Source: Chroococcidiopsis sp. TS-821 (lineage in GTDB: Bacteria > Cyanobacteriota > Cyanobacteriia > Cyanobacteriales > Chroococcidiopsidaceae). Taken from it: a DNA stretch of 64,000 nucleotides. The DNA is taken from NCBI RefSeq assembly GCF_002939305.1, contig NZ_MVDI01000011.1, positions 62,001 through 126,000 on the forward strand, in the 5' to 3' direction. The position numbers were made by a program, and so were the translations under genes. The notes beneath the pieces are model-generated. The model did not search any database, was not told the DNA's origin, and saw nothing but the letters and a program-made list of their open reading frames with translations. This document shows positions 1 through 64,000 of the stretch, one piece after another. Position 1 is the stretch's first letter, and the number at the start of each line of letters is the position of its first letter.

Positions 1-2
1 AT

Positions 3-1397
3 GCTGCTGGTGACGGTACAACTACCGCAACCGTTTTGGCGCATGCCATGGTTAAAGAAGGCTTACGCAACGTCGCCGCAGGTGCTAACGCGATCGCACT
101 CAAGCGTGGAATTGATAAAGCAACCCATTTCTTAGTAGAAAAAATTGCTGAACACGCGCGTCCAGTAGAAGATTCTAAGGCGATCGCACAAGTTGGTGCC
201 ATTAGCGCTGGTAACGACGAAGAAGTCGGTCAGATGATCGCTGATGCGATGGATAAAGTCGGTAAGGAAGGCGTCATTTCCCTCGAAGAAGGAAAGTCGA
301 TGACGACTGAACTTGAAATTACCGAAGGGATGCGCTTTGACAAAGGCTACATCTCGCCTTATTTTGCTACCGATCCGGAGCGGATGGAAGCTGTCTTTGA
401 TGAGCCTTTTCTCCTGCTGACCGATAAGAAGATTACCTTGGTACAAGATTTAGTACCAGTACTAGAGCAAGTTGCACGTTCGGGTCGTCCGTTAATTATT
501 ATCGCAGAGGACATCGAGAAAGAAGCGCTAGCCACTCTCGTTGTTAACCGCTTACGTGGCGTATTAAACGTAGCTGCGGTAAAAGCTCCTGGCTTTGGCG
601 ATCGCCGCAAAGCAATGCTCGAAGATATTGCCGTTCTCACCGGTGCTCAAGTGATTACAGAAGACGCTGGTTTGAAGCTAGAAAATACCAAGCTGGATAT
701 GCTCGGTAAAGCTCGCCGTGTCACAATTACCAAAGACAACACCACAATCGTTGCGGAAGGTAACGAGCAAGCTGTTAAGGCTCGTTGCGAGCAAATTCGT
801 CGTCAAATGGAAGAAACCGAGTCTTCCTACGACAAAGAGAAACTACAAGAGCGACTAGCGAAACTTGCTGGTGGAGTTGCGGTTGTGAAAGTTGGTGCAG
901 CTACCGAAACCGAAATGAAAGACCGCAAGCTGCGCCTGGAAGATGCGATCAACGCAACTAAAGCCGCTGTAGAAGAAGGTATTGTTCCTGGTGGCGGTAC
1001 AACTCTAGCTCACTTAGCTCCTGAGTTGGAAACTTGGGCTAGCAGTAATCTTCAAGGCGAAGAATTAATTGGTGCAATGATTGTTTCTCGCGCCTTGTCT
1101 GCACCACTCAAGCGGATTGCAGAGAATGCTGGTCAAAATGGTGCTGTGATTGCTGAGCGCGTTAAAGAAAAAGATTTCAATGTTGGCTTCAACGCTGCAA
1201 CCAATGAGTTTGTTGATATGTTTGAAGCTGGTATCGTTGACCCTGCTAAAGTAACTCGTTCGGCATTACAAAACGCTGCATCGATCGCTGGTATGGTTTT
1301 GACTACTGAGTGTATTGTCGTTGATAAGCCAGAACCAAAAGAGAATGCTGCAGCTGGTGCTGGTGCTGGTATGGGCGGCGGAGATTTTGATTACTAA
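3..1397 (+). CDS. groEL: 60-kDa chaperonin GroEL, 5'-truncated by the window edge
   Basis: ATP-dependent folding chaperone of the cytosol; the two stacked seven-membered rings work with GroES. The frame is open from base 3 and begins inside the ATP-binding GDGTTT motif (around residue 85 of a full-length protein), so roughly 80 residues lie upstream of the window. The equatorial, intermediate and apical segments that follow are intact (464 residues visible), including the GGG motif near residue 317 of the visible part. The C-terminus is short and ends in GGGDFDY, lacking the Gly-Gly-Met repeats seen in the second groEL at 60820. Whether a groES lies upstream cannot be seen. A hairpin terminator follows. 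The family call is certain; which cyanobacterial GroEL class it belongs to is not. Confidence 0.97.
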
Positions 1398-1447
1398 TTA
1401 GTAATTCTACTTACTGTGGGGCGGGAATTTTGCCTGCTCATTTATAG

Positions 1448-1484
1448 CAGCTGCTTCCTAAGAGAAGTGGCTGTTTTTTGTTTT
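1448..1484 (+). terminator. Rho-independent terminator after groEL
   Basis: CAGC and CTTC arms pair with GAAG and GCTG across a two-base internal mismatch and a six-base loop, directly followed by TTTTTTG and TTTTTT. It sits 51 bases after the groEL stop. Confidence 0.7.
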
Positions 1485-1882
1485 TTGTAGACGCGCAGCA
1501 AGCATCATGCTGTAGGTCTCGACGATCGCAGCAATTGCTTATATTTCAAATCTTCCCCTTCGTATTTACTTAAGCAAATCATTTACGGGATCAGTAGTTA
1601 AAGAAGTCGGTTTACAAATTTGCAGCATCTACTTCTCACTCTGGCAAAAACCATTGCGGACAAAGTTAAATACAGCCTTTTTTGGAAAATTTATATATTC
1701 AAGTATCTTGTTTAGGAAATTCAATAATTCTAAAATAATCCCAAATCAGGTGTCAGAACTTCTCCCAAACTTTTTCATCAGTGACTTTGTGGTAACCTAC
1801 GGCAAGCTGCCATACATCCATGTCGTATTAGAATGCGATAAAATCCAGCAGCAAATGCAGTCGCACTTCTCTACAATCAGTC
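1485..1882. other. Intergenic region, no gene recognised
   Basis: About 400 bases between the groEL terminator and the methyltransferase. It contains one HIP1-like GACGATCGC. A short open frame here (1654-1902) starts with TTG and has no recognisable domain. The methyltransferase promoter presumably lies in it, but I see no convincing -35/-10 pair. Confidence 0.4.
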
Positions 1883-2668
1883 ATGAGCGAATCTATTTCT
1901 GATGCCGCACCGTTATACACTTTAAGTCCGCTGACGCGCTTTTCTGATAGAGCCGCTGATTATGCCAAGTATCGCCCTGGTTATCCATCTGAAGCGATTG
2001 ACGTTATTCTGCAAGGATTAGAGACATCGCAAGTAATAGTAGCAGACATTGGTGCAGGAACAGGTATTTCCTCGCGATTACTAGCCCAACGAGGAGTGCA
2101 AGTTATAGCGATTGAACCAAACGCCGCGATGCGAGAAATGGCAGAGTCTCACCAACTCATGGAATTTCGTGACGGAACGGCAGAAGTGACGCATTTACCT
2201 AGTAATTTTGTCGATGTAGTCACTTGCTTTCAGGCATTTCATTGGTTTAATCCTGAGCCAAGCTTGCAAGAATTTTACCGCATTTTAAAAAAACCGACAG
2301 GACGATTAGCACTTGTCTGGAACGAGCGCGATCGCCAAGATAGTTTTACTGCGGAGTATAGCGAATTATTACGCCAAGCTTCTAGCAATCATCCTGCAGA
2401 ATCGCGTTTTAAATCGGTAGAACCACTATTTATAAATCCATACTTTGTTAATATTCAACAATACGAGTTTACCTACAAGCAAGAATTAGATTTACCTGGG
2501 TTAATAGGTCGAGCTTTAAGTGTTTCTTACATACCCAATGAAGAACTAGCAAAACAGCAACTTATGGCAAGCTTAAAGCACTTATATTATCAGAGTTGCA
2601 ATGAACGAGGAATAGTTCAACTAAAATACTGCACTAGCGTATATATTGCAGAACCCAAATTAAGTTAA
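1883..2668 (+). CDS. Class I SAM-dependent methyltransferase
   Basis: Transfers a methyl group from S-adenosylmethionine to an unidentified small-molecule substrate. The 261-residue protein opens with FSDRAADYAKYRPGYP, a typical lead-in of UbiE/Methyltransf_11-type enzymes. SAM-binding motif I (VADIGAGTG) lies at about residues 54-62, and the acidic end of strand 2 (AIEPN) follows about 20 residues later. The motif IV region reads VVTCFQAFHWF, and a post-domain segment holds LALVWNERDR. It stands alone between groEL and a convergent gene, so context gives no substrate. The ATG start precedes the conserved N-terminal segment at the expected distance. The fold is certain; substrate and pathway are unknown. 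Confidence 0.85.
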   Translation: MSESISDAAPLYTLSPLTRFSDRAADYAKYRPGYPSEAIDVILQGLETSQVIVADIGAGTGISSRLLAQRGVQVIAIEPNAAMREMAESHQLMEFRDGTAEVTHLPSNFVDVVTCFQAFHWFNPEPSLQEFYRILKKPTGRLALVWNERDRQDSFTAEYSELLRQASSNHPAESRFKSVEPLFINPYFVNIQQYEFTYKQELDLPGLIGRALSVSYIPNEELAKQQLMASLKHLYYQSCNERGIVQLKYCTSVYIAEPKLS

Positions 2669-2716
2669 ATAAAGTACTTTTTACTAGCAAAATCATGCTG
2701 AACTAATTCTTTAAAT

Positions 2717-3337
2717 CTACTTATCCTTTTCACGGAAAAGTACTTTTTCATCGCTTAATAGTTCCATTAATGCTTTTAAAAGTTCATTTTGTTCTTGGTG
2801 AAGTGCTTCTAATTTAGTAGAAATTTCAGTAAGTTGTTGATATTTATCTTTAACAACTAAACTACTTTGTTGTAAAGTTAATTGTTCAGTAGGCTTGTTG
2901 AGCATTAATCTTCCTAAATTATGCAATGTATGAAAAATAGAGATAGTCCCTACTTGAAGTAATTTTAATGGTGCTTGCCATAAAGATGTTACTAACCGAT
3001 CGATAAGACGACCAATTGCTTTTATTAAACTCCAGGAGATCGCAACGACAAACAACAATACAATTAGACTAATAATTGGATGCTCAATCCCCCAAATAAA
3101 GATTTCTGCCAAGCGTAAAATTGTTGGATGATCTTGTAGCCAATCACTCACAGTCGAGGCGATCGCGCTTTGAATATCAACTGCTTTAATAGCTTTTCCC
3201 GTAGTTTGTGTTAGAGTTTCTTTCGCTTGTTGCGTAGCATTTTGTAGACGATCCTGCGCATTGAATAAAACATTTCTTATCTGGTCTAAACTAGTATATA
3301 TTTTTTGCTGTAGTTCACTATCTACTTGTGTTGTCAT
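2717..3337 (-). CDS. Conserved-type hypothetical membrane protein with coiled coil
   Basis: I do not recognise this 206-residue protein. The N-terminal ~70 residues are polar, Gln/Thr-rich and amphipathic (DRLQNATQQAKETL). A strongly hydrophobic segment around residues 88-108 (PIISLIVLLFVVAISW) suggests one transmembrane helix, followed by an amphipathic stretch. The C-terminal ~45 residues form a likely coiled coil rich in Leu/Glu/Gln (LTEISTKLEALHQEQNELL). It converges with the methyltransferase and lies downstream of the P450 gene on the same strand, separated by a 120-base gap containing an inverted repeat. Gene content suggests no function. Confidence 0.6.
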   Translation of the reverse strand: MTTQVDSELQQKIYTSLDQIRNVLFNAQDRLQNATQQAKETLTQTTGKAIKAVDIQSAIASTVSDWLQDHPTILRLAEIFIWGIEHPIISLIVLLFVVAISWSLIKAIGRLIDRLVTSLWQAPLKLLQVGTISIFHTLHNLGRLMLNKPTEQLTLQQSSLVVKDKYQQLTEISTKLEALHQEQNELLKALMELLSDEKVLFREKDK

Positions 3338-3377
3338 ATTAAAAGCACCTTAGAAGTGGAAAGATTAAACATTGAGT

Positions 3378-3421
3378 TAGGTAATAGGTAATGGATAGCA
3401 AATAAAAAATACTATTACCTA
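3378..3421. repeat. Inverted repeat of the GGTAAT heptad family
   Basis: Perfect 10-base arms TAGGTAATAG (3378-3387) and CTATTACCTA (3412-3421) around a 24-base AT-rich loop. Further degenerate ATTACC and GTTACC units follow to about 3442. The same sequence theme recurs in several other intergenic regions of the window. Confidence 0.7.
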
Positions 3422-3461
3422 CGACCAGTTACCAATTACCACCTTTAAGTTATACTCTTAC

Positions 3462-4775
3462 TTAGTTTAGTTTTTGAAATTGAACGCGCAATCCATCTTT
3501 AGGACGGCTAGTAGGAAATCTGGTGTCTTCTAGATTTTGATTGGGTAACAGCTTCCATTCATAGTTACGCAGTAGATGTGCTGCAATAATTTTCATTTCC
3601 ATTTTGGCGAATGCGATTCCGATACAAATTCGCGGTCCACCACCAAAACCAATTAAACTGTAGGAACGCTGTTTATGTTCTTGGCGTTGCGGACTAAAAC
3701 GGTCAGGATCGAAATGCTGTGGTTTAGGGTAAATTTCTGGTAATTGGTGGGTAAGTTTAATCGAATACGATACCATCCATCCTGCTGGTACATAATAACC
3801 GTGGAACTCAAATGGCTTGACGACACCACGAAAGCCTCCTGCAACTGGAGGATGCAACCTTTCAACTTCGGCTAAAACTTGGTCAAGATAAGGCATTTTG
3901 CCTAATTGTTCTAGCGATAATTCCTGTGAAGCTAACTCAAACTGCTCATCTCTTGCACGTTGTAATACCTCTGGATGAAGCGCTAATTCTAAACACAACC
4001 ACGTTAGCATTGCAGTTGTTGTTTCGTGACCCGCAAAAAGCAGTAGCATCGCTTGCGCAATTAGTTCGCGATCGCTCATTCGGCTTCCATCTTCATCACG
4101 CGCTTGTACGAGTAAACTCAGCGCATCTTTAGTCGGATTTTCCTGGCGTTCTTTCACAACTTGAGTGAGGTAATGCAAAATTTGATTACGCGCAGCGATC
4201 GCTTTGCCTAATTTTGTTCCTGGGAAACGTAGCGGATTCACAGCAAATAAGCCATCTGTCAGTGTAGTAAATAACTGACTCAACCGCGCTGCTTCTGCAC
4301 CTGTATTTGTTCCTAGTAACAGTTGACTAGCTATATCAAACGTCAGGTGTTTAAATTCTTCATACCAAACCAATTCACCTTTCTGTTGCCATTTTTGGAG
4401 ATATTGTTGCGTCAGGGTCTCCATTGCACCAAAATAACTGTCTAGTGCAGTACCATGCATGGCAGGCATAATTAAACGGCGATTTTTGCGGTGTTCCTCA
4501 CCATCTTGTACAAACAGCGATTCTCCGAGTAAAAGTTTAAAATTATCGGGCCATCCCTCCCGCCAAGAAAAATGATCCATATGGCTAGAAAGAACAAATT
4601 CTACAGCCTCTGAACCAATCATAAACACAGCAGGTCTACCAATAATTTGAGTGCGAAAAATAGAACCATACTGGCAATAGCGCTTCTCGATAAAGTGCGG
4701 ATCGAAGAGAAATGATAGCGATTCTCCAATTACAGGTAAACCCGTTTGACCAGGAGGAAGGCGATAGTTATTCAT
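3462..4775 (-). CDS. Cytochrome P450, CYP120-like
   Basis: Haem-thiolate monooxygenase of 437 residues. The I-helix carries AGHETT, the K-helix has the E-x-x-R motif (EVERLHPP), and the haem loop reads FGGGPRICIG, placing the axial cysteine near residue 384. Overall length and the N-terminal RLPPGQTGLPVIGES resemble the cyanobacterial CYP120 family, whose Synechocystis member hydroxylates retinoids; that substrate is transferred from the family and not shown here. There is no clear N-terminal membrane anchor, in keeping with a soluble or peripherally bound enzyme. I chose the ATG at 4775 (MNNYRLPPG) over an upstream extension to 4865, whose extra 30 residues are unlike the family. Redox partners are not in the window. 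Confidence 0.88.
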   Translation of the reverse strand: MNNYRLPPGQTGLPVIGESLSFLFDPHFIEKRYCQYGSIFRTQIIGRPAVFMIGSEAVEFVLSSHMDHFSWREGWPDNFKLLLGESLFVQDGEEHRKNRRLIMPAMHGTALDSYFGAMETLTQQYLQKWQQKGELVWYEEFKHLTFDIASQLLLGTNTGAEAARLSQLFTTLTDGLFAVNPLRFPGTKLGKAIAARNQILHYLTQVVKERQENPTKDALSLLVQARDEDGSRMSDRELIAQAMLLLFAGHETTTAMLTWLCLELALHPEVLQRARDEQFELASQELSLEQLGKMPYLDQVLAEVERLHPPVAGGFRGVVKPFEFHGYYVPAGWMVSYSIKLTHQLPEIYPKPQHFDPDRFSPQRQEHKQRSYSLIGFGGGPRICIGIAFAKMEMKIIAAHLLRNYEWKLLPNQNLEDTRFPTSRPKDGLRVQFQKLN

Positions 4776-5232
4776 TATTATTAGCCTACAGTGTATATAG
4801 CTCAGGCTTCTCTCGCAATCAGTATGCAGCAACTGGGCTGAACATTCTGAGCTTATCGAGAGCAAAAATTTTAATTACTTGAAAGTAGCTTAGCTCAAGC
4901 TTAATATCATATACATTAAATTACATATTTAAAATAATAATTAAAGTTAAACTTTAAAAAAAGTATTTAATGATTATTTTTAGGAAAAATTAAATTCAGC
5001 TTATTAAATACTACATTGTCAATTTGTTTAAGTTTTTTTAAGTTTATTACCTCATAAATAGCTCACAATTATTAGCTACTTTAGGAATAGTTAGTTTTGA
5101 TTTAACAATTGCGGGGAGCTTTAAAATCGTGTTTTTTAGAGATATTAAAGCACAAGCGAAGAGTCCGCTACCAATTAGCAAAACATAGTTGGAATGCTGG
5201 TGATATGCATAGTAACTGAGGTAGAGGGAGAT
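4776..5232. other. AT-rich divergent intergenic region
   Basis: It separates the divergent P450 and RTX-type genes and must hold both promoters. The stretch 4870-5060 is very AT-rich with runs of A and T. A purine-rich GAGGTAGAGGGAG lies just before the RTX ATG at 5233. I see no gene in it. Confidence 0.5.
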
Positions 5233-6316
5233 ATGGCAATTATTTATGGAACTATAGGCTCAGATTTAATTTATGGAACCTTAGAAAAGGATACCCTCTA
5301 TGGCTGGGCAAGGGGTGGTAATGCGTTGAGTCCATCTGGTAACGACACTTTATTCGGTCTTGCTAGTAACGACATCCTTTATGGTGGTACGGGAAATGAC
5401 AGTTTGTTAGGAGGTACAGGTAGTGACTCTCTCTACGGTCACACTGGTAAAGATACCTTGAAGGGTGGAGATGGCAGCGATTATCTTTACGGTGGTAATG
5501 GTTTTGACAGGCTTTATGGCAGTGGTGGTAACGATTATCTCAATGGTGGTAATGGTAAGGACAGTTTATATGGCGGGGCTGCCAACGATACTTATGTGCT
5601 AGCTGGAACTTATAGTAGGTGAAAATCTAGAAAATCTTTACTATGACGGGTTACTGGCTGTTGGCAATCAACTGAATAACCTCATATCTGGGTATTCTAT
5701 TAGTAATTCAAATAACATTTTTCATGGTGGTGCGGGGGACGATACTTTAATTGGCTGGGTAGATTATAAAGGAGCTATAAGTTACGGTAACGACACTCTC
5801 ATAGGTGGAACAGGTAACGATTACTTACATACACTCGATGGAAACGATCTACTCAGAGGCGGAGACGGTAACGATACTTTAAGGAGTGGTAGTGGTGATG
5901 ATACTCTCTATGGTGGCGCTGGCAACGATTTACTGCAGGCTGGTGGTTACAACAGTATTCTAATAGGAGGCTGGGGTAATGACACGCTTGGTAGTGGAAC
6001 TCAATTTGTCTTTAACTCTCCTTTAGAGGGAATTGATTACATCACCAACTTCGATATCAATGACAATACAGTTGTTGTCACTAAGAATTTCGGAGGCGGA
6101 CTTATAGAAGGTACTACGATTACGCCAGCGCAGTTTACTATCGGTACAGCGGCTACCACAACAAGTCATCGATTTATTTACGATCAGCTTGGTACAGGTG
6201 CGCTCTACTTTGACGTAGATGGTACAGGTAAAGCTAGGCAAGTACAGTTTGCTACTCTGTCTACTGGTTTAGAATTGACTAACGACAACATTTTCGTTGA
6301 ATTCGATCGCGCTTGA
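5233..6316 (+). pseudogene. RTX (hemolysin-type calcium-binding repeat) protein, frameshifted
   Basis: Repeats of the GGxGxDxLxG type, which bind Ca2+ in a beta-roll and are common in secreted type I substrates, run from about residue 15 onward (for example GGTGNDSLLGG). The first frame, from the ATG at 5233 behind a good Shine-Dalgarno, stops at 5622. From 5618 the same protein continues in the +1 frame (GENLENLYYDG, then GGAGDDTLIGW and GGDGNDTLRSG) without a stop to TGA at 6314-6316. That second half has no ATG, GTG or TTG until almost its end, so it cannot be a separate gene. A one-base insertion or two-base loss near 5610-5618 explains this. The joined protein would be about 360 residues with no enzymatic domain. 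It may be a real pseudogene or a sequencing error. Confidence 0.8.
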
Positions 6317-6338
6317 CAAGGGACATCTGAATTTGTCG

Positions 6339-6359
6339 GGGTAGGTGTCGTGCCTACCC
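6339..6359. repeat. Palindromic hairpin after the RTX gene
   Basis: GGGTAGG (6339-6345) pairs perfectly with CCTACCC (6353-6359) around a seven-base loop, just after the RTX stop. No T-run follows. It may be a dispersed intergenic palindrome or a weak bidirectional terminator between the convergent RTX and ilvD genes. Confidence 0.5.
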
Positions 6360-6414
6360 TAAACAGTATATGTTTACCCGCTTAGCATAAAACTCTGCAA
6401 CTTTACAACACTTA

Positions 6415-8097
6415 CTACAAGTCTAAATCGGTGACAGCACCAACACTGCTAGATGATACCAATTTGGCATATTTCGCTAAAACACCTTTAGTGTAGCGTG
6501 GTGGACGCGGTTGCCAATTTTGCCGGCGCGATCGCAATTCTTCATCGGATACGTGCAGTTGTAACAAGCGCTGTGGTGCATCAATCGTGATGATGTCCCC
6601 TTCTTGCACAAGTGCGATCGTACCTCCTACTGCTGCTTCTGGCGCAACGTGACCGACGACCATACCATAAGTACCGCCGGAAAACCGTCCATCGGTGATT
6701 AATCCTACCGAGTCACCTAACCCCGCACCAATAATTGCACTTGTAGGCGCTAGCATTTCGCGCATTCCAGGACCCCCTTTAGGACCTTCGTAGCGAATGA
6801 CTACGACATCACCAGCAACGATTTTGCCTGCCAAAATTGCATCTAAACAAGCTTCTTCTGATTCAAAGACACGCGCTGGACCTGTAATCACGGGCTTTTT
6901 CACGCCTGTAATTTTTGCAACTGCGCCTTCTGTGGCTAAATTGCCGCGTAAAATTGCTAAGTGTCCTTGGGGATATATTGGTTTATCCCAAGGGTGAATC
7001 ACAAATTGATCGGGACGTGGTTCGGCGGGAACATCAGCTAAAACTTCCGCAATCGTTTGTCCAGTAATTGTGAGTGCATCGCCGTGCAGTAAATCGTGGA
7101 CGAGTAGCATTTTCATGACTTGGGGGATTCCACCCGCACGATGCAAATCTGTCGCGACAAATTGTCCGCTGGGTTTTAAGTCACACAATACCGGAACGCG
7201 AGCGCGAATTGTTTCAAAGTCATCCAATGTTAACTCTACTCCCGCCGTATGCGCGATCGCAAGTAAATGTAACACAGCATTCGTCGAACCACCCACCGCC
7301 ATAATGACTGATATGGCATTTTCAAACGCTTTGCGCGTGAGAATTTGTCGAGGTAATAACTGTTTGCGAATGGCTTCTACTAATACAAAGGCAGATTTTT
7401 CGGTGCTATCAGCTTTTTCTGCATCTTCAGCTGCCATTGTCGAAGAATAGGGCAAACTCATTCCCATTGCTTCAAACGCGGAAGACATTGTGTTAGCTGT
7501 ATACATTCCTCCACAGGAACCTGCGCCAGGACACGCTTTGCGCTCGACTTCTAAAAGTTCTTCGTAAGGAATTCTACCTGCGCTGTATTCTCCGACAGCT
7601 TCAAACGCACTGACAATCGTTAAATCGCGTCCATTATGATGTCCAGGCTTGATCGTACCACCATAGACAAAAATTGCGGGAATATTCATGCGGGCGATCG
7701 CAATCATTGCCCCTGGCATATTTTTATCGCAACCACCGATCGCGAGGACACCATCCATACTTTGTCCGGTACACGCAGTTTCAATCGAATCTGCAATTAC
7801 TTCGCGCGACACCAAGGAATATTTCATTCCCTCGGTTCCCATCGAGATACCATCGCTGATGGTGATTGTACCGAACATTTGCGGCATTGCTCCGGCAGCG
7901 CGGATCCCTGCTTCTGCGCGTTGCGCGAGTTGATTAATTCCCATATTGCAGGGAGTGATTGTGCTGTAACTATTCGCAATTCCAACAATTGCTTTGAGAA
8001 AATCGTTATCTCCAAACCCTACCGCGCGTAGCATTGCACGATTAGGCGATCGCTGTACGCCTTGAGTAACAACGTGGCTTCTAAAATTGTCCGGCAT
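6415..8097 (-). CDS. ilvD: Dihydroxy-acid dehydratase
   Basis: Dehydrates 2,3-dihydroxy-isovalerate and 2,3-dihydroxy-3-methylvalerate to the 2-keto acids, the third common step of valine and isoleucine synthesis; cytosolic Fe-S enzyme. The 560-residue protein shows the three cluster-binding cysteine sites typical of IlvD/Edd: the CNMGINQL region near residue 50, [11 protein letters not shown] near 120 and [14 protein letters not shown] near 190. The C-terminal swivel domain carries SDGRFSGG. I start it at the ATG at 8097 ([13 protein letters not shown]), which matches the usual N-terminus; a TTG eight codons earlier is unnecessary. It is monocistronic as far as can be seen and converges with the RTX relic. 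Confidence 0.97.
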
Positions 8098-8239
8098 CTT
8101 CTGATTCCTGATGAGACGCAATGAAAATTGTAGCTACCAGCAAGGGCGAATTACACGGCGACAATGAATTTTTAAGTTACTTGCTAGTATCGCTGTATGT
8201 TAGCTACTATTTCTTGATTGTCTCAAATTTTGTAACGCT

Positions 8240-8296
8240 TGGTAATTGGTAACTAACACAAATACTCTCATTAATAACCACTAGTTACTAATCACT
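8240..8296. repeat. Degenerate GGTAAT-type inverted repeat
   Basis: TTGGTAATTGGTAACTA on the left and CACTAGTTACTAATC on the right form an imperfect inverted repeat built from seven-base units, between ilvD and the pentapeptide gene. It belongs to the same theme as the copies at 3378 and 51763. Confidence 0.45.
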
Positions 8297-8711
8297 CATG
8301 AACTGTACCATCTGGCATGATTGTTCCTTGTAATTTAGCTCCAGTCAGTGTCGCCCCCCAAATACTTGCCCCTTGTAAATCCGCACCACTTAAATCTGCC
8401 ATCTTCAAGTCTGCCATCTTTAATTCTGCACCACTGAGGTTAGCGCCTTTGAGGTTTGCTGCAAATAAATTTGCCCCATTGAGGATAGCACCACTCAAGT
8501 TCGCTGCGCTTAAGTTTGCTTTACTCAAGGAAGCTTCTCTAAAATTAGTTCCCACTAAGTCTGCTTGACTGAGGTCAGCCTCGCTTAACGATGCTTCACG
8601 TAACGAAGCACCACTGAGATTTACTTTCACTAAACTCATACCAATCAAATTAATGCCCTTAAAATCGCGTTCTCCAGCAACGTACTGTGCGATTAACTCA
8701 GAAACATCCAT
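8292..8711 (-). CDS. Pentapeptide-repeat protein
   Basis: 139 residues, of which about residues 20-130 are uninterrupted A(D/N)Lxx pentapeptides (ASLREASLSEADLSQADL and onward). These fold as a right-handed quadrilateral beta-helix. No signal peptide, membrane helix or catalytic domain is attached; the N-terminal ~17 residues (MDVSELIAQYVAGERDF) form a cap. Cyanobacteria carry many such proteins and most have no known function. It lies between ilvD on the same strand and a divergent VOC gene, 156 bases away. The ATG at 8711 is the only sensible start. The repeat fold is certain, the role unknown. Confidence 0.9.
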   Translation of the reverse strand: MDVSELIAQYVAGERDFKGINLIGMSLVKVNLSGASLREASLSEADLSQADLVGTNFREASLSKANLSAANLSGAILNGANLFAANLKGANLSGAELKMADLKMADLSGADLQGASIWGATLTGAKLQGTIMPDGTVHE

Positions 8712-8823
8712 GGTACCCTCTTAACTGCGTTCGCTTGTATTAAGTTTGCAACAAATAAAAAACGTAAGAAGTAAAAATAAGTACAAGTGATTCAAAATCT
8801 AAATATTGCTTTTTTTGGAACTT

Positions 8824-8840
8824 ACAGGGATCTTGCCTGT
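8824..8840. repeat. Small palindrome of the CAGG-RTCTTG-CCTG type
   Basis: ACAGG and CCTGT arms around GATCTTG. A close relative with CAGGC and GCCTG arms is at 15191-15205. It looks like a tiny dispersed intergenic palindrome, here just upstream of the VOC gene. Confidence 0.45.
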
Positions 8841-8867
8841 CCCATTGAACACTAGCTACTAACTACT

Positions 8868-9233
8868 ATGCAAATCACTCAATGTCTCCATGCAGCACTT
8901 CTCGTTACCGACTTGCAACGCGCCGAAGAGTTTTATGGCAATGTTTTGGGCTTATCTAAATCAACTGCGCGAAATCTTAATTTCCCAGGAACATGGTATC
9001 AAATCGGTGAATTTCAACTGCACCTCATTGTCGCTCCAACAGTTCCTTCACAAATTCAAAATCCCGAAAAATGGGGACGCAACCCTCATATTTCCTTTGC
9101 AGTAGACGACTTAGACATCGCCAAACAACGGCTAACAGCCCACAACTACCCCATTCAAACCAGCGCTTCCGGTAGACCTGCGCTCTTCACCAAAGATCCC
9201 GACAACAACATCATCGAACTCTCCCAAATCTAA
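8868..9233 (+). CDS. VOC-fold (glyoxalase/dioxygenase-like) protein
   Basis: A single vicinal-oxygen-chelate module pair of 121 residues. It opens with HAALLVTDLQRAEEFYGNVLGL, has HISFAVDDLDIAKQRL in the middle and ends with the diagnostic PDNNIIELSQ strand. Candidate metal ligands are the N-terminal His (residue 8), a central His (HISF) and the C-terminal Glu of IIEL. The family includes glyoxalase I, dioxygenases and antibiotic-binding proteins, and nothing here picks one. The recombinase-like gene starts about 24-36 bases downstream on the same strand, so the two may be co-transcribed, although a dispersed repeat fills the gap. Confidence 0.85.
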   Translation: MQITQCLHAALLVTDLQRAEEFYGNVLGLSKSTARNLNFPGTWYQIGEFQLHLIVAPTVPSQIQNPEKWGRNPHISFAVDDLDIAKQRLTAHNYPIQTSASGRPALFTKDPDNNIIELSQI

Positions 9234-9272
9234 AACTCTGGGCTCTCTGCGTCTAAAGTGGTTCGTTCAGTG
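9234..9272. repeat. Dispersed repeat (GTGGTTCGTT type) at the recombinase start
   Basis: The sequence after the VOC stop (CTCTGGGCTCTCTGCGTC followed by GTGGTTCGTTCAG) has the look of a dispersed intergenic repeat of cyanobacteria. The same GTGGTTCGTT core occurs at 55351-55360 and, inverted, inside a coding gene at 46659-46668. It overlaps the first possible start codon of the recombinase gene. Confidence 0.55.
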
Positions 9273-10550
9273 AAAATCATCGCCTACACCTACAGCGACC
9301 CTCTCATAGAATCTCCACCCGATCCGGCAATTTGGGGTTGGGAAATAGACTCTATCTATCAAGATCTTGGCAAACGCACGCAACTGCAACAACTTATTAA
9401 AGACTGCCAAACAGAAGGCGCATATCTCCTCATCCGTAGAATTGAGGAACTGGGCGATTCAGTACAAGAAGTGAGCGATCGCATTACGCAACTCCAAGCA
9501 CTCAGCATCAAAATTATTACCACCGAACAAACTAACCCTAGTAATCTCCAAGCCGACTTGCTCAAACTGCTGCAAGCAATGCAACGCGAACAACGCAGCC
9601 GCCGCATTCGCCAGGGACACGCCCGCAATCGCATTAGCGCCCAACCTCCACCAGGAAAAGCCCCATACGGTTATCGTCGCGGTAAAGACAAATATGCATT
9701 AGACCGCAGTGCTTCCCCCATCGTCAAAGATTTTTTTGAACACTTCTTGCTATACGGTTCCTTACGCGGTGCAGTACGCCATTTAGCCCAAAAATACGGT
9801 AAAAAAATTTCTGTCACTACCGGGCGACGTTGGTTAACTAATCCTGTATATCGCGGCGATACCGCGTATCAAAATGGTGATGTTGTTGCCAATACGCACG
9901 TGCCAATTATCTCTAGAGAAGAAGCCGCACAAGTCGATCGATTATTACGCCGCAATCGACGTTTACCACCACGTACCGCGAGTGCGCCGCGCAGTCTTGC
10001 AGGTTTAGTTATCTGTCAAGAATGTCAATCTCCAATGACAGTTGTGCGCGTCACGACGCACCAAAAAAAGAGTGAATATCTTTATTTGCGTCCGACACTT
10101 TGCCCAAAACGTCCAAAATGCCGTGCGATCGCGTATGCTGAAGTTCTGAAACGCACAATTGCTACAGTTTGTCAAGACTTGCCCCGTGCAGTTGCTGGTA
10201 TGAATTTTCCGCAATTAGATGCAGTTAAGGAGTCTTTAAATAGCGCGATCGCATCCAAACAACAAATTCTTGCTCAGTTACCTAATTTAACTACCACAGG
10301 AATTTTAGATCCCGAAACCGCACAATTAAGAGACTACAAACTTCGTACTGAAATATCCGCATTACAAACCCAACTTGCCACTTTACCACCAGTCAATTTA
10401 CGTTCTGTTGCGCAAGCCGTTTCAATTCCGCAATTTTGGTTAGATTTATCTGAAGCCGAACGTCGCTTTTATTTTCGCGAATTTATTCAACAAATTCAGT
10501 TAATTCGCGAAGATGAGGAATGGCATCTGCAAGTAATTTTTGTTTTTTAG
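9258..10550 (+). CDS. Large serine-recombinase-like protein with degenerate catalytic domain
   Basis: A 430-residue protein with the domain order of large serine recombinases such as XisF: a resolvase-like N-terminal domain (1-100), a recombinase domain (about 115-225, with [12 protein letters not shown] and [10 protein letters not shown]), a zinc-ribbon region (CQECQ near 255, then CPKRPKC) and a C-terminal helical part. The usual Y-x-R-x-S nucleophile motif reads IAYTYSDPL, without the Arg and with Ser one place early. The catalytic D-R-L-G-R motif reads E-E-L-G-D. As read, the enzyme should be unable to cut DNA. The frame is intact over 1.3 kb, so it is not obviously decaying. The GTG at 9258 lies in a dispersed repeat; GTG at 9270 (KIIAYTYS) is an equally good start. 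Confidence 0.8.
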
Positions 10551-11870
10551 TCTGACAAAACTCCAGACTGTACGCGCCACAAACCAGCATAGATACCATT
10601 GAGTGCTAATAGTTCCTCATGTGTACCCTGTTCGACAACTTCCCCTTGATCCATGACATAGATACAATCGCTGTGCCGAATTGTTGAAAGACGATGCGCG
10701 ATTACCTACAGTACGCTTCGCGAACGCAATCATTGTCCTATTTTGTGTAATCACAGCTAAAGATTTTTGAATCGCTGCTTCGGTTTCATTATCCACCGCT
10801 GAGGTTGCTTCATCCAAAATCAAAATTGGCGGATCTTTGAGAATTGCGCGTGCAATTGCTAATCGCTGTCGTTGTCCGCCAGAAAGTTTTTGACCGCGTT
10901 CGCCAACAATCGTATTGTATCCTTGCGGAAGTTGCACTATAAATTCGTGTGCTTCTGCTAACTTGGCAGCATGAACGATATCATCATGAATTGCATCAAA
11001 GTTACCATAGGCAATATTTTCGGCGACTGTTCCGTGAAATAGAAACACATCCTGGCTTACCCAACCGATACAACGCCGCAAATCTATTAATTGCAACTCT
11101 CGAATATCGATACCATCAATCAAAATTTGCCCAGCTTGGATTTCATAAAAACGCAGCAACAGTTTTACCAGCGTACTTTTACCCGAACCTGTTGCACCAA
11201 CGATACCAATATTCGCCCCAGCTGGAATATGCAATGAGAGGTTTTTGAGAACATGATTGCGGTCTTTGTATGCAAAAGTAATGTTATCAAGCTGCACTTC
11301 ACCACGCACCGCTTTTAAAGGTAATGGATGACTACCAGTGGGAATTGCAATCGGAGTATCCAATAGCCGCATCACTCGTCGGATCGAAGCCATGGCGCGT
11401 TGATACTCGTCCATTAGTTGGCTTAAAGACACAAAAGGCCATAGCAGTAGTTGGACAATAAATACCAAAAAGCCATAAGTTCCCACTGTGATATTACCAT
11501 TCGCTACGGCAACACCACCAAAAAACAGTGTGGCAATAAAACCTAAGACAACTATTAAGCGAATCAAGGGGAAAAAGCAGCACTAATGTGCGATCGCTTT
11601 TTGGTTACTGCGACGATAAGCTTCACTTTCGTCTATGACACGCGATCGCTCATAGGGTTCAGCGGTAAAGCTTTTAATCGTGGCAATTCCTGAGAGGTTA
11701 TTAGTTAAACGACTGCTAATCAAACCTGCTTTTTCACGGACATCTGCATAGCGCGGTGCAAGTCGATTTTGAAATACTATGGAACCCCAAAAGATAAAAG
11801 GAATCGGTATAATTGCAAACGGAGCCACACTTGGAGCGATAATTGCAAACGAGCCGCCGAATTTAAATAC
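10547..11870 (-). pseudogene. ABC exporter (ATP-binding plus membrane domain), decayed
   Basis: Remnant of a fused MsbA/multidrug-type half-transporter. Reading on the minus strand, the transmembrane part from APSVAPFAIIPIPF is followed by a complete ATPase domain: Walker A GATGSGKST, Q-loop, signature LSGGQRQR, Walker B ILILDEATS. Three lesions are visible. The first ~150 residues are missing and the frame is lost near 11870. At 11583-11585 a TAG interrupts the frame where the family has ALSAAFF, best explained by +1 and -1 changes a few bases apart. A 22-base insertion at 10706-10727 shifts the frame between TMI and the H-loop, after which [20 protein letters not shown] continues in another frame to a TAA overlapping the recombinase stop. 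No functional product is expected. Confidence 0.88.
10706..10727. mobile_element. 22-bp palindromic insertion, small dispersed repeat type
   Basis: Removing these 22 bases restores the expected ABC-transporter sequence exactly at the H-loop (TMI then VIAHRLST). The insert contains the palindromic core CGCTTCGCGAACG. Insertions of 21-27 bp with such cores are known in cyanobacterial genomes as small dispersed repeats. The exact edges are ambiguous by a base or two. The insertion reading is direct; mobility is inferred. Confidence 0.65.
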
Positions 11871-12940
11871 TGATACTTAAATCCTGAACGCAGCTATCTA
11901 TTTATAAATTTTCGTGTCATTAAATACTTTGTCGCAAACATACTGAATCATCTTAATAGTTTTCGAGACGTTAAGTCTATCCAAAAACGGCATTTTTTTA
12001 TCCTAAAAAGGTAGTTGACTAACAAAATTTAACTAGTATTTTTTGTTTAGTTAAAATATTCTTTATTTATTTCCCTTGTCTTTACCACTTAACTTAATAT
12101 TCGCACAAATACATCTCTGTACTATTAATCACAAAATGTGCAAATGTCAGTACTAAAAAGCTAATTAGTTTTGCTCTCAATAATTGAGTATGATGGATAC
12201 TAAAATGTCCGATATAATAGCTAGAGGAGTTTTAACTTCTGAGTTTCAATGGAGAGGTAGAGAAAACGATGTTTTAATCGCATTCAACATTTCCAAACAC
12301 AAGAAGAATCTCTCGTCCCTCTAGGTGTTATTCCCAAATATTTAGTAAAACTTCTACTAACTAGTTCTTCCCAGAAATACAGTTGTTAAATCCGAAAAAA
12401 TATTCCTTCTTCACAGTTCCTCAAGCAACCCTTAAAAACCTGCGCTTGATGTTGAACCGCTAAAGTAAGGGTAAAAAATGCATAATTTAATGCTGAGTGA
12501 CCGTTCTATTGATAAGGAAATATTATTGCTCCTTATTAGTAGCTATTTTAACAGAGGTGGATAAAGAGAGAATATTGACTACAATTATTACATCTCTTGT
12601 TTGAGCAAGATTAATAGTTTCTTGTTCGCCCTACTCTCAACGAATATCAAATTATGTTGAGCAAAAATTACTTTTCGACCTTTCTATTGCTGGTGACTTT
12701 AGCCATTTAATTTTGACCTTCATATTTATTTATTAAATATAAGGTCGTTTCTCCATGTTTAATAAAAACAAAAAAATAAAAATATAGTTGTTATATTATT
12801 TATTAATTTATTAAAATGTTATTATTTAATATAATAAAGGATACTGGAATTTAAAAATCATAGGCACTAAAAGAAATAAACTTACTATTTATCGTCATTT
12901 TAGTGAGCTTATAATTCAGAATTATCAATTATTTTAAAGT
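11871..12940. other. 1.07-kb AT-rich region without genes
   Basis: No frame longer than about 60 codons resembles a protein. The region begins where the ABC exporter loses its 5' end and ends at the glycosyltransferase. It is AT-rich throughout and extremely so at 12720-12860. Two related segments lie at 12103-12127 and 12138-12160 (both with CAAAT followed by GTACTA). It may be the scar of a lost element; I cannot identify one. Confidence 0.45.
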
Positions 12941-14548
12941 ATGCGCGATCGCTTACATTGGGATTTTTCAAAATTCGATCACCGCCGCAATAGTAAGATT
13001 GATTGGTTTTGGATCTTAGCGTTATTTTTAGCTGCTGTGCTAGTTTACAGCATTAATTTAGGAGGATTACCCCTACGCGATTGGGATGAAGGAACTGTCG
13101 CCCAAGTGGCGCGTGAGATTTGGCGATCGCCCATGAATTCATGGCGGTGGTTGCATCCTACATTATGGGGCGCACCTTATTTAAATAAACCGCCGCTAGT
13201 CCATTTATTAATAGCTGGGGCGTACTCGCTGGGTGGTGTCAATGAATGGACATCGCGTTTACCGGGAGCAATGCTGAGTGCAATCTCTGTACCTCTACTA
13301 TATTGCATCGGGCGGGAAATTTTTCCTAGGCGATCGCCTGCAATTTTTTCAGCATTAGTTTATCTTACACTACTACCGATGGTGCGTCATGGGCGACTCG
13401 CCATGTTAGATGGCGCGGTAGTGTGTTTTTATCTATTGATGATGCTGTGCGTGTTGCGATCGCGTCGCGATCTACGCTATTGCTTGGGGACTGGAATTGG
13501 GCTGGCGCTGATTTTTTTGACGAAAGGAATTATCGGATTATTGCTGCTGGCGATCGCGTTCTTGTTTTTGTTTTGGGATACGCCGCGACTTTTGACTAGC
13601 CTTTATCTTTGGCTTGGTATCTTTATTGGTGCTGTACCTATCGTAGGGTGGTATGCAGCGCAATGGTTTGAGTACGGTAATACTTTTACCGATACAGGCA
13701 TCATGTCACAATCGCTAAGCCGAATTTGGGCAAGTGTAGAAAATCATGCTGGACCACCTTGGTATTACCTTTTAGAAATATTAAAGTACAGCTTTCCTTG
13801 GTTAATTTTTTTACCGCAAGGTTTACGCAAAGCATGGGAAAATCGCAACTGGGGTTGGGCAAAGCTGATTCTTGTTTGGAGTGGATTTTATCTTTTAGTG
13901 ATTTCGGTAATGCAAACTAAGCTTCCTTGGTATGTTTTGCCAATGTATCCCGCTATTGCTTTAGCTGTGGGAGTGCAGTTAGCGGATTATTGGCATTCAT
14001 CTGAAGCATCCTATCCGCGTTCAATTATTGTAGGTTTGGGAATACTCGCGCTTGTTGCAACGCTGGGAAGTTTCTACTTTAGTCCTTGGAGTTCTGCAAG
14101 AGATAGCGCAGTACAAATGATTTTAGCCGCAGTGGCAGGCACAATGATTTTGGCAAACATTTTGGCTCGGCGCGGCGATCGCCAGTTCTTAATCGTTTTA
14201 GTTTGGGGAATGTACGTTTCGCTCGTGCTATTTATGACCTCGCGTCATTGGGTTTGGGAACTTGCCGAAGCTTATCCAGTAAAACCTGTTGCGGCGATGA
14301 TTCAAAATGCTACACCACCAGGACAGATTATTTATACATCTTTTCCTTACAGTCGTCCTTCACTCAATTTTTATAGCGATCGCCAAGTTATTCCTGCTGC
14401 GACTAACGAACTTCAGCGTCAGTGGCAACAAAATCCTCAATCCTATTTTCTCTTAGATATCCCAACGCTCAAAACTCTCCAACTTCCATCCGCACAGCAA
14501 TTAGGAAGCAGCCAAGGTTGGACGCTAGTTACGAAGGGTAAGGAGTGA
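12941..14548 (+). CDS. GT39/ArnT-type membrane glycosyltransferase
   Basis: Polyprenyl-phosphate-sugar-dependent glycosyltransferase of the PMT/ArnT superfamily, acting at the outer face of the cytoplasmic membrane. The 535-residue protein begins with a short basic tail and a first membrane helix, then the catalytic first loop with LRDWDEGTVAQVAREI, whose Asp-Glu pair matches the catalytic acidic motif of the family, followed by YLNKPPLVHLL. About ten further hydrophobic segments follow, then a small C-terminal soluble domain from about residue 440 (IYTSFPYSRPSLNFY). The acceptor (lipid A, protein or glycan) cannot be inferred. ATG at 12941 follows a very AT-rich leader. No operon partners are adjacent. 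Confidence 0.85.
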   Translation: MRDRLHWDFSKFDHRRNSKIDWFWILALFLAAVLVYSINLGGLPLRDWDEGTVAQVAREIWRSPMNSWRWLHPTLWGAPYLNKPPLVHLLIAGAYSLGGVNEWTSRLPGAMLSAISVPLLYCIGREIFPRRSPAIFSALVYLTLLPMVRHGRLAMLDGAVVCFYLLMMLCVLRSRRDLRYCLGTGIGLALIFLTKGIIGLLLLAIAFLFLFWDTPRLLTSLYLWLGIFIGAVPIVGWYAAQWFEYGNTFTDTGIMSQSLSRIWASVENHAGPPWYYLLEILKYSFPWLIFLPQGLRKAWENRNWGWAKLILVWSGFYLLVISVMQTKLPWYVLPMYPAIALAVGVQLADYWHSSEASYPRSIIVGLGILALVATLGSFYFSPWSSARDSAVQMILAAVAGTMILANILARRGDRQFLIVLVWGMYVSLVLFMTSRHWVWELAEAYPVKPVAAMIQNATPPGQIIYTSFPYSRPSLNFYSDRQVIPAATNELQRQWQQNPQSYFLLDIPTLKTLQLPSAQQLGSSQGWTLVTKGKE

Positions 14549-14635
14549 GTGAAGAGTGATTAGTGTAAGGGTGGCTAGAGGCTAGGAGAAGATCAGTTCT
14601 CGTATAAATTATTTTTCCCCTGCACCACAGCTGTC

Positions 14636-15031
14636 CTACGGAGAATCCTGCGGCGGATCGTCAACAATTATTTCTGGCGATGGCTCTTGAAGTGTTTCTT
14701 GCTCTGGTTTGAGTGTTTCTAGCGTGACAACACTGATACCTAAAAGAATCGCACTACCAATCGCAGCGATCGCGGCTGTCTTTTTAATAAAGCTAAAGTC
14801 ACGTAGAATTCTTGCCCAAGGACGACTTTGACGGCGAAGCACGTGCGTCATCTCGACGGGGTTAGAGCTATGTGGATCGCGGACATAATGACCGCTCCAA
14901 CTCACGACCAATCGTTCTTGACAGTACGGACACGTAAAAAGTCCATTACACTTTTTAATTTGTTTGAGATTGCCAGTACGCTGACAAATTGGACAGGTTA
15001 CAGAGTGATGATCAAAGGTGTGAGTGTTCAT
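14636..15031 (-). CDS. Small zinc-ribbon membrane protein
   Basis: I do not recognise a named family. The 131-residue protein has an N-terminal zinc ribbon with two knuckles (CPICQRTG at about 14-21 and CPYCQERL at about 35-42), a basic middle segment, one transmembrane helix around residues 87-106 (AAIAAIGSAILLGISVV) and an acidic, Pro-rich tail (EPSPEIIVDDPPQDSP). By the positive-inside rule the zinc ribbon should be cytoplasmic and the tail outside. It is convergent with the glycosyltransferase upstream. A scaffold or binding role is possible but unproven. Confidence 0.6.
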   Translation of the reverse strand: MNTHTFDHHSVTCPICQRTGNLKQIKKCNGLFTCPYCQERLVVSWSGHYVRDPHSSNPVEMTHVLRRQSRPWARILRDFSFIKKTAAIAAIGSAILLGISVVTLETLKPEQETLQEPSPEIIVDDPPQDSP

Positions 15032-15474
15032 AGCGCGTCAAACCAGTTCTTTTCTCGCTCTACAGCGGAGTACCCTCAAATTTCTGAGGTGTATTTCCTA
15101 TAGCCCCAAATCTTAGTCTGCCCATTTTTGTGATAGATAGCCATACTCACAGTACATATATTTATGAACTTTTAAGAAGGGCTAGAAGTTCAGGCGTCTT
15201 GCCTGGGGAAGCTACGAAGCTAGCCACTGACTCGTCGCTAGCCACTATAGGTTCTTATCTATCTTTAACTTGTCACAACATTATCGAATAAACCAAGTGT
15301 GTAACTCAGCTAAAGGGAGTATAAATGAAATTTTTTGAGCAACTTCGAATTATGAAGCAAACCCTTGTCTATTCAAGCACTAACCTACTTGTCGGCAGAC
15401 GAGGAGATCCATCAAAATGAAAAGTAAGAAATAAAAATTAAAGTTTTTATCACATTTCCCTACACTATCTCCTA
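15032..15474. other. Intergenic region with small palindrome
   Basis: It holds the divergent promoters of the zinc-ribbon protein and the ClC gene. At 15191-15205 CAGGC-GTCTT-GCCTG forms a perfect five-base hairpin related to the one at 8824. Around 15210-15245 degenerate TAGCCAC heptads occur (CTAGCCACTG, CTAGCCACTA). No gene seen. Confidence 0.5.
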
Positions 15475-17448
15475 ATGACTGCCCTTTCTTCCCAATCTCC
15501 AGAGGAAGCACCAAGTTCCTCTGCTGAGTTAAGGAAGGTGATGGTGCCCGCGCTGCCAACACCTTCTATAGGTTTAACTCATTTGCTAAACCGTTTTCAG
15601 CTATCTCCGGAAAGCGTTGTGCTGCTTTTAGCTGTACTCATCGGCGGTAGCACTGGTTTAGGTGTCGTTATTTTTCATGTTTTGATCGAGCAGATCCACC
15701 GTTTCATGCTACAAGATTTGATGGGCGTGATTTCGCGATGGGGAGCTTGGACGCTAGCGTGCGTCCCCCTGTTAGGTGGGTTAGTTATTGGCTTAATGCG
15801 GGGTACCCAGCAGGATTTTGGTCCTGGGCTTTCTTCTTTGATTGCGGCAACACAAGCTAGTCACGCGCAAAACGTCACGCGTAAAGAATTACAACCAATC
15901 ATTAAGATGCTCGCAGCTGCGGTATCGCTAGGAACAGGGGCTTCCTTAGGACCAGAAGGGCCTAGTGTTGAGATTGGTGCTAACTTCAGTTTACGGTTGG
16001 GTCAACTGCTGCAAATGTCGCAAGAAAGACGCCGTTTGTTGTTAGGAGCCGGTGCAGCAGCGGGGTTAGCCGCAGGATTTAATGCTCCAATTGCAGGTGT
16101 TTTTTTTGCGCTGGAAGTCGTGTTGGGAACTACGTTTGCAACTTCTGCTGTGAGTGTAGTGCTACTTGCTGCAGTCGTCGCCGCCTTAATTGCCCAAATC
16201 GGTTTAGGAGGGCAACCTGCTTTTACATTACCAGTATATGAAGTCCGCAGTCCGCTCGAATTTCCGCTTTATGTTGGTTTGGGTTTGGGTGCGAGTTTAG
16301 TTTCCATCACTTATACGCAATCTTTACAGCTATTACGCGCCTGCTTTCAAGGGCAAGTTCCTGGCTTTGCTTGGTTAGCAAAAATTCCCTTGGCAATTCA
16401 TCCTGTCATTGGCGGTGCTTGTGTTGGTTTGGTTGCATTACAGTACCCGCAAGTTTTGGGGATTGGCTATGAGACTATTGAAGCAATGTTGCAAGATGTG
16501 GAGTTTTCTTTGCAACTACTTGTTGTGCTATTGGTAGTCAAATTAGTCGTCACCGCAATCAGTTTGGGAAGTGGTTTAGTTGGCGGTGTTTTCGCTCCAG
16601 CAATGTTTCTTGGTGCTTCGTTAGGGGCAGCTTATGCTAAAGTCTTGGCGATTTTTCCAGGTATCAGTCTCTATATGGCTGCGCCTCCTGCCTATGCGAT
16701 GGTTGGTATGGCAGCGGTGCTGGCAGCGAGTGCGCGCGCGCCTTTGACTGCAATCTTATTATTATTTGAACTGACAAGAGATTACCGAATTGTGTTGCCG
16801 TTGATGGCCGCGGTTGGTTTGAGTGTATGGCTTGTTGAGCGCATGAAACCTACTGTCACTTCGGACGCGCATCTACAGCAGTTGAACTTGAATGTCGAAA
16901 CAAATCGCGAACAAGAAGTTTTACAGCAAATCTCTGTCGCTGAGGCGATGCATCAGTCTCCGCTAATCTTAGCAGCTACGCTTTCAATCTGGGAAGCGGG
17001 CGTGTCTATGACGCGCGATCGCCGCCGCAGTGCTTTGGTTATTAATGAAGCTAATCAATTAGTTGGTATCGTCACTTTAGATGATATTTCCCGCGCAATT
17101 TCCCTGGGAAAACAGTACGGAATAAGTGCTAGTAACTCAACTTTAACGCATTCCTCAAAGCCAGATGTTAGCAAACATAATTTACCCGCATCTCAACTTA
17201 TTGATATTTGCACAACTGAGCTACTTTACACTTATCCCGATGAACTTTTATCTGAAGCTTTAGCGCGGATGGCAGCGCGTGGCTTACATCAGTTACCTGT
17301 CGTTGAACGAAACAACCACGAACAGATTATTGGCTTACTAGAACGCGATCAGATTGGATTAACTTGCAACCTTGAGTTGATGCGTCAAGCATTGCAACAA
17401 TTACCAAATGCACCGAAACATGATGAACTGACGCTTACTAGTTTGTAG
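15475..17448 (+). CDS. ClC-family chloride channel/transporter with CBS domains
   Basis: Moves chloride (or a related anion) across a membrane as a homodimer. The 657-residue protein has a 50-residue polar N-terminus, then the ClC membrane domain (about 50-455). Signature loops are GPGLSS near residue 120, GPEGPSVEIG near 160 with the external gating glutamate kept, AGFNAPIAGVFFALE near 205 and GSGLVGGVFAPAMFLGA near 370. The C-terminal ~170 residues hold two CBS domains (around 485-545 and 580-640), which usually bind adenine nucleotides. A glutamate is also present in FALEV, near the position that acts as internal proton site in exchangers, so channel versus antiporter cannot be settled. 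It converges with the cyAbrB gene. Confidence 0.95.
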   Translation: MTALSSQSPEEAPSSSAELRKVMVPALPTPSIGLTHLLNRFQLSPESVVLLLAVLIGGSTGLGVVIFHVLIEQIHRFMLQDLMGVISRWGAWTLACVPLLGGLVIGLMRGTQQDFGPGLSSLIAATQASHAQNVTRKELQPIIKMLAAAVSLGTGASLGPEGPSVEIGANFSLRLGQLLQMSQERRRLLLGAGAAAGLAAGFNAPIAGVFFALEVVLGTTFATSAVSVVLLAAVVAALIAQIGLGGQPAFTLPVYEVRSPLEFPLYVGLGLGASLVSITYTQSLQLLRACFQGQVPGFAWLAKIPLAIHPVIGGACVGLVALQYPQVLGIGYETIEAMLQDVEFSLQLLVVLLVVKLVVTAISLGSGLVGGVFAPAMFLGASLGAAYAKVLAIFPGISLYMAAPPAYAMVGMAAVLAASARAPLTAILLLFELTRDYRIVLPLMAAVGLSVWLVERMKPTVTSDAHLQQLNLNVETNREQEVLQQISVAEAMHQSPLILAATLSIWEAGVSMTRDRRRSALVINEANQLVGIVTLDDISRAISLGKQYGISASNSTLTHSSKPDVSKHNLPASQLIDICTTELLYTYPDELLSEALARMAARGLHQLPVVERNNHEQIIGLLERDQIGLTCNLELMRQALQQLPNAPKHDELTLTSL

Positions 17449-17541
17449 CAGTCAGCTACCATGATTTGGAAAATTGAAGTCGCGGGAGAATAATGGTCGT
17501 TGCCTTGATTCTCCTCGCACAACCACCATTTCTCTGGTTGC

Positions 17542-17949
17542 TTACGAGGCAACTTCGACGTCTTCTAGTTCGCCATCTTCATCCAGCTGCTTCAACCGAA
17601 TATGCTTGCGTCCTAGCGTAATTTCAAATTCATCTCCTGGCTTCAAACCCATTTGTTTTGTATAAGCAGAACCTATTAATAAGTTGCCGTTGGACTGCAC
17701 GCTAATGCGATAACTGGCACTACGTCCACCACGCCCATTAGCGTGTGCTGTACTATCTAACTCAATGCCTTCTGCATCAATTAAGGCATTAAGAAATTTC
17801 ATCATGTTTACGCGCTCAATGCCATTTTTCGTAACGGTGTAATAACCGCACGCTTTAGCCTTTTCTTCTTTACTTAGGTTTTCTAGCTCCTTAACTTTCT
17901 GAAGGAGTTCTTCACCGGTTAGTGGCTCGATTTTTTTCTTTTTACTCAT
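17542..17949 (-). CDS. cyAbrB-type transcriptional regulator
   Basis: Cyanobacterial AbrB-like DNA-binding protein, a global regulator family linked to carbon and nitrogen metabolism and cell differentiation. The 135-residue protein starts MSKKKKIEPLTGEELL; its AbrB fold is at the C-terminal half (YRISVQSNGNLLIGSAYTKQ, then LKPGDEFEITLG), which is the characteristic arrangement of cyAbrB. The KEEKAKACGYYTV segment suggests the cyAbrB1/CalA branch more than cyAbrB2, from memory only. The ATG at 17949 was chosen over a TTG one codon upstream. It converges with the ClC gene, and a long 870-base leader region lies upstream. Confidence 0.88.
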   Translation of the reverse strand: MSKKKKIEPLTGEELLQKVKELENLSKEEKAKACGYYTVTKNGIERVNMMKFLNALIDAEGIELDSTAHANGRGGRSASYRISVQSNGNLLIGSAYTKQMGLKPGDEFEITLGRKHIRLKQLDEDGELEDVEVAS

Positions 17950-18817
17950 CAACTTAGAACTACAACGAATGAACGAAGTAAATAACTGATTATAATCTTA
18001 GCTTACTAAAGCATAATAAGAGTAACGCTTCGATTTATATCAGCTTAACTAAAGTATCTTACACTGAGTTTCATCAATATTTACTGCTATCTAACCACCT
18101 TACGGTTAAGTTAATCAGTTGTAAACACTCTTTGTATTCGTGATAACTATCTCACAATTGTTGATACTTAATATATTGATGTTGTTAATAGTCCTGCCAG
18201 CTGATTAAAAATCAAGCTAACGCCCCAACTCCAAGCAAGCAAGCAGCAACCTTGGGATAGAACTTAGTAGACAAATAGCTGTAAGTTTAGGGTGCTTGTT
18301 GAACGACTCGCTAAGCGAGTTCAAGATACTCCTAAAAGTCAGAAAAGGACAACAATCGCGAGAGAAATCCATATAATAAAACTTAAAATTCTGGGGTAGA
18401 GTTTAAGATTTGAGAACTAGGGGTGATAACTTCTGCTTTATGATGTTGATATACACACAAGTTAGGGACTGACACATAAACAGTAGTCGATCGTTGAGCA
18501 TAGGAATTATCCGGAAGTTGCTTGTTACCATTTCTTGCTTCTTCTTGAAGCAGGTAGAAAGCAAATGACGGCTATGTGTCTAGATGAATGAATTTGAGGA
18601 ATTCAATCAAGTTGAAAAGTGTTTATTGACTTTTATGAATAAATCAGAAGCTGGAAACCGTCTGGCGGAGCATAGATAACTGACATCTGTCTAAAAGCTA
18701 AATATCTTTGATAAATGCTTTTTGCCATCTGTTATGTGGCTTTCTGAGTGAAAAAAATATTTTTTTGTCATTGAAAATAGAAGAAGATTTTGAAATGAGG
18801 TCTTACTGAAGCACAGA
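17950..18817. other. Long divergent intergenic region
   Basis: 868 bases between the divergent cyAbrB and Rrf2 genes, both regulators. It includes a 15-base palindrome ACTCGCTAAGCGAGT at 18306-18320 flanked by GAAC/TTC. A second possible hairpin lies around 18535-18565 (TTGCTTCTTCTTGAAGCA). Long leaders upstream of cyanobacterial regulators often hold antisense or small RNAs, but I cannot support one by sequence. No protein-coding frame is convincing. Confidence 0.4.
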
Positions 18818-19261
18818 ATGAAGCTAACAACTCGCGGACACTACAGTGTAAAAGCATTGCTCGATTTGAGCTTACAGCCAAAGAATAGACCTGCATCAGT
18901 AAAAGCGATCGCCCAGCGTCAAGATATTCCAGCACCCTACTTAGAAAAATTGCTGATCGAAATGCGTCGTGCAGGGTTAGTTGAATCGATGCGTGGCGTT
19001 CAAGGTGGATATAAACTAGCGCGATCGCCTGCACAAATATCTTTAGGGCAAATTCTAGAATCGGTTGGCGAAACTATTGAGCCTTTACCACATCACATTC
19101 CCGCACCAAATCAAGCCGAAGACTGGGTGACGTTTACATTATGGCAGCGGTTACACCAGAAAGTGAAAGAGGCACTTTACACAATCACGCTTGCAGATCT
19201 TTATTATGATGCTCGTAGTTGGCAAGCCGCGCAAGGCGAAGCAACAAGTTTTGTTGTTTAG
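18818..19261 (+). CDS. Rrf2-family transcriptional regulator without cluster cysteines
   Basis: Winged-helix DNA-binding protein of 147 residues. The N-terminus MKLTTRGHYSVKALLDLS and the wing QGGYKLARSPAQISLGQIL are diagnostic of Rrf2/IscR/NsrR proteins. The family often carries three conserved cysteines around residues 90-105 that bind an Fe-S cluster; here that segment reads HIPAPNQAEDWVTF and the whole protein has no cysteine. Some cyanobacterial Rrf2 proteins are likewise cysteine-free. It precedes cobD on the same strand by about 100 bases, so co-transcription is possible. ATG start with AGCACAGA just upstream, a weak Shine-Dalgarno. Confidence 0.9.
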   Translation: MKLTTRGHYSVKALLDLSLQPKNRPASVKAIAQRQDIPAPYLEKLLIEMRRAGLVESMRGVQGGYKLARSPAQISLGQILESVGETIEPLPHHIPAPNQAEDWVTFTLWQRLHQKVKEALYTITLADLYYDARSWQAAQGEATSFVV

Positions 19262-19359
19262 TGAGTCGAAAACAGAGATCGGGATTCAAGAATCAGGGTT
19301 AAAACAAAAGTGTCAGCCTTTAAATTAGGTTTTGTTTGCACTCAACGTAAGCTTAAGTT

Positions 19360-20364
19360 TTGAAGGACAATTACGACTTTTTCAGTTTCAATTCAATTAA
19401 TACGCAGTTAGTTGTTTTAATTTTTGCTGCGTTTTTAGATTACCTAATTGGCGATCCGTGGAGTTTTCCGCATCCAGTTCGCGTTATGGGTTGGGTGATA
19501 TTGCAATTTAATACTATTGTGTGGAAACATTTTGAGCGCCCGCGTACGCAGCGGTTAGCAGGAATTGTTTTGGGTATCGGATTAATTAGTGGTAGTGGTT
19601 TCGTCGGATGGTCGATCGTACAAGTGACTGAGTTTATTCATCCTGGCTTTAGAATTGTTGTCGAAAGCCTTCTTTTAGCAAGTTGTTTTGCTGCGAAAAG
19701 CCTCAGACAAGCTGCACAAGAAGTTTTACAGCCACTCGGTGAGGGAAAAATTCAACAAGCGCGTGCTAGCCTTAGTAAATATGTTGGTAGAGATACCGAA
19801 AATCTCTCTGAAACAGAAATCTTGCGGGCAGTTTTAGAAACTGTAACTGAAAATGCTACCGACGGCGTGATGGCACCTTTATTTTATGCGATCGCTGGTT
19901 CTTTTATACCGTTGATTGGGAGTGTTCCGGTTGCATTAGCATACAAAGCTGCAAGTACCTTAGATTCGATGGTAGGTTATCGCGAAGCACCTTACACTTA
20001 CCTTGGTTGGTTTAGCGCGCGATTAGAAGATGCCTTAACGTGGTTGCCATGTCGCCTAACTGTTCTGACTGTAGCAATGCTATCAGGCAAACCGCGCTTT
20101 GTTTGGCGCATTTGTCGTCGAGACGCAGTACAAGATCCTAGCCCAAATTCAGGTTGGAGTGAATGCGCTTATGCAGCAGTACTCGGCGTACAAGTGGGAG
20201 GAACAAACTGGTATCGAGGAGTGGCAAAACACAAACCCTTGCTTGGAGACAACATTCATCCAATTACTCCAGGCAAAGTTTACCAAGCACTACAACTGAC
20301 GCGATATTGCTTCTTAATTTGGCTAGGAGTTGCAGCTTTGCTTTTGTTTAAATTTCAACTGTAA
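19360..20364 (+). CDS. cobD: Adenosylcobinamide-phosphate synthase (CobD/CbiB)
   Basis: Membrane enzyme that attaches aminopropanol (phosphate) to adenosylcobyric acid, giving adenosylcobinamide (phosphate), late in B12 synthesis. The 334-residue protein shows the family hallmarks: FLDYLIGDPWSFPHPVRVMG at about 24-43, the TVTENATDGVMAPLFY motif near 165-180 and the DSMVGYR segment near 200, plus HPITPGKVYQ at the end. There are four to five hydrophobic segments. A TTG start at 19360 is assumed because no ATG precedes the conserved N-terminal segment. It fits with cbiX at 31029 as B12-pathway capacity, though it has no riboswitch of its own that I can see. Confidence 0.93.
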   Translation: MKDNYDFFSFNSINTQLVVLIFAAFLDYLIGDPWSFPHPVRVMGWVILQFNTIVWKHFERPRTQRLAGIVLGIGLISGSGFVGWSIVQVTEFIHPGFRIVVESLLLASCFAAKSLRQAAQEVLQPLGEGKIQQARASLSKYVGRDTENLSETEILRAVLETVTENATDGVMAPLFYAIAGSFIPLIGSVPVALAYKAASTLDSMVGYREAPYTYLGWFSARLEDALTWLPCRLTVLTVAMLSGKPRFVWRICRRDAVQDPSPNSGWSECAYAAVLGVQVGGTNWYRGVAKHKPLLGDNIHPITPGKVYQALQLTRYCFLIWLGVAALLLFKFQL

Positions 20365-20410
20365 TGACACGATATTCACGAAGTTTTAAACTAAGCCTAT
20401 AGCCTTCGTC

Positions 20411-20445
20411 ACTCCTCACCCCTCGCCCCTCACTTCTCGTCCCTC
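20411..20445. repeat. Heptanucleotide tandem repeat before pyrR
   Basis: Five consecutive seven-base units: ACTCCTC, ACCCCTC, GCCCCTC, ACTTCTC, GTCCCTC. They end six bases before the pyrR start codon, so they occupy the leader position where a ribosome-binding site would be expected. This is the STRR class known from cyanobacteria. Confidence 0.75.
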
Positions 20446-20451
20446 TTCAAT

Positions 20452-20988
20452 ATGCCTGCTAAAGTTGTTGAAATTCTTTCTGCTGAAGAAATCCGTCGTA
20501 CTATGACGCGTCTTGCTTCCCAAGTTGTCGAAAGATCGCGGGATTTGTCGCAACTTGTCATTTTGGGTATCTATACTAGAGGTGCATTTTTAGCAGAGCT
20601 ATTAGCACGTCAAATCGAAGTGCTTGAAGGTGTAAATGTTCCTGTAGGAGCGTTAGATATTACATTTTACCGCGACGATTTGGATCAAATTGGCGTACGA
20701 ACTCCAGCTAAGACAGAAATTCCCTTTGACCTAACAGGTAAAATTGTTCTACTCGTCGATGACGTAATTTACAAAGGACGCACTGTCCGCGCGGCTTTGA
20801 ATGCTGTTAATGATTATGGTAGACCTGCGGCAATTTGGCTAGCAGTATTAGTCGATCGCGGTCATCGCGAGTTACCGATTCATCCTGATTTTATTGGTAA
20901 ACAGCTACCTACAGCCAAAGAAGAACAAGTTAAAGTGTATTTACAAGATTTTGACGGACGCGATGCAGTGGAATTAATCGGTAATTAA
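20452..20988 (+). CDS. pyrR: PyrR bifunctional pyrimidine regulator / uracil phosphoribosyltransferase
   Basis: Phosphoribosyltransferase-fold protein of 178 residues. In firmicutes PyrR binds pyr mRNA and attenuates transcription when UMP is high, and it also has weak uracil phosphoribosyltransferase activity. The PRPP-binding loop [18 protein letters not shown] is at about residues 98-115, and the N-terminal [18 protein letters not shown] is characteristic of PyrR over Upp. No pyr biosynthetic genes flank it, so its RNA-binding role here is unproven. It is preceded by the C-rich heptad repeat and lacks a canonical Shine-Dalgarno. Start ATG at 20452. Confidence 0.93.
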
Positions 20989-21370
20989 TAACAATTGGCT
21001 ATTAACTTCTGTTTGATTAAATAGCGTACTCTTAAAGGTTTGGTAGTGAGCGACCAATTATCAGTTACTAACCACCATCCTTCTACTTATGTCTTCACCC
21101 CTAGGACAGATGCAGCCTAGAGCGACTAACAGCGATATTCTTGTATTAATATTTTTTATAATTTCTTAATAATTAAAGGTAACTGCGATGAAGATTGTAA
21201 AGAAAATTACGACTACAAATTTTCAAATTGAGTAGCGTTATTCGCAACGGGAATTAACAGTCTTTACGCTGAGTGGCATTGAAATATTAGGCTGCGTTGG
21301 GCGTAGCCGCATCTCATGGGAAGGCAATCGTTCTTCCTTATACCTGAATACAGGCTTGTATAAAATACTA
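20989..21370. other. Intergenic region
   Basis: Between pyrR and the hybrid kinase. It holds a GGTAGTGAG...CAGTTACTAACC stretch related to the GGTAAT heptad theme (around 21039-21077) and a short GC-rich patch GGGCGTAGCCGCATC near 21300-21314 that resembles dispersed cyanobacterial repeats. No gene seen. Confidence 0.4.
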
Positions 21371-23650
21371 ATGAATCTTTCCTATCCTAGACTAGGGTAC
21401 AACCTATCCTTACTTGCGATCGCACTCGTTGTGCTCGTCAAACTCACTTTAGAACCAATAACCCAACTCGATTTGGGGTTAGTGTTATTTTTGACAGCAC
21501 TGACAGTCAATTCTTGGCATAACAATCTCGTGCTAGGGCTAGTAGCGATCGCTTCCGCAGCGATAGTACTCTGGCTACTCAATTATTTTTTGCCTACTAG
21601 TCAGGACTTTTGGCAACTAGCGTCACTTGGAGTTATTGCTCTACCGCTGAGCATCGTTAATTTAGCTGTCAACTATTTGGAACGCGAGTCGGCAAAAGTT
21701 TCGGAAGCAACGATAACAGGAGTACGCGACATCAACAAGGCATTAGAAATTGCGGTAGAGTGCATCGCGAGGATCGATTCTCAAGGACGCTACATCACCG
21801 TGAATGAAGCTTATGCGCGCTTATTAGGCTACGAACCGCAAGACTTAATCGGTAAAGCATGGGAAATTACCGTTCATCCACAAGACGTTGCCAAACTGAC
21901 TGCTACGTATCAACAAATGTTGACAACAGGGAAAGCAGAAGCCGAAGCACGCGGGATTCGCCAAGATGGCTCGTACTTTTACAAACAGGTTACGCTGATT
22001 AAAACCAGCGATCGCCTAAATAGTTTTAGCGGACATTACTGCTTTGTCAAGGATATTACTCAACGCAAGCAAAGCGAAGAACGACTGCGGCTATTAGAAT
22101 CTGTCGTTGTGAATGCGAATGATGCGATTGTCATTACTGAAGCCGAACCAATTCAAGCTCCAGGTCCGCGCATTCTTTACGTCAACGAAGCTTTTACGCG
22201 CATGACGGGTTACACATTGCAAGAAGTTGTCGGTAAAACGCCACGCCTACTTCAAGGAGCAAAAACCGATCGAGAAACGTTAACGCGGATTCGGACAACC
22301 TTACAGCAATGGCAATCAGATGTATTTGAACTAATCAACTACCGCAAAGATGGCTCAGAATTTTGGGTAGAACTGAGTATCGTACCAGTTGCTGATGAAA
22401 CTGGGTGGTACACGCATTGGATTTCTGTACAGCGCGATATTACCCAGCGAAAAGAAGTAGAAGCGATGCTAGCCAAATTATTACTACGCGAACAGCAAGC
22501 CCGGATCGCAACCGAAGAAGCAAGTCGGATGAAAGATGAGTTTCTTGCAGTTGTATCGCATGAGTTAAGAACACCACTCAATGCGATGCTTGGTTGGTCG
22601 CGATTATTGCAAAGTCGCACACTTAACGAACAAACTACCGCCCGCGCCTTAGCAACGATTGAGCGCAATGCTCAAGCACAAGCGCAACTGATAGAAGATC
22701 TTCTGGATATTTCCCGCATGATGCGTGGCAAGCTCAGCTTACAATGTTGCCCTGTCAATCTCAAAAATGTTATTGAAGCGGCGATAGATACAATTCGCCT
22801 GGCAGCTGCTGCAAAAGATATTCAAATTCATACTGTATATAAAACTAATAAGTCAATTTCTGGTGACGGCGATCGCCTACAACAAGTCGTCTGGAATTTG
22901 CTTTCCAATGCGATTAAATTTTCTCCTCGCGGTGGACGCGTAGAGATAACATTAGCCGAACAAGATACGTATATCGAACTCAATGTCAGCGATAACGGAC
23001 AAGGTATCGAGCCAGATTTTCTCCCGCATATCTTTGAACAATTTCGTCAAGCTGATAGTAGCAGTAGTCGCAAGCAAGGCGGGTTAGGTTTAGGGTTGGC
23101 GATCGTCCGGAATTTGGTAGAACTGCACGGCGGTACAATTAGTGCAACAAGTCAAGGAATCGGCACAGGCGCAACTTTTACTGTCAGATTACCTTTTCCC
23201 CGCGAGAGCCAAAACGAGCCGCCTAATATTGCGCCTAATCCAGAATTTCAATCAGAATTAGGAATCAAAGGTTTACAAGTGCTGATTGTTGATGATGAAG
23301 CCGACGCGCGCGAACTTCTTCAGATTGTGCTAGAACAGGCGGGTGCAAGTGTTACCGCTGTTGGCTCTGTCAGTGAAGCTTTGAATATCATTGAACAATT
23401 ACAACCAGATATCCTCTTGAGTGATATAGGAATGCCAGGGGAAGATGGCTACTCCTTGATACAAAAAACCAAAAACCTCAAAACGAAATCAGGAAAGCAA
23501 CTTCCTGTAGCTGCCATTACGGCTTATGCGCGTGCGGAGGATCGAGTAAGAGCATTACAGGCAGGTTTTCAAACGCATTTACCTAAGCCTATAGATCCAA
23601 CACAACTTATCGCAGTCGTGACAACGCTTGCAGAACGAACTTTATCTTAA
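21371..23650 (+). CDS. Membrane hybrid sensor histidine kinase with two PAS domains
   Basis: A 759-residue signalling protein. Three to four hydrophobic helices fill residues 5-110. Two PAS-PAC modules follow (about 120-240 and 245-365; the second has VNEAFTRMTGYTLQEVVGK and a long GAKTDRETL loop, as in PAS domains of the LOV/PAS_9 type, but without the LOV cysteine motif NCRFLQ). HisKA carries SHELRTPLNAM with the phospho-accepting His near residue 397. HATPase has N and G boxes (NLLSNAIKFS, GGLGLGLAIV). A receiver domain (about 630-755) has its phospho-Asp near 685 (LLSDIGMPG). ATG at 21371 was chosen over a TTG five codons earlier. No cognate regulator is adjacent, so phosphorelay partners are elsewhere. 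Confidence 0.93.
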   Translation: MNLSYPRLGYNLSLLAIALVVLVKLTLEPITQLDLGLVLFLTALTVNSWHNNLVLGLVAIASAAIVLWLLNYFLPTSQDFWQLASLGVIALPLSIVNLAVNYLERESAKVSEATITGVRDINKALEIAVECIARIDSQGRYITVNEAYARLLGYEPQDLIGKAWEITVHPQDVAKLTATYQQMLTTGKAEAEARGIRQDGSYFYKQVTLIKTSDRLNSFSGHYCFVKDITQRKQSEERLRLLESVVVNANDAIVITEAEPIQAPGPRILYVNEAFTRMTGYTLQEVVGKTPRLLQGAKTDRETLTRIRTTLQQWQSDVFELINYRKDGSEFWVELSIVPVADETGWYTHWISVQRDITQRKEVEAMLAKLLLREQQARIATEEASRMKDEFLAVVSHELRTPLNAMLGWSRLLQSRTLNEQTTARALATIERNAQAQAQLIEDLLDISRMMRGKLSLQCCPVNLKNVIEAAIDTIRLAAAAKDIQIHTVYKTNKSISGDGDRLQQVVWNLLSNAIKFSPRGGRVEITLAEQDTYIELNVSDNGQGIEPDFLPHIFEQFRQADSSSSRKQGGLGLGLAIVRNLVELHGGTISATSQGIGTGATFTVRLPFPRESQNEPPNIAPNPEFQSELGIKGLQVLIVDDEADARELLQIVLEQAGASVTAVGSVSEALNIIEQLQPDILLSDIGMPGEDGYSLIQKTKNLKTKSGKQLPVAAITAYARAEDRVRALQAGFQTHLPKPIDPTQLIAVVTTLAERTLS

Positions 23651-23672
23651 ATTTTCTTCTCTGTATTTTTCT

Positions 23673-24719
23673 TTATACGCGCTGTAATACTTGCGAATGC
23701 TTAAACTCCGCTAAATTTGCTGTGCCAGTACAAAACAAAACTGTAGTCATTTCGGCAATTAAGACTTCGACTAACTCGTAAAGCACAGTTTCTGACTCGG
23801 CAGCAGCTTGTAAAAAGGGTAATGCTAAACCGGCAAGATCGGCACCAAGCGCGATCGCTTTAGCAACATCTAAGCCATGACGCAAACCACCAGAAGCGAT
23901 TAACGGAATTTCGGGTGCGATCTCCCGAACGCTTGTAATACACTCTGCTGTTGGTAAACCCCAATTGGCAAATGTCATACCTAAACGACGCTGTAAGCTA
24001 TTTTCGGCGCGTTCGCTTTCTACTTTTGCCCAAGAAGTGCCGCCTGCACCTGCAACATCGATCGCACTGATACCTGCATCGATCAATTTTTTTGCCATAG
24101 CTGCAGAAATGCCATTTCCGACTTCTTTGGCAATGACTGGCACTGGCAACTTACTACACAATTTTTCTATTTTGTCAAGCAAACCGCGAAATTTTGTATC
24201 ACCTCTAGATTGGATGCATTCTTGTAAGGGGTTGAGGTGCAAAATCAAAGCATCAGCTTGCAGCGCATCAACAACACGCCGACACTCATCTAATCCGTAT
24301 TTGTAATTAAGTTGCACTGCACCCAAATTGGCAAACAGTAAAATATCTGGTGCAAGCGATCGCACTGCAAAAGTTGTAGCTACTTGTGGTTTTTCGAGCG
24401 CCACCCGCTGCGAACCTACGCCCATCGCCATATTATAATGTTGCGCGACTTCGGCAAGCCGACGGTTAATCGTTCCCGCGAATTCTGTCCCGCCTGTCAT
24501 CGACGAAATTAACAACGGATAAGATAGCGATTTGCCTAAAAACTGAGTACCCAAATCAATTTCATCGCGGTTAATCTCAGGTAAACAACAATGAATAAAG
24601 CGGTAACGTTCTAAGCCATTCGTCGTTTGCGAAAACTGGACATCTTCATCGAGACAAATGCGCAAGTGTTCTGCTTTCCGTGTTTGCGTTTGTCCTGACA
24701 AGCTTAAAGGAAGGTTCAC
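23673..24719 (-). CDS. fni: Type 2 isopentenyl-diphosphate delta-isomerase
   Basis: FMN- and NAD(P)H-dependent enzyme interconverting isopentenyl and dimethylallyl diphosphate, the entry step to carotenoids, phytol and quinone tails; cytosolic. The 348-residue protein begins with a [11 protein letters not shown] segment (the R-K-x-x-H substrate-binding motif), has the [11 protein letters not shown] phosphate/FMN motif near residue 72, HLNPLQE near 158 with the conserved Gln, [13 protein letters not shown] near 220 and [14 protein letters not shown] near 270. All match type 2 enzymes, not the Mg-dependent type 1 family. It converges with the hybrid kinase; the start is the ATG at 24719. Confidence 0.95.
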
Positions 24720-24814
24720 AGGTTGACTTCAATAAAAGAGGTTTTTATAGCAATTGAAGGGATGCTAAGGACATGGTAGAAGATCAGTTCTATGTTCTTG
24801 TAAAGTTTGCTCAT

Positions 24815-24849
24815 TTGACCCTGACCTTTGACCTCTGACCCCTGCTCTC
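24815..24849. repeat. Heptanucleotide tandem repeat TGACCYC type
   Basis: Five seven-base units: TTGACCC, TGACCTT, TGACCTC, TGACCCC, TGCTCTC. The same unit recurs at 42428-42455 and, degenerate, near 59440-59465. Confidence 0.75.
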
Positions 24850-25008
24850 TTATGACTTTACAACTAGTTGTAGTGCCATTAGCAAGCTATTATTCATCAA
24901 ACTTTACCCAATTCGAAAAAGGATGAGCAAGTGCTACCTTCTTGCACTCAGTCATCCTCGAATTTAGCAGCAGTGACGATCGCATCGTCTTGCGATCGCC
25001 GCTAAAAA

Positions 25009-25563
25009 CTAAGCAACCTTCGAGACACTATTATTTACATGAACATATTCATTTAGCTTTGCCATCACTTTTTCAACGCTTTCAGCCAACGTTTCTCGAT
25101 CTGTGCGACATTCTACCTCAGGATTGAGTGGTGGTTCGTAAGGATCGTCAATTCCTGTAAAACTCTTGATTTCTCCAGCGCGCGCTTTTTTGTACAATCC
25201 TTTAACATCGCGTTCTTCACACACAGCTAACGGTGCGTTGACATAAATTTCTACGAAGTTACCAATCTTACCGCGTACTTCGTCACGAATTGCACGATAA
25301 GGAGAAATAGCAGAAACGATAACAATTACTCCATTGCGCGTTAGCAATTGAGCCACAAAACCAATACGACGAATATTCTCATCGCGATCGGCTTTGCTAA
25401 ATCCTAAACCTTTTGTTAGGTTCTCTCGAACAACATCACCATCGAGAACTTCAACTTTGTAACCCTGCTCGCGCAGTCTTGCTTCTACCGCTTTACTAAT
25501 TGTTGTTTTCCCAGCACCACTCAACCCAGTAAACCACAAAGTCATTCCTTGGTGTTTCATCAT
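25009..25563 (-). CDS. cysC: Adenylylsulfate (APS) kinase
   Basis: Phosphorylates adenosine-5'-phosphosulfate with ATP to PAPS, for sulfate assimilation or sulfation; cytosolic. The 184-residue protein has the P-loop GLSGAGKTT at about residues 12-20, the DGDVVRENLTKGLGFSKADRDENIRRI segment typical of CysC, and FVEIYVNAPLAVCEERDVKGLYKKAR. No sulfurylase domain is attached. ATG at 25563 gives MMKHQGMTLWFTGLSG, the usual length before the P-loop; a 13-residue upstream extension looks spurious. PAPS made here could serve the sulfotransferase at 50378, an inference only. Confidence 0.95.
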   Translation of the reverse strand: MMKHQGMTLWFTGLSGAGKTTISKAVEARLREQGYKVEVLDGDVVRENLTKGLGFSKADRDENIRRIGFVAQLLTRNGVIVIVSAISPYRAIRDEVRGKIGNFVEIYVNAPLAVCEERDVKGLYKKARAGEIKSFTGIDDPYEPPLNPEVECRTDRETLAESVEKVMAKLNEYVHVNNSVSKVA

Positions 25564-26076
25564 TCTGCTACCTTTACCTTTACTGAAACTTAAATCTTCC
25601 ACACAATCAAGAATATTGAGGTAGAAACCTACTAAACGCGTTCTTTAGTTATCATCACTTCTGCGGCTAGTACAGTCTTTGTAGTAATACAACAATAAAT
25701 TGAGTTTGATAGCATTACTACCTCTCGCTAGTCGAGTGATTCGCATTGGCTGAATTGTAAACAAAATCTATCAAATTATAAACACAAATTAAAATTTTAT
25801 TAACTGATAGCAAATAGTAAGTTTCATAAAAAAATAATATATTCCTTGACGTGCATATTAATGCGAGCTACCTGTCAAGATTTATGCAAATAACTTAGCG
25901 AAATCTTTACAGTCAGCTGGCTTTTATAAAGTTTGTGTATAGCGCGATCGCGATATAATGTCTATCCTCTCCACGTGACATCGTTGTCACAGTATGCGCT
26001 TTCCAGGAGTCGTTATTTAGTTACATAGATAACAGAAAATAGATCGCCTGAAGCGATTCCTGTAAAAATCAGAGTT
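25564..26076. other. Intergenic region between two minus-strand genes
   Basis: 513 bases. It should hold the cysC promoter on the minus strand. It also carries a plus-strand promoter-like sequence and a perfect palindrome (separate entry), and further on a hairpin ATCGC-CTGAA-GCGAT near 26043-26057. No protein-coding frame. Confidence 0.45.
25932..25990 (+). promoter_or_regulatory. Promoter-like sequence with 16-base palindromic site
   Basis: TTTGTG (25932-25937) and a consensus TATAAT (25954-25959) are 16 bases apart. About 15 bases downstream of the -10 lies GTGACA-TCGT-TGTCAC (25975-25990), a perfect inverted repeat with the size of a dimeric repressor operator or an RNA 5' hairpin. It points away from any plus-strand gene; the nearest gene downstream is on the opposite strand. 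Confidence 0.4.
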
Positions 26077-26574
26077 TTACTTGGTCTGTTCGTACATCTG
26101 TCGATGTTTTTCCATGAGCTGCAAATACTTTTCATTCGTTTTTGCTAACATCCATTTTTCCTTAAAAATTGCAGCTGATTGCGCTTTAATAGGATCGACG
26201 TCTAAAGGTAATATTTCCTGGCGCGCCTGCTTTTCGGCTTCTGGAGAACCTGCTTTTTGCGGGTTAGCTTTGTATTTTCTACCACTTTTATGATTGGCAT
26301 AACGACGCGATCGCGTGTAGCCCATTTGCAAAAACTTACGCGCCATATCTGCGCCGACAAAATCATCTTGTTCGAGATAGTTAAGAAACATCTCATAAAT
26401 TTTTGCGCTCGATTCTTTAGCAATTTCAGGAGTTTTAAAGCGCCAGTAGGGTAAAATTTCTGATTTATAAGGTTCTACTAGCAACACTCCTTGCTCGCCC
26501 TTGCCAACACGATACAATTCAGGCGAAGAACGAAAATCAATCCTTTCAAAATCTAAAGAATAATCAAATTTCAT
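26077..26574 (-). CDS. DUF4385-like conserved protein
   Basis: A 165-residue soluble protein with no signal peptide or membrane helix. The sequence DFERIDFRSSPELYRVGKGEQGVLLVEPYK and the later ARKFLQMGYTRSRRYANHKSG match my memory of the DUF4385 family, found in many bacteria and of unknown function. The C-terminal part is rich in Lys/Gln and helical. It lies 28 bases downstream of the K+ channel gene on the same strand, so both are probably in one transcript. ATG start. Confidence 0.75.
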   Translation of the reverse strand: MKFDYSLDFERIDFRSSPELYRVGKGEQGVLLVEPYKSEILPYWRFKTPEIAKESSAKIYEMFLNYLEQDDFVGADMARKFLQMGYTRSRRYANHKSGRKYKANPQKAGSPEAEKQARQEILPLDVDPIKAQSAAIFKEKWMLAKTNEKYLQLMEKHRQMYEQTK

Positions 26575-26602
26575 ACTCTATCGAATCCAATTTAATACGT
26601 GC

Positions 26603-27391
26603 TTATAAATTTTTCTCTAACTTTGTGCCACAAATCTTACAATAGCGAGCATCAGTATCGTGAAGTGATAATTGGCAAGTAGGACAAACTGTTTGTACTT
26701 GGCGACTGGTTTTGATAAATTGTTTAATTAAATCGCCAACCTGCCAAGGAATTAATGCTATACCAGTTAAAATCATCAATACCGTTAAAAGACGCCCTAA
26801 TTGGGAAATTGGAGTGACATCTCCAAAGCCAACGGTTGTCATCGTGACAACCGAAAAATAAAAAGCATCTAAGAAGGTATTAAAAGTATCAGAATTACTT
26901 GGATGCTCGACTTGATAAATTAGCCCAGAATAAACAAAAATAATAGCAAATAAAGTAAATAATATTCGAGCAAAAATAACACTATCTTCGCCACTAATCC
27001 GTTCAAACAAAACTATTTTTTGAATAAATCTAACTAATCTTAAAATTCTAAACCAACGAAAAATTCGAATAAAGCTGATATCTACTAAGCCTAGAAAAAA
27101 AGGTAGAATAGCTAAAAGATCGAGTAGTGAATATAGACTAAAAAAATATTTTATTTTGGACTCAGCACACCAAAACCGCAGGCTATACTCTAAAGCAAAA
27201 ACCCCGATAATAAGACTATCTAAACGGTCTAATATTATTCTTAATTCTGCAGGAATTGAGTAGGTTTCTGCAACAAAAATAGTAGAAGACAGTAAAACTA
27301 AACCTGTGATTGTCAAGTTTAGAAATCTTCCCAGTGGAGTCTCAATATCTTCTAAATAAAACCCAATAACTTTTTTAGCTAGCAACATCAT
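26603..27391 (-). CDS. Six-TM voltage-gated-type potassium channel with zinc-ribbon tail
   Basis: Ion channel of 262 residues in the cytoplasmic membrane. Helices S1-S6 are recognisable, S4 having spaced arginines (IRIFRWFRILRLVRF), which indicates a voltage sensor. The pore loop TMTTVGFGD carries the K+ selectivity filter, followed by S6. The last ~30 residues form a zinc ribbon with CPTCQLSL and CKICGTKL, a compact cytoplasmic add-on. Tetrameric assembly is expected from the family. It is upstream of the DUF4385 gene and likely co-transcribed. Start ATG at 27391 or the next codon. Confidence 0.92.
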   Translation of the reverse strand: MMLLAKKVIGFYLEDIETPLGRFLNLTITGLVLLSSTIFVAETYSIPAELRIILDRLDSLIIGVFALEYSLRFWCAESKIKYFFSLYSLLDLLAILPFFLGLVDISFIRIFRWFRILRLVRFIQKIVLFERISGEDSVIFARILFTLFAIIFVYSGLIYQVEHPSNSDTFNTFLDAFYFSVVTMTTVGFGDVTPISQLGRLLTVLMILTGIALIPWQVGDLIKQFIKTSRQVQTVCPTCQLSLHDTDARYCKICGTKLEKNL

Positions 27392-27554
27392 AATTAGCTT
27401 GCTAGTTTGAGAAAATAGTTTAAAATATAGGATTCATGCTTGAAATTTTTGCAGTTTTCTAATTCAAATCTAGCACATTCATTTTTATATTACTAAATAA
27501 TACTATAATTTTTATACTATACTATCAGAGTTTGCTAGGAAACTTCTTACAAAA

Positions 27555-27983
27555 ATGTCTCCAGAGGAGTATATGCGAATTGCCTTAGAAGAGGCAAAAC
27601 AAGGCGATGCACCCTACGGTGCGGTCATAGTTAAAGATAATCAGGTAGTAGCAGCAGCACACAATACAGTCAAACGCGATAGCGATCCATCTGCTCATGC
27701 AGAAATGAATGTTATTCGCAAGCTGACATCTCAAATTAAAAATCCATCGTTAGCAGGATGTACAATTTATACGACAGGTGAACCTTGTCCTATGTGTGCT
27801 ACAGTTTGCGTTTGGGCTGGTGTAGATGAAATCGTCTACGCAGTCTCTATTGAAGATTTAATGAAGATCGATCAAGCGCAAATTAATATATCTTGTGAGG
27901 AAATTATCGCTAAGAGTTCTAGAGATATTAAGGTTACTAAAGGATTACTAAAAGAAGAGTGTTTAGCGTTATTTAATAAGTAG
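27555..27983 (+). CDS. Nucleoside/guanine deaminase of the cytidine deaminase-like fold
   Basis: Zinc-dependent hydrolytic deaminase of 142 residues. The zinc site is complete: HAE at residues 48-50 (His ligand and catalytic Glu) and PCPMC at 77-81 (two Cys ligands). Length, the MSPEEYMRIALEEAK start and the tail resemble guanine deaminase (GuaD) and TadA-like enzymes. An essential tRNA A34 deaminase usually starts and ends differently, so I favour a purine-base or nucleoside deaminase without certainty. It is divergent from the K+ channel across a 160-base AT-rich gap. ATG at 27555. Confidence 0.85.
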   Translation: MSPEEYMRIALEEAKQGDAPYGAVIVKDNQVVAAAHNTVKRDSDPSAHAEMNVIRKLTSQIKNPSLAGCTIYTTGEPCPMCATVCVWAGVDEIVYAVSIEDLMKIDQAQINISCEEIIAKSSRDIKVTKGLLKEECLALFNK

Positions 27984-28035
27984 TATCATTAACTTAATAT
28001 ATGGACATTATTAGATATTAAACTTGTTAAGGTTA

Positions 28036-28087
28036 GGTAATAGGTGACTGGAAGTCGCTTAATATTCTTAACCAATTACCAGTTACC
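28036..28087. repeat. GGTAAT-type inverted repeat
   Basis: GGTAATAGG on the left and ACCAATTACCAGTTACC on the right, about 35 bases apart, between convergent genes. Same family as the copies at 3378 and 51763 but less perfect. Confidence 0.5.
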
Positions 28088-28131
28088 AATGACCGACCTT
28101 GTCATTCAGTTTATTGTTACGCACTTAACGG

Positions 28132-28788
28132 TTAACTTTTGATATCAGGTTCTTGACGGTGTAAAAAAGAGTTAGCAAAAATTGCGGCTTGCGTGCGATC
28201 GCGTAAGGACAGTCGATTCAAAATACTCGTGACGTGGTTTTTGACAGTTCCTTCTGAGATATGTAGTGTTTGGGCAATTTCGCGGTTACTTTCGCCAGCT
28301 GCAATTAATCGTAACACCTCGCGTTCTCTGGGTGTAAGTTCGCTCCAGCCCGTGGGCGTTATTGCTGAAGGTTCTGGCACTTTCGCAATAATTTTCTCAA
28401 CCAAGCCAGGTCCAAGTTGAGTATAACCTTTATAAACTGCCCGAATGGCTGCGGCTAACTCTTCTGAAGGTGTATCTTTGAGTAAATAGCCCATCGCTCC
28501 ATTGCGGAGTGCAGCCGCGACATATTCATCATTATCAAAAGTCGTTAAGACAAGCACCTTTATTTTAGGAAAACGCTGCGTAATTTCGCGGGTGGCAGCG
28601 ACACCATCCATAACTGGCATTCGCACATCCATAAGGATTACATCAGGTTGTAATATTTGTAACAACTGCATTGCAGCTTGTCCATTTTCTGCTTCGCCCA
28701 CAACCTGCAAATCTGGCTCTAATTCTAGTAAAGCTTTTAAACCTTGACGAATGAGATGTTGATCGTCAACGAGTACGAGGCGAATCAT
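28132..28788 (-). CDS. NarL/FixJ-family response regulator
   Basis: Transcription factor with an N-terminal receiver (phospho-Asp at residue 54 in ILMDVRMPV, acidic pair VDD at 7-9, switch Lys in LLKDT) and a C-terminal LuxR-type helix-turn-helix (about 150-210: LTPREREVLRLIAAGESNREIA, ISEGTVKNHVTSIL). 218 residues from the ATG at 28788. That ATG overlaps the stop of the upstream kinase gene as ATGA, so the two are translationally coupled and form one two-component system. Likely target: the divergent Spy-like gene at 30207, whose promoter region has paired direct repeats. Confidence 0.95.
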   Translation of the reverse strand: MIRLVLVDDQHLIRQGLKALLELEPDLQVVGEAENGQAAMQLLQILQPDVILMDVRMPVMDGVAATREITQRFPKIKVLVLTTFDNDEYVAAALRNGAMGYLLKDTPSEELAAAIRAVYKGYTQLGPGLVEKIIAKVPEPSAITPTGWSELTPREREVLRLIAAGESNREIAQTLHISEGTVKNHVTSILNRLSLRDRTQAAIFANSFLHRQEPDIKS

Positions 28789-29990
28789 GCAACTAACCTC
28801 GGCAAAGGAATTGTTGCTGAAATACAACAACCAGCACCAGGCGTGCTTTTGATTTGAAATTCTCCTTTTAATGCGAGGACGCGATCGCGCATGCTTTGCA
28901 GCCCAAATCCCGTAGTATTCTGATTTAACACAAATCCTTTACCATTATCTTGGATTTTCCAGTGTAATGATTTTGCGGTTGTTTGGATATCAATTCTGAC
29001 TGCGTTTGCGGCTGCGTGTTTCCAAATATTCGTGAGTGCTTCTTGTGTAATGCGGTACACAGCAGTTTGCACTTCAACAGAAATCGGATGTTGCAGCGAT
29101 ATCTGATAAGTTGGAGAAAATCCTGTAGAACTGCGAAATTCAGCAACTAAAGCCGCGATCGCCGTTTCCAAAGATTGACCGTGCAACGGGTCGGAGCGCA
29201 TCGCTGATACAGATTGTCGCACCTCGCGTAGCGCTTGCGAACCCAAGTTTTTAGCTTGCGTCAAGAAAGTTTGTGCTTTTGCAGGGTTAGATTGCCATAA
29301 TTTCAACGCGGTTTCTAGCTGTAAGTTTAAAGCTGTCAAAGAGTGTCCAAGCGAGTCGTGGATGTCGCGTGCAATTCGGTTGCGTTCTTGTAGCGTTGCT
29401 TGATCTTCGATCCGCAGTGCATATTGTCGCAGTTGCTCGTTGGCGATCGCCAATTTTTCTCTCATTTGTCGTTCTGCTAGCACAGCATTCATTAACAGCA
29501 ACACAAATACTAAACTTAATCCAAACGAAAGCGCAAAACTCAACAACGTAAATCGCAAACGCTCTTGTAACACCGGAACATCAGGAACATATTGAAAGCG
29601 ATGAATTAAAGTAAGGATAAATAAGACAAACGATAAACTTGTTATAACAATTCGTCCTGGTCGTTGAAAGATAAGACAACTACGAATAACAAGAATAATA
29701 TAAAGAAATGGAAACAGCCGAATTCCTCTTCCGCTAACAATCCCAGTTAAAAGAATCAATAAAATTTCTAACCCGGTATAAAGTATCTTGTGTATTAGTT
29801 TTCCTGTAGGCATTCGCAAGCCGAGTAATCCAAAACATACTAAACTAATAATCGTTAAAGACGGCAAGTTATGAAAGCGGCGAAAATGAATTGATAACGC
29901 TTCTGTAATTGCAACTGCAAACAAAAGCAGCCACTCTAACAATAATAAAAACGGTAAAGGATGCGTACGAATTTGGATTGGACGACTCAT
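28785..29990 (-). CDS. NarL-type (HisKA_3) membrane sensor histidine kinase
   Basis: 401-residue kinase. The N-terminal ~170 residues contain about six hydrophobic helices with no large periplasmic loop, as in DesK-like sensors that read the membrane itself. A short coiled linker precedes the HisKA_3 dimerisation helix, NRIARDIHDSLGHSL, with the phospho-accepting His near residue 211. The ATPase domain has N-box-like TQEALTNIWKHA and DNGKGF, then GFGLQSMRDRV. It is coupled to the response regulator through an ATGA overlap and is divergent from a Spy/CpxP-like gene. The stimulus is unknown; membrane or envelope stress is suggested by the neighbour. Confidence 0.93.
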   Translation of the reverse strand: MSRPIQIRTHPLPFLLLLEWLLLFAVAITEALSIHFRRFHNLPSLTIISLVCFGLLGLRMPTGKLIHKILYTGLEILLILLTGIVSGRGIRLFPFLYIILVIRSCLIFQRPGRIVITSLSFVLFILTLIHRFQYVPDVPVLQERLRFTLLSFALSFGLSLVFVLLLMNAVLAERQMREKLAIANEQLRQYALRIEDQATLQERNRIARDIHDSLGHSLTALNLQLETALKLWQSNPAKAQTFLTQAKNLGSQALREVRQSVSAMRSDPLHGQSLETAIAALVAEFRSSTGFSPTYQISLQHPISVEVQTAVYRITQEALTNIWKHAAANAVRIDIQTTAKSLHWKIQDNGKGFVLNQNTTGFGLQSMRDRVLALKGEFQIKSTPGAGCCISATIPLPRLVA

Positions 29991-30109
29991 ATTGTTGGCT
30001 TCGTTTAATAATTTAAAATTAGAAGGAAAATATGTTAATTGTTAGAAAGTTGAATAAAAACTTCTTCATCTGCTACCAATATCCTCGATTAACACTCTAG
30101 TAGTGAGTA

Positions 30110-30176
30110 CGTGACTTTAGTCATAGTTAAATTCGTGACTTTTTCCTCATGCTACCCAGGAAGATAACTTTATAAG
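30110..30176 (+). promoter_or_regulatory. Candidate operator and promoter of the Spy-like gene
   Basis: CGTGACTTT occurs at 30110-30118 and again at 30134-30142, a direct repeat with a 24-base period. A TATAAG -10-like hexamer lies at 30171-30176, about 30 bases before the chosen start codon. The arrangement suits an activator, possibly the NarL-type regulator encoded across the divergent region. Confidence 0.45.
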
Positions 30177-30206
30177 ATCGTGACACCACACATGAGGAAG
30201 TCAACA

Positions 30207-30683
30207 ATGGCGTCGCGATCGAAAAAAGTAAAATTCATGTCGCTGTTTGCAGGTGCAGTAGCACTTTCTACCGTTTTCGCACCTTTAGCAGTTAATGCAC
30301 AACCTGCCGCACCTCAAGTAGGGCAGCGTGCTGGTGCAGGTAGAGGTATGGGCAAAATGGCAGGAATTGAACTTTCTGCAGAACAACAAGCCCAGATGGA
30401 ACAAATCCGCAACGAAACGCGCGCTCAAATCGAAGCTGTTCTTACCCCTGAACAACGCCAGCAATGGCAAGCAGCAACTCAAAACGGGCAACGACGACGC
30501 GGTGCAATGGCTGGCTTAAATCTATCGGAAGCGCAAAGAACTCAAATTCGCCAGATTATGCAATCTTCGAAAGAGCGCGTCACAGCAGTTCTCACTCCCG
30601 AACAACGCCAGCAAATTGAGCAAAGAAGGCAGCAGTGGCGTCAACAGCGTCAGCAACGCAATCAGCAACCAACACAACAATAA
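30207..30683 (+). CDS. Spy/CpxP-like periplasmic protein with LTxxQ motifs
   Basis: 158-residue exported protein. A signal peptide covers about residues 1-32 (basic start, AGAVALSTVFAPLAVNA) with likely cleavage before QPAAP. The mature part has two repeated units, each with LSAEQQAQ or LSEAQRTQ followed by LTPEQRQQ, the pattern of the Spy/CpxP (LTxxQ) family of envelope-stress chaperones and metal-tolerance proteins. The C-terminus is extremely Gln/Arg-rich (QQWRQQRQQRNQQ). I chose ATG 30207, preceded by GAGGAAGTC, over GTG 30180 and ATG 30192. Divergent from a two-component pair that plausibly controls it, as Cpx controls CpxP in enterobacteria; this analogy is inference. Confidence 0.75.
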   Translation: MASRSKKVKFMSLFAGAVALSTVFAPLAVNAQPAAPQVGQRAGAGRGMGKMAGIELSAEQQAQMEQIRNETRAQIEAVLTPEQRQQWQAATQNGQRRRGAMAGLNLSEAQRTQIRQIMQSSKERVTAVLTPEQRQQIEQRRQQWRQQRQQRNQQPTQQ

Positions 30684-30779
30684 ATGTAAAACTTGTTGAG
30701 GGTTCTGTCGGGCGCGATCGCTACTGTTAACCCCTCCGGTAGTATTTTTGAACTGGGGAGAATCAGTTAAGATAACAAG

Positions 30780-30981
30780 GCACAAGTGATCTGTCACAGT
30801 AGAGGGAAACTTCGGTGTAAATCCGAGGCTGTGCCGCAGCTGTAACAAAAAGAGATGAGCGCTGAATGTGTTGAGTGTTGAACAGGTAAGACACTCCTTA
30901 CCGTATCTGAAGAAAATGAGTTCAAAACTCAAAATTCAAAGCTCAGATCTTTCTGAAGCCAGAATGCCTGACTGTGACTTG
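30780..30981 (+). promoter_or_regulatory. Cobalamin riboswitch upstream of cbiX
   Basis: Contains the conserved core GAGGGAAACTTCGGTGTAAA, then TGCCGCAGCTGTAAC, and the distal B12-box-like GAAGCCAGAATGCCTGAC. CAAGT near the 5' end can pair with ACTTG at the 3' end as P1. It ends about 48 bases before the cbiX ATG, so it probably blocks translation or terminates transcription of cbiX when adenosylcobalamin is plentiful. Confidence 0.92.
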
Positions 30982-31028
30982 CTCACATTATTTCCTGCGT
31001 CGCACAGGAACGGAGCACTTAAACAAGG

Positions 31029-32027
31029 ATGCCTACGATTAATACTCTTACTTCCACCCTACCAAAAAACCCAGTTAGTAAAATAGAACTACCCCCTTTA
31101 CCATTGCGTCGCCCGTTGCTCATGGTTGGTCACGGTACCAGAGATGCAGCAGGGCGACAAAGCGTTTTAGACTTTGCAGCTGCCTATCAAGCGTTAGATA
31201 CTTCTCGACCTGTTATCCCTTGTTTTTTAGAACTAACAGGTCCAACGATTCAAGAAGGCGTCGATCAGTGTGTTGCGCAAGGGTATACTGAACTTTCTGT
31301 CTTACCCATTTTGTTATTTGCGGCGCGGCATAATAAGTTTGATGTTACCAATGAACTTGACCGCGCGCGCCAACGCCATCCCCAGGTGAAATTTCACTAC
31401 GGACGGCATTTTGGCATTACACCAAGAATTATCGATTTGTGGCGATCGCGTCTAGCTGAAGTTGACGAGCCTCAGTACGATCGCGCCGATACAGTTTTAT
31501 TATTTGTCGGGCGCGGTTCGAGCGATCCTGATGCTAATGGCGATGTTTATAAACTTGCGCGTATTCTTTGGGAAGGTAGTGGTTATCAAACCGTAGAAAC
31601 CTGTTTTATTGGTATTACCCATCCACGCCTCGAAGAAGGTTTCCGCCGCGCGCGACTTTACCAACCCAAACGCATTATTGTGCTTCCCTACTTTCTCTTT
31701 ACGGGATTATTAGTCAAAAAGATCTTCGATATCACCGCACAGCAACAAGCACAATATCCAGAGATCGCTATTACCTGTCTTCCAGAAATGGGACTACATC
31801 CGCAGTTATTTTCGATTTTGCGCGATCGCGAAATTGAAACTCAACTAGGCAACGTGCAGATGAACTGCGAAATGTGCAAGTTTCGCCTTGCAGCCCTAAA
31901 AAGCTGCGATCGCGAGCACAACCACCATCATCACCATCACCATCACAGTCACGAACACTCACATTCTGAAGTAGATCCTTACGTCGAACTCGAACAATAC
32001 CACCAAAAAATTTGGCAAGTTCCTTAA
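31029..32027 (+). CDS. cbiX: Sirohydrochlorin cobaltochelatase CbiX (long form)
   Basis: Inserts Co2+ into sirohydrochlorin at the start of the anaerobic-type B12 pathway; cytosolic. The 332-residue protein has two tandem CbiX/chelatase domains: the first starts [15 protein letters not shown] near residue 34, the second [15 protein letters not shown] near 158. After them comes MNCEMCKFR, the M-x-C-x-x-C motif reported to hold a 4Fe-4S centre in CbiX-L proteins, and then a metal-binding histidine tract (about 13 His in 20 residues) before the C-terminus. It is directly behind a cobalamin riboswitch. The role fits cobD at 19360. Confidence 0.95.
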
Positions 32028-32097
32028 GAAAGATTAGTAATGGGCTATCAGCAGCAAAAATAAATATATTCTGTCATGCTGATAGCTGAAACCCACT

Positions 32098-32409
32098 ATG
32101 TCTAAAGAATTTGTCATTGGTGAAACTGTACGTGTCGTAGCACTACCACCCTACTTAAAAACAGCCGATCCTATGCCAATGTTACGCCCGCCAGATGTGG
32201 TTCAAATTGGTGAAGAGGGCACTGTCGTAGATCGCCACCCAGGTGGGTACTGGAGCGTTCGCTTTACGCGCGGTACTTTTTTGATTGATAGTCAATATAT
32301 TGAAGCGACTAGCAGTTCAAATGAGCCGCCATCAACTAGCCATTTAGAACAACCGACAACAAGTCAAATTGATACGCCACCCCAAACTAATGAAGATGGC
32401 AGTCCTTAA
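32098..32409 (+). CDS. sipA: SipA, NblS-interacting regulatory protein
   Basis: A 103-residue protein. Residues 1-70 form a small SH3-like beta barrel (FVIGETVRVVALPPYLKTAD, PMPMLRPPDVV, GEEGTVVDRHPGGYWSVRF), which I recognise as DUF3148/SipA. SipA binds the kinase NblS (Hik33) and modulates its activity in light and stress responses in cyanobacteria. The last ~30 residues are a Ser/Thr/Pro-rich tail without recognisable fold, an extension beyond the core. Upstream is cbiX (about 70 bases), downstream a peroxiredoxin; the three may be transcribed together but gaps allow separate promoters. Confidence 0.82.
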   Translation: MSKEFVIGETVRVVALPPYLKTADPMPMLRPPDVVQIGEEGTVVDRHPGGYWSVRFTRGTFLIDSQYIEATSSSNEPPSTSHLEQPTTSQIDTPPQTNEDGSP

Positions 32410-32447
32410 TATAAACTTATGTAAAGTAGAGTTGTTATTTGTGTATC

Positions 32448-33002
32448 ATGCTGTCTCGTCGCTGTTTTCTGCGCGCAATTGCCTGCTGGTGTATGGCACT
32501 ATTTCTTTTGTTTTTTGCTTCACCTAGCTTTGCCATGGGTGGTAAACTTCCTCCACTTGAGCAACCCGCACCAGAATTTACTTTACCAACCAACACTGGA
32601 GATGGAGAAATTGCACTTGCTGATTTGCGCGGTAAGTGGGTTGTGTTGTACTTTTACCCTAAAGACTTTACCGCAGGTTGTACTTTAGAAGCGCGACGTT
32701 TTCAGCAAGATTTACCAAAATACATGGCGCGAAATGCTCAAATTATCGGTGTCAGCGCCGATTCAGTCGATTCCCATGCTGAGTTTTGTGACTCAGAAGG
32801 TTTAAAATTTCCTCTACTTGCGGATACGACAGGCGAAGTTAGTAAAGCCTATGGTTCTTGGCTAGGTAGTGCCTCGGTACGGCATAGTTTCATTATTGAC
32901 CCAAATGGCATTCTCCGCGCAACTTTTGTCAAAGTCAATCCTGCAATTCACAGTACAGAAGTTCTAAGCCGTTTGACGGAATTACAAGCAACAGTGTTTT
33001 AA
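32448..33002 (+). CDS. Peroxiredoxin Q/BCP with Tat-type signal peptide
   Basis: Thiol peroxidase of 184 residues. The N-terminus MLSRRCFLRAIACW matches the twin-arginine pattern S-R-R-x-F-L-R and is followed by a hydrophobic stretch and an AxA-like site (SPSFA-MGG), so the mature enzyme should work in the thylakoid lumen or periplasm. The PrxQ core has YFYPKDFTAGCTLEARRF with the peroxidatic Cys; the usual resolving Cys five residues later (CTxEAC) is Arg here. Another Cys in EFCDSEGLKFPLL is available. ATG at 32448 was chosen over TTG three codons upstream. Thioredoxin dependence is expected but not shown. Confidence 0.88.
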   Translation: MLSRRCFLRAIACWCMALFLLFFASPSFAMGGKLPPLEQPAPEFTLPTNTGDGEIALADLRGKWVVLYFYPKDFTAGCTLEARRFQQDLPKYMARNAQIIGVSADSVDSHAEFCDSEGLKFPLLADTTGEVSKAYGSWLGSASVRHSFIIDPNGILRATFVKVNPAIHSTEVLSRLTELQATVF

Positions 33003-33111
33003 GAAATGCCTGCGACACGCAAACGCAAGTAAAGCTCAAAACTAAATTACTAGCTACCTCACCACTCACTTCTAGATACAATGTCTCTAAATTGCTTCTT
33101 GGAGACTGTTT

Positions 33112-33600
33112 ATGGATTGGGAACCAGACACTCGCGTCACAAAGGCGCGTACTCAAGCTATCCAACCGTACAAGCCTCTTGTAAGATTGCGCAATATAGA
33201 AGCTCTACTCCGTCGCCATAGTGTAGCAATACTTATGCTTATTGTGCCGTTGTCAGTAGAATATCGTTTACAGCGAGCATCAAACCTCGCAGAAGAAGCA
33301 CTAGCTAAGTTGGCAGAAATTGATCTTGAGACAATTAGTGAAACTGAATTGCAACCAGTTCGCATTCGAGTTGGTCTGAGTTTTGTTGGGTTTGGCGCGC
33401 TATCTACTGCCTTGTTGCTACTTTACTTGTCTACCTTGCATCCTGAACTTGACTCGATCGCACAAATACGGCGCTATTGGTATCAATACATCTGGTTTGT
33501 CTGTCTCGGCGTGGCAGGATTATTTGTACTCGGTAGAGAAGCAATGCGATCGCGCGAGAGCTCTATACCCAGCTTCACTGCAAAAGAGCGCGATGATTAA
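33112..33600 (+). CDS. Hypothetical membrane protein
   Basis: I do not recognise this 162-residue protein. It has a polar N-terminus (about 1-38), a hydrophobic helix near 39-52 (SVAILMLIVPLSV), an acidic amphipathic segment (EEALAKLAEIDLETISETEL), then two further membrane helices near 87-108 (LSFVGFGALSTALLLLYL) and 125-145 (YIWFVCLGVAGLFVLG), and a short polar tail. The gene stands alone after the peroxiredoxin gene, in the same direction with a gap of about 110 bases. ATG at 33112 with TTCTTGGAGAC upstream as Shine-Dalgarno. Confidence 0.6.
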   Translation: MDWEPDTRVTKARTQAIQPYKPLVRLRNIEALLRRHSVAILMLIVPLSVEYRLQRASNLAEEALAKLAEIDLETISETELQPVRIRVGLSFVGFGALSTALLLLYLSTLHPELDSIAQIRRYWYQYIWFVCLGVAGLFVLGREAMRSRESSIPSFTAKERDD

Positions 33601-33617
33601 CCAAATGAGAAGTAGCT

Positions 33618-33655
33618 TCAAAAAAAACGCCCTGCCACTGTGTCGTGGCAAGGCA
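33618..33655 (-). terminator. Hairpin terminator, minus strand
   Basis: TGCCAC (33633-33638) and GTGGCA (33645-33650) form a perfect six-base stem. On the minus strand it is followed by GGGCG and a run of eight T, as expected for a Rho-independent terminator of the minus-strand gene at 33866. On the plus strand it has no T-run. Confidence 0.6.
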
Positions 33656-33865
33656 GTTAGTGGTGTGAGGAGCAGACTTTATGTCTACTTATAAGTTAAG
33701 CATAATAGACATGTATGGCAGTTGGGTGGCAACAAGATTGCAATACTGTGACAAAAAAATACGAGTGATTAGAAAAATGGCGATCGCCGTCAGCTGCAAA
33801 ATGGGTAATCGATAACTCAATTGAGCTTGTCGCACCACGAGCGATATCGCAGTGCGAATATTGAT

Positions 33866-34285
33866 TTAACCTTCAACATCCGATGCTAGAAGTTTTGACA
33901 CCTCAGCGTGGGCTAATACCGCAGCTGGTTCTTGCTGTAACGCGTGATAATACTTGCGCTCGAAAGCATTACCAAGTTCTGCTGGCATCAGCAATTCACG
34001 AACGTCGCGCATCAAATCTTGGAGGTCGTCTTGTGATATTGGTTCATCTGCTGAAAGCATTTCATCAATATGCACAATTAGCTCAGAAATGCGATGTAGC
34101 CACGCAAATTGTTCGTGCTCAATCACTAGTTGCAGTAACTCTCCACTTGATACGCGTCCGCGTCTTTGTTCGTAGTTAATGCGCTCTGCTTGCAACAGAC
34201 AAGCGTGGAGATGCAGCAATTTATTGCGTAAACTGCGTAAATACTGATGTTGCCGTATTCTACGGAAAAGTTGATTGGAAGTCAA
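33866..34285 (-). CDS. Hypothetical helical protein
   Basis: Unrecognised; about 139 residues, almost entirely helical and rich in Leu, Glu, Arg and His (LRSLRNKLLHLHACLLQAER, LHRISELIVHIDEMLS). No membrane helix or signal peptide. A strong Shine-Dalgarno AGGAGG at 34295-34300 on the minus strand lies ten bases before a TTG at 34285 (LTSNQLFRRIRQHQ), so I place the start there; an upstream TTG at 34318 would put this Shine-Dalgarno inside the gene. A hairpin terminator lies about 210 bases downstream. Isolated, with a 370-base empty stretch upstream. Confidence 0.55.
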   Translation of the reverse strand: MTSNQLFRRIRQHQYLRSLRNKLLHLHACLLQAERINYEQRRGRVSSGELLQLVIEHEQFAWLHRISELIVHIDEMLSADEPISQDDLQDLMRDVRELLMPAELGNAFERKYYHALQQEPAAVLAHAEVSKLLASDVEG

Positions 34286-34660
34286 TGGAATCGATCCTCC
34301 TACGATGATAGTCTTCAATAGCTAAATTTAGGTTTACCTGAGAATTCTTATTACGAATACGCCCTAGCGGCTGACTTACTTGTTTGTTGGTGTCCCGACA
34401 TGAACTTGGTTGCTACTTTTTTCCCATTTCGTGCTAAAGATGAATAACCTATCTCCCACACGCTTCTCGCCTATTCTAAATAAGCCTGCGGTTTTTAGTA
34501 CATCGGTGAAGTATTTTATGCCACTGTTACAAGCTATCTAATCTTTGCCAAAGTTCGCAATTTTTCAATAAAAGTTGTTCGACAGCGCGATCGCGCTTTT
34601 TTCTACTCTCGCTATTCATGTGATTAATCATATAGTAAAATAGTATTGTATGAAAAGTAA
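34286..34660. other. Intergenic region
   Basis: Upstream of the helical-protein gene and before a tract of decayed genes. It contains HIP1 (GCGATCGC) at about 34586. A minus-strand frame at 34527-34724 has no recognisable domain and lies over decayed sequence. Nothing else identified. Confidence 0.35.
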
Positions 34661-34879
34661 CAATTATTACTATTAAACGAACTACAAGATTCGGAAAACC
34701 GTCTGATGTCGTTAGCAGGCACAATCTTAGATGTTCTACAAAAAGAAGCCATGATGCAGTATGCTCTCAATTAATGTTTCGATCGAAACATTGCGCGTTT
34801 GTGGCATCCAGAGCAAGCACAGATTTATAAACTGCTCGATAAGTTGGTAGATAAGCAGTTGAATTACTTGCGACATTGA
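34661..34879 (+). pseudogene. Fragment of an unidentified gene with internal stop
   Basis: A single frame gives NELQDSENRLMSLAGTILDV, LQKEAMMQYALN, then TAA at 34772-34774, and continues CFDRNIARLWHPEQAQIYKL up to LNYLRH and TGA at 34877-34879. The text after the stop reads as normal protein, and CAA to TAA (Gln to stop) would explain the break. A short intact gene with N-terminus elsewhere is possible. Family unknown. Confidence 0.35.
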
Positions 34880-34924
34880 CATACAACGCGATCGCCTGCA
34901 GCGCAAAGTACAACAGCGCACAAT

Positions 34925-35573
34925 TTACAGATACAAACAAGTGACGGCATTAGCCAAGCAATACCCCTTGCACCGCGCACAGTAGCAGACTTTTATCAAG
35001 AGGTGATGGATATCCTGCACAGAAGTGGAATAGAATTACGCATTTGGACAATGCGCCAAGAAGTTGCTGAGCCAATTTCGTTCGAGCGCGATCGCGCTTC
35101 CCGCATCTGACGATCCCCAACGTACAAGCCGACCGTTTAATGAACGGATTTCGCTCGCGCTTTATTGGCACTAGCCCTGTACACTTTTTCTGGGGTAGCT
35201 TTACACCTTGCTGTCACGCGCTTTTCTGGACGTGTAGCTCCAGAACATCCAGGGGGAATTTCCCATCTGGTAGATTGGGTGACGCGCGAGGCGTATTCGC
35301 ACGAAGTGAGTAGCTGTGGCTTTTGGTTTGGTGGTAGTACTAGTCACAGAACCAATTTTTTACTCTTATGCCTATCCTGAACCTGAAAAGTTTCGCGATT
35401 ATCCAATTCAACCGCAGGAGGCGTTCTACAGTACAGATTTGAAAGAATTTGTTTTGCCTTGTACAGCAGTGCAGCAAGCAGAAGATCCCGATGCGATCGT
35501 TCTTGCGTTCTTCCAAAGTACTTACGAAGTAGCAGCGTTAGCTACCTGCGATCGCGCTGCGTTAGAGCGATAA
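34925..35573 (+). pseudogene. DUF5996-family gene, truncated and multiply frameshifted
   Basis: Family landmarks appear in order but in different frames: LQIQTSDGISQAIPLAPRTV and ADFYQE from 34925, SFERDRAS to a stop near 35108, QADRLMNGFRSRF with SPVHFFWGSF, LAVTRFSGRVAPEHPGG with TREAYSHEVSSCGFWFGG, and TEPIFYSYAYPEPEKFRDYP down to the DPDAIVLAFFQSTYE segment ending at TAA 35571-35573. At least three frame changes and one stop are present and the N-terminal third of the domain is absent. The family has no known function. The gene is dead as read. Confidence 0.8.
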
Positions 35574-35610
35574 TACTGGTTAGCTTTGAGATTAATACGT
35601 ATTGGCAAGC

Positions 35611-35681
35611 AGGGGAGTAGAGGAATAGAGGAGCCTGCGCCGTGCAGGGGTTTCCCCCGTTGAGGCGACTGGCGTGGGCAG
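35611..35681. repeat. G/C-rich dispersed-type repeat before the OmpR-type gene
   Basis: Purine-rich degenerate heptads (GGGGAGTAGAGGAATAGAGG) lead into GCAGGGG-TTT-CCCCCGT, a hairpin, and GAGGCGACTGGCG. Sequence of this kind is familiar from intergenic repeats of filamentous and unicellular cyanobacteria. It lies 105 bases before the response-regulator start. Confidence 0.5.
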
Positions 35682-35785
35682 AAAAGACTATTAACCCAGC
35701 ACTGTAGATTAGGAGTCATAGAGATTAAGCTGGAAGAATAAACCGCAAGAAACCACTTGGTCAATGTCGCTTACTCTTGGTGGAG

Positions 35786-36496
35786 ATGGATATATTAATT
35801 GTTGAGGATGAAGCTGAAATTGCTGGATTGATTCAACTTGCGCTGGAAAAAGAAGGATTTTCTTGTCAAAGTTGCCGTGATGGACTCGCAGCGTTGCGCT
35901 TATTTCAAGAGTTACAGCCAGATCTGATTATCCTCGACTTGATGCTTCCAGGTTTGGATGGACTCGAAGTATGTGCCAGAATTCGCCAAAAACCTGGTAC
36001 TAAAGATCCTTATATTTTGATGCTGACAGCAAGAGGTGAGGAAATTGACCGCGTGATTGGTTTATCTACGGGTGCAGACGATTACCTCGTTAAGCCTTTT
36101 AGTCCTAGAGAGTTAGTGGCAAGAGTGCGAGCATTGTTACGGCGGAGTTTGCGCCAAGGAGGACAACATCAAATTCATCGCACGCAACACTTTATCGTAG
36201 ACGTAGAACAACGCTCCGCTAGTCGTCAAGTGAGTAGCGATCGCGCGGAAGAGTTAGACCTGACAACGTTGGAATTTAATTTACTCAGCACCTTTGTCAG
36301 CAATCCTGGTCGAGTGTGGAACCGCACGCAGTTAATCGATAAACTTTGGGGTAGTGACTTTTTTGGGGACGAACGCGTTGTCGATACTCACGTTGCGCGA
36401 TTGCGAAAAAAAATCGAACCCGACCCTGCAAATCCTACATTTATCAAAACTGTTGTTGGTGTGGGATACAAATTTGAAGACGCCGCAACGTCATAA
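35786..36496 (+). CDS. OmpR/PhoB-family response regulator
   Basis: DNA-binding response regulator of 236 residues. Receiver domain: acidic EDE at 8-10, phospho-Asp at 51 (IILDLMLPG), Lys in DDYLVKPF near 104. Winged-helix domain about 130-230 with [30 protein letters not shown] and [17 protein letters not shown] chose ATG 35786 behind TTGGTGGAG over TTG 35777 and GTG 35780. It is followed after five bases by its presumed partner kinase, forming a two-gene operon. The stimulus and targets are not apparent. It lies downstream of a decayed region and a dispersed repeat. Confidence 0.93.
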
Positions 36497-36501
36497 AAAC
36501 C

Positions 36502-37614
36502 ATGGCGAAAGTAAATTTACGTAAGCGAAACTTACCACTTGCATCGCGCCTTTTCTTATCACACTTATTGGTAATGATGGTCGCGGTAATGAGCCTTGTG
36601 ATTATTGGCAAAGTGTCTTCACCGCGCTTTTTTGTTGTCCGCCTCGAAGAACTCGAAGGGACAGGATTTCGGCTACGCTTTGCGCGGACTGAACTGATTC
36701 ACGGCTTTGAAAGTGCCTGGTTTCGCGGTACAGTTTGGTCAGTTGTCGTCAGTACAACCGCAGCAGGCGGACTCAGCTACTGGGTATCCAAACGGATTAT
36801 GCAACGACTGACAGAGATGGAACAAATTACCCAAAAATTTGCAGCCGGTCAACTCGATGCACGTCTACCTGCAAGTGATATACCAGAATTGCAACGCTTA
36901 GGTGTGAGTTTCAACCGCATGGCGGCGAGTTTGGAAGATGTAGAACAACGGCGACGCGAACTGATTAGCGATTTGACACACGAACTGCGAACGCCCTTAA
37001 CCGTTGTGCGCGGCTATTTAGAAGAACTTGCAGATGGCGAAGTCGAACCGTCGACCGAAATTTACATGCGCCTAGCAAGAGAAACGCGCCGTTTAGAACG
37101 CTTGGTGAACGATTTGCAAGAACTTTCCAAAGCTGAGGCGGGTTACTTACCGATCAATTTACAACCTGTTAATCTTTACCCGCTACTGGAGGCTTTGGTA
37201 GAAAAGTTTTCGGATCAGATCTTAGAAGATGGTCCTGTCTTGCGACTCAAGTGTTCGCCTCAGCTACCACCTGTATTAGCAGACATTGACCGTGTCGAGC
37301 AAGTTCTTGTGAATTTATTGGGTAATGCAATTCGTTATACGAGTCGAGGCGCGATTACCATTCAGGCTTGGACCCAATCGCGTAAACTATGGATCGCGGT
37401 AAGCGACACGGGAATTGGTATTGCCAAACAAAACTTACCGCACGTGTTTGAACGCTTCTGGCGTGCCGATCGCTCGCGCGATCGCCATTCGGGTGGGACT
37501 GGCATTGGTTTGGCAATTTCTCGTCGCTTAGTTGAACTTCAAGGCGGTCAAATCTTCGTGGAAAGCGAACTTGGTAAAGGTAGCACTTTTTCCTTTTTCT
37601 TGCCTTTAGCTTGA
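36502..37614 (+). CDS. Sensor histidine kinase with HAMP domain
   Basis: 370-residue membrane kinase, partner of the OmpR-type regulator upstream (five-base gap). First membrane helix about 16-36, a short extracytoplasmic loop of about 40 residues, second helix about 75-95, HAMP domain 95-150, then HisKA with [18 protein letters not shown] and the phospho-accepting His near 160. The HATPase domain has [10 protein letters not shown] (N box), DTGIGI (G1) and [12 protein letters not shown] (G2). The small sensor loop suggests detection of a small ligand or a membrane property. The next feature downstream is a cobalamin riboswitch belonging to metE, so the operon ends here. Confidence 0.94.
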
Positions 37615-37876
37615 TTGAGCGATACAAATCAAAAATACTATGGCAGAGTTCAGCGGTCAAAAATCAAAGTTACAAGCTAGCTTGTTAATTCCTTGCAGTT
37701 ATTTTGCTTTGGTAGCGATCGCTCATTACTTTCGTAATTCAGGGTTGTGCAAGTGTTAAGGAAGAATCGCTTTACAGCTTAGTGGAGCAAGCTCAATATA
37801 GATCGCAATGTGCTGTAGCAAATTGCCAGCGAGTCTATGCCTCACGTTGTTCTAACTATGTTATAGTTTACGCAGC
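37615..37876. other. Intergenic region before the metE riboswitch
   Basis: Contains the end of the two-component operon and presumably the metE promoter. No gene, clear terminator or strong promoter match recognised. A HIP1-like GCGATCGC is at about 37716. Confidence 0.35.
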
Positions 37877-37996
37877 TATCGGTTTTGATGGGGATCAGCC
37901 ATCAAACGTAAGGGGGAAAGTTCGGTGTAAATCCGGCACTGTCCCGCAACTGTGATGAGAGCATTGTTGCTTTCTTAGTCAGGATGCCCGCCGATG
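37877..37996 (+). promoter_or_regulatory. Cobalamin riboswitch upstream of metE
   Basis: Shows GATCAGCCATCAAACG, the core GGGGGAAAGTTCGGTGTAAA, CCCGCAACTGTGATGAG, and the B12 box GTCAGGATGCCCGCC. ATCGG at 37879-37883 can pair with CCGAT at 37991-37995 as P1. A small hairpin TCTCC-TAT-GGAGA follows at about 38000-38012. The metE ATG is about 340 bases further, leaving room for an expression platform. B12 binding should switch off metE and the two genes behind it. Confidence 0.93.
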
Positions 37997-38332
37997 TGTC
38001 TCCTATGGAGAGAAGCAAACCTGTCGTTTTTCATCTGCGAGGTACGGATGATGGTCAATGTAGCTTTCAAACAATTCATTGCGCTTAGGGCATTTCTTGA
38101 GTTGAGTTTGTAGCGTCCTCATTTGAAATTGCCGTTTTGTAGAAGATTAGCCGTATCCAAGTAATAGCTAGTTTGAAGTCATTCCTTAGAGGTGGCTTTA
38201 ATTAGTCTTACCTAAAGATCGCTGAACTCTACTGGACAAATTTTCTGTTGCTCTCGATTGGTTCACTTTGCTTGTTTATGGCGAAGATGAGCAGCTTTTG
38301 ATGACTATTTTTAGCACTATGACGCTACAACC
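37997..38332 (+). other. metE leader between riboswitch and start codon
   Basis: About 336 bases of transcribed leader. It includes the TCTCCTATGGAGA hairpin right after the B12 box. No clear intrinsic terminator with a T-run was found, and no open frame of note. The sequence before the metE ATG (ACGCTACAACC) lacks a strong Shine-Dalgarno. Confidence 0.4.
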
Positions 38333-40591
38333 ATGACTCTTCAAACAAGACTGCAAACTGCAACCCTAGGCTATCCCCACATTGGTAAAAATCGCGAAGT
38401 AAAAAAGGCATTGGAAGCCTTTTGGAGCGGTAAATCCGACGCAGAGACTTTACTGCAAATCGTGCAGGAGGTGGAGTGCAAGAACTGGCAAACTCAATTA
38501 GAAGCAGGCATTGCTCGCATCGGTATTGGCGATGCGACACTCTACGATCGCGTCTTGGATTGGAGCATCCGACTAGGCATTATTCCAGAGCGATATCGAA
38601 CCTTGACAGGACTGGAGCAGTACTTTGCAATGGCACGCGGCAAAGATGGTATTCCAGCGCTCGCAATGACCAAATGGTTTGATACCAACTATCACTATCT
38701 GGTGCCCGAAATTACCCAGTCTTTGCAGCCAGCGGATTTCAGTGATTTCCTAGCAACAGTGCATCGCGCTCAAGCATTGTTGGGCGATCGCGCCGTTCCC
38801 ATTGTCATAGGTCCCATTACCCTGCTGCGGCTCAGTCGGCTGGAGTCAAACCCAGAAAAAATCATCTTTGATTTGCGCGATCGCTATCTCGTCTTACTCC
38901 GCGAACTGAAAAATCTGGGTGTAGTCGAGGTTCAAATACACGAACCGGCTTTGGTATTGGGAGACGCTCCCAACTTCAAAGAACTTTATCAGTCAACTTA
39001 CGATTCTTTCAGTCGAGTCGGCTTGCCGATTCACCTTGTTACCTACTTTGATGATTTAGGAGCGGCGTATCCCTGGGTAATGAAATTGCCAGTGGCTGGC
39101 ATCAGTTTGGACTTCACCCGCGGTCGCAACCTGGAGTTATTGCAACAGCACGGATTTCCATCGGATAAACAGTTGGGTGTAGGAATTGTCGATGCGCGCA
39201 ACATTTGGAAGATTCGTCCTGAAGCGGTGTTATCTACGCTAGAAACCATCCAAAGCATCACATTGAACATCCGACTACATCCCTCGTCATCGCTGCAATT
39301 TGTTCCCTATGATGCTACGAGAGAAACCAAACTGCCGGAACCACTGCGCAATGTGTTGAGTTTCGCACAACAAAAGCTGGACGAGGTAGCGCTCCTGGCA
39401 CAAACGCTCGCTGGGGGCGATCCGAGCGACAAATTAGCCGCAGTGCAAATGCATTGGAAAGCCTTTGAGCAATTCAGTCCGGCAAATCCAGCGGTACAAG
39501 AGCGGCTGCGCAATCTGACCGTCCAGGATTTGGAACGTGCTGTTCCCTATGAGCAACGCAAAACACTCCAGCCAACGCTACCGCCCTTTCCCACTACCAC
39601 AATTGGTTCTTTTCCGCAAACCTCAGAGGTACGGCAACTGCGGGTGAAGCTGAAGCGGGGTGAAATTACGCCAGCCGAGTACGAAGCGGCGATCGACGCT
39701 GAAATTGCTAAGTGCATCCAAATTCAAGAAGAAGCTGGGCTAGATGTGTTGGTGCATGGCGAATTTGAACGCACTGACATGGTGGAATTCTTTGGACAGC
39801 AGCTCTCTGGATTTGCCTTTACCGAACACGGTTGGGTGCAAAGCTATGGCAGTCGCTGTGTACGTCCGCCGATTATTTACGGAGATGTCGCCCGAACCCA
39901 ACCCATGACCCTTCGGGAGTTTAAGGTAGCGCAATCCCTCACCAATAAAATCGTGAAGGGAATGCTGACTGGACCTGTGACGATGATTAACTGGTCGTTT
40001 ACCCGTATCGATATTCCTCGCAGCGAACAGGCGATGCAGATTGCTTTGGCACTGCGGGAGGAAGTCGCAGATTTAGAAGCGGCTGGGGCGAAGATGGTGC
40101 AGATTGATGAACCCGCTCTGCGGGAGGGATTACCTCTGAAGCCAGAACGCTGGAATGAGTACCTATCCTGGGCAGTCGATGCGTTCCGTTTGGCTGCTGG
40201 AGTTGCCAAGCCAGAAACCCAAATTCACACGCATATGTGCTACTCCGAATTCGGCGACATCATTCAGCACATTGAACGTTTGGATGCAGATGTGTTGTCA
40301 ATCGAGAATAGCCGCAGCAACAATGAAACCCTGTTTGAAATTACCAATGCGGGCTATAAACATCAAGTCGGTAACGGCGTGTACGATGTCCACAGTCCAG
40401 CCATACCCAGTACTGAACAGATGGTGCAGCAGCTAAAAATGGGAGTCGCTAATCTACCAAACGAACAAATCTGGGTCAATCCCGATTGCGGTCTCAAAAC
40501 ACGGCGCTGGGAAGAGGTAATCCCGTCGCTGAAAAACATGGTAGAAGCTGCAAAAATCATCAGGGAGGAAGTGAATGCGACCAAGAAATGA
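38333..40591 (+). CDS. metE: Cobalamin-independent methionine synthase
   Basis: Transfers a methyl group from 5-methyltetrahydropteroyl-glutamate to homocysteine, making methionine without B12; cytosolic, zinc-dependent. The 752-residue protein has the two (beta-alpha)8 barrels of MetE. All four zinc ligands of the E. coli enzyme are present at a constant offset: His near 634 and Cys 636 (HTHMCYSEF), Glu near 658 (SIENSR), Cys near 719 (NPDCGLKT). The N-terminus TLGYPHIGKNREVKKALE is typical. It is the first gene behind a cobalamin riboswitch. The stop overlaps the next gene by 17 bases. Most cyanobacteria use MetH, so metE is a less usual, probably backup, enzyme here. Confidence 0.97.
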   Translation: MTLQTRLQTATLGYPHIGKNREVKKALEAFWSGKSDAETLLQIVQEVECKNWQTQLEAGIARIGIGDATLYDRVLDWSIRLGIIPERYRTLTGLEQYFAMARGKDGIPALAMTKWFDTNYHYLVPEITQSLQPADFSDFLATVHRAQALLGDRAVPIVIGPITLLRLSRLESNPEKIIFDLRDRYLVLLRELKNLGVVEVQIHEPALVLGDAPNFKELYQSTYDSFSRVGLPIHLVTYFDDLGAAYPWVMKLPVAGISLDFTRGRNLELLQQHGFPSDKQLGVGIVDARNIWKIRPEAVLSTLETIQSITLNIRLHPSSSLQFVPYDATRETKLPEPLRNVLSFAQQKLDEVALLAQTLAGGDPSDKLAAVQMHWKAFEQFSPANPAVQERLRNLTVQDLERAVPYEQRKTLQPTLPPFPTTTIGSFPQTSEVRQLRVKLKRGEITPAEYEAAIDAEIAKCIQIQEEAGLDVLVHGEFERTDMVEFFGQQLSGFAFTEHGWVQSYGSRCVRPPIIYGDVARTQPMTLREFKVAQSLTNKIVKGMLTGPVTMINWSFTRIDIPRSEQAMQIALALREEVADLEAAGAKMVQIDEPALREGLPLKPERWNEYLSWAVDAFRLAAGVAKPETQIHTHMCYSEFGDIIQHIERLDADVLSIENSRSNNETLFEITNAGYKHQVGNGVYDVHSPAIPSTEQMVQQLKMGVANLPNEQIWVNPDCGLKTRRWEEVIPSLKNMVEAAKIIREEVNATKK

Positions 40592-41033
40592 ACTCTGGCA
40601 GGGATGCTCTGGCTACTGGCAGAATTACTTCATCGAGCAGAACTTGCTCCTGCTCGGATATGCTGCTTGGAATGGTTATCTGAATCGCGGACGGGGTATT
40701 CTGATTTGTGAGGTGACGGATGTGATTCCTGCTGCCATCGATTGGCAGGTTGAACGAGTTGGGTTTAGTCAGCAGTTTGTCCCGCAGGGTCAAATTGCAT
40801 CCTATTTACAGGAAACTGAGCTAGAGCAAGCCGTAATTCAGCGCTTGGTGCAAACTATTGCGACCTACGATTTTAACCGTGAAATGGTCATCCTGATTCG
40901 GAGCAGTGGAACCATTGATATCAACCTTTTGCAACCAAAGATCGCTCCACTGAGTTGCTATGAACAGGTAAAGCACCGTTGGGCAGAGTTTCAGTCAGAC
41001 TTTTTACTGCCACCAGGGAGGTCTTGTGTCTGA
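40575..41033 (+). CDS. Unknown protein A of the metE operon (paralog of the next gene)
   Basis: I do not recognise this 152-residue protein. It starts inside the last codons of metE (ATG 40575) behind a strong Shine-Dalgarno, GGGAGG, located in metE, so translation is coupled. It is clearly homologous to its downstream neighbour: both share a front block NYFIEQNLLLLGYAAWNGYL followed by RGILIC, and an end block LSCYEQVKHRWAEFQ. No signal peptide or transmembrane helix; mixed alpha/beta with short hydrophobic strands (REMVILIRSSGTIDINLL). Three cysteines (about 11, 45 and 129 by eye) are candidates for structural or ligand roles. Riboswitch control implies a role when B12 is scarce, by inference. 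Confidence 0.75.
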   Translation: MRPRNELWQGCSGYWQNYFIEQNLLLLGYAAWNGYLNRGRGILICEVTDVIPAAIDWQVERVGFSQQFVPQGQIASYLQETELEQAVIQRLVQTIATYDFNREMVILIRSSGTIDINLLQPKIAPLSCYEQVKHRWAEFQSDFLLPPGRSCV

Positions 41034-41490
41034 AACATCTAAAGTAACAAATCAGCTAATAGACTGGCAGCAAGAGTTTATTGCCAAGAATCTACTGGTA
41101 CTTGGCTACAATGCTTGGGTTGGGTATCTCAATGGCGAGCGGGGTGCTGTTATTTGCAGTATGAATGCGCCAAAGATAGGAGTGACTGGAGAGAGTTGCC
41201 AAACTTACTTTGTACAGCGATCGCGTTTGGCAGCATTTCTGAATGCTTGGCTTGCTGCTCCCGACACGGTGATTTTGCGTCACCACTTTATGAACGCGCA
41301 TATTCTGGAAGCCGTGGATACATACAATCCCGCCACAGAGTTAGTGTTTCTTTTGGAATCGTTCAATCAAGTAACATTCTTCTACCTGAAAAATCTCCCG
41401 ATGACGCCGCCTCAGTGTTACGAGCAGGTCTGCAAAAGCTGGGAAGAATTTCAGCCTACTGGTAGCTTGCGATCGAAGCCGAGTCATTAG
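41026..41490 (+). CDS. Unknown protein B of the metE operon (paralog of the previous gene)
   Basis: 154 residues, unrecognised family. GTG start at 41026 behind GGGAGG, overlapping the stop of protein A by eight bases. Shared with protein A: WQQEFIAKNLLVLGYNAWVG, the YL-x(4)-RG-x-x-IC block, a central hydrophobic region, TELVFLLESFNQVTFFYL as equivalent of the late strands, and PPQCYEQVCKSWEEFQ at the end. Identity looks like about a quarter to a third overall, so the duplication is old and both copies have been kept. No membrane helix or signal. The two proteins may form a heterodimer; this is a guess from pairing alone. Confidence 0.75.
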   Translation: MSETSKVTNQLIDWQQEFIAKNLLVLGYNAWVGYLNGERGAVICSMNAPKIGVTGESCQTYFVQRSRLAAFLNAWLAAPDTVILRHHFMNAHILEAVDTYNPATELVFLLESFNQVTFFYLKNLPMTPPQCYEQVCKSWEEFQPTGSLRSKPSH

Positions 41491-41512
41491 TGAGTCTATG
41501 AGTGAATGGTAC

Positions 41513-41574
41513 GCGCCTGATAAAGGCGCAAGAGGTGTTGGCACGTGCAGTCTGTGGCATTTGCTGCACCCAAC
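41513..41574. other. Hairpins after the metE operon
   Basis: GCGCCT-GATAA-AGGCGC (41513-41529) is a perfect six-base hairpin just after the operon. A second structure pairs GTTGG and GTGCAG with CTGCAC and CCAAC (about 41537-41574) across a three-base bulge. No T-run follows either. They may terminate the operon, protect the mRNA end, or end the convergent queC transcript. Confidence 0.4.
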
Positions 41575-41697
41575 AAACTCACCTTTCTCTTGAGTCAACT
41601 TTCCCCGCTCGCGGAAAATTCATGTAGTCTTGCCACTTTTGTCCACTCACTCTTAACAAAAGCCGAGGTCGTGCGATCGCAGCATAATTAAGGCTTT

Positions 41698-42384
41698 CTA
41701 TGACGTTCGCGTCCGGTAGGGCATGGGATCTTCTAATCCCAACTCGGCAAAAGCCGCGAGACGCAATCGACAAGCATCGCAAACCCCACACGCGATCGCA
41801 CCTCCTGCATAGCAAGACCAAGTTTTTTCCCAAGGAACACCTAGCTGATTGCCTAATTGAATAATTTCTGTTTTCTTCAAGTTAATCAATGGTGTCTCGA
41901 TCGTTATCGGTTGTCCTTCGCGTCCTTGCTTCGTACCGAGGCGAAACACCTCCTGCATCGCTTGAATATAGTCGGGACGACAATCAGGATATCCAGAGTA
42001 ATCAAGCGCGTTCACGCCGATGTAAACGCGCTGTGCTGCGATCGTTTCGGCATAAGCTAAAGCAAAGCTTAAAAAAATTGTATTGCGCGCTGGAACATAT
42101 GTCACAGGCACATTTTGAGCCATCTCTGACACCGCGCGATTGCTTGGTAATTCAATACTGGTATCCGTTAATGCTGAACCACCCCACGACCGCAGATCGA
42201 AATCGATCACTTTGTGAACGAGAACTTGCGTCGATTGCGCGATCGCGATCGCTGCTTTTAACTCGCGCTGATGTCGCTGTTGATAATCAAACGAAATTGC
42301 ATAGCACTTGTAACCATCAGCCACTGCTTGGTACAGTACCGTAGAAGAATCTAATCCCCCAGACAATAAAATGACGGCTTTCAT
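41698..42384 (-). CDS. queC: 7-cyano-7-deazaguanine synthase
   Basis: Converts 7-carboxy-7-deazaguanine to preQ0 with ATP and ammonia, in queuosine biosynthesis; cytosolic. The 228-residue protein starts MKAVILLSGGLDSST with the PP-loop SGGLDS at 8-13. Further signatures are VPARNTIFLSFALAYAE near 110-126 and the zinc-binding C-terminus with CYAGGAIACGVCDACRLR. ATG at 42384 was chosen; the five extra upstream residues (MRGWL) are not family-like. No preQ1 riboswitch is visible upstream and no other que gene is nearby. Convergent with the metE operon. Confidence 0.96.
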   Translation of the reverse strand: MKAVILLSGGLDSSTVLYQAVADGYKCYAISFDYQQRHQRELKAAIAIAQSTQVLVHKVIDFDLRSWGGSALTDTSIELPSNRAVSEMAQNVPVTYVPARNTIFLSFALAYAETIAAQRVYIGVNALDYSGYPDCRPDYIQAMQEVFRLGTKQGREGQPITIETPLINLKKTEIIQLGNQLGVPWEKTWSCYAGGAIACGVCDACRLRLAAFAELGLEDPMPYRTRTS

Positions 42385-42721
42385 CAACCAACCTCTCAAC
42401 TCAATAATCTTGTTTATTTCTCATTTTCCTGACCCCTGACCTCTGACCCTCGATCTTTTAACATAGGGACAGGTAAGAAACTGACACATGATGCCAACGC
42501 TGCGCACATCAGCAAAATCACAATGAGTGAAGCTTAGCTTGGTGATAAACGTGACAATCATCGGAACATATAAGTAATTTTGAAATTCTTCATAAATAGA
42601 GTCACTATGCTACCATCTGGATGATTTAAGAACTTTAATCCAGTTAGGATTGCGTATTGGCGCTGTTACAGATGCGTCTTTACATTTTGGTGGTGGAGGA
42701 GAAGACAGAGGAGTGCAAAGC
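42385..42721. other. Divergent intergenic region with heptad repeat
   Basis: Promoter region of queC and the Gfo/Idh gene. It includes a tandem heptad repeat at 42428-42455 (separate entry). GGAGGAGAAGACAGAGGAG just before the ATG at 42722 provides a ribosome-binding site. No gene seen. Confidence 0.45.
42428..42455. repeat. Heptanucleotide tandem repeat, CTGAC type
   Basis: Four seven-base units TCCTGAC, CCCTGAC, CTCTGAC, CCTCGAT, the same motif as at 24815-24849. Confidence 0.65.
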
Positions 42722-43786
42722 ATGACAGTGGGACAACCCATCCCTCATTTACAGCGCAATCAACCGCAACCAATCCGTGTTGGCGTGATTGGAGTAGGCA
42801 ACATGGGACAACACCATACCCGTGTTCTGAGTTTACTCAAAGATGTAGAACTCGTTGGTGTTGCCGATATCAACGTCGAGCGGGGACTAGATATTGCTAG
42901 CAAGTACCGCATCCGTTTTTTTGAAGACTATCGCGATCTGCTGCCGCATGTCGAGGCAGTTTGCATTGCTGTTCCCACCCGCTTGCATCACGCTGTCGGG
43001 ATGACCTGTCTCCAGGCGGGAATTCATGTTTTGATCGAAAAGCCCATCGCTGCTAGTATCGCTGAAGCTGAATCTTTAGTGAATGCCGCAGCCGAATCAC
43101 AGTGTATTTTACAAGTCGGTCATATTGAGCGCTTTAATCCTGCATTCCAAGAACTCAGCAAAGTCCTGAAAACAGAGGAATTGCTGGCTTTAGAAGCGCA
43201 TCGCATGAGTCCTTATTCGCAACGCGCCAACGATGTTTCGGTAGTTTTAGATTTAATGATTCATGACATCGACTTACTACTTGAGTTAGCTGGCGCACCG
43301 ATCGTTAAGTTAACTGCCAGTGGTAGCCGCGCGGCGGGTTCTGGTTACTTAGACTATGTGACTGCGATTCTTGGCTTCGCGAACGGCATTGTCGCAACAC
43401 TCACCGCGAGTAAAGTTACCCATCGCAAAATTCGGCGAATTGCAGCGCATTGTAAAAACTCGCTGACAGAAGCAGATTTTCTGAATAACGAAATTTTGAT
43501 TCACCGTCAGACAACCGCTAACTATATGACAGATTACGGTCAAGTACTTTATCGTCAAGATGGTTTGATTGAGAAAGTTTACACGAGTAATATCGAACCC
43601 TTACACGCCGAATTAGAACACTTTGTCTCGTGCGTGCGTGGCGGCAATCAACCTTCAGTAGGCGGCGAACAAGCACTCAAAGCTTTGCGTTTAGCGAGTT
43701 CAATTGAACAGATGGCTTTAGATGGAAAAGCTTGGAAAGAAGAGGTAGACCTTTATCAACGTAATGGTTCTGCTGTCGCTATTTAA
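42722..43786 (+). CDS. Gfo/Idh/MocA-family oxidoreductase
   Basis: NAD(P)-dependent sugar-type dehydrogenase of 354 residues. A Rossmann fold at the N-terminus carries RVGVIGVGNMGQHHTRVL (nucleotide loop near residue 22-30), followed by CIAVPTRLHHAVGMTCL and the catalytic-lysine motif VLIEKPIA near residue 108. The C-terminal alpha/beta domain has VVLDLMIHDIDLLLEL with the usual His. Substrate unknown; members reduce or oxidise sugars, inositol or UDP-amino sugars. ATG at 42722 was chosen because of a purine-rich ribosome-binding site and because the 24 residues before it are low-complexity. Followed by a good terminator. Confidence 0.92.
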   Translation: MTVGQPIPHLQRNQPQPIRVGVIGVGNMGQHHTRVLSLLKDVELVGVADINVERGLDIASKYRIRFFEDYRDLLPHVEAVCIAVPTRLHHAVGMTCLQAGIHVLIEKPIAASIAEAESLVNAAAESQCILQVGHIERFNPAFQELSKVLKTEELLALEAHRMSPYSQRANDVSVVLDLMIHDIDLLLELAGAPIVKLTASGSRAAGSGYLDYVTAILGFANGIVATLTASKVTHRKIRRIAAHCKNSLTEADFLNNEILIHRQTTANYMTDYGQVLYRQDGLIEKVYTSNIEPLHAELEHFVSCVRGGNQPSVGGEQALKALRLASSIEQMALDGKAWKEEVDLYQRNGSAVAI

Positions 43787-43804
43787 GCAATATATCTATT
43801 GCGC

Positions 43805-43840
43805 AAGCCCAATTCTGATCCCAGATGAGGGCTTTTTCTT
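43805..43840 (+). terminator. Rho-independent terminator
   Basis: AAGCCC pairs with GGGCTT around an 18-base loop with an inner TCTG/CAGA pairing, then TTTTTCTTTATT. It lies 19 bases after the oxidoreductase stop. Confidence 0.8.
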
Positions 43841-44035
43841 TATTGTCAAGATAACTAGGAAATGACAGCGGCTAAGAATCATTGCCGTTACTCTCTTTTA
43901 ATTCCCTAACCGCTGACCCCTTCTTCTCTAGCATAAAAAAGATTCTTTTAACCATAAGTTTTACAAACTAGCGAGTAAAAATATTAAAATCGAAAACGAA
44001 TAAGATCGGAATTTTGACGCTAGAGGAGAGCATGT

Positions 44036-44173
44036 ATGTCTGACTTAGACCGTGGCATCATGAAGTTTAAGGGAGCCGACTCCCCAAAAGCTGTTGCGAT
44101 TTCAACAATGCTAATCTTAGGTTCAATTGTGGTTCTCATTTTATGGGCGCTGCAAGTAGCCTATACTCAGTAG
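44036..44173 (+). CDS. 45-residue single-helix membrane protein
   Basis: A small gene with a strong Shine-Dalgarno (GAGGAG, 44024-44029) and ATG at 44036. Residues 1-20 are polar and charged (MSDLDRGIMKFKGADSPKAV). Residues 21-41 form one hydrophobic helix (ISTMLILGSIVVLILWALQV), with the short tail AYTQ. This is the shape of the small single-helix subunits of photosynthetic or NDH-1 complexes, but it matches none of PsbX, Psb30, PetN or PsaM as I remember them. It has its own upstream gap after a terminator and stands alone. ATG at 44032 is a false start (stops after three codons). Confidence 0.7.
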   Translation: MSDLDRGIMKFKGADSPKAVAISTMLILGSIVVLILWALQVAYTQ

Positions 44174-44450
44174 CTCGTCAGTGAAAAGTAGGTAATTCGA
44201 GAAGTCGGGGAGTCAGTAAAAAATTAAGCAATAAACACTTTGCGCTCGCGTCGCAAAGAATTTCAGTATCAATCTTTTTCTTTTCTACATCCAAATTGTA
44301 TACAAAACTCTACGTTCTGATACCTGACCTCTTTTTTGCAATGCACCGCGATAGTACTTTAAAGTAAAACGCAAATCATTAGAATAATCTGCCACAATTG
44401 CGTTAATCTAACTAATCAGAAGTCCCTCAACCCTAGTTTCTCACTCTAAA

Positions 44451-47342
44451 ATGCTGCAAGTCTGGGGTGCGATCGCGATTTTTTTGATCTGTCCCCTCAT
44501 TGGTGGATTGCCATTAATTGCCTGGATAACATCGGCGCTGACGCGGCGCAACCTAGCAAATATCGGCACAGGAAATATCAGTGTCTCTGCAGCTTTTTAT
44601 CACGGCGGTAAACTTGCAGGTATTCTTGCGGTTTTATCTGAAGCTTTCAAAGGCATTGCGGCGGTGCTGCTAGCGCGAGCGTTCTTTCCCCAAGCGCCAG
44701 AGTGGGAGTTAATCGCCTTAATCGCCCTGGTAATGGGACGTTATTGGATAGCTAAAGGTGCGGGAACGACAAATGTTGTTTGGGGCTTTCTCGTTCACGA
44801 TCCTGTTGTTGCAGGTTTAGTATTTCTTATTGGGGGAATTAGTTTTACTGTCTTACGCGAACGGCAATTAGGCAAATTTGGCATTTTGATCTTATTTCCG
44901 TTGCTCACTGCGTTGCTGCGCCCCCACGACTCAGCCCGCATTATCGCGGCGATCGCGCTGGCGGTTTTACTAGGATGGATTTATCAAAAAATTCCTGATG
45001 ATTTAAACTTAACAGCAGATGCAGGACATGCGGAGTCGCAAAAAGTGTTTCGCTTTTTTCGTGGCGATAAGGCCATAGTTTCCTTAAGTGAAGAATTGAC
45101 AGCGGCTCAAGTCGGGCAAAAAGCTGCTACGCTATCGCAATTACTCCGCTGGGGCTACCCAGTCCCCAAGGGTTGGGTACTTCCTCCTGGGGACGATTCA
45201 GAACCTTTAGTCAATTATCTGCCAACTTCGGAAAAGTCTCCTTTGGTTGTTCGTTCTTCCGCGATCGGTGAAGATTCGCAGCAAGCCTCAGCCGCAGGAC
45301 AATATAAAACGGTCTTAGGCGTAACAAGTCAAGCACAATTACGACAAGCGATCGCCTCGGTTTTAGCTTCCTACGACAATCCAGCCGCAATCGAGTATCG
45401 TAAAGGGCGCGGTTTGCCAGAAGCAGCAATGGCGGTACTCATTCAAACACAGGTAGAAGGTGTCTTTTCGGGAGTGGCATTTAGCCGCGATCCGATGATG
45501 CAGCAAGGCGATGCTGTAGTCATTGAGGCTTTACCAGGAAATGCGAGCAAAGTCGTTTCTGGACAAGTGACACCAGAGCAATATCGCGTTACTGTGTCAC
45601 AAGCTGACTTAGAACACAGCCAAAACTGGGTTTTACCGGAAAATATCACACTACCTGTTGAAGGCGAAGGTGACATTCCTCCGCGCCTAATTCAACAAGT
45701 TGCTTTTTTAGCCCGACATTTAGAATCTCGCTATCACGGTATTCCGCAAGATATTGAGTGGAGTTATGATGGCAAAACTTTGTGGTTGTTACAAGCACGC
45801 CCGATTACAACGCTACTTCCAATTTGGACGCGAAAGATCGCTGCGGAAGTTATTCCTGGATTAATTCGTCCGCTCACTTGGTCGATTAATCGTCCTTTGA
45901 CTTGTGGGGTCTGGGGAGAAATTTTCACGATCGTTTTAGGAAGTCGCGCGCGGGGTTTAGATTTTAATCAAACTGCAACACTACATTACTCGCGGGCTTA
46001 TTTTAATGCCTCTTTGCTAGGGCGGATTTTTTTACGCATGGGTTTACCGCCGGAGAGTTTGGAGTTTTTGACGCGGGGTGCAAAGTTTAGTAAGCCTCCG
46101 TTACGCTCGACGCTACGCAATACCCCAGGTTTATTGCGGTTACTCAATCGCGAGTTGAATTTAGTTAGAGATTTTCATAGAGACGATCGCCAACACTTTC
46201 AGCCAGCATTAGCTGCGTTGCATGACTTGGGCAATCGCGATCCAGCGCAACTCCTAGCACAAATCGACTCGATTTTAGTGTTGTTGAAAAGGGCGACTTA
46301 TTACAGTATTTTGGCACCTTTGAGTGCCGCTTTACGGCAGGTGATTTTTAGGACGAAAGATACAGAGATTGATAACAGTCTGACTCCTGAAGTTGCGGCG
46401 CTGCGATCGCTTGCCCAACTTGCGAATGATGCGCGTCGCGTTTTACCTACGTCGCTAGAATCTACAAAATCAGTGTTTGCACAGTTGGCGGCAACAGATC
46501 GCGGTAGGGAAATTCTACAACGGTTTGACGAATTGTTGGCGCGTTATGGCTATCTCAGTGAAGTGGGGACTGATATTGCAATTCCAACTTGGCGGGAGCA
46601 ACCGGAGTATGTGCGCAAGTTGTTTGTGCAGTTTGTGGAAAATGAGGATTTAGAAAGGAACGAACCACAAAGACGCAAAGGAAAGAAAGGTTTGGTGCAA
46701 GCGCGTGTTGATTTGAAGGGGAGGGTAACGGAGGTTTATAGTCAGTTGTTGGCGCATTTGCGTTGGCGGTTTGTGGCGTTGGAGCAAGTTTGGATTGCGT
46801 CAGGATTGTTGGAATCTCAGGGGGATATTTTCTTTTTGGAATTTGAGGAAGTGCGACAGGCGATCGCGGGTACTGACTCTCAGAAGTTAAGTTCACAGTT
46901 GAAGGATTTAGTAGCACAGCGGCGATCGCAGTTGGAAAAAGACCGTGATTTAGATGCGCCTTTTCTCGTTTATGGCAAATTTCCCCCCGCCCCTTTAGCT
47001 TCTTCTGCTTCCTCTACACCTCTACTAAAGGGTATTGGTGCTAGTCCTGGTAGGGTAACAGGATGTGTTAAGGTGTTACGCAATTTGCAAGGAGCTGCTG
47101 CGCTTGACCGCGAGACAATTCTGGTAGTACCTTATACCGACTCAGGCTGGGCACCACTGTTGGCGAGAGCGGGTGGGTTAATTGCGGAAGTAGGAGGACG
47201 TCTTTCTCATGGCGCTATTGTGGCGCGCGAGTACGGATTACCCGCTGTTATGGATATTCATAATGCGACGGTTATTCTAAAAGATGGGCAAAAAGTAGAA
47301 ATCGATGGTCAGCTAGGAACCGTGCAAATTCTTTCCGATTAA
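44451..47342 (+). CDS. PlsY-like membrane domain fused to PEP-synthase/Rph-like phosphotransferase
   Basis: 963 residues with two modules. Residues 1-190 form several membrane helices resembling PlsY acyl-phosphate:glycerol-3-phosphate acyltransferase (NLANIGTGNISVSAAFYHGG for the family's GSGNIGATN block), but PlsY's GH and KGGKG motifs are degraded (MGRYWIAKGAGTTN). From about 210 to 460 lies a PPDK_N ATP-grasp domain (VGQKAATLSQLLRWGYPVP, VRSSAIGEDS, EWSYDGKTLWLLQARPITT). A long central region follows, and the last ~90 residues are a swivel domain with the phospho-His motif GGRLSHGAIVAREYGLPAV. Such ATP-to-His-to-substrate relays occur in PEP synthase and rifampin phosphotransferase. Lipid-kinase and ExoD genes follow. 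The substrate is unknown. Confidence 0.88.
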   Translation: MLQVWGAIAIFLICPLIGGLPLIAWITSALTRRNLANIGTGNISVSAAFYHGGKLAGILAVLSEAFKGIAAVLLARAFFPQAPEWELIALIALVMGRYWIAKGAGTTNVVWGFLVHDPVVAGLVFLIGGISFTVLRERQLGKFGILILFPLLTALLRPHDSARIIAAIALAVLLGWIYQKIPDDLNLTADAGHAESQKVFRFFRGDKAIVSLSEELTAAQVGQKAATLSQLLRWGYPVPKGWVLPPGDDSEPLVNYLPTSEKSPLVVRSSAIGEDSQQASAAGQYKTVLGVTSQAQLRQAIASVLASYDNPAAIEYRKGRGLPEAAMAVLIQTQVEGVFSGVAFSRDPMMQQGDAVVIEALPGNASKVVSGQVTPEQYRVTVSQADLEHSQNWVLPENITLPVEGEGDIPPRLIQQVAFLARHLESRYHGIPQDIEWSYDGKTLWLLQARPITTLLPIWTRKIAAEVIPGLIRPLTWSINRPLTCGVWGEIFTIVLGSRARGLDFNQTATLHYSRAYFNASLLGRIFLRMGLPPESLEFLTRGAKFSKPPLRSTLRNTPGLLRLLNRELNLVRDFHRDDRQHFQPALAALHDLGNRDPAQLLAQIDSILVLLKRATYYSILAPLSAALRQVIFRTKDTEIDNSLTPEVAALRSLAQLANDARRVLPTSLESTKSVFAQLAATDRGREILQRFDELLARYGYLSEVGTDIAIPTWREQPEYVRKLFVQFVENEDLERNEPQRRKGKKGLVQARVDLKGRVTEVYSQLLAHLRWRFVALEQVWIASGLLESQGDIFFLEFEEVRQAIAGTDSQKLSSQLKDLVAQRRSQLEKDRDLDAPFLVYGKFPPAPLASSASSTPLLKGIGASPGRVTGCVKVLRNLQGAAALDRETILVVPYTDSGWAPLLARAGGLIAEVGGRLSHGAIVAREYGLPAVMDIHNATVILKDGQKVEIDGQLGTVQILSD
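46658..46690. repeat. Dispersed repeat read in frame inside the PlsY-fusion gene
   Basis: GAACGAACCACAAAGACGC and the following purine-rich bases have the look of a cyanobacterial intergenic repeat. The reverse complement of its core recurs at 9258-9267 and 55351-55360. Here it encodes RNEPQRRKGKK, a very basic patch in the central linker, and the insert keeps the frame. Confidence 0.5.
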
Positions 47343-47366
47343 ATTTAGCAAACATCTACCATAAAT

Positions 47367-48230
47367 ATGACCCGTCGCGCATTGCTACTCGTCAATCGTC
47401 ACGCGCGTCAAGGACGCAATCTTACATACGCGATCGCGCAATTAGAAAACTTAGGGATAGAGTTGATTCCAGAAATAACTGAAGATGCGCGATATTTGCC
47501 AGAAATTATCCGCAGCTATCAAAATAAGGTTGATTTAGCGATCGTGGGTGGTGGCGATGGAACTTTGAATGCTGTCGTTGATAGTTTGGTCAATTCTCAG
47601 TTACCTTTAGGGATTTTGCCCTTGGGAACCGCTAACGACCTAGCTCGCACGCTGGGAATTTCGAATCTCGCCATAGCTTGCCAAGTGATTGCTCGTGGTA
47701 ATGTTCAATACATTGATTTAGGCTGGGTTAATGGCAAGTATTTTTTTAATGTTGCAAGTCTGGGACTAAGCGTACAAATTACCCAAAAGCTGACAAAAGA
47801 AGCCAAGCGCCGCTGGGGAGTTTTGGCCTATGCTATAACGGCAATTGAAGCAATGTGGCAAGCGCATCCATTTTACGCAGAAATTCGGCGCAATGGACAG
47901 ACAATTCGCGTGAAAACAGTTCAAATTGCGGTTGGCAACGGTCGTTACTACGGAGGTGGCATGGCGATTGTACACGATGCCAAGATTAATGACCAAAGGT
48001 TAGATGTATATAGCTTAGAAATCCAGCACTGGTGGCAGATATTAACTTTATTTCCAGCACTGCGAAGCGGAAAGTATACAACATTATCGGGTGTTCGAGC
48101 TTTTCACGGTCAGGAAATTGAAGTATATACGCGCAAACCACTGCCAATAAATACTGATGGAGAAATTACAACCTATACACCTGCGCATTTTCGTGTTATT
48201 CCTCATGCTTTAGCAGTTTTGACGCCTTAG
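47367..48230 (+). CDS. Diacylglycerol kinase-family (YegS/DgkB-like) lipid kinase
   Basis: 287-residue kinase of the DAGK_cat fold, phosphorylating diacylglycerol or a related lipid at the membrane surface. It shows RRALLLVNRHARQG at the start, the nucleotide loop VGGGDGTLNAVVDSL near 60-74 and LPLGTANDLARTLGI near 84-98, then the beta-sandwich C-terminal domain (GNGRYYGGGMAIVHDAKIND and DGEITTYTPAHF). It starts 24 bases after the PlsY/phosphotransferase fusion and ends 24 bases before exoD, so the three are likely one operon. Substrate specificity cannot be told from sequence. Confidence 0.92.
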   Translation: MTRRALLLVNRHARQGRNLTYAIAQLENLGIELIPEITEDARYLPEIIRSYQNKVDLAIVGGGDGTLNAVVDSLVNSQLPLGILPLGTANDLARTLGISNLAIACQVIARGNVQYIDLGWVNGKYFFNVASLGLSVQITQKLTKEAKRRWGVLAYAITAIEAMWQAHPFYAEIRRNGQTIRVKTVQIAVGNGRYYGGGMAIVHDAKINDQRLDVYSLEIQHWWQILTLFPALRSGKYTTLSGVRAFHGQEIEVYTRKPLPINTDGEITTYTPAHFRVIPHALAVLTP

Positions 48231-48254
48231 CTGTTTTAATAAAGACAACACCCG

Positions 48255-48854
48255 ATGCTTAGATTTTCTCAGGATATTAAACTACTGCTAGAAAAGCTAG
48301 CTTCTCAACCGTTAACAATTGGTGAGATCCTCGCCGAAACATCGGAAAGGGGTTTTAGTTTGGTCATTGCGTTGCTCGTTTTGCCTTTTTTGTTTCCAAT
48401 GCCACCAGGGTTCACAGGACCGTTGGGTTCAGGGTGTTTGTTACTTTCGCTACAAATGGCTGTAGGACGGCGATCGCCTTGGTTACCTAAAAAAGTGGCG
48501 CAATTTCGATTTTCCCGCCATTTTACTGTACAAATTCTCCAAAATTTAAGACGTGTCACGCGCGTAGTTGAAAAAATTGCGCGTCCTCGCTGGACAGCCC
48601 TTGCCGAAAGTCGTATTACTTGGCAACTTAATGGGTTGTGTATTTCTTGGCTAACAATATTATTAATTTCTCCAATTCCCTTCACTAACCCGATTCCGAC
48701 GGTAGGAATCTTGCTATTTGCTGTGGCTACCCTAGAATCAGACGGTTTATTAATGTGTGTTAGTTATGTGCTGACAGCTTTGATTACTTTGATAGTCGTA
48801 TCCATTGGTTACACGCTTTGGCAAGCTCCCAATTTTTTGCCGAGTATCTTTTGA
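48255..48854 (+). CDS. exoD: ExoD-family membrane protein
   Basis: 199 residues; the N-terminal LLEKLASQPLTIGEILAETSERGF and LVIALLVLPFLFPMPPG, followed by GSGCLLLSLQMAVGRRSPWLP, are the hallmark of ExoD, a family linked to exopolysaccharide synthesis in rhizobia, mechanism unknown. Four hydrophobic segments are visible (about 35-55, 62-75, 130-150, 170-190), so it is an integral membrane protein. Last gene of the cluster with the PlsY fusion and the lipid kinase. The start is ATG 48255, 24 bases after the kinase stop. Confidence 0.9.
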   Translation: MLRFSQDIKLLLEKLASQPLTIGEILAETSERGFSLVIALLVLPFLFPMPPGFTGPLGSGCLLLSLQMAVGRRSPWLPKKVAQFRFSRHFTVQILQNLRRVTRVVEKIARPRWTALAESRITWQLNGLCISWLTILLISPIPFTNPIPTVGILLFAVATLESDGLLMCVSYVLTALITLIVVSIGYTLWQAPNFLPSIF

Positions 48855-49025
48855 GTCGTTTGTCAGGGAGAAACTCCGAGAGGGTGAGCCCCCCAAATCC
48901 CCCATCAATTGGAGGATTTTGAAATTTTTGAAATAATTCTATCGAGGAGACTACCCGCTTAATCGGTAATACGCAAGCAGTAGCTTTTTACTCTCGGAGT
49001 CAATTGGATGAACGCAGTCGTGCTC

Positions 49026-49733
49026 TTACCGCGTTTCTTGTCGCTTGTCAACAATTTTTACATTGGGTTCAGCAGTTGTGCTGTTGACAGTACGTTCATT
49101 ACGAACTTCGCTGCTTGTATATTGTGGAGTACTTTGCTCGACGGTTTCGACTTGCGTTGGAGTAGCTTTAGTGCGGCTTTGGTCAGCATGCATATCGTAT
49201 ACTGCCCATTGATTAATACCTCGACTACTTAAAACTGAGCCAGCACGGTCAATGTCTGCTGCAGTACCTTCTACGAAGACTAAGTAGTCGCCTTGCGAGA
49301 CGCGATCGCTATAGACTTGTGCTTCTTCTTCAGGAATTCCTAATCCCGTTAGCGCTCCTACAATACTTCCTGCTGCTGCACCAATACCAGCACCAGCCAA
49401 GGTTGTAGCAATTGTTCCACCCGCAAGAAAAGGTCCTACTCCAGGAATGAGTAAGGCTTCCAAACCTACTAATAAACCGCCGGCACCTCCTAGAACAGTA
49501 CCGGTAGTTGCACCAATACCTGCACCTTCTTGTGCCTCGTTGTCACCCCGTCGATTTACTTGGTCGCGATCTTGTACATCTACCCCTGCAACCTGCTCGT
49601 CGCGGTTTGTGTCTTTAGCCAAAACTGAAACTTTATCCATAGAGAAACCAGAATCTCTCAAGGCATTGAGAGCTGATTCTGCCTCTGTCCGGCTGGAAAA
49701 TGTACCAACTGCACGCTTAAGTTGAGTTGCCAT
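49026..49733 (-). CDS. General-stress-type protein with glycine-zipper membrane segment
   Basis: 235 residues. N-terminal domain (1-40, RAVGTFSSRTEAESALNALR, MDKVSVLAKD) resembles the GSP17M/YflT-type general stress fold. The middle (about 70-130) is very Gly/Ala-rich and hydrophobic (GAGIGAAAGSIVGALTGLG), a glycine zipper able to insert in or span membranes. Then comes YLVFVEGTAADIDRAGSVL and a charged tail. ATG 49733 has GGAGGG six bases upstream; the ATG at 49745 lies before that Shine-Dalgarno and is rejected. It shares its architecture with the protein at 55374. Function unknown. Confidence 0.75.
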   Translation of the reverse strand: MATQLKRAVGTFSSRTEAESALNALRDSGFSMDKVSVLAKDTNRDEQVAGVDVQDRDQVNRRGDNEAQEGAGIGATTGTVLGGAGGLLVGLEALLIPGVGPFLAGGTIATTLAGAGIGAAAGSIVGALTGLGIPEEEAQVYSDRVSQGDYLVFVEGTAADIDRAGSVLSSRGINQWAVYDMHADQSRTKATPTQVETVEQSTPQYTSSEVRNERTVNSTTAEPNVKIVDKRQETR

Positions 49734-50055
49734 TATTCCCTCCATACTTAACTACAAAAGTACTAATGCATAAAGCACCAATACTTACTGATTTCCTAGT
49801 CTCTCTAATCGAACCAGTTACTTCATCGGTCTGTGGTTTTACATTAGGTAGCTACACATATCTATCAGAAGAGGGGGTCAGTATTACTTGATACTCCCTA
49901 AACGATAGAAGGTTATCCTCTTGCTTCTATTACTGTGGTAACTAAAGTACGAGTAAGGCGATCGTGACTCGATTCTTAAACGCCTACACTAGTTCGTTGG
50001 AACCGAGCGCGTGGTTTAAATTTGTAAGCTGTTACTCTCTATCAGCAAAATTAAA
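49734..50055. other. Intergenic region before tRNA-Val
   Basis: 322 bases holding the promoter of the glycine-zipper gene (minus strand) and the 3' flank of tRNA-Val. No gene, terminator or repeat that I can support. Confidence 0.4.
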
Positions 50056-50129
<74 letters not shown>

Positions 50130-50377
50130 TTTGGATTATCAAGTGTAACACAACCTCTGCTTTATAGTAAAGACTATCAAAAAAATATTCTTCTTGATTT
50201 GTTTGTCTTTCAAGTTTTCACTTGTAGAGTAGAAAAAACTGAGAGATATGAAGAGGCTTTATTACTTCAAATCTTAAAAAAAACTAACTATAGCTTCAGC
50301 GATCTTGAAAAGCTATAAACTACGCATTTAACTGTATATTATAATTGCCATAAACAAGGAACTACTGAGCACTTATA

Positions 50378-51235
50378 ATGTCAACTTTATCCAAAGATTT
50401 ACAACAAGAACAAGCAATAATTTTTCTACATCTACCGAAAGCTGCGGGCAGCACGCTACACCGTATAATAGAGCGGCAGTATCCAGCTAATGTTATTTAC
50501 TCTATTGACGGCTTAAAGGTAGCTGAATCGATCGAGGAATTTAAGAACTTACCAATAGCACGCAGACAAGAAATCAAAATGTTGAAGGGGCATATGAATT
50601 TTGGATTACATGAATATTTACCTCGCCCATCAACTTACATCACAATGCTACGCGAACCAGTAGAAAGAGTAATTTCACTGTATTACTATATAATACGCAA
50701 CCCTAAACATTGGTTACATGCTGAGGTAAAAGGAAAAAATTTAAGTCTACAAGAGTACGTTAGCAGTGGCATAGCTACAGCAGCTAATAATGGTCAAACC
50801 AGATTGATAGCAGCGGTAGATGAATCGAAAGTCGGCTTCGATCAAATGTCTGAAGAACATTTAGCCATTGCTAAACAACGATTACAAGATTATTTTACAG
50901 TTGTAGGAATCACTGAAAAATTTGATGAAACACTAATTTTACTAAAAAATAAATTTGGTTGGAAAATGCCACTATACGTTAAAGAAAATGTAACCAAGAA
51001 TCGGCAATCTAAAGCAAGTGTTCCACCACAAACTCTTGAAACTGTAGAGTATTATAATCAGCTAGATATTCAACTCTACCAGTACGCAAAACAGCTATTT
51101 GAACAGCAAATTTCTCAAAATTTAGACATTTTTGAAAGAGAATTTAAGTCTTTCAAGCTAATAAATCAGCAGTATGGAAACGTGTATCCTATCTATAAAT
51201 ATATTGCTCGTAAATTAAATGTTTTTAAGAAATAA
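50378..51235 (+). CDS. Sulfotransferase-family protein
   Basis: PAPS-dependent sulfotransferase of the Sulfotransfer_2 type (285 residues). The 5'-phosphosulfate loop is IFLHLPKAAGSTLHRI at about 15-30 and the 3'-phosphate site LREPVERVISLYYYI at about 91-105. The later part is helical with ITEKFDETLILLKNKFGW. No signal peptide or transmembrane anchor, so it is probably cytosolic, unlike Golgi relatives. Cyanobacterial members may sulfate exopolysaccharide or small molecules; the acceptor is unknown. The gene and its flanks are more AT-rich than its neighbours, which hints at transfer. cysC at 25009 can supply PAPS. Confidence 0.82.
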   Translation: MSTLSKDLQQEQAIIFLHLPKAAGSTLHRIIERQYPANVIYSIDGLKVAESIEEFKNLPIARRQEIKMLKGHMNFGLHEYLPRPSTYITMLREPVERVISLYYYIIRNPKHWLHAEVKGKNLSLQEYVSSGIATAANNGQTRLIAAVDESKVGFDQMSEEHLAIAKQRLQDYFTVVGITEKFDETLILLKNKFGWKMPLYVKENVTKNRQSKASVPPQTLETVEYYNQLDIQLYQYAKQLFEQQISQNLDIFEREFKSFKLINQQYGNVYPIYKYIARKLNVFKK

Positions 51236-51298
51236 AGTTCGAGTTTATGTAGCGGCATGGCATTAAGGTTTTGAATAACTGTTATATAAAGCCTTGAT

Positions 51299-51727
51299 TT
51301 ATTTTCTCAAAACAACTACGGGGCAGTGTGCAAATCGAACGACTCGCTCAGCAACAGAACCTAGAAAGAAACGACTCAGACCAGTACGTCCGTGAGATGG
51401 TATAACTATCAAATCAGCGTTGATTTCTTGAGCGTAATCAATAATTTTAGAACTAGGATCGCCAACTAAAACGCTAATTTGAACTCCTTGAAACTCTGAA
51501 TCTTTAAGGCGTTCTCGTAGTGCTTCTTGAACGTGTTTTTTACGTGTTTCGTCATCTATTGCTTCCCACACAACTCCTGGCTCAGCAGGATGGAGATGAG
51601 AAAGAACATGTAATACATACAGTTGAGAGGAATCTTTGACAAATTCTCGTGCAGGCTTTAGTGCGGCAAACGATTCTTCTGAAAAATCGATTGGGACTAA
51701 AACACGATTTCTTTGTAACCAACTCAT
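51299..51727 (-). CDS. Universal stress protein (UspA family)
   Basis: Single-domain USP of 142 residues. The N-terminal VLVPIDFSEESFAALK gives the first strand with the Asp of the nucleotide site. The C-terminal part has ADLIVIPSHGRTGLSRFFLGSVAERVVRFAHCPVVVL, which carries the G-x2-G-x9-G-S/T ATP-binding motif, so it is of the ATP-binding type. Cytosolic, probably dimeric by family. It lies downstream of the AGCS symporter on the same strand with a 155-base gap holding an inverted repeat, so it likely has its own promoter. Confidence 0.92.
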   Translation of the reverse strand: MSWLQRNRVLVPIDFSEESFAALKPAREFVKDSSQLYVLHVLSHLHPAEPGVVWEAIDDETRKKHVQEALRERLKDSEFQGVQISVLVGDPSSKIIDYAQEINADLIVIPSHGRTGLSRFFLGSVAERVVRFAHCPVVVLRK

Positions 51728-51762
51728 AACATTTTCCTTAGCAGCGTCGCGCTTGTTAAGTT

Positions 51763-51827
51763 GGTAGGTAATCGGTAATGAGTGAATACTCTTTAAATGA
51801 GCAATTACGAGCTACTAATTACCTACC
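51763..51827. repeat. GGTAAT-type inverted repeat
   Basis: Perfect arms GGTAGGTAAT (51763-51772) and ATTACCTACC (51818-51827) enclose a 45-base region with further GGTAAT and AATTAC units. Between the symporter and usp genes. Confidence 0.7.
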
Positions 51828-51881
51828 GTTGATTATTTATATTTGGGCACTCATTGACTTGTAACTACTTGCTTGGATCGA

Positions 51882-53408
51882 TTATCTATAAACTGGCATT
51901 TGTCCAGTATTTAATCGTTTCATATAGCTTTCTAAATCCGCTGCTACTTTCCCAGATAATAAATAGCAACCCAAGATATTAGGAAAAGCCATAGCCAAAA
52001 TCATCATATCACTGAAGTCAAGAACCGCGCCTAGGTTAACAACAGAACCAACGAAGACAAAAATGACGAAGATGACTTTGTAAATCATTGTAGAGCGATC
52101 GCCAAACAAGTAAGCCCAACAACGTTCGCCGTAGTAACTCCAAGAAATCATTGTTGAGAAGGCAAACAAAAATACTGCAAGTGACAGAATTACTGGAAAC
52201 CAACTGATGACTGAGGCAAATGCCGTATTTGTTAGCTGTACCCCACTATCATTTTGATCGGTGTATACACCAGTAATGATCACAACCAGCGCTGTCATGT
52301 TGCAAATGACTACAGTGTCAATGAATGGTTCTAACAAAGCAACAATTCCTTCACGAATCGGCTCTTCTGTACGGGCTGCGGAATGGGCGATCGCTGCTGA
52401 ACCGACACCAGCTTCATTAGAAAAAGAGGCGCGTCTAAACCCTTGGACGAGTACTCCTATGAATCCCCCTGTCACGGCTTGCGGCACAAACGCTTCGCTC
52501 ACAATTGTGGCAAACGCGCCAGGTACCTGCGGTAAATTAGTCAAGATAATCCACAGCGCCGCTAAAACATAAATTAAGCACATCGCGGGAACAAGCTTCT
52601 CTGCAACTCCACCGATGCGACGAATACCACCAATAATCACTAAAGCGACCATGGCGCCTAAAATGAGTCCATAAAGCCAGCTGCGTCCCACAAATAAGGG
52701 AACCACTCCAGCGATCGCCGAGTAAGATTGGTTGGCTTGAAACATATTTCCGCCACCAAACGAGCCGCCAATGCATAACACTGCAAACAAGCCAGCTAGC
52801 AACTTTCCTAGAGGGCGCAATCCGAGTTCTCCTAGACCGCGTGCGAGATACCGCATTGGACCGCCGGAAACTGTACCATCAGGCGATACTAAGCGATATT
52901 TTTGACCAAGCGTACACTCGACAAATTTACTAGACATTCCTAGTAATCCAGCAATCGTCATCCAAAACATGGCACCAGGACCGCCCAATTGAATCGCGAT
53001 CGCCACCCCTGCAATATTTCCTAATCCTACCGTTGCTGAAAGCGCTGCCGATAAAGCTTGAAAGTGAGTGACTTCTCCAGTTTCTGCCGGATTATCGTAA
53101 TGTCCCTGAACAACAGAGATTGCGTGACCAAAAGCCCGAAAATTGACAAATTTCATGCGCAGTGTAAAAAAGACTGCGCCGACAATTAACCACAAGACAA
53201 TGAACGGTAGACCTGCAACACTGAAAAACAGTACCTGCGATAGTGCATCTACCAACCTTGAAAAAACCGCATCAATTCCAGCAAGAAATCCATTGTCCGC
53301 CGCCGTTGTTTCTTCGGCTGCTAAAGCCGTTCCTGATATAACCAGCAGTAAGACTACTGGAAATATGGGAGATTTTCGCAGCACCCTCTTAAGCGAATAT
53401 TTTCTCAT
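51882..53408 (-). CDS. Alanine/glycine:cation symporter (AGCS family)
   Basis: Sodium- or proton-coupled uptake of alanine or glycine across the cytoplasmic membrane. The 508-residue protein begins with a cleavable-looking hydrophobic N-terminus (SPIFPVVLLLVISGTALA) followed by the eleven or so helices of the family. Signatures include GHYDNPAETGEVTHFQALSA near 100-120, ATVGLGNIAGVAIA, GGPGAMFWM and RRASFSNEAGVGSAAIAHSA near 330-350, the AGCS hallmark. The C-terminus ends in a short cytoplasmic tail. Isolated gene upstream of usp; divergent from an SDR gene across about 200 AT-rich bases. Start ATG 53408. Confidence 0.95.
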   Translation of the reverse strand: MRKYSLKRVLRKSPIFPVVLLLVISGTALAAEETTAADNGFLAGIDAVFSRLVDALSQVLFFSVAGLPFIVLWLIVGAVFFTLRMKFVNFRAFGHAISVVQGHYDNPAETGEVTHFQALSAALSATVGLGNIAGVAIAIQLGGPGAMFWMTIAGLLGMSSKFVECTLGQKYRLVSPDGTVSGGPMRYLARGLGELGLRPLGKLLAGLFAVLCIGGSFGGGNMFQANQSYSAIAGVVPLFVGRSWLYGLILGAMVALVIIGGIRRIGGVAEKLVPAMCLIYVLAALWIILTNLPQVPGAFATIVSEAFVPQAVTGGFIGVLVQGFRRASFSNEAGVGSAAIAHSAARTEEPIREGIVALLEPFIDTVVICNMTALVVIITGVYTDQNDSGVQLTNTAFASVISWFPVILSLAVFLFAFSTMISWSYYGERCWAYLFGDRSTMIYKVIFVIFVFVGSVVNLGAVLDFSDMMILAMAFPNILGCYLLSGKVAADLESYMKRLNTGQMPVYR

Positions 53409-53614
53409 CAGATACTATTGCAATCACAAGATACAGAATGTCAAACAAACTATAAATTTATTTGATAATAAAACTGTTAACAAGGAAACATTTTGTTGCG
53501 TTTTGAACAAAATCTTCTTGGGTATGTATTCCTTACGAGATAAACTGCTTTTTTTTGTAAAAATTAGCATAGAGTTAAGTATTGTTAAGAGATTTAAAAT
53601 TTTTGGTAAAGTAC

Positions 53615-54400
53615 ATGACAACGGCATTGATTACAGGTGCTTCTGCGGGGATTGGGGCGGCTTTCGCGCGAGAACTTGCTGCACGCCGGACAAACTTAGT
53701 GCTAGTTGCGCGATCGCAAGCGAAACTCGAACAACTTGCAACGCAACTCCAGGCGCAATACCAAGTTCAAGTAGAGATTATCCCTCAAGACTTAACTGCA
53801 CCACAAGCGGCGCTAACCGTATTCAATACTATCAATAGTAAAGGTGTCACGATCGACTTATTAATTAACAACGCTGGCTTTGGCGAATACGGTGACTTTA
53901 TCGAACTCGATCGCGAAACACAGTTAAATATGATACAGCTAAACATTCTGACGCTTGTAGATTTAACGCATTTATTTTTATCACAGATGCGGCAACGCGG
54001 TTCAGGTAATATTATTAATATGTCTTCGGTTGCAGCATTTCAATCTATGCCTTACTTTAGCGTCTATGCGGCAACCAAGTCATTTATCCTCAGTTTTAGT
54101 GAAGCTTTGTGGGCAGAAAATCGTAAATACGGTGTTCGCGTGATTGCTGTTTGCCCAGGACCAACCGATACGAACTTTTTTAAAGATGCAGAATTTCCGC
54201 CCATTTTAGTCAATATTGCCGAAAAAAACTATACTTCTACAAAGGCGGTCGTCTGCGAAGCTTTAGCAGCCTTAGAAAAAGAGCATCCTGTGATTGTTCC
54301 TGGCGATTTACGAAATCAGTTCTTGGCAAACATCCCGCGATTTTTACCAAGAGAAGCGATTACAAGTTTTTGGAAAACAGTTTTAGGTAGTAGAAAGTAA
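53615..54400 (+). CDS. Short-chain dehydrogenase/reductase
   Basis: NAD(P)-dependent oxidoreductase of the classical SDR type, 261 residues. Cofactor loop TGASAGIGAAFA at about 7-18, VLVARSQAKL (Arg after strand 2 favours NADPH), NNAGFGEYGDF, catalytic Ser in NMSSVAAFQS and YAATK (Tyr-x3-Lys) near 154. The fold variant with ENRKYGVRVIAVCPGPTDTNFF is typical of DltE/YqjQ-like enzymes with lipid or ketone substrates. ATG 53615 starts directly before strand 1; a longer frame to 53582 is unlike the family. Substrate unknown. Confidence 0.93.
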   Translation: MTTALITGASAGIGAAFARELAARRTNLVLVARSQAKLEQLATQLQAQYQVQVEIIPQDLTAPQAALTVFNTINSKGVTIDLLINNAGFGEYGDFIELDRETQLNMIQLNILTLVDLTHLFLSQMRQRGSGNIINMSSVAAFQSMPYFSVYAATKSFILSFSEALWAENRKYGVRVIAVCPGPTDTNFFKDAEFPPILVNIAEKNYTSTKAVVCEALAALEKEHPVIVPGDLRNQFLANIPRFLPREAITSFWKTVLGSRK

Positions 54401-54482
54401 AACGTTAATTGCATTAACTGCACGCTTATATAAAGTCTTTTCCATTACCTATTACCAATTACCCCTTACTCAAAAATTTTAG

Positions 54483-55262
54483 TTATACATACCGAGTTAA
54501 CTGCACGCGGTAACGTTCCTTTTTAGTAACAGCAACTTCACCTACTTCTAAGCGTCCTTTACCGCGAATTGCGATTAAATCTCCTGGTTTAACTGGCGTG
54601 CTAGCTTGAGTAACTTCTTTCCAATTGACACGCACGTCGCCAGCATCGATCAGATCAGCCATTTTACTGCGAGAAGTACCAAAGCCAGCAGAAGCGATCG
54701 CATCTAATCTTAAAGAAGCTTCAACTGTTGTCAGTTCTTTCTTCTTAGGTTCGCGAATCTTGAGTTCACTTAACTCAATGCGTTGTGTTTTTACTGGAAC
54801 CGAACGAACTTGCTGAAGATTCATTTCTAAAAATTCAACAAGTTCAGGAACTACAATTGCTTGTGCGCCGCGTTCGCCCAACACAATAATGTCACCTATT
54901 TTCTCGCGAACAATACCTGTACCCAGCATTGCGCCCAAAAAATCGCGATGCGTTGCGGTATCAAACAGAAAATTTCCAGAAATATCGAGGGCTGCGACAG
55001 CGACGCGCGACACGTCCAGAGGTATTTCAGCACGCGCGATCGCTAGACGTTGCCTTTCTGCTTGTGGATACCCACCCCAAGCGAGCGTTTGTAACTCAGT
55101 TAAACGGCTAAAAACCTGTTGCGTTTCTGCTAATTCTGGAGGAGACAAAAAATCAGTCAACACAACTTCCCAAGTTTTAATCGCCTGTTGTGCTTGATCG
55201 ATGACCCGCGCCACAATATCTCGGTTTTCAACGCCCTTTAAAAGTTCTTCTCTCGGTAACAT
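54483..55262 (-). CDS. Photosystem II S4-domain RNA-binding protein
   Basis: 259-residue protein. An N-terminal YlmH-like domain (1-175; GGYPQAERQRLAIARAEIP, TGIVREKIGDIIVLGE) precedes an S4 RNA-binding domain (about 182-245; LRLDAIASAGFGTSRSKMAD and GDVRVNWKEV). This matches the family known as PSII S4 domain protein, conserved in cyanobacteria and plastids and implicated in photosystem II repair or ribosome quality control; the exact role is not settled. Cytoplasmic. Convergent with the SDR gene. Start ATG 55262. Confidence 0.9.
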   Translation of the reverse strand: MLPREELLKGVENRDIVARVIDQAQQAIKTWEVVLTDFLSPPELAETQQVFSRLTELQTLAWGGYPQAERQRLAIARAEIPLDVSRVAVAALDISGNFLFDTATHRDFLGAMLGTGIVREKIGDIIVLGERGAQAIVVPELVEFLEMNLQQVRSVPVKTQRIELSELKIREPKKKELTTVEASLRLDAIASAGFGTSRSKMADLIDAGDVRVNWKEVTQASTPVKPGDLIAIRGKGRLEVGEVAVTKKERYRVQLTRYV

Positions 55263-55373
55263 TCCAAATATATTTGATGTCTTAAATTAATTAAGGATGT
55301 ACTCGCTTCATCTCAGTCAGTCCTCGTTTGACGATCCGCGTGTTTAGAGTGGTTCGTTAAAACACTTGCCACA

Positions 55374-55889
55374 TCACACTCCTGCAGGATCGACATAGCC
55401 TTGCAGATTCTCTGGCTCAAACTGACGCAAAACCCGCGTTGCTTGACGAGTTAAACTTTCTGAACCGCGAACCACAATTAAATACTTACCTGCCTCTAAG
55501 CGATTGCGATAAGGTAAAGCGTCACCACTACCAAAAGCTACACCGGCTGCACCGCCAACAAAAAAGCTTCCCATATAACCAGCAGCAGCCCCTAATAACC
55601 CACCAATTAACTGATTACCAATTTCTCCAGCCCAAGGAAAAGTATTCAATCCTGTCAGCAAATTAAAAGCGACTCCTGCAACAAAGCCAAAGGGTACAAG
55701 CCACAGCATCATAATTCGCGATTGCTTTTTAGCCTGCTCTTTAGGGTCAATCAACCCAAACTCGTCAGCACTCTTGTATCCTTTCCCTAGAATACTGACT
55801 TTATCTGTGGGAATGCCTTCTTTTTCAAGTGCTAGGTAAGCAGCTTCAGCTTGGATGCGATCTGGTAATACAGCAACAAGGTAATTCAT
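55374..55889 (-). CDS. Glycine-zipper membrane protein related in layout to the 49026 gene
   Basis: 171 residues, no named family recognised. N-terminal domain VAVLPDRIQAEAAYLALEKE, GIPTDKVSILGKG resembles the general-stress fold seen in the gene at 49026. Two hydrophobic stretches follow (about 60-82 and 95-125), the second Gly-rich (GGLLGAAAGYMGSFFVGGAAG), then AGKYLIVVRGSESLTRQATRV, mirroring YLVFVEGTAADIDRAGSV of the other protein. Likely a membrane-associated stress protein; function unknown. It is upstream of the PSII S4 gene on the same strand, with a repeat between them. Confidence 0.65.
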   Translation of the reverse strand: MNYLVAVLPDRIQAEAAYLALEKEGIPTDKVSILGKGYKSADEFGLIDPKEQAKKQSRIMMLWLVPFGFVAGVAFNLLTGLNTFPWAGEIGNQLIGGLLGAAAGYMGSFFVGGAAGVAFGSGDALPYRNRLEAGKYLIVVRGSESLTRQATRVLRQFEPENLQGYVDPAGV

Positions 55890-56310
55890 CTTCGCAAGTT
55901 TTGTTGATCGACAATTGTGCTTGACCGCCTTTATGCGGTGAACGCCCCTCCACCAAAGTTAACCTTGGCGAACCGTTCACTTGAGCAAATCTCTATTCTT
56001 AATGTACCAGTGGTAAGCCTGCAGCGGGTTTTGTCATAATCTATGATTTACCTTACGCCACCGGATTTGTCGGTATATTAATAAAGGTATAGCCCAAGTG
56101 CAGAAATTATTTTATTAAATGTTCTGGCTGGGACGCCTTTACAGTTAAAATAACCTACTGCGGAAGCAACTGCGCTGCAGCATAGGAAGTTTTTTCAAAC
56201 TTACAGATTGCCTACAGTTGTGTAAATGATAACAATTGCTGCTTGAGAGCATTTTGCTATCATAAATCGCGTTTTTCCTACCCAGTTTTGCTTGCTAATT
56301 GTTGCTGATT
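55890..56310. other. Divergent intergenic region
   Basis: 421 bases between the glycine-zipper gene and serA, holding both promoters. No strong promoter match, repeat or gene identified. Confidence 0.4.
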
Positions 56311-57891
56311 ATGGCTAAAGTTCTCGTCTCCGATCCGATTGACCAGGCAGGAATTGATATTCTGTCTCAAGTTGCTACCGTTGACATCAAAGTGGGACTA
56401 TCGCCAGAAGAACTGGCGCAGATTATACCAGAATACGACGCGTTAATGATTCGCTCTGGCAGCCGCGTAACTCAAGAAATTATCGAAGCAGGAACGCAGT
56501 TAAAAATTATTGGTAGAGCAGGTGTTGGAGTCGATAACGTAGACGTTAATGCTGCTACGCGCAAGGGAATTGTTGTTGTCAACTCGCCCGAAGGTAATAC
56601 GATCGCCGCTGCCGAACACGCGTTAGCGATGATGCTGGCGTTATCGCGCTATATTCCTGATGCAAATGCTTCAGTCAAAAGTGGCAAATGGGATCGTAAA
56701 AGTTTTATTGGAGCAGAAGTTTACAAAAAGACGCTGGGGATCGTTGGTTTAGGGAAAATTGGCTCGCACGTAGCTACTGCGGCGAAAGCTATGGGGATGA
56801 AGTTGTTAGCATACGATCCTTTCATTTCTACAGAAAGAGCCGATCAATTAGGGTGTCGCTTGGTAGACATGGATGTTCTACTGCAAGAAGCTGACTATAT
56901 TACCTTGCACATCCCCAAGACACCAGAAACAACGCACTTAATCGACGCCGCAGCGATCGCTAAAATGAAACCAAATGCGCGTATCATCAACTGTTCGCGT
57001 GGGGGAATTATCGATGAAACCGCACTGTATAACGCGCTCAAAGAAGGTAAAATTGCTGGCGCAGCACTTGACGTTTACGAAACTGAACCGTTAGGCGATT
57101 CTCCTTTAAAGACACTAGGCAAACAAGTTATCCTCACACCTCACTTGGGAGCATCTACTACCGAAGCACAAGTGAATGTGGCGATCGATGTTGCTGAACA
57201 AATTCGCGACGTTTTGCTCGGATTACCCGCGCGTTCTGCAGTCAATATTCCTGGACTTGGTCCTGATATCCTTGAAGAACTCCGTCCTTATATGCAGCTT
57301 GCAGAAACCTTGGGCAACTTGGTAGGACAGTTGGCAGGAGGTAGAGTAGAACAACTAGTTGTTAAATTGCAAGGCGAACTCGCAACGAACAAAAGTCAGC
57401 CTATCGTCGTCGCTGCACTCAAAGGATTACTTTCGCAAGCGCTACGCGAACGCGTTAATTACGTAAATGCTTCAATTGAAGCCAAAGAAAGAGGAATTCG
57501 TGTCATTGAAACGCGAGATGCATCTGTGCGCGACTACGCAGGTTCGTTGCATTTAGAAGCCAAAGGTTCTTTGGGCGATCATTCCGTGACAGGTGCATTG
57601 CTTGGTGACAGCGAAATTCGCATTACAGACATTGATGACTTTCCCGTCAACGTTCCCCCAAGTCAACATATGCTATTTACGCTGCATCGCGATATGCCAG
57701 GCATTATTGGTAAAATCGGTTCGCTTCTGGGTAGTTTTAATGTGAATATTGCGAGTATGCAGGTAGGGCGTAAAATTGTGCGCGGTGATGCTGTTATGGT
57801 TTTGAGTCTTGACGATCCGCTACCCGAAGGCATTTTAGACGAGATAACCAAAGTATCAGGCATTCGCGATGCTTATACTGTGACATTGTAG
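56311..57891 (+). CDS. serA: D-3-phosphoglycerate dehydrogenase
   Basis: Oxidises 3-phosphoglycerate to phosphohydroxypyruvate with NAD+, first step of the phosphorylated serine pathway. 526 residues, the long form. Domains in order: substrate/nucleotide-binding pair (1-310) with GLGKIGSHVA (about 146-155), catalytic Arg in NCSRGGIIDE, Glu in YETEPL and His in LTPHLGAST; intervening ASB domain (320-445); C-terminal ACT domain (455-526; MLFTLHRDMPGIIGKIGSLL), which usually senses serine. ATG 56311 (MAKVLVSDPID) was chosen; four extra codons upstream are not needed. Followed by prmA in the same direction after a gap with heptad repeats. Confidence 0.97.
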   Translation: MAKVLVSDPIDQAGIDILSQVATVDIKVGLSPEELAQIIPEYDALMIRSGSRVTQEIIEAGTQLKIIGRAGVGVDNVDVNAATRKGIVVVNSPEGNTIAAAEHALAMMLALSRYIPDANASVKSGKWDRKSFIGAEVYKKTLGIVGLGKIGSHVATAAKAMGMKLLAYDPFISTERADQLGCRLVDMDVLLQEADYITLHIPKTPETTHLIDAAAIAKMKPNARIINCSRGGIIDETALYNALKEGKIAGAALDVYETEPLGDSPLKTLGKQVILTPHLGASTTEAQVNVAIDVAEQIRDVLLGLPARSAVNIPGLGPDILEELRPYMQLAETLGNLVGQLAGGRVEQLVVKLQGELATNKSQPIVVAALKGLLSQALRERVNYVNASIEAKERGIRVIETRDASVRDYAGSLHLEAKGSLGDHSVTGALLGDSEIRITDIDDFPVNVPPSQHMLFTLHRDMPGIIGKIGSLLGSFNVNIASMQVGRKIVRGDAVMVLSLDDPLPEGILDEITKVSGIRDAYTVTL

Positions 57892-57928
57892 GAGAAAACA
57901 GTGAAGTAGGTAGGCATACTTTTAGGTT

Positions 57929-57956
57929 GGGTAATGGGTAATGGGTAATAGGTATT
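57929..57956. repeat. Heptanucleotide tandem repeat GGGTAAT
   Basis: Three exact GGGTAAT units and one AGGTATT in a row, followed by CCAATTAACCAACAACCAG. Intergenic between serA and prmA. Confidence 0.8.
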
Positions 57957-58029
57957 CTTTCCAATTAACCAACAACCAGTTACTAGCCTTTCTTTTACGC
58001 TTATATTCGCCCACTTAACTTAATCGTTA

Positions 58030-58914
58030 ATGGCTATGGCTAATACCTGGTGTGAATTGCAGATTCTTTGCGATCCTGTGCTAGAGGAAATTGCTTGCTG
58101 GCAGCTAGAGCAATTTGGCGTTCGGGGGATGGCGAGTGAAAAAAAAGGAGATCTTCGCCTGATTCGTGCATATTTACTATCCCAAGAGGCGCAAGCAGTC
58201 GATTTAGCAGCACTGTGGCAAAAATTAAGTGAAAATGCTCTGTCAATGGATTTACCTGCACCAGAGATACATCAGCAACTGCTTGACGAAGAAGATTGGG
58301 CAAATAGTTGGAAACAATATTGGCATCCTCAGGAAATTGGCGATCGCTTTTTGATTAATCCCGCCTGGCTACCAACACCACGTACTGAGCGTATCATCAT
58401 ACGTCTCGACCCTGGTGTTGCTTTTGGCACAGGCAATCATCAGACAACGCAATTGTGTCTTGAGGCACTCGAAGGTCAAATTCAGCCTAATACGGTTATC
58501 GCAGATGTTGGCTGTGGCTCTGGGATTTTGTCAATCGCAGCATTACTTCTAGGCGCAAGTCAAGTTTATGCAGTTGATGTTGACCCCCTTGCGGTACAAT
58601 CTACCGTCAGTAATCGCGAACTCAATGCAATCCCACCAGAACGCTTAATCGTTGAACAAGGCAGCGTTGAGCGGCTGGTATCATTTGGACCAGCACCAGT
58701 AGACGGCATTGTTTGTAACATTTTGGCAGAGGTAATTATCCAGTTAATTCCGCAATGGAATGCGATCGCGCACGCATCAACGTGGGGTATTCTTAGCGGA
58801 ATTCTGATGAGCCAAGCCGACGCTGTTAGTAATACTTTAACTCAGTATGGCTGGCGCGTGACTAGCCAATTGCAAAAACAAGACTGGTGCTGTCTTAAAG
58901 TGAGCCGCGTTTAA
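58030..58914 (+). CDS. prmA: Ribosomal protein L11 methyltransferase
   Basis: SAM-dependent trimethylation of ribosomal protein L11 in the cytosol. 294 residues. N-terminal substrate-binding domain (1-100) with [15 protein letters not shown], the PrmA/DUF linker signature; then [20 protein letters not shown], a hallmark of PrmA; SAM motif [18 protein letters not shown] near 155-172; [13 protein letters not shown] and [11 protein letters not shown] follow. The C-terminal region ends [12 protein letters not shown]. Start ATG 58030, or ATG 58036 two codons later. It converges with the thioredoxin gene, with only 11 bases between stops. Confidence 0.95.
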
Positions 58915-58925
58915 CAACAAACCCC

Positions 58926-59243
58926 TTACAGCAAAGTCTGTAGTTTCTGAATCAACGCATCGGCAGGCATCACACCTTCAATGCGCTCTACCGGTTGACC
59001 GTGTTTAAAAAGTATTAATGTTGGTAAGGCTTGAACTTGATGCTGACTAGCGATTTCAGGATACTTCTCAGTGTCAATTTTCACAACACGCAGTCGCTGC
59101 TGAAACTGAGCATTGACTCGTTCTAGAATTGCTGCCATCATCTGACAAGGACCGCACCAGTCTGCATAGAAATCGACTAAGACTGGAACATTCGATTGCG
59201 CCAATAATTCGGCAAAATTTTTGAACTGTTGCTTAGTTGCCAT
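58926..59243 (-). CDS. Thioredoxin
   Basis: Cytosolic disulfide reductase of 105 residues. Active site WCGPC with cysteines at 30 and 33, preceded by VLVDFYAD; the cis-proline turn is in ALPTLILFKHGQ near 76 and the final GVMPADALIQKL closes the fold. It looks like a classical m-type or y-type thioredoxin, but assigning the cyanobacterial class by eye is unsafe. Convergent with prmA. ATG at 59243. Confidence 0.94.
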   Translation of the reverse strand: MATKQQFKNFAELLAQSNVPVLVDFYADWCGPCQMMAAILERVNAQFQQRLRVVKIDTEKYPEIASQHQVQALPTLILFKHGQPVERIEGVMPADALIQKLQTLL

Positions 59244-60316
<1,073 letters not shown>

Positions 60317-60755
60317 GGGCGCTTTTAAAATATTGTTTTCTTTAAAGTTTCTACAAATAGATCGCACAGGAGCAGAGGAGCAGAGGAGAAGTTAATTGTA
60401 GTTCTTATTTGGAGAAATGGTAGAGAATCTAAGGTTGGAATTAGCTGAAGATCGCACACCCTGCTGATGTTGAGTTAAAGCGCAATACCAGAAATTACTC
60501 TGGTCGCAACCCTAAAGACTCGTAGGTTCGTCCATTGCGATCGCAAAGTTCAACTTCAAACACAGATAGCATTGCGCATTCACATTTGAAGCTACAACAC
60601 ATATAGCCATTGGGCTTTACTATCTGCCACGCCGATCGCCTCTACTGACTACAGGGGATATCCGAAGAGCGCACTTCTATCCTCAGTATCCTCAGCTTTA
60701 GTCACTAGCCATCATGTTTGATTCCCTTGCTTTTCACCTGATTTTTTCTTCAGGG
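60317..60755. other. Intergenic region between fabG and CIRCE
   Basis: About 440 bases. Includes a short purine repeat (AGCAGAGG twice) at 60371-60388. The groEL promoter must be close to CIRCE, but I see no unambiguous hexamers. No gene recognised. Confidence 0.4.
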
Positions 60756-60782
60756 TTAGCACTCCAGACTAGAGAGTGCTAA
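60756..60782. promoter_or_regulatory. CIRCE operator (HrcA binding site)
   Basis: Perfect match: TTAGCACTC, nine-base spacer, GAGTGCTAA. It lies 37 bases before the groEL start codon and indicates heat-shock control by the repressor HrcA. Confidence 0.97.
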
Positions 60783-60813
60783 ATTGGAAAATTGGAAGCG
60801 CTAGAAAAAATAA

Positions 60814-62469
<1,656 letters not shown>

Positions 62470-62507
62470 TTCCCCACTTTCCCACTACCTACAATTAAAT
62501 TAATTGT

Positions 62508-62543
62508 TCAAGCAGTTTGTGGCTTTCAACAAGCTGCTTTTTT
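62508..62543 (+). terminator. Rho-independent terminator after groEL
   Basis: AAGCAG-TTTGT pairs with ACAA(G)-CTGCTT around GGCTTTC, followed by TTTT. About 40 bases after the stop codon. Confidence 0.8.
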
Positions 62544-62749
62544 ATGCAAGTAGATTTTGGCTAGTATTGTGCAACAGTATCTCCCCAGCCTCAGAAAACT
62601 GCTTTGTAATACTATTTGGCAGGAAGCAGGATAAAGGAACGAGCTTATACTAGTTCACCCAATGAGAGCTATAAACAAGTTCTCCCCTGCTGTGAAAGCT
62701 GCCTACTGATATCAGCCCTAAATTAAAACAATATTAACCCTCCTGTCGC

Positions 62750-63949
62750 ATGGTCAAAACATCGATTCAATCTTCTCCTTCTGAGATAAAGTCTGTCCGT
62801 GAAGATTTCTTCTACGAGCAACCTGGAAGCTTACCAGGGACTTTGAGTATCGAGGAAGACGCTCCCCCACCAGTTATTATGCTGATCGACTATAACGAAG
62901 CTCATGCTATGCGTAAACAAGTAAGTACACCAGAAGAATGTCTTCCTTACTTAGATAGTGAGTCAGTTTCGTGGGTTGATGTCCAAGGATTAGGTAGTGA
63001 AGATATTTTACAAAGATTAGGCAACGTATTTAAGCTACATCCGCTGCTATTAGAAGATGTTGTTAATGTTCCACAACGCCCCAAAGTAGAAGATCATCAA
63101 GACCAATTAGTTGTTATTGCACGGATGGTAATTCCTAAAGAAAATAGAATTGGTTTTTACAGCGAACAAGTAGGCTTTGTTTTAGGTAAAAATTATCTAT
63201 TGACAGTTCAAGAAGAACCCGAACATGATTGCTTTGAAGCAGTAAGACAACGCATTCGCCAAAACAAAGGTACCCTGCGCAAACAGCAGGCAGATTATTT
63301 ACTATATACACTTTTAGATTCAATTATTGATGGTTTCTTCCCTGTTTTAGAAGACTATGGGGAACTTATTGAAGCTTTAGAAGAGGAAGTTGTCACTAAC
63401 CCAACACGAAAAACGTTAGAAAAAATTTATCGCGTGAGAAGAGATTTATTAACGCTGCGACGTGCCATTTGGCCGCAAAGAGATGCGATTAATTCATTAA
63501 TTCGCGATGGTAGCGCGCAGATTAGCGAAAGCGTGAGAATTTATTTACGTGACTGTTATGACCATGCAGTACAGGTTTTAGATATGGTAGAAACTTATCG
63601 TGAATTAGCAGCAGGATTAATGGATGTTTATTTATCTGCTATTAGTAACCGGATGAATGAAATTATGAAATTGCTAACAGTGATTTCATCAATCTTTATT
63701 CCATTAACGTTTATTGCTGGGGTGTATGGAATGAATTTTAATACCGAGCGATCGCCCTGGAATATGCCAGAATTAAATTGGTATTGGGGCTATCCGCTGT
63801 GTTTGATAAGTATGGGCGCGATCGCTGCTTTACTCGTTGTCTTTTTCTGGCGACGCGGCTGGTTTGAAAATTATTCGACAATCGCTGATGATACTGTCGC
63901 CAAAAATTACAGTCGCAAGAGTAGTCTTTGGCGGCGATCGCGTAGATAA
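62750..63949 (+). CDS. corA: CorA-family magnesium/cobalt transporter
   Basis: Pentameric channel for Mg2+ (also Co2+/Ni2+) in the cytoplasmic membrane. 399 residues: an N-terminal soluble domain (1-290) with SWVDVQGLGSEDILQRLG and LHPLLLEDVVNVPQRPKVE, a long stalk helix, then two C-terminal membrane helices. The diagnostic YGMNF loop lies near 327-331 between them. The end is unusually basic (WRRGWF and KNYSRKSSLWRRSRR), as expected for the cytoplasmic tail. Transcribed in the direction of groEL but separated by its terminator. ATG 62750. Confidence 0.96.
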   Translation: MVKTSIQSSPSEIKSVREDFFYEQPGSLPGTLSIEEDAPPPVIMLIDYNEAHAMRKQVSTPEECLPYLDSESVSWVDVQGLGSEDILQRLGNVFKLHPLLLEDVVNVPQRPKVEDHQDQLVVIARMVIPKENRIGFYSEQVGFVLGKNYLLTVQEEPEHDCFEAVRQRIRQNKGTLRKQQADYLLYTLLDSIIDGFFPVLEDYGELIEALEEEVVTNPTRKTLEKIYRVRRDLLTLRRAIWPQRDAINSLIRDGSAQISESVRIYLRDCYDHAVQVLDMVETYRELAAGLMDVYLSAISNRMNEIMKLLTVISSIFIPLTFIAGVYGMNFNTERSPWNMPELNWYWGYPLCLISMGAIAALLVVFFWRRGWFENYSTIADDTVAKNYSRKSSLWRRSRR

Positions 63950-64000
63950 CAACTCGTTTCAAGGATTACACTGGAACTAGGGAAAGAGTAGGCGCAGCGG

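Follow-up and report, generated by a model that had tools for sequence, protein, structure and literature searches.

The 64,000-nucleotide stretch analysed here (the window) contains a compact transcription unit in which a cobalamin (B12) riboswitch is followed by metE and then by two small genes, A and B (Table 1). The riboswitch lies above the RF00174 gathering threshold over the whole model, and the full-length MetE exceeds the curated TIGR01371 cut-off. The reading frames of metE and A overlap by 17 bases and those of A and B by 8, and both A and B are preceded by GGGAGG, confirming in full the operon described in the original prediction. That prediction also derived A and B from a duplication, which is upheld: the two proteins align over 140 columns with 32% identity and an E-value of 7e-19, identifying them at the level of sequence as paralogs and ruling out a chance resemblance. 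They are the sole such copies in this genome (sequence search, E<=1).

Table 1. Features of the riboswitch-metE-A-B transcription unit (positions within the window).
Feature	Position	Strand	Basis
Cobalamin (B12) riboswitch aptamer, heading the transcription unit	37863..38009	+	RF00174, 58.9 bits (gathering 31.5), full model 1-189
metE, B12-independent methionine synthase, 752 aa	38333..40591	+	TIGR01371, 937.5 bits (cut-off 929.95), profile 1-754
Protein A, 152 aa, ATG start; predicted CcmS-fold protein of the B12 regulon	40575..41033	+	ORF, relatives, AF2 model with PDB fold match
Protein B, 154 aa, GTG start; predicted CcmS fold, mostly metE-linked clade	41026..41490	+	ORF, tree clade, AF2 model with PDB fold match

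Neither A nor B reaches E 1 against Pfam, and with 90 relatives Pfam returns no family, only single weak matches. Our sample comprised 291 genomes of the class. A single-sequence search with protein A found relatives in 85 of them, and A/B relatives overall are present in 102, strong in 85 (E<=1e-20, a cut-off of our choosing) and weaker in 17. From most, not all, matches of the single-sequence search, 80 regions were fetched, of which 78 served for the riboswitch count (L109 and L111 being duplicates, and L001 not entering that count). A profile search gave 99 hits; 89 were kept after dropping those spanning fewer than 110 positions, those longer than 170 aa (including the B copy of L052) and the duplicates of L112. 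With the two window proteins these make 91 sequences, 90 of which form set A2 (L082:2331-2714 was left out). A scan of the genome contigs for close relatives yielded one locus, L001.

At E<=1e-3, the only PDB fold match for the AF2 models of A (pLDDT 84.8) and B (pLDDT 82.0) is CcmS, the beta-carboxysome assembly chaperone (Slr1911; NF049993; PDB 9iur, 9iv7 and 8zlh). For A, Foldseek returned 9iur at E 5.2e-6 and 8zlh at 5.2e-5, with the next match at 0.078; for B, the two best matches, at 6.8e-6 and 3.0e-4, are likewise CcmS, and the next is at 0.023. Profile comparisons point the same way: hhalign aligns the A/B family with CcmS over 105 columns (probability 96.2, E 2.4e-9), the NCBIfam CcmS model gives a match to 36/90 family members at E<=0.1 (best 1.8e-4), and YDP-x2-E and PPxC(Y/F) blocks are common to both. 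A match of the family profile to Slr1911 among PDB sequences (E 0.0089) had been no more than suggestive before the fold search; a match of protein A to autophagy protein 16 in PDB sequences (E 0.029) was taken as noise. On the sequence profiles and predicted models, A and B thus belong to a so far unnamed family of cyanobacterial proteins that share the CcmS fold and are distant homologs of CcmS. Because the TM-scores are moderate (0.49-0.61; target TM-score 0.56-0.61) and the structural alignments show 13-20% identity, similarity of fold does not by itself imply similarity of activity. The initial statement that no function has been described holds for the A and B proteins themselves in the literature searched, and gives way with regard to their distant homology to CcmS.

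A and B are not CcmS themselves, because they score 16.9 and 13.6 bits against the NF049993 cut-off of 125 and this genome has a separate ccmS. The settings differ as well: A/B genes lie behind cobalamin riboswitches, whereas Nostoc ccmS is reported among carboxysome genes (PMC11635287, accessible part); the same paper reports that dimeric CcmS binds the CcmK1 C-terminal tail. Given the fold and the homology, A and B might act on CcmK shell proteins in the manner of CcmS at low B12. We regard this as highly improbable: besides the deficit of more than 100 bits and the genome's own ccmS, no carboxysome gene occurs among the neighbour clusters that are annotated (part of the neighbours), and most CcmK1-contact positions look unconserved. 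Among the CcmS residues reported to touch the CcmK1 tail (Asp51, Gln53, Phe58, Tyr60, Asp126 and Glu130), only the position of Phe58 looks conserved in an alignment-based mapping whose numbering was inferred from the FVY motif. A separate idea, that the small gene (cluster c14) upstream of one clade is ccmK and that this clade is true CcmS, was not borne out by the riboswitch hits and the CcmS search.

The constant link of the family is B12 control, not the adjoining methionine enzyme. Regular expressions proved useless for finding riboswitches and were replaced by our own covariance model, which detects a cobalamin riboswitch in 70/78 relative loci; in 69 of the 78, the A/B-type gene lies downstream of it on the same strand. 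Rfam's model agrees in 34/34 loci where it was run (11 + 11 + 12). The B12 half of the original reading thereby gains strong support. Several genes, namely metE, cobW, hupE and btu genes, have been described under B12 elements (PMC2211319, accessible portions), and the present locus has in common with the known RF00174 plus MetE regulon a riboswitch before metE, to which it adds a module with the predicted CcmS fold. We recognised no description of such a module in the B12/metE regulon in the literature searched, which was mostly without subscription papers; the portions of PMC2258182 consulted contributed nothing further.

The original prediction further had A and B acting with or beside MetE when B12 is scarce, perhaps by protecting, feeding or repairing the enzyme or by handling folate or homocysteine. 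Apart from the overlapping frames in the window, genome counts lend this some support, as metE is present in 35/291 genomes and a strong A/B match in 22 of these 35 compared with 63 of the 256 without metE (odds ratio 5.2). The two proteins differ in this respect. Protein A is of a fast-evolving, widespread type, and B belongs to a slow-evolving, conserved clade (26 rows, SH-aLRT 95); for 19 of these rows metE lies upstream in the same locus, two incomplete copies included. Averaged across 45 pairs drawn from 10 loci, identity is 0.69 for B, 0.77 for MetE and 0.43 for A (L102 and L089 were left out of both clades in this comparison and in that of residues). In L034 and L065, where metE is a relic, B is represented by no more than a fragment. 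B is therefore closer to MetE than A-type genes are. Against a partner dedicated to MetE, a metE match at E<=1e-100 is absent from 63/85 strong A/B genomes and a strong A/B match from 13/35 metE genomes, and the C-termini of MetE are alike whether or not a genome carries A/B. Moreover, in nine riboswitch loci all that remains of metE is a trace or a short relic, and the A-type gene stays (decayed in L095). Five loci hold a metE relic of just 41-106 codons, with A retained and B in only two; B is retained in the relic loci L035, L044, L045 and L057, and the ten relic genomes hold no metE elsewhere. Independence from an intact metE is thus demonstrated, for A above all. The predicted co-occurrence with riboswitches and, as an association, with metE stands; a general tie to MetE does not, and a role confined to protecting, feeding or repairing MetE is distinctly unlikely.

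What else lies behind the riboswitch widens the choice of partners: besides metE, we find desaturases, methyltransferases, CobW and DUF1636. Of the 69 riboswitch loci, 55 hold a gene of the replacement type (metE or its relic, desaturase, methyltransferase, CMAS-like or UbiH-like) and 24 one of the cobalt type, the latter a lower bound since HupE of L060 was missed when gene runs were built. L103 was left out of the partner table, having a reverse gene between its riboswitch and its decayed gene. Desaturases of two types (12 and 10 loci; 21/69 in all) stand beside A-type genes, and methyltransferases occur in 23, CMAS-like genes in 6 and UbiH-like genes in 3 of the 69 loci. Each of the 11 genomes tested encodes, besides the linked desaturase, one or more other homologs (E<=1e-20). 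According to the accessible portions of PMC2211319, a fatty-acid desaturase gene (COG1398, 'ole1') behind a cobalamin riboswitch was reported earlier and proposed in 2007 as half of a B12-dependent/independent isozyme pair; the A-type genes are new partners beside such desaturases. The likeness lies in desaturase genes behind cobalamin riboswitches; the two types found here stand beside A-type genes, and their membership of COG1398 is only putative. These partners could make A an accessory subunit of a second desaturase and/or a methyltransferase, with metE merely a co-regulated neighbour. This seems unlikely, since 31/69 loci, including the window with no desaturase, have neither a desaturase nor a methyltransferase (count from the partner table), and the desaturase tails are unremarkable.

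About equally unlikely, in our estimate, is a role of A and B in metal or cobamide trafficking within the B12 regulon, with B carrying a His-containing insertion. DUF1636 (21/69 loci) and CobW (12/69) would suit such a role, as would the near-invariant residues C45 (60/62) and C128 (62/62) in A and C44 (24/26) and H92 (26/26) in B, and the insertion containing HH..H that B has relative to A. However, the second Cys is conserved in less than 90% of B sequences, and the equivalent position in CcmS is likewise near-invariant, which points to structure; 45/69 loci have no cobalt-type partner by clusters (with HupE undercounted, as noted for L060); and neither Pfam nor the PDB fold search gave a metalloprotein match at E<=1e-3.

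Our preferred reading, to which we give a probability of somewhat over one in three, is that A and B act as CcmS-like assembly factors on enzymes that the cell produces under B12 shortage. Because of how such riboswitches work, B12 should repress A and B together with metE. By analogy with CcmS, the two would be small dimeric assembly or stability factors, perhaps an A-B heterodimer, that keep hold of a flexible segment of a client protein. The clients would be enzymes produced in that same response to low B12: for B chiefly MetE, and for A the second fatty-acid desaturase, methyltransferases and others. No CcmK1-like tail was found in MetE or the riboswitch-linked desaturase, since MetE ends are alike and the desaturase tail is ordinary. 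Nine of the 69 loci have neither a replacement- nor a cobalt-type partner. These points count against the proposal, as do the moderate TM-scores and the CcmK1-contact positions, of which only that of Phe58 looks conserved. Placing a widespread hypothetical family in the B12-starvation response and giving it a predicted fold (CcmS) makes its function directly testable, and the CcmS fold would extend beyond the carboxysome.

A fuller scenario, which we hold more tentatively, is that a whole family of CcmS-fold assembly factors was recruited to cyanobacterial B12 starvation, B to the metE operon and A to riboswitch-linked lipid/quinone enzymes. A switch to B12-independent enzymes would then bring with it assembly factors dedicated to those enzymes. 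In this scenario a lost metE may be kept as a short in-frame leader passing riboswitch control and translation to A and at times B. The frames of the relics bear on this last step: 5/7 scorable events are in frame (p 0.045 against chance), and a count of 4/6 gives 0.10, so that selection for the reading frame is only suggested.

A and B, the two small proteins encoded behind metE, are paralogous as first claimed, with 32% identity over 140 aligned columns (E 7e-19), and a genome search with A at E<=1 found A and B as the only copies of their family. Reading the window sequence bore out the gene arrangement as well: metE overlaps A by 17 bases, A overlaps B by 8, and GGGAGG precedes both A and B. 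The TS-821 genome has two matches to the Rfam cobalamin riboswitch model RF00174, counting a borderline one that sits, together with the CbiX gene behind it, 7 kb ahead of the metE riboswitch.

Features of the metE operon and its surroundings (window positions)
Feature	Position	Strand	Details
Second cobalamin riboswitch	30767-30989	+	borderline, 31.5 bits, exactly the gathering score
CbiX gene	31029-32027	+	PF01903 2e-61; His-rich end
Cobalamin riboswitch	37863-38009		RF00174, 58.9 bits
metE	38333-40591		TIGR01371, 937.5 bits (cut-off 929.95)
A	40575-41033		ATG start
B	41026-41490		GTG start
Convergent gene past B	41698-42399	-	sequence presumably resembling QueC (queuosine pathway)

B12 is the constant link of the A/B family across cyanobacteria. 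The anticipated co-occurrence with B12 riboswitches was seen in 70 of 78 fetched loci matched by a covariance model, and in 69 the riboswitch is on the same strand as the A/B gene and upstream of it; the match in L068 is weak (29.9 bits). Because this home-built model leans on A/B loci (12 of its 14 source riboswitches lie upstream of A/B genes), RF00174 itself was also run and exceeded its gathering score in all loci checked (11/11, 11/11 and 12/12). By chance, a riboswitch within 3 kb upstream of a random gene would be expected in approximately 0.07% of cases, assuming approximately 2.2 riboswitches in every 5 Mb (our own rough estimate). The 8 loci in which the covariance model found no riboswitch comprise 2 with a contig end close by on the upstream side (L039 and L047), one whose contig starts approximately 775 bases before a metE lacking its first approximately 230 positions (L082), a 4-kb contig with a long open frame from B to the contig end (L094), 2 decayed fragments (L100 and L108), a metE end fused to A (L075) and the most distant relative (L102).

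The genes behind the 69 riboswitches include a methyltransferase (23 loci), DUF1636 (21), metE (19), desaturases of two types (12 and 10 loci, 21 together), CobW (12), a metE relic or trace (9), and CMAS-like (6) and UbiH-like (3) genes, the names being taken from one to three scanned representatives per cluster. On a division of our own, 55 loci have a replacement-type gene, at least 24 a cobalt-type gene, 19 both and 9 neither. The linked methyltransferase presumably resembles plastoquinone/tocopherol (MPBQ/MSBQ) methyltransferases. In 5 loci (L053, L055, L059, L085 and L086), an A-type gene, a desaturase and a CMAS-like methyltransferase form a single run behind a cobalamin riboswitch, possibly a B12-regulated lipid pathway. 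As a comparison, 20 riboswitch loci were taken, non-randomly, from among the best-scoring riboswitches of genomes outside the strong A/B set (strong denoting a family-profile match at E<=1e-20, a cut-off of our own choice). Gene runs, annotated in part, were obtained for 18: HupE, CobW or DUF1636 is present in 8, CbiQ in one more, three share neighbour clusters of the CbiQ locus, and one has the methyltransferase. None of the 18 matched the metE or desaturase clusters.

Among 291 genomes of the class, a single-sequence search detected relatives of A in 85 (E<=1e-3), and the family profile matched 102 at the same threshold, 85 of them strongly. metE is present in 35 (E<=1e-100), metH in 281 and RF00174 in 272 (E<=0.001), of which 264 exceed the cut-off, with one to five riboswitches per genome having any, among the eight candidates scored in each. 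The original prediction that the family accompanies metE stands as an association, strong A/B matches occurring in 22 of the 35 metE genomes versus 63 of the 256 others (odds ratio 5.2, p 1.2e-5, uncorrected for genome kinship), but the majority of A/B genomes lack metE. Three strong A/B genomes have no metH match, 2 of them from assemblies that are 78% (G261) and 77% (G267) complete. The third, G096 (96% complete), has metE and a B-type gene and no metH match at E<=1e-100; methionine synthesis without B12 is possible there.

That A outlasts metE is solid. In six loci, a metE that has lost its middle lies between riboswitch and A, its start and end still in the same frame. In 5 of these, the relic ORFs (L034, 104 codons; L065, 93; L068, 106; L044 and L045, 41 each) keep the start region and stop and share exactly 17 bases with A, the same overlap as that of metE in the window; in the sixth, L095, the A gene looks decayed too. 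The L044 and L045 relics probably stem from one event. L035 and L057 have out-of-frame metE traces, and L052 only an end piece. The excess of in-frame relics (p 0.045 or 0.10) is only suggestive of selection. At E<=1e-100, no metE match was found elsewhere in the genomes of these nine loci, nor in that of L075 (G250), where an in-frame fusion joins the metE C-terminal end to an A-type protein (oriented positions 6348-7040) and the fetched stretch contains no detectable riboswitch. Persistence of B after metE loss is mixed: it is retained in L035, L044, L045 and L057, and in L052 within a 195-codon frame, is a fragment in L034 and L065, and was not seen in L068 and L095.

B sequences form one clade of 26 rows (SH-aLRT 95) in a quick tree that leaves 35 of its 87 inner branches unresolved. 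B has a His-containing insertion relative to A. In the 10 loci yielding metE, A and B all at full length, pairwise identity averages 0.77 for MetE, 0.69 for B and 0.43 for A. metE lies upstream within the locus for 19 of the 26, incomplete in L047 and L082 and with other genes intervening in L081, L096 and L097. The remaining rows are the four with a relic or trace (L035, L044, L045 and L057), L046 and L048, without a credible metE trace, and L094, on its 4-kb contig.

AlphaFold2 models were obtained for A (pLDDT 84.8, pTM 0.77) and B (pLDDT 82.0, pTM 0.75); in both, three helix pairs alternate with two strand pairs along the chain. Foldseek returned exactly two PDB matches at E<=1e-3 for each, both structures of the beta-carboxysome assembly chaperone CcmS: 9iur, from Synechocystis (A, 5.2e-6; B, 6.8e-6), and 8zlh (A, 5.2e-5; B, 3.0e-4), with TM-scores of 0.49 to 0.61; the next matches were at 0.078 for A and 0.023 for B. 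Profile-profile comparison of the family with 24 CcmS sequences gave a probability of 96.2 (E 2.4e-9). A and B are distant relatives of CcmS and not CcmS, since they score 16.9 and 13.6 bits with the CcmS model (cut-off 125), a true CcmS (216 bits) is encoded on a different contig of the genome, and CcmS was matched (E<=0.001) in only 3 of the 20 strong A/B genomes searched. A weaker further branch of CcmS-like proteins (L113-L118, L125 and L130) occurs in several copies per genome within one genus, with four on the smaller contigs of G158; neither of two proteins tested reaches the Pfam cut-off. The literature searched yielded no description of the A/B family. The consulted part of a Limnospira study places a cobalamin riboswitch 337 bases ahead of metE and does not mention A or B (PMC8400943). 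Fold and riboswitch were each already known; their combination is new.

CcmS is described as a homodimer that binds a 12-residue tail of CcmK1 (in the part of PMC11635287 consulted). By analogy, A and B would hold on to a flexible segment of enzymes produced when B12 is low. A CcmK1-like tail was sought in MetE, whose ends are similar whether or not A/B are present (36 sequences, of which 14 come from 13 genomes that are not in the strong A/B set), and in the linked desaturases, which end like other desaturases of the same genomes (11 linked versus 18 others). No such tail was found in either. Two serious rivals to the assembly-factor reading still stand, namely that A/B proteins handle metal or cobamide, or that they partner a lipid/quinone branch. 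In all 11 genomes tested, the linked desaturase is accompanied by one or more further homologues, which fits the isozyme-pair idea for riboswitch-linked desaturases put forward in the portion of PMC2211319 consulted.
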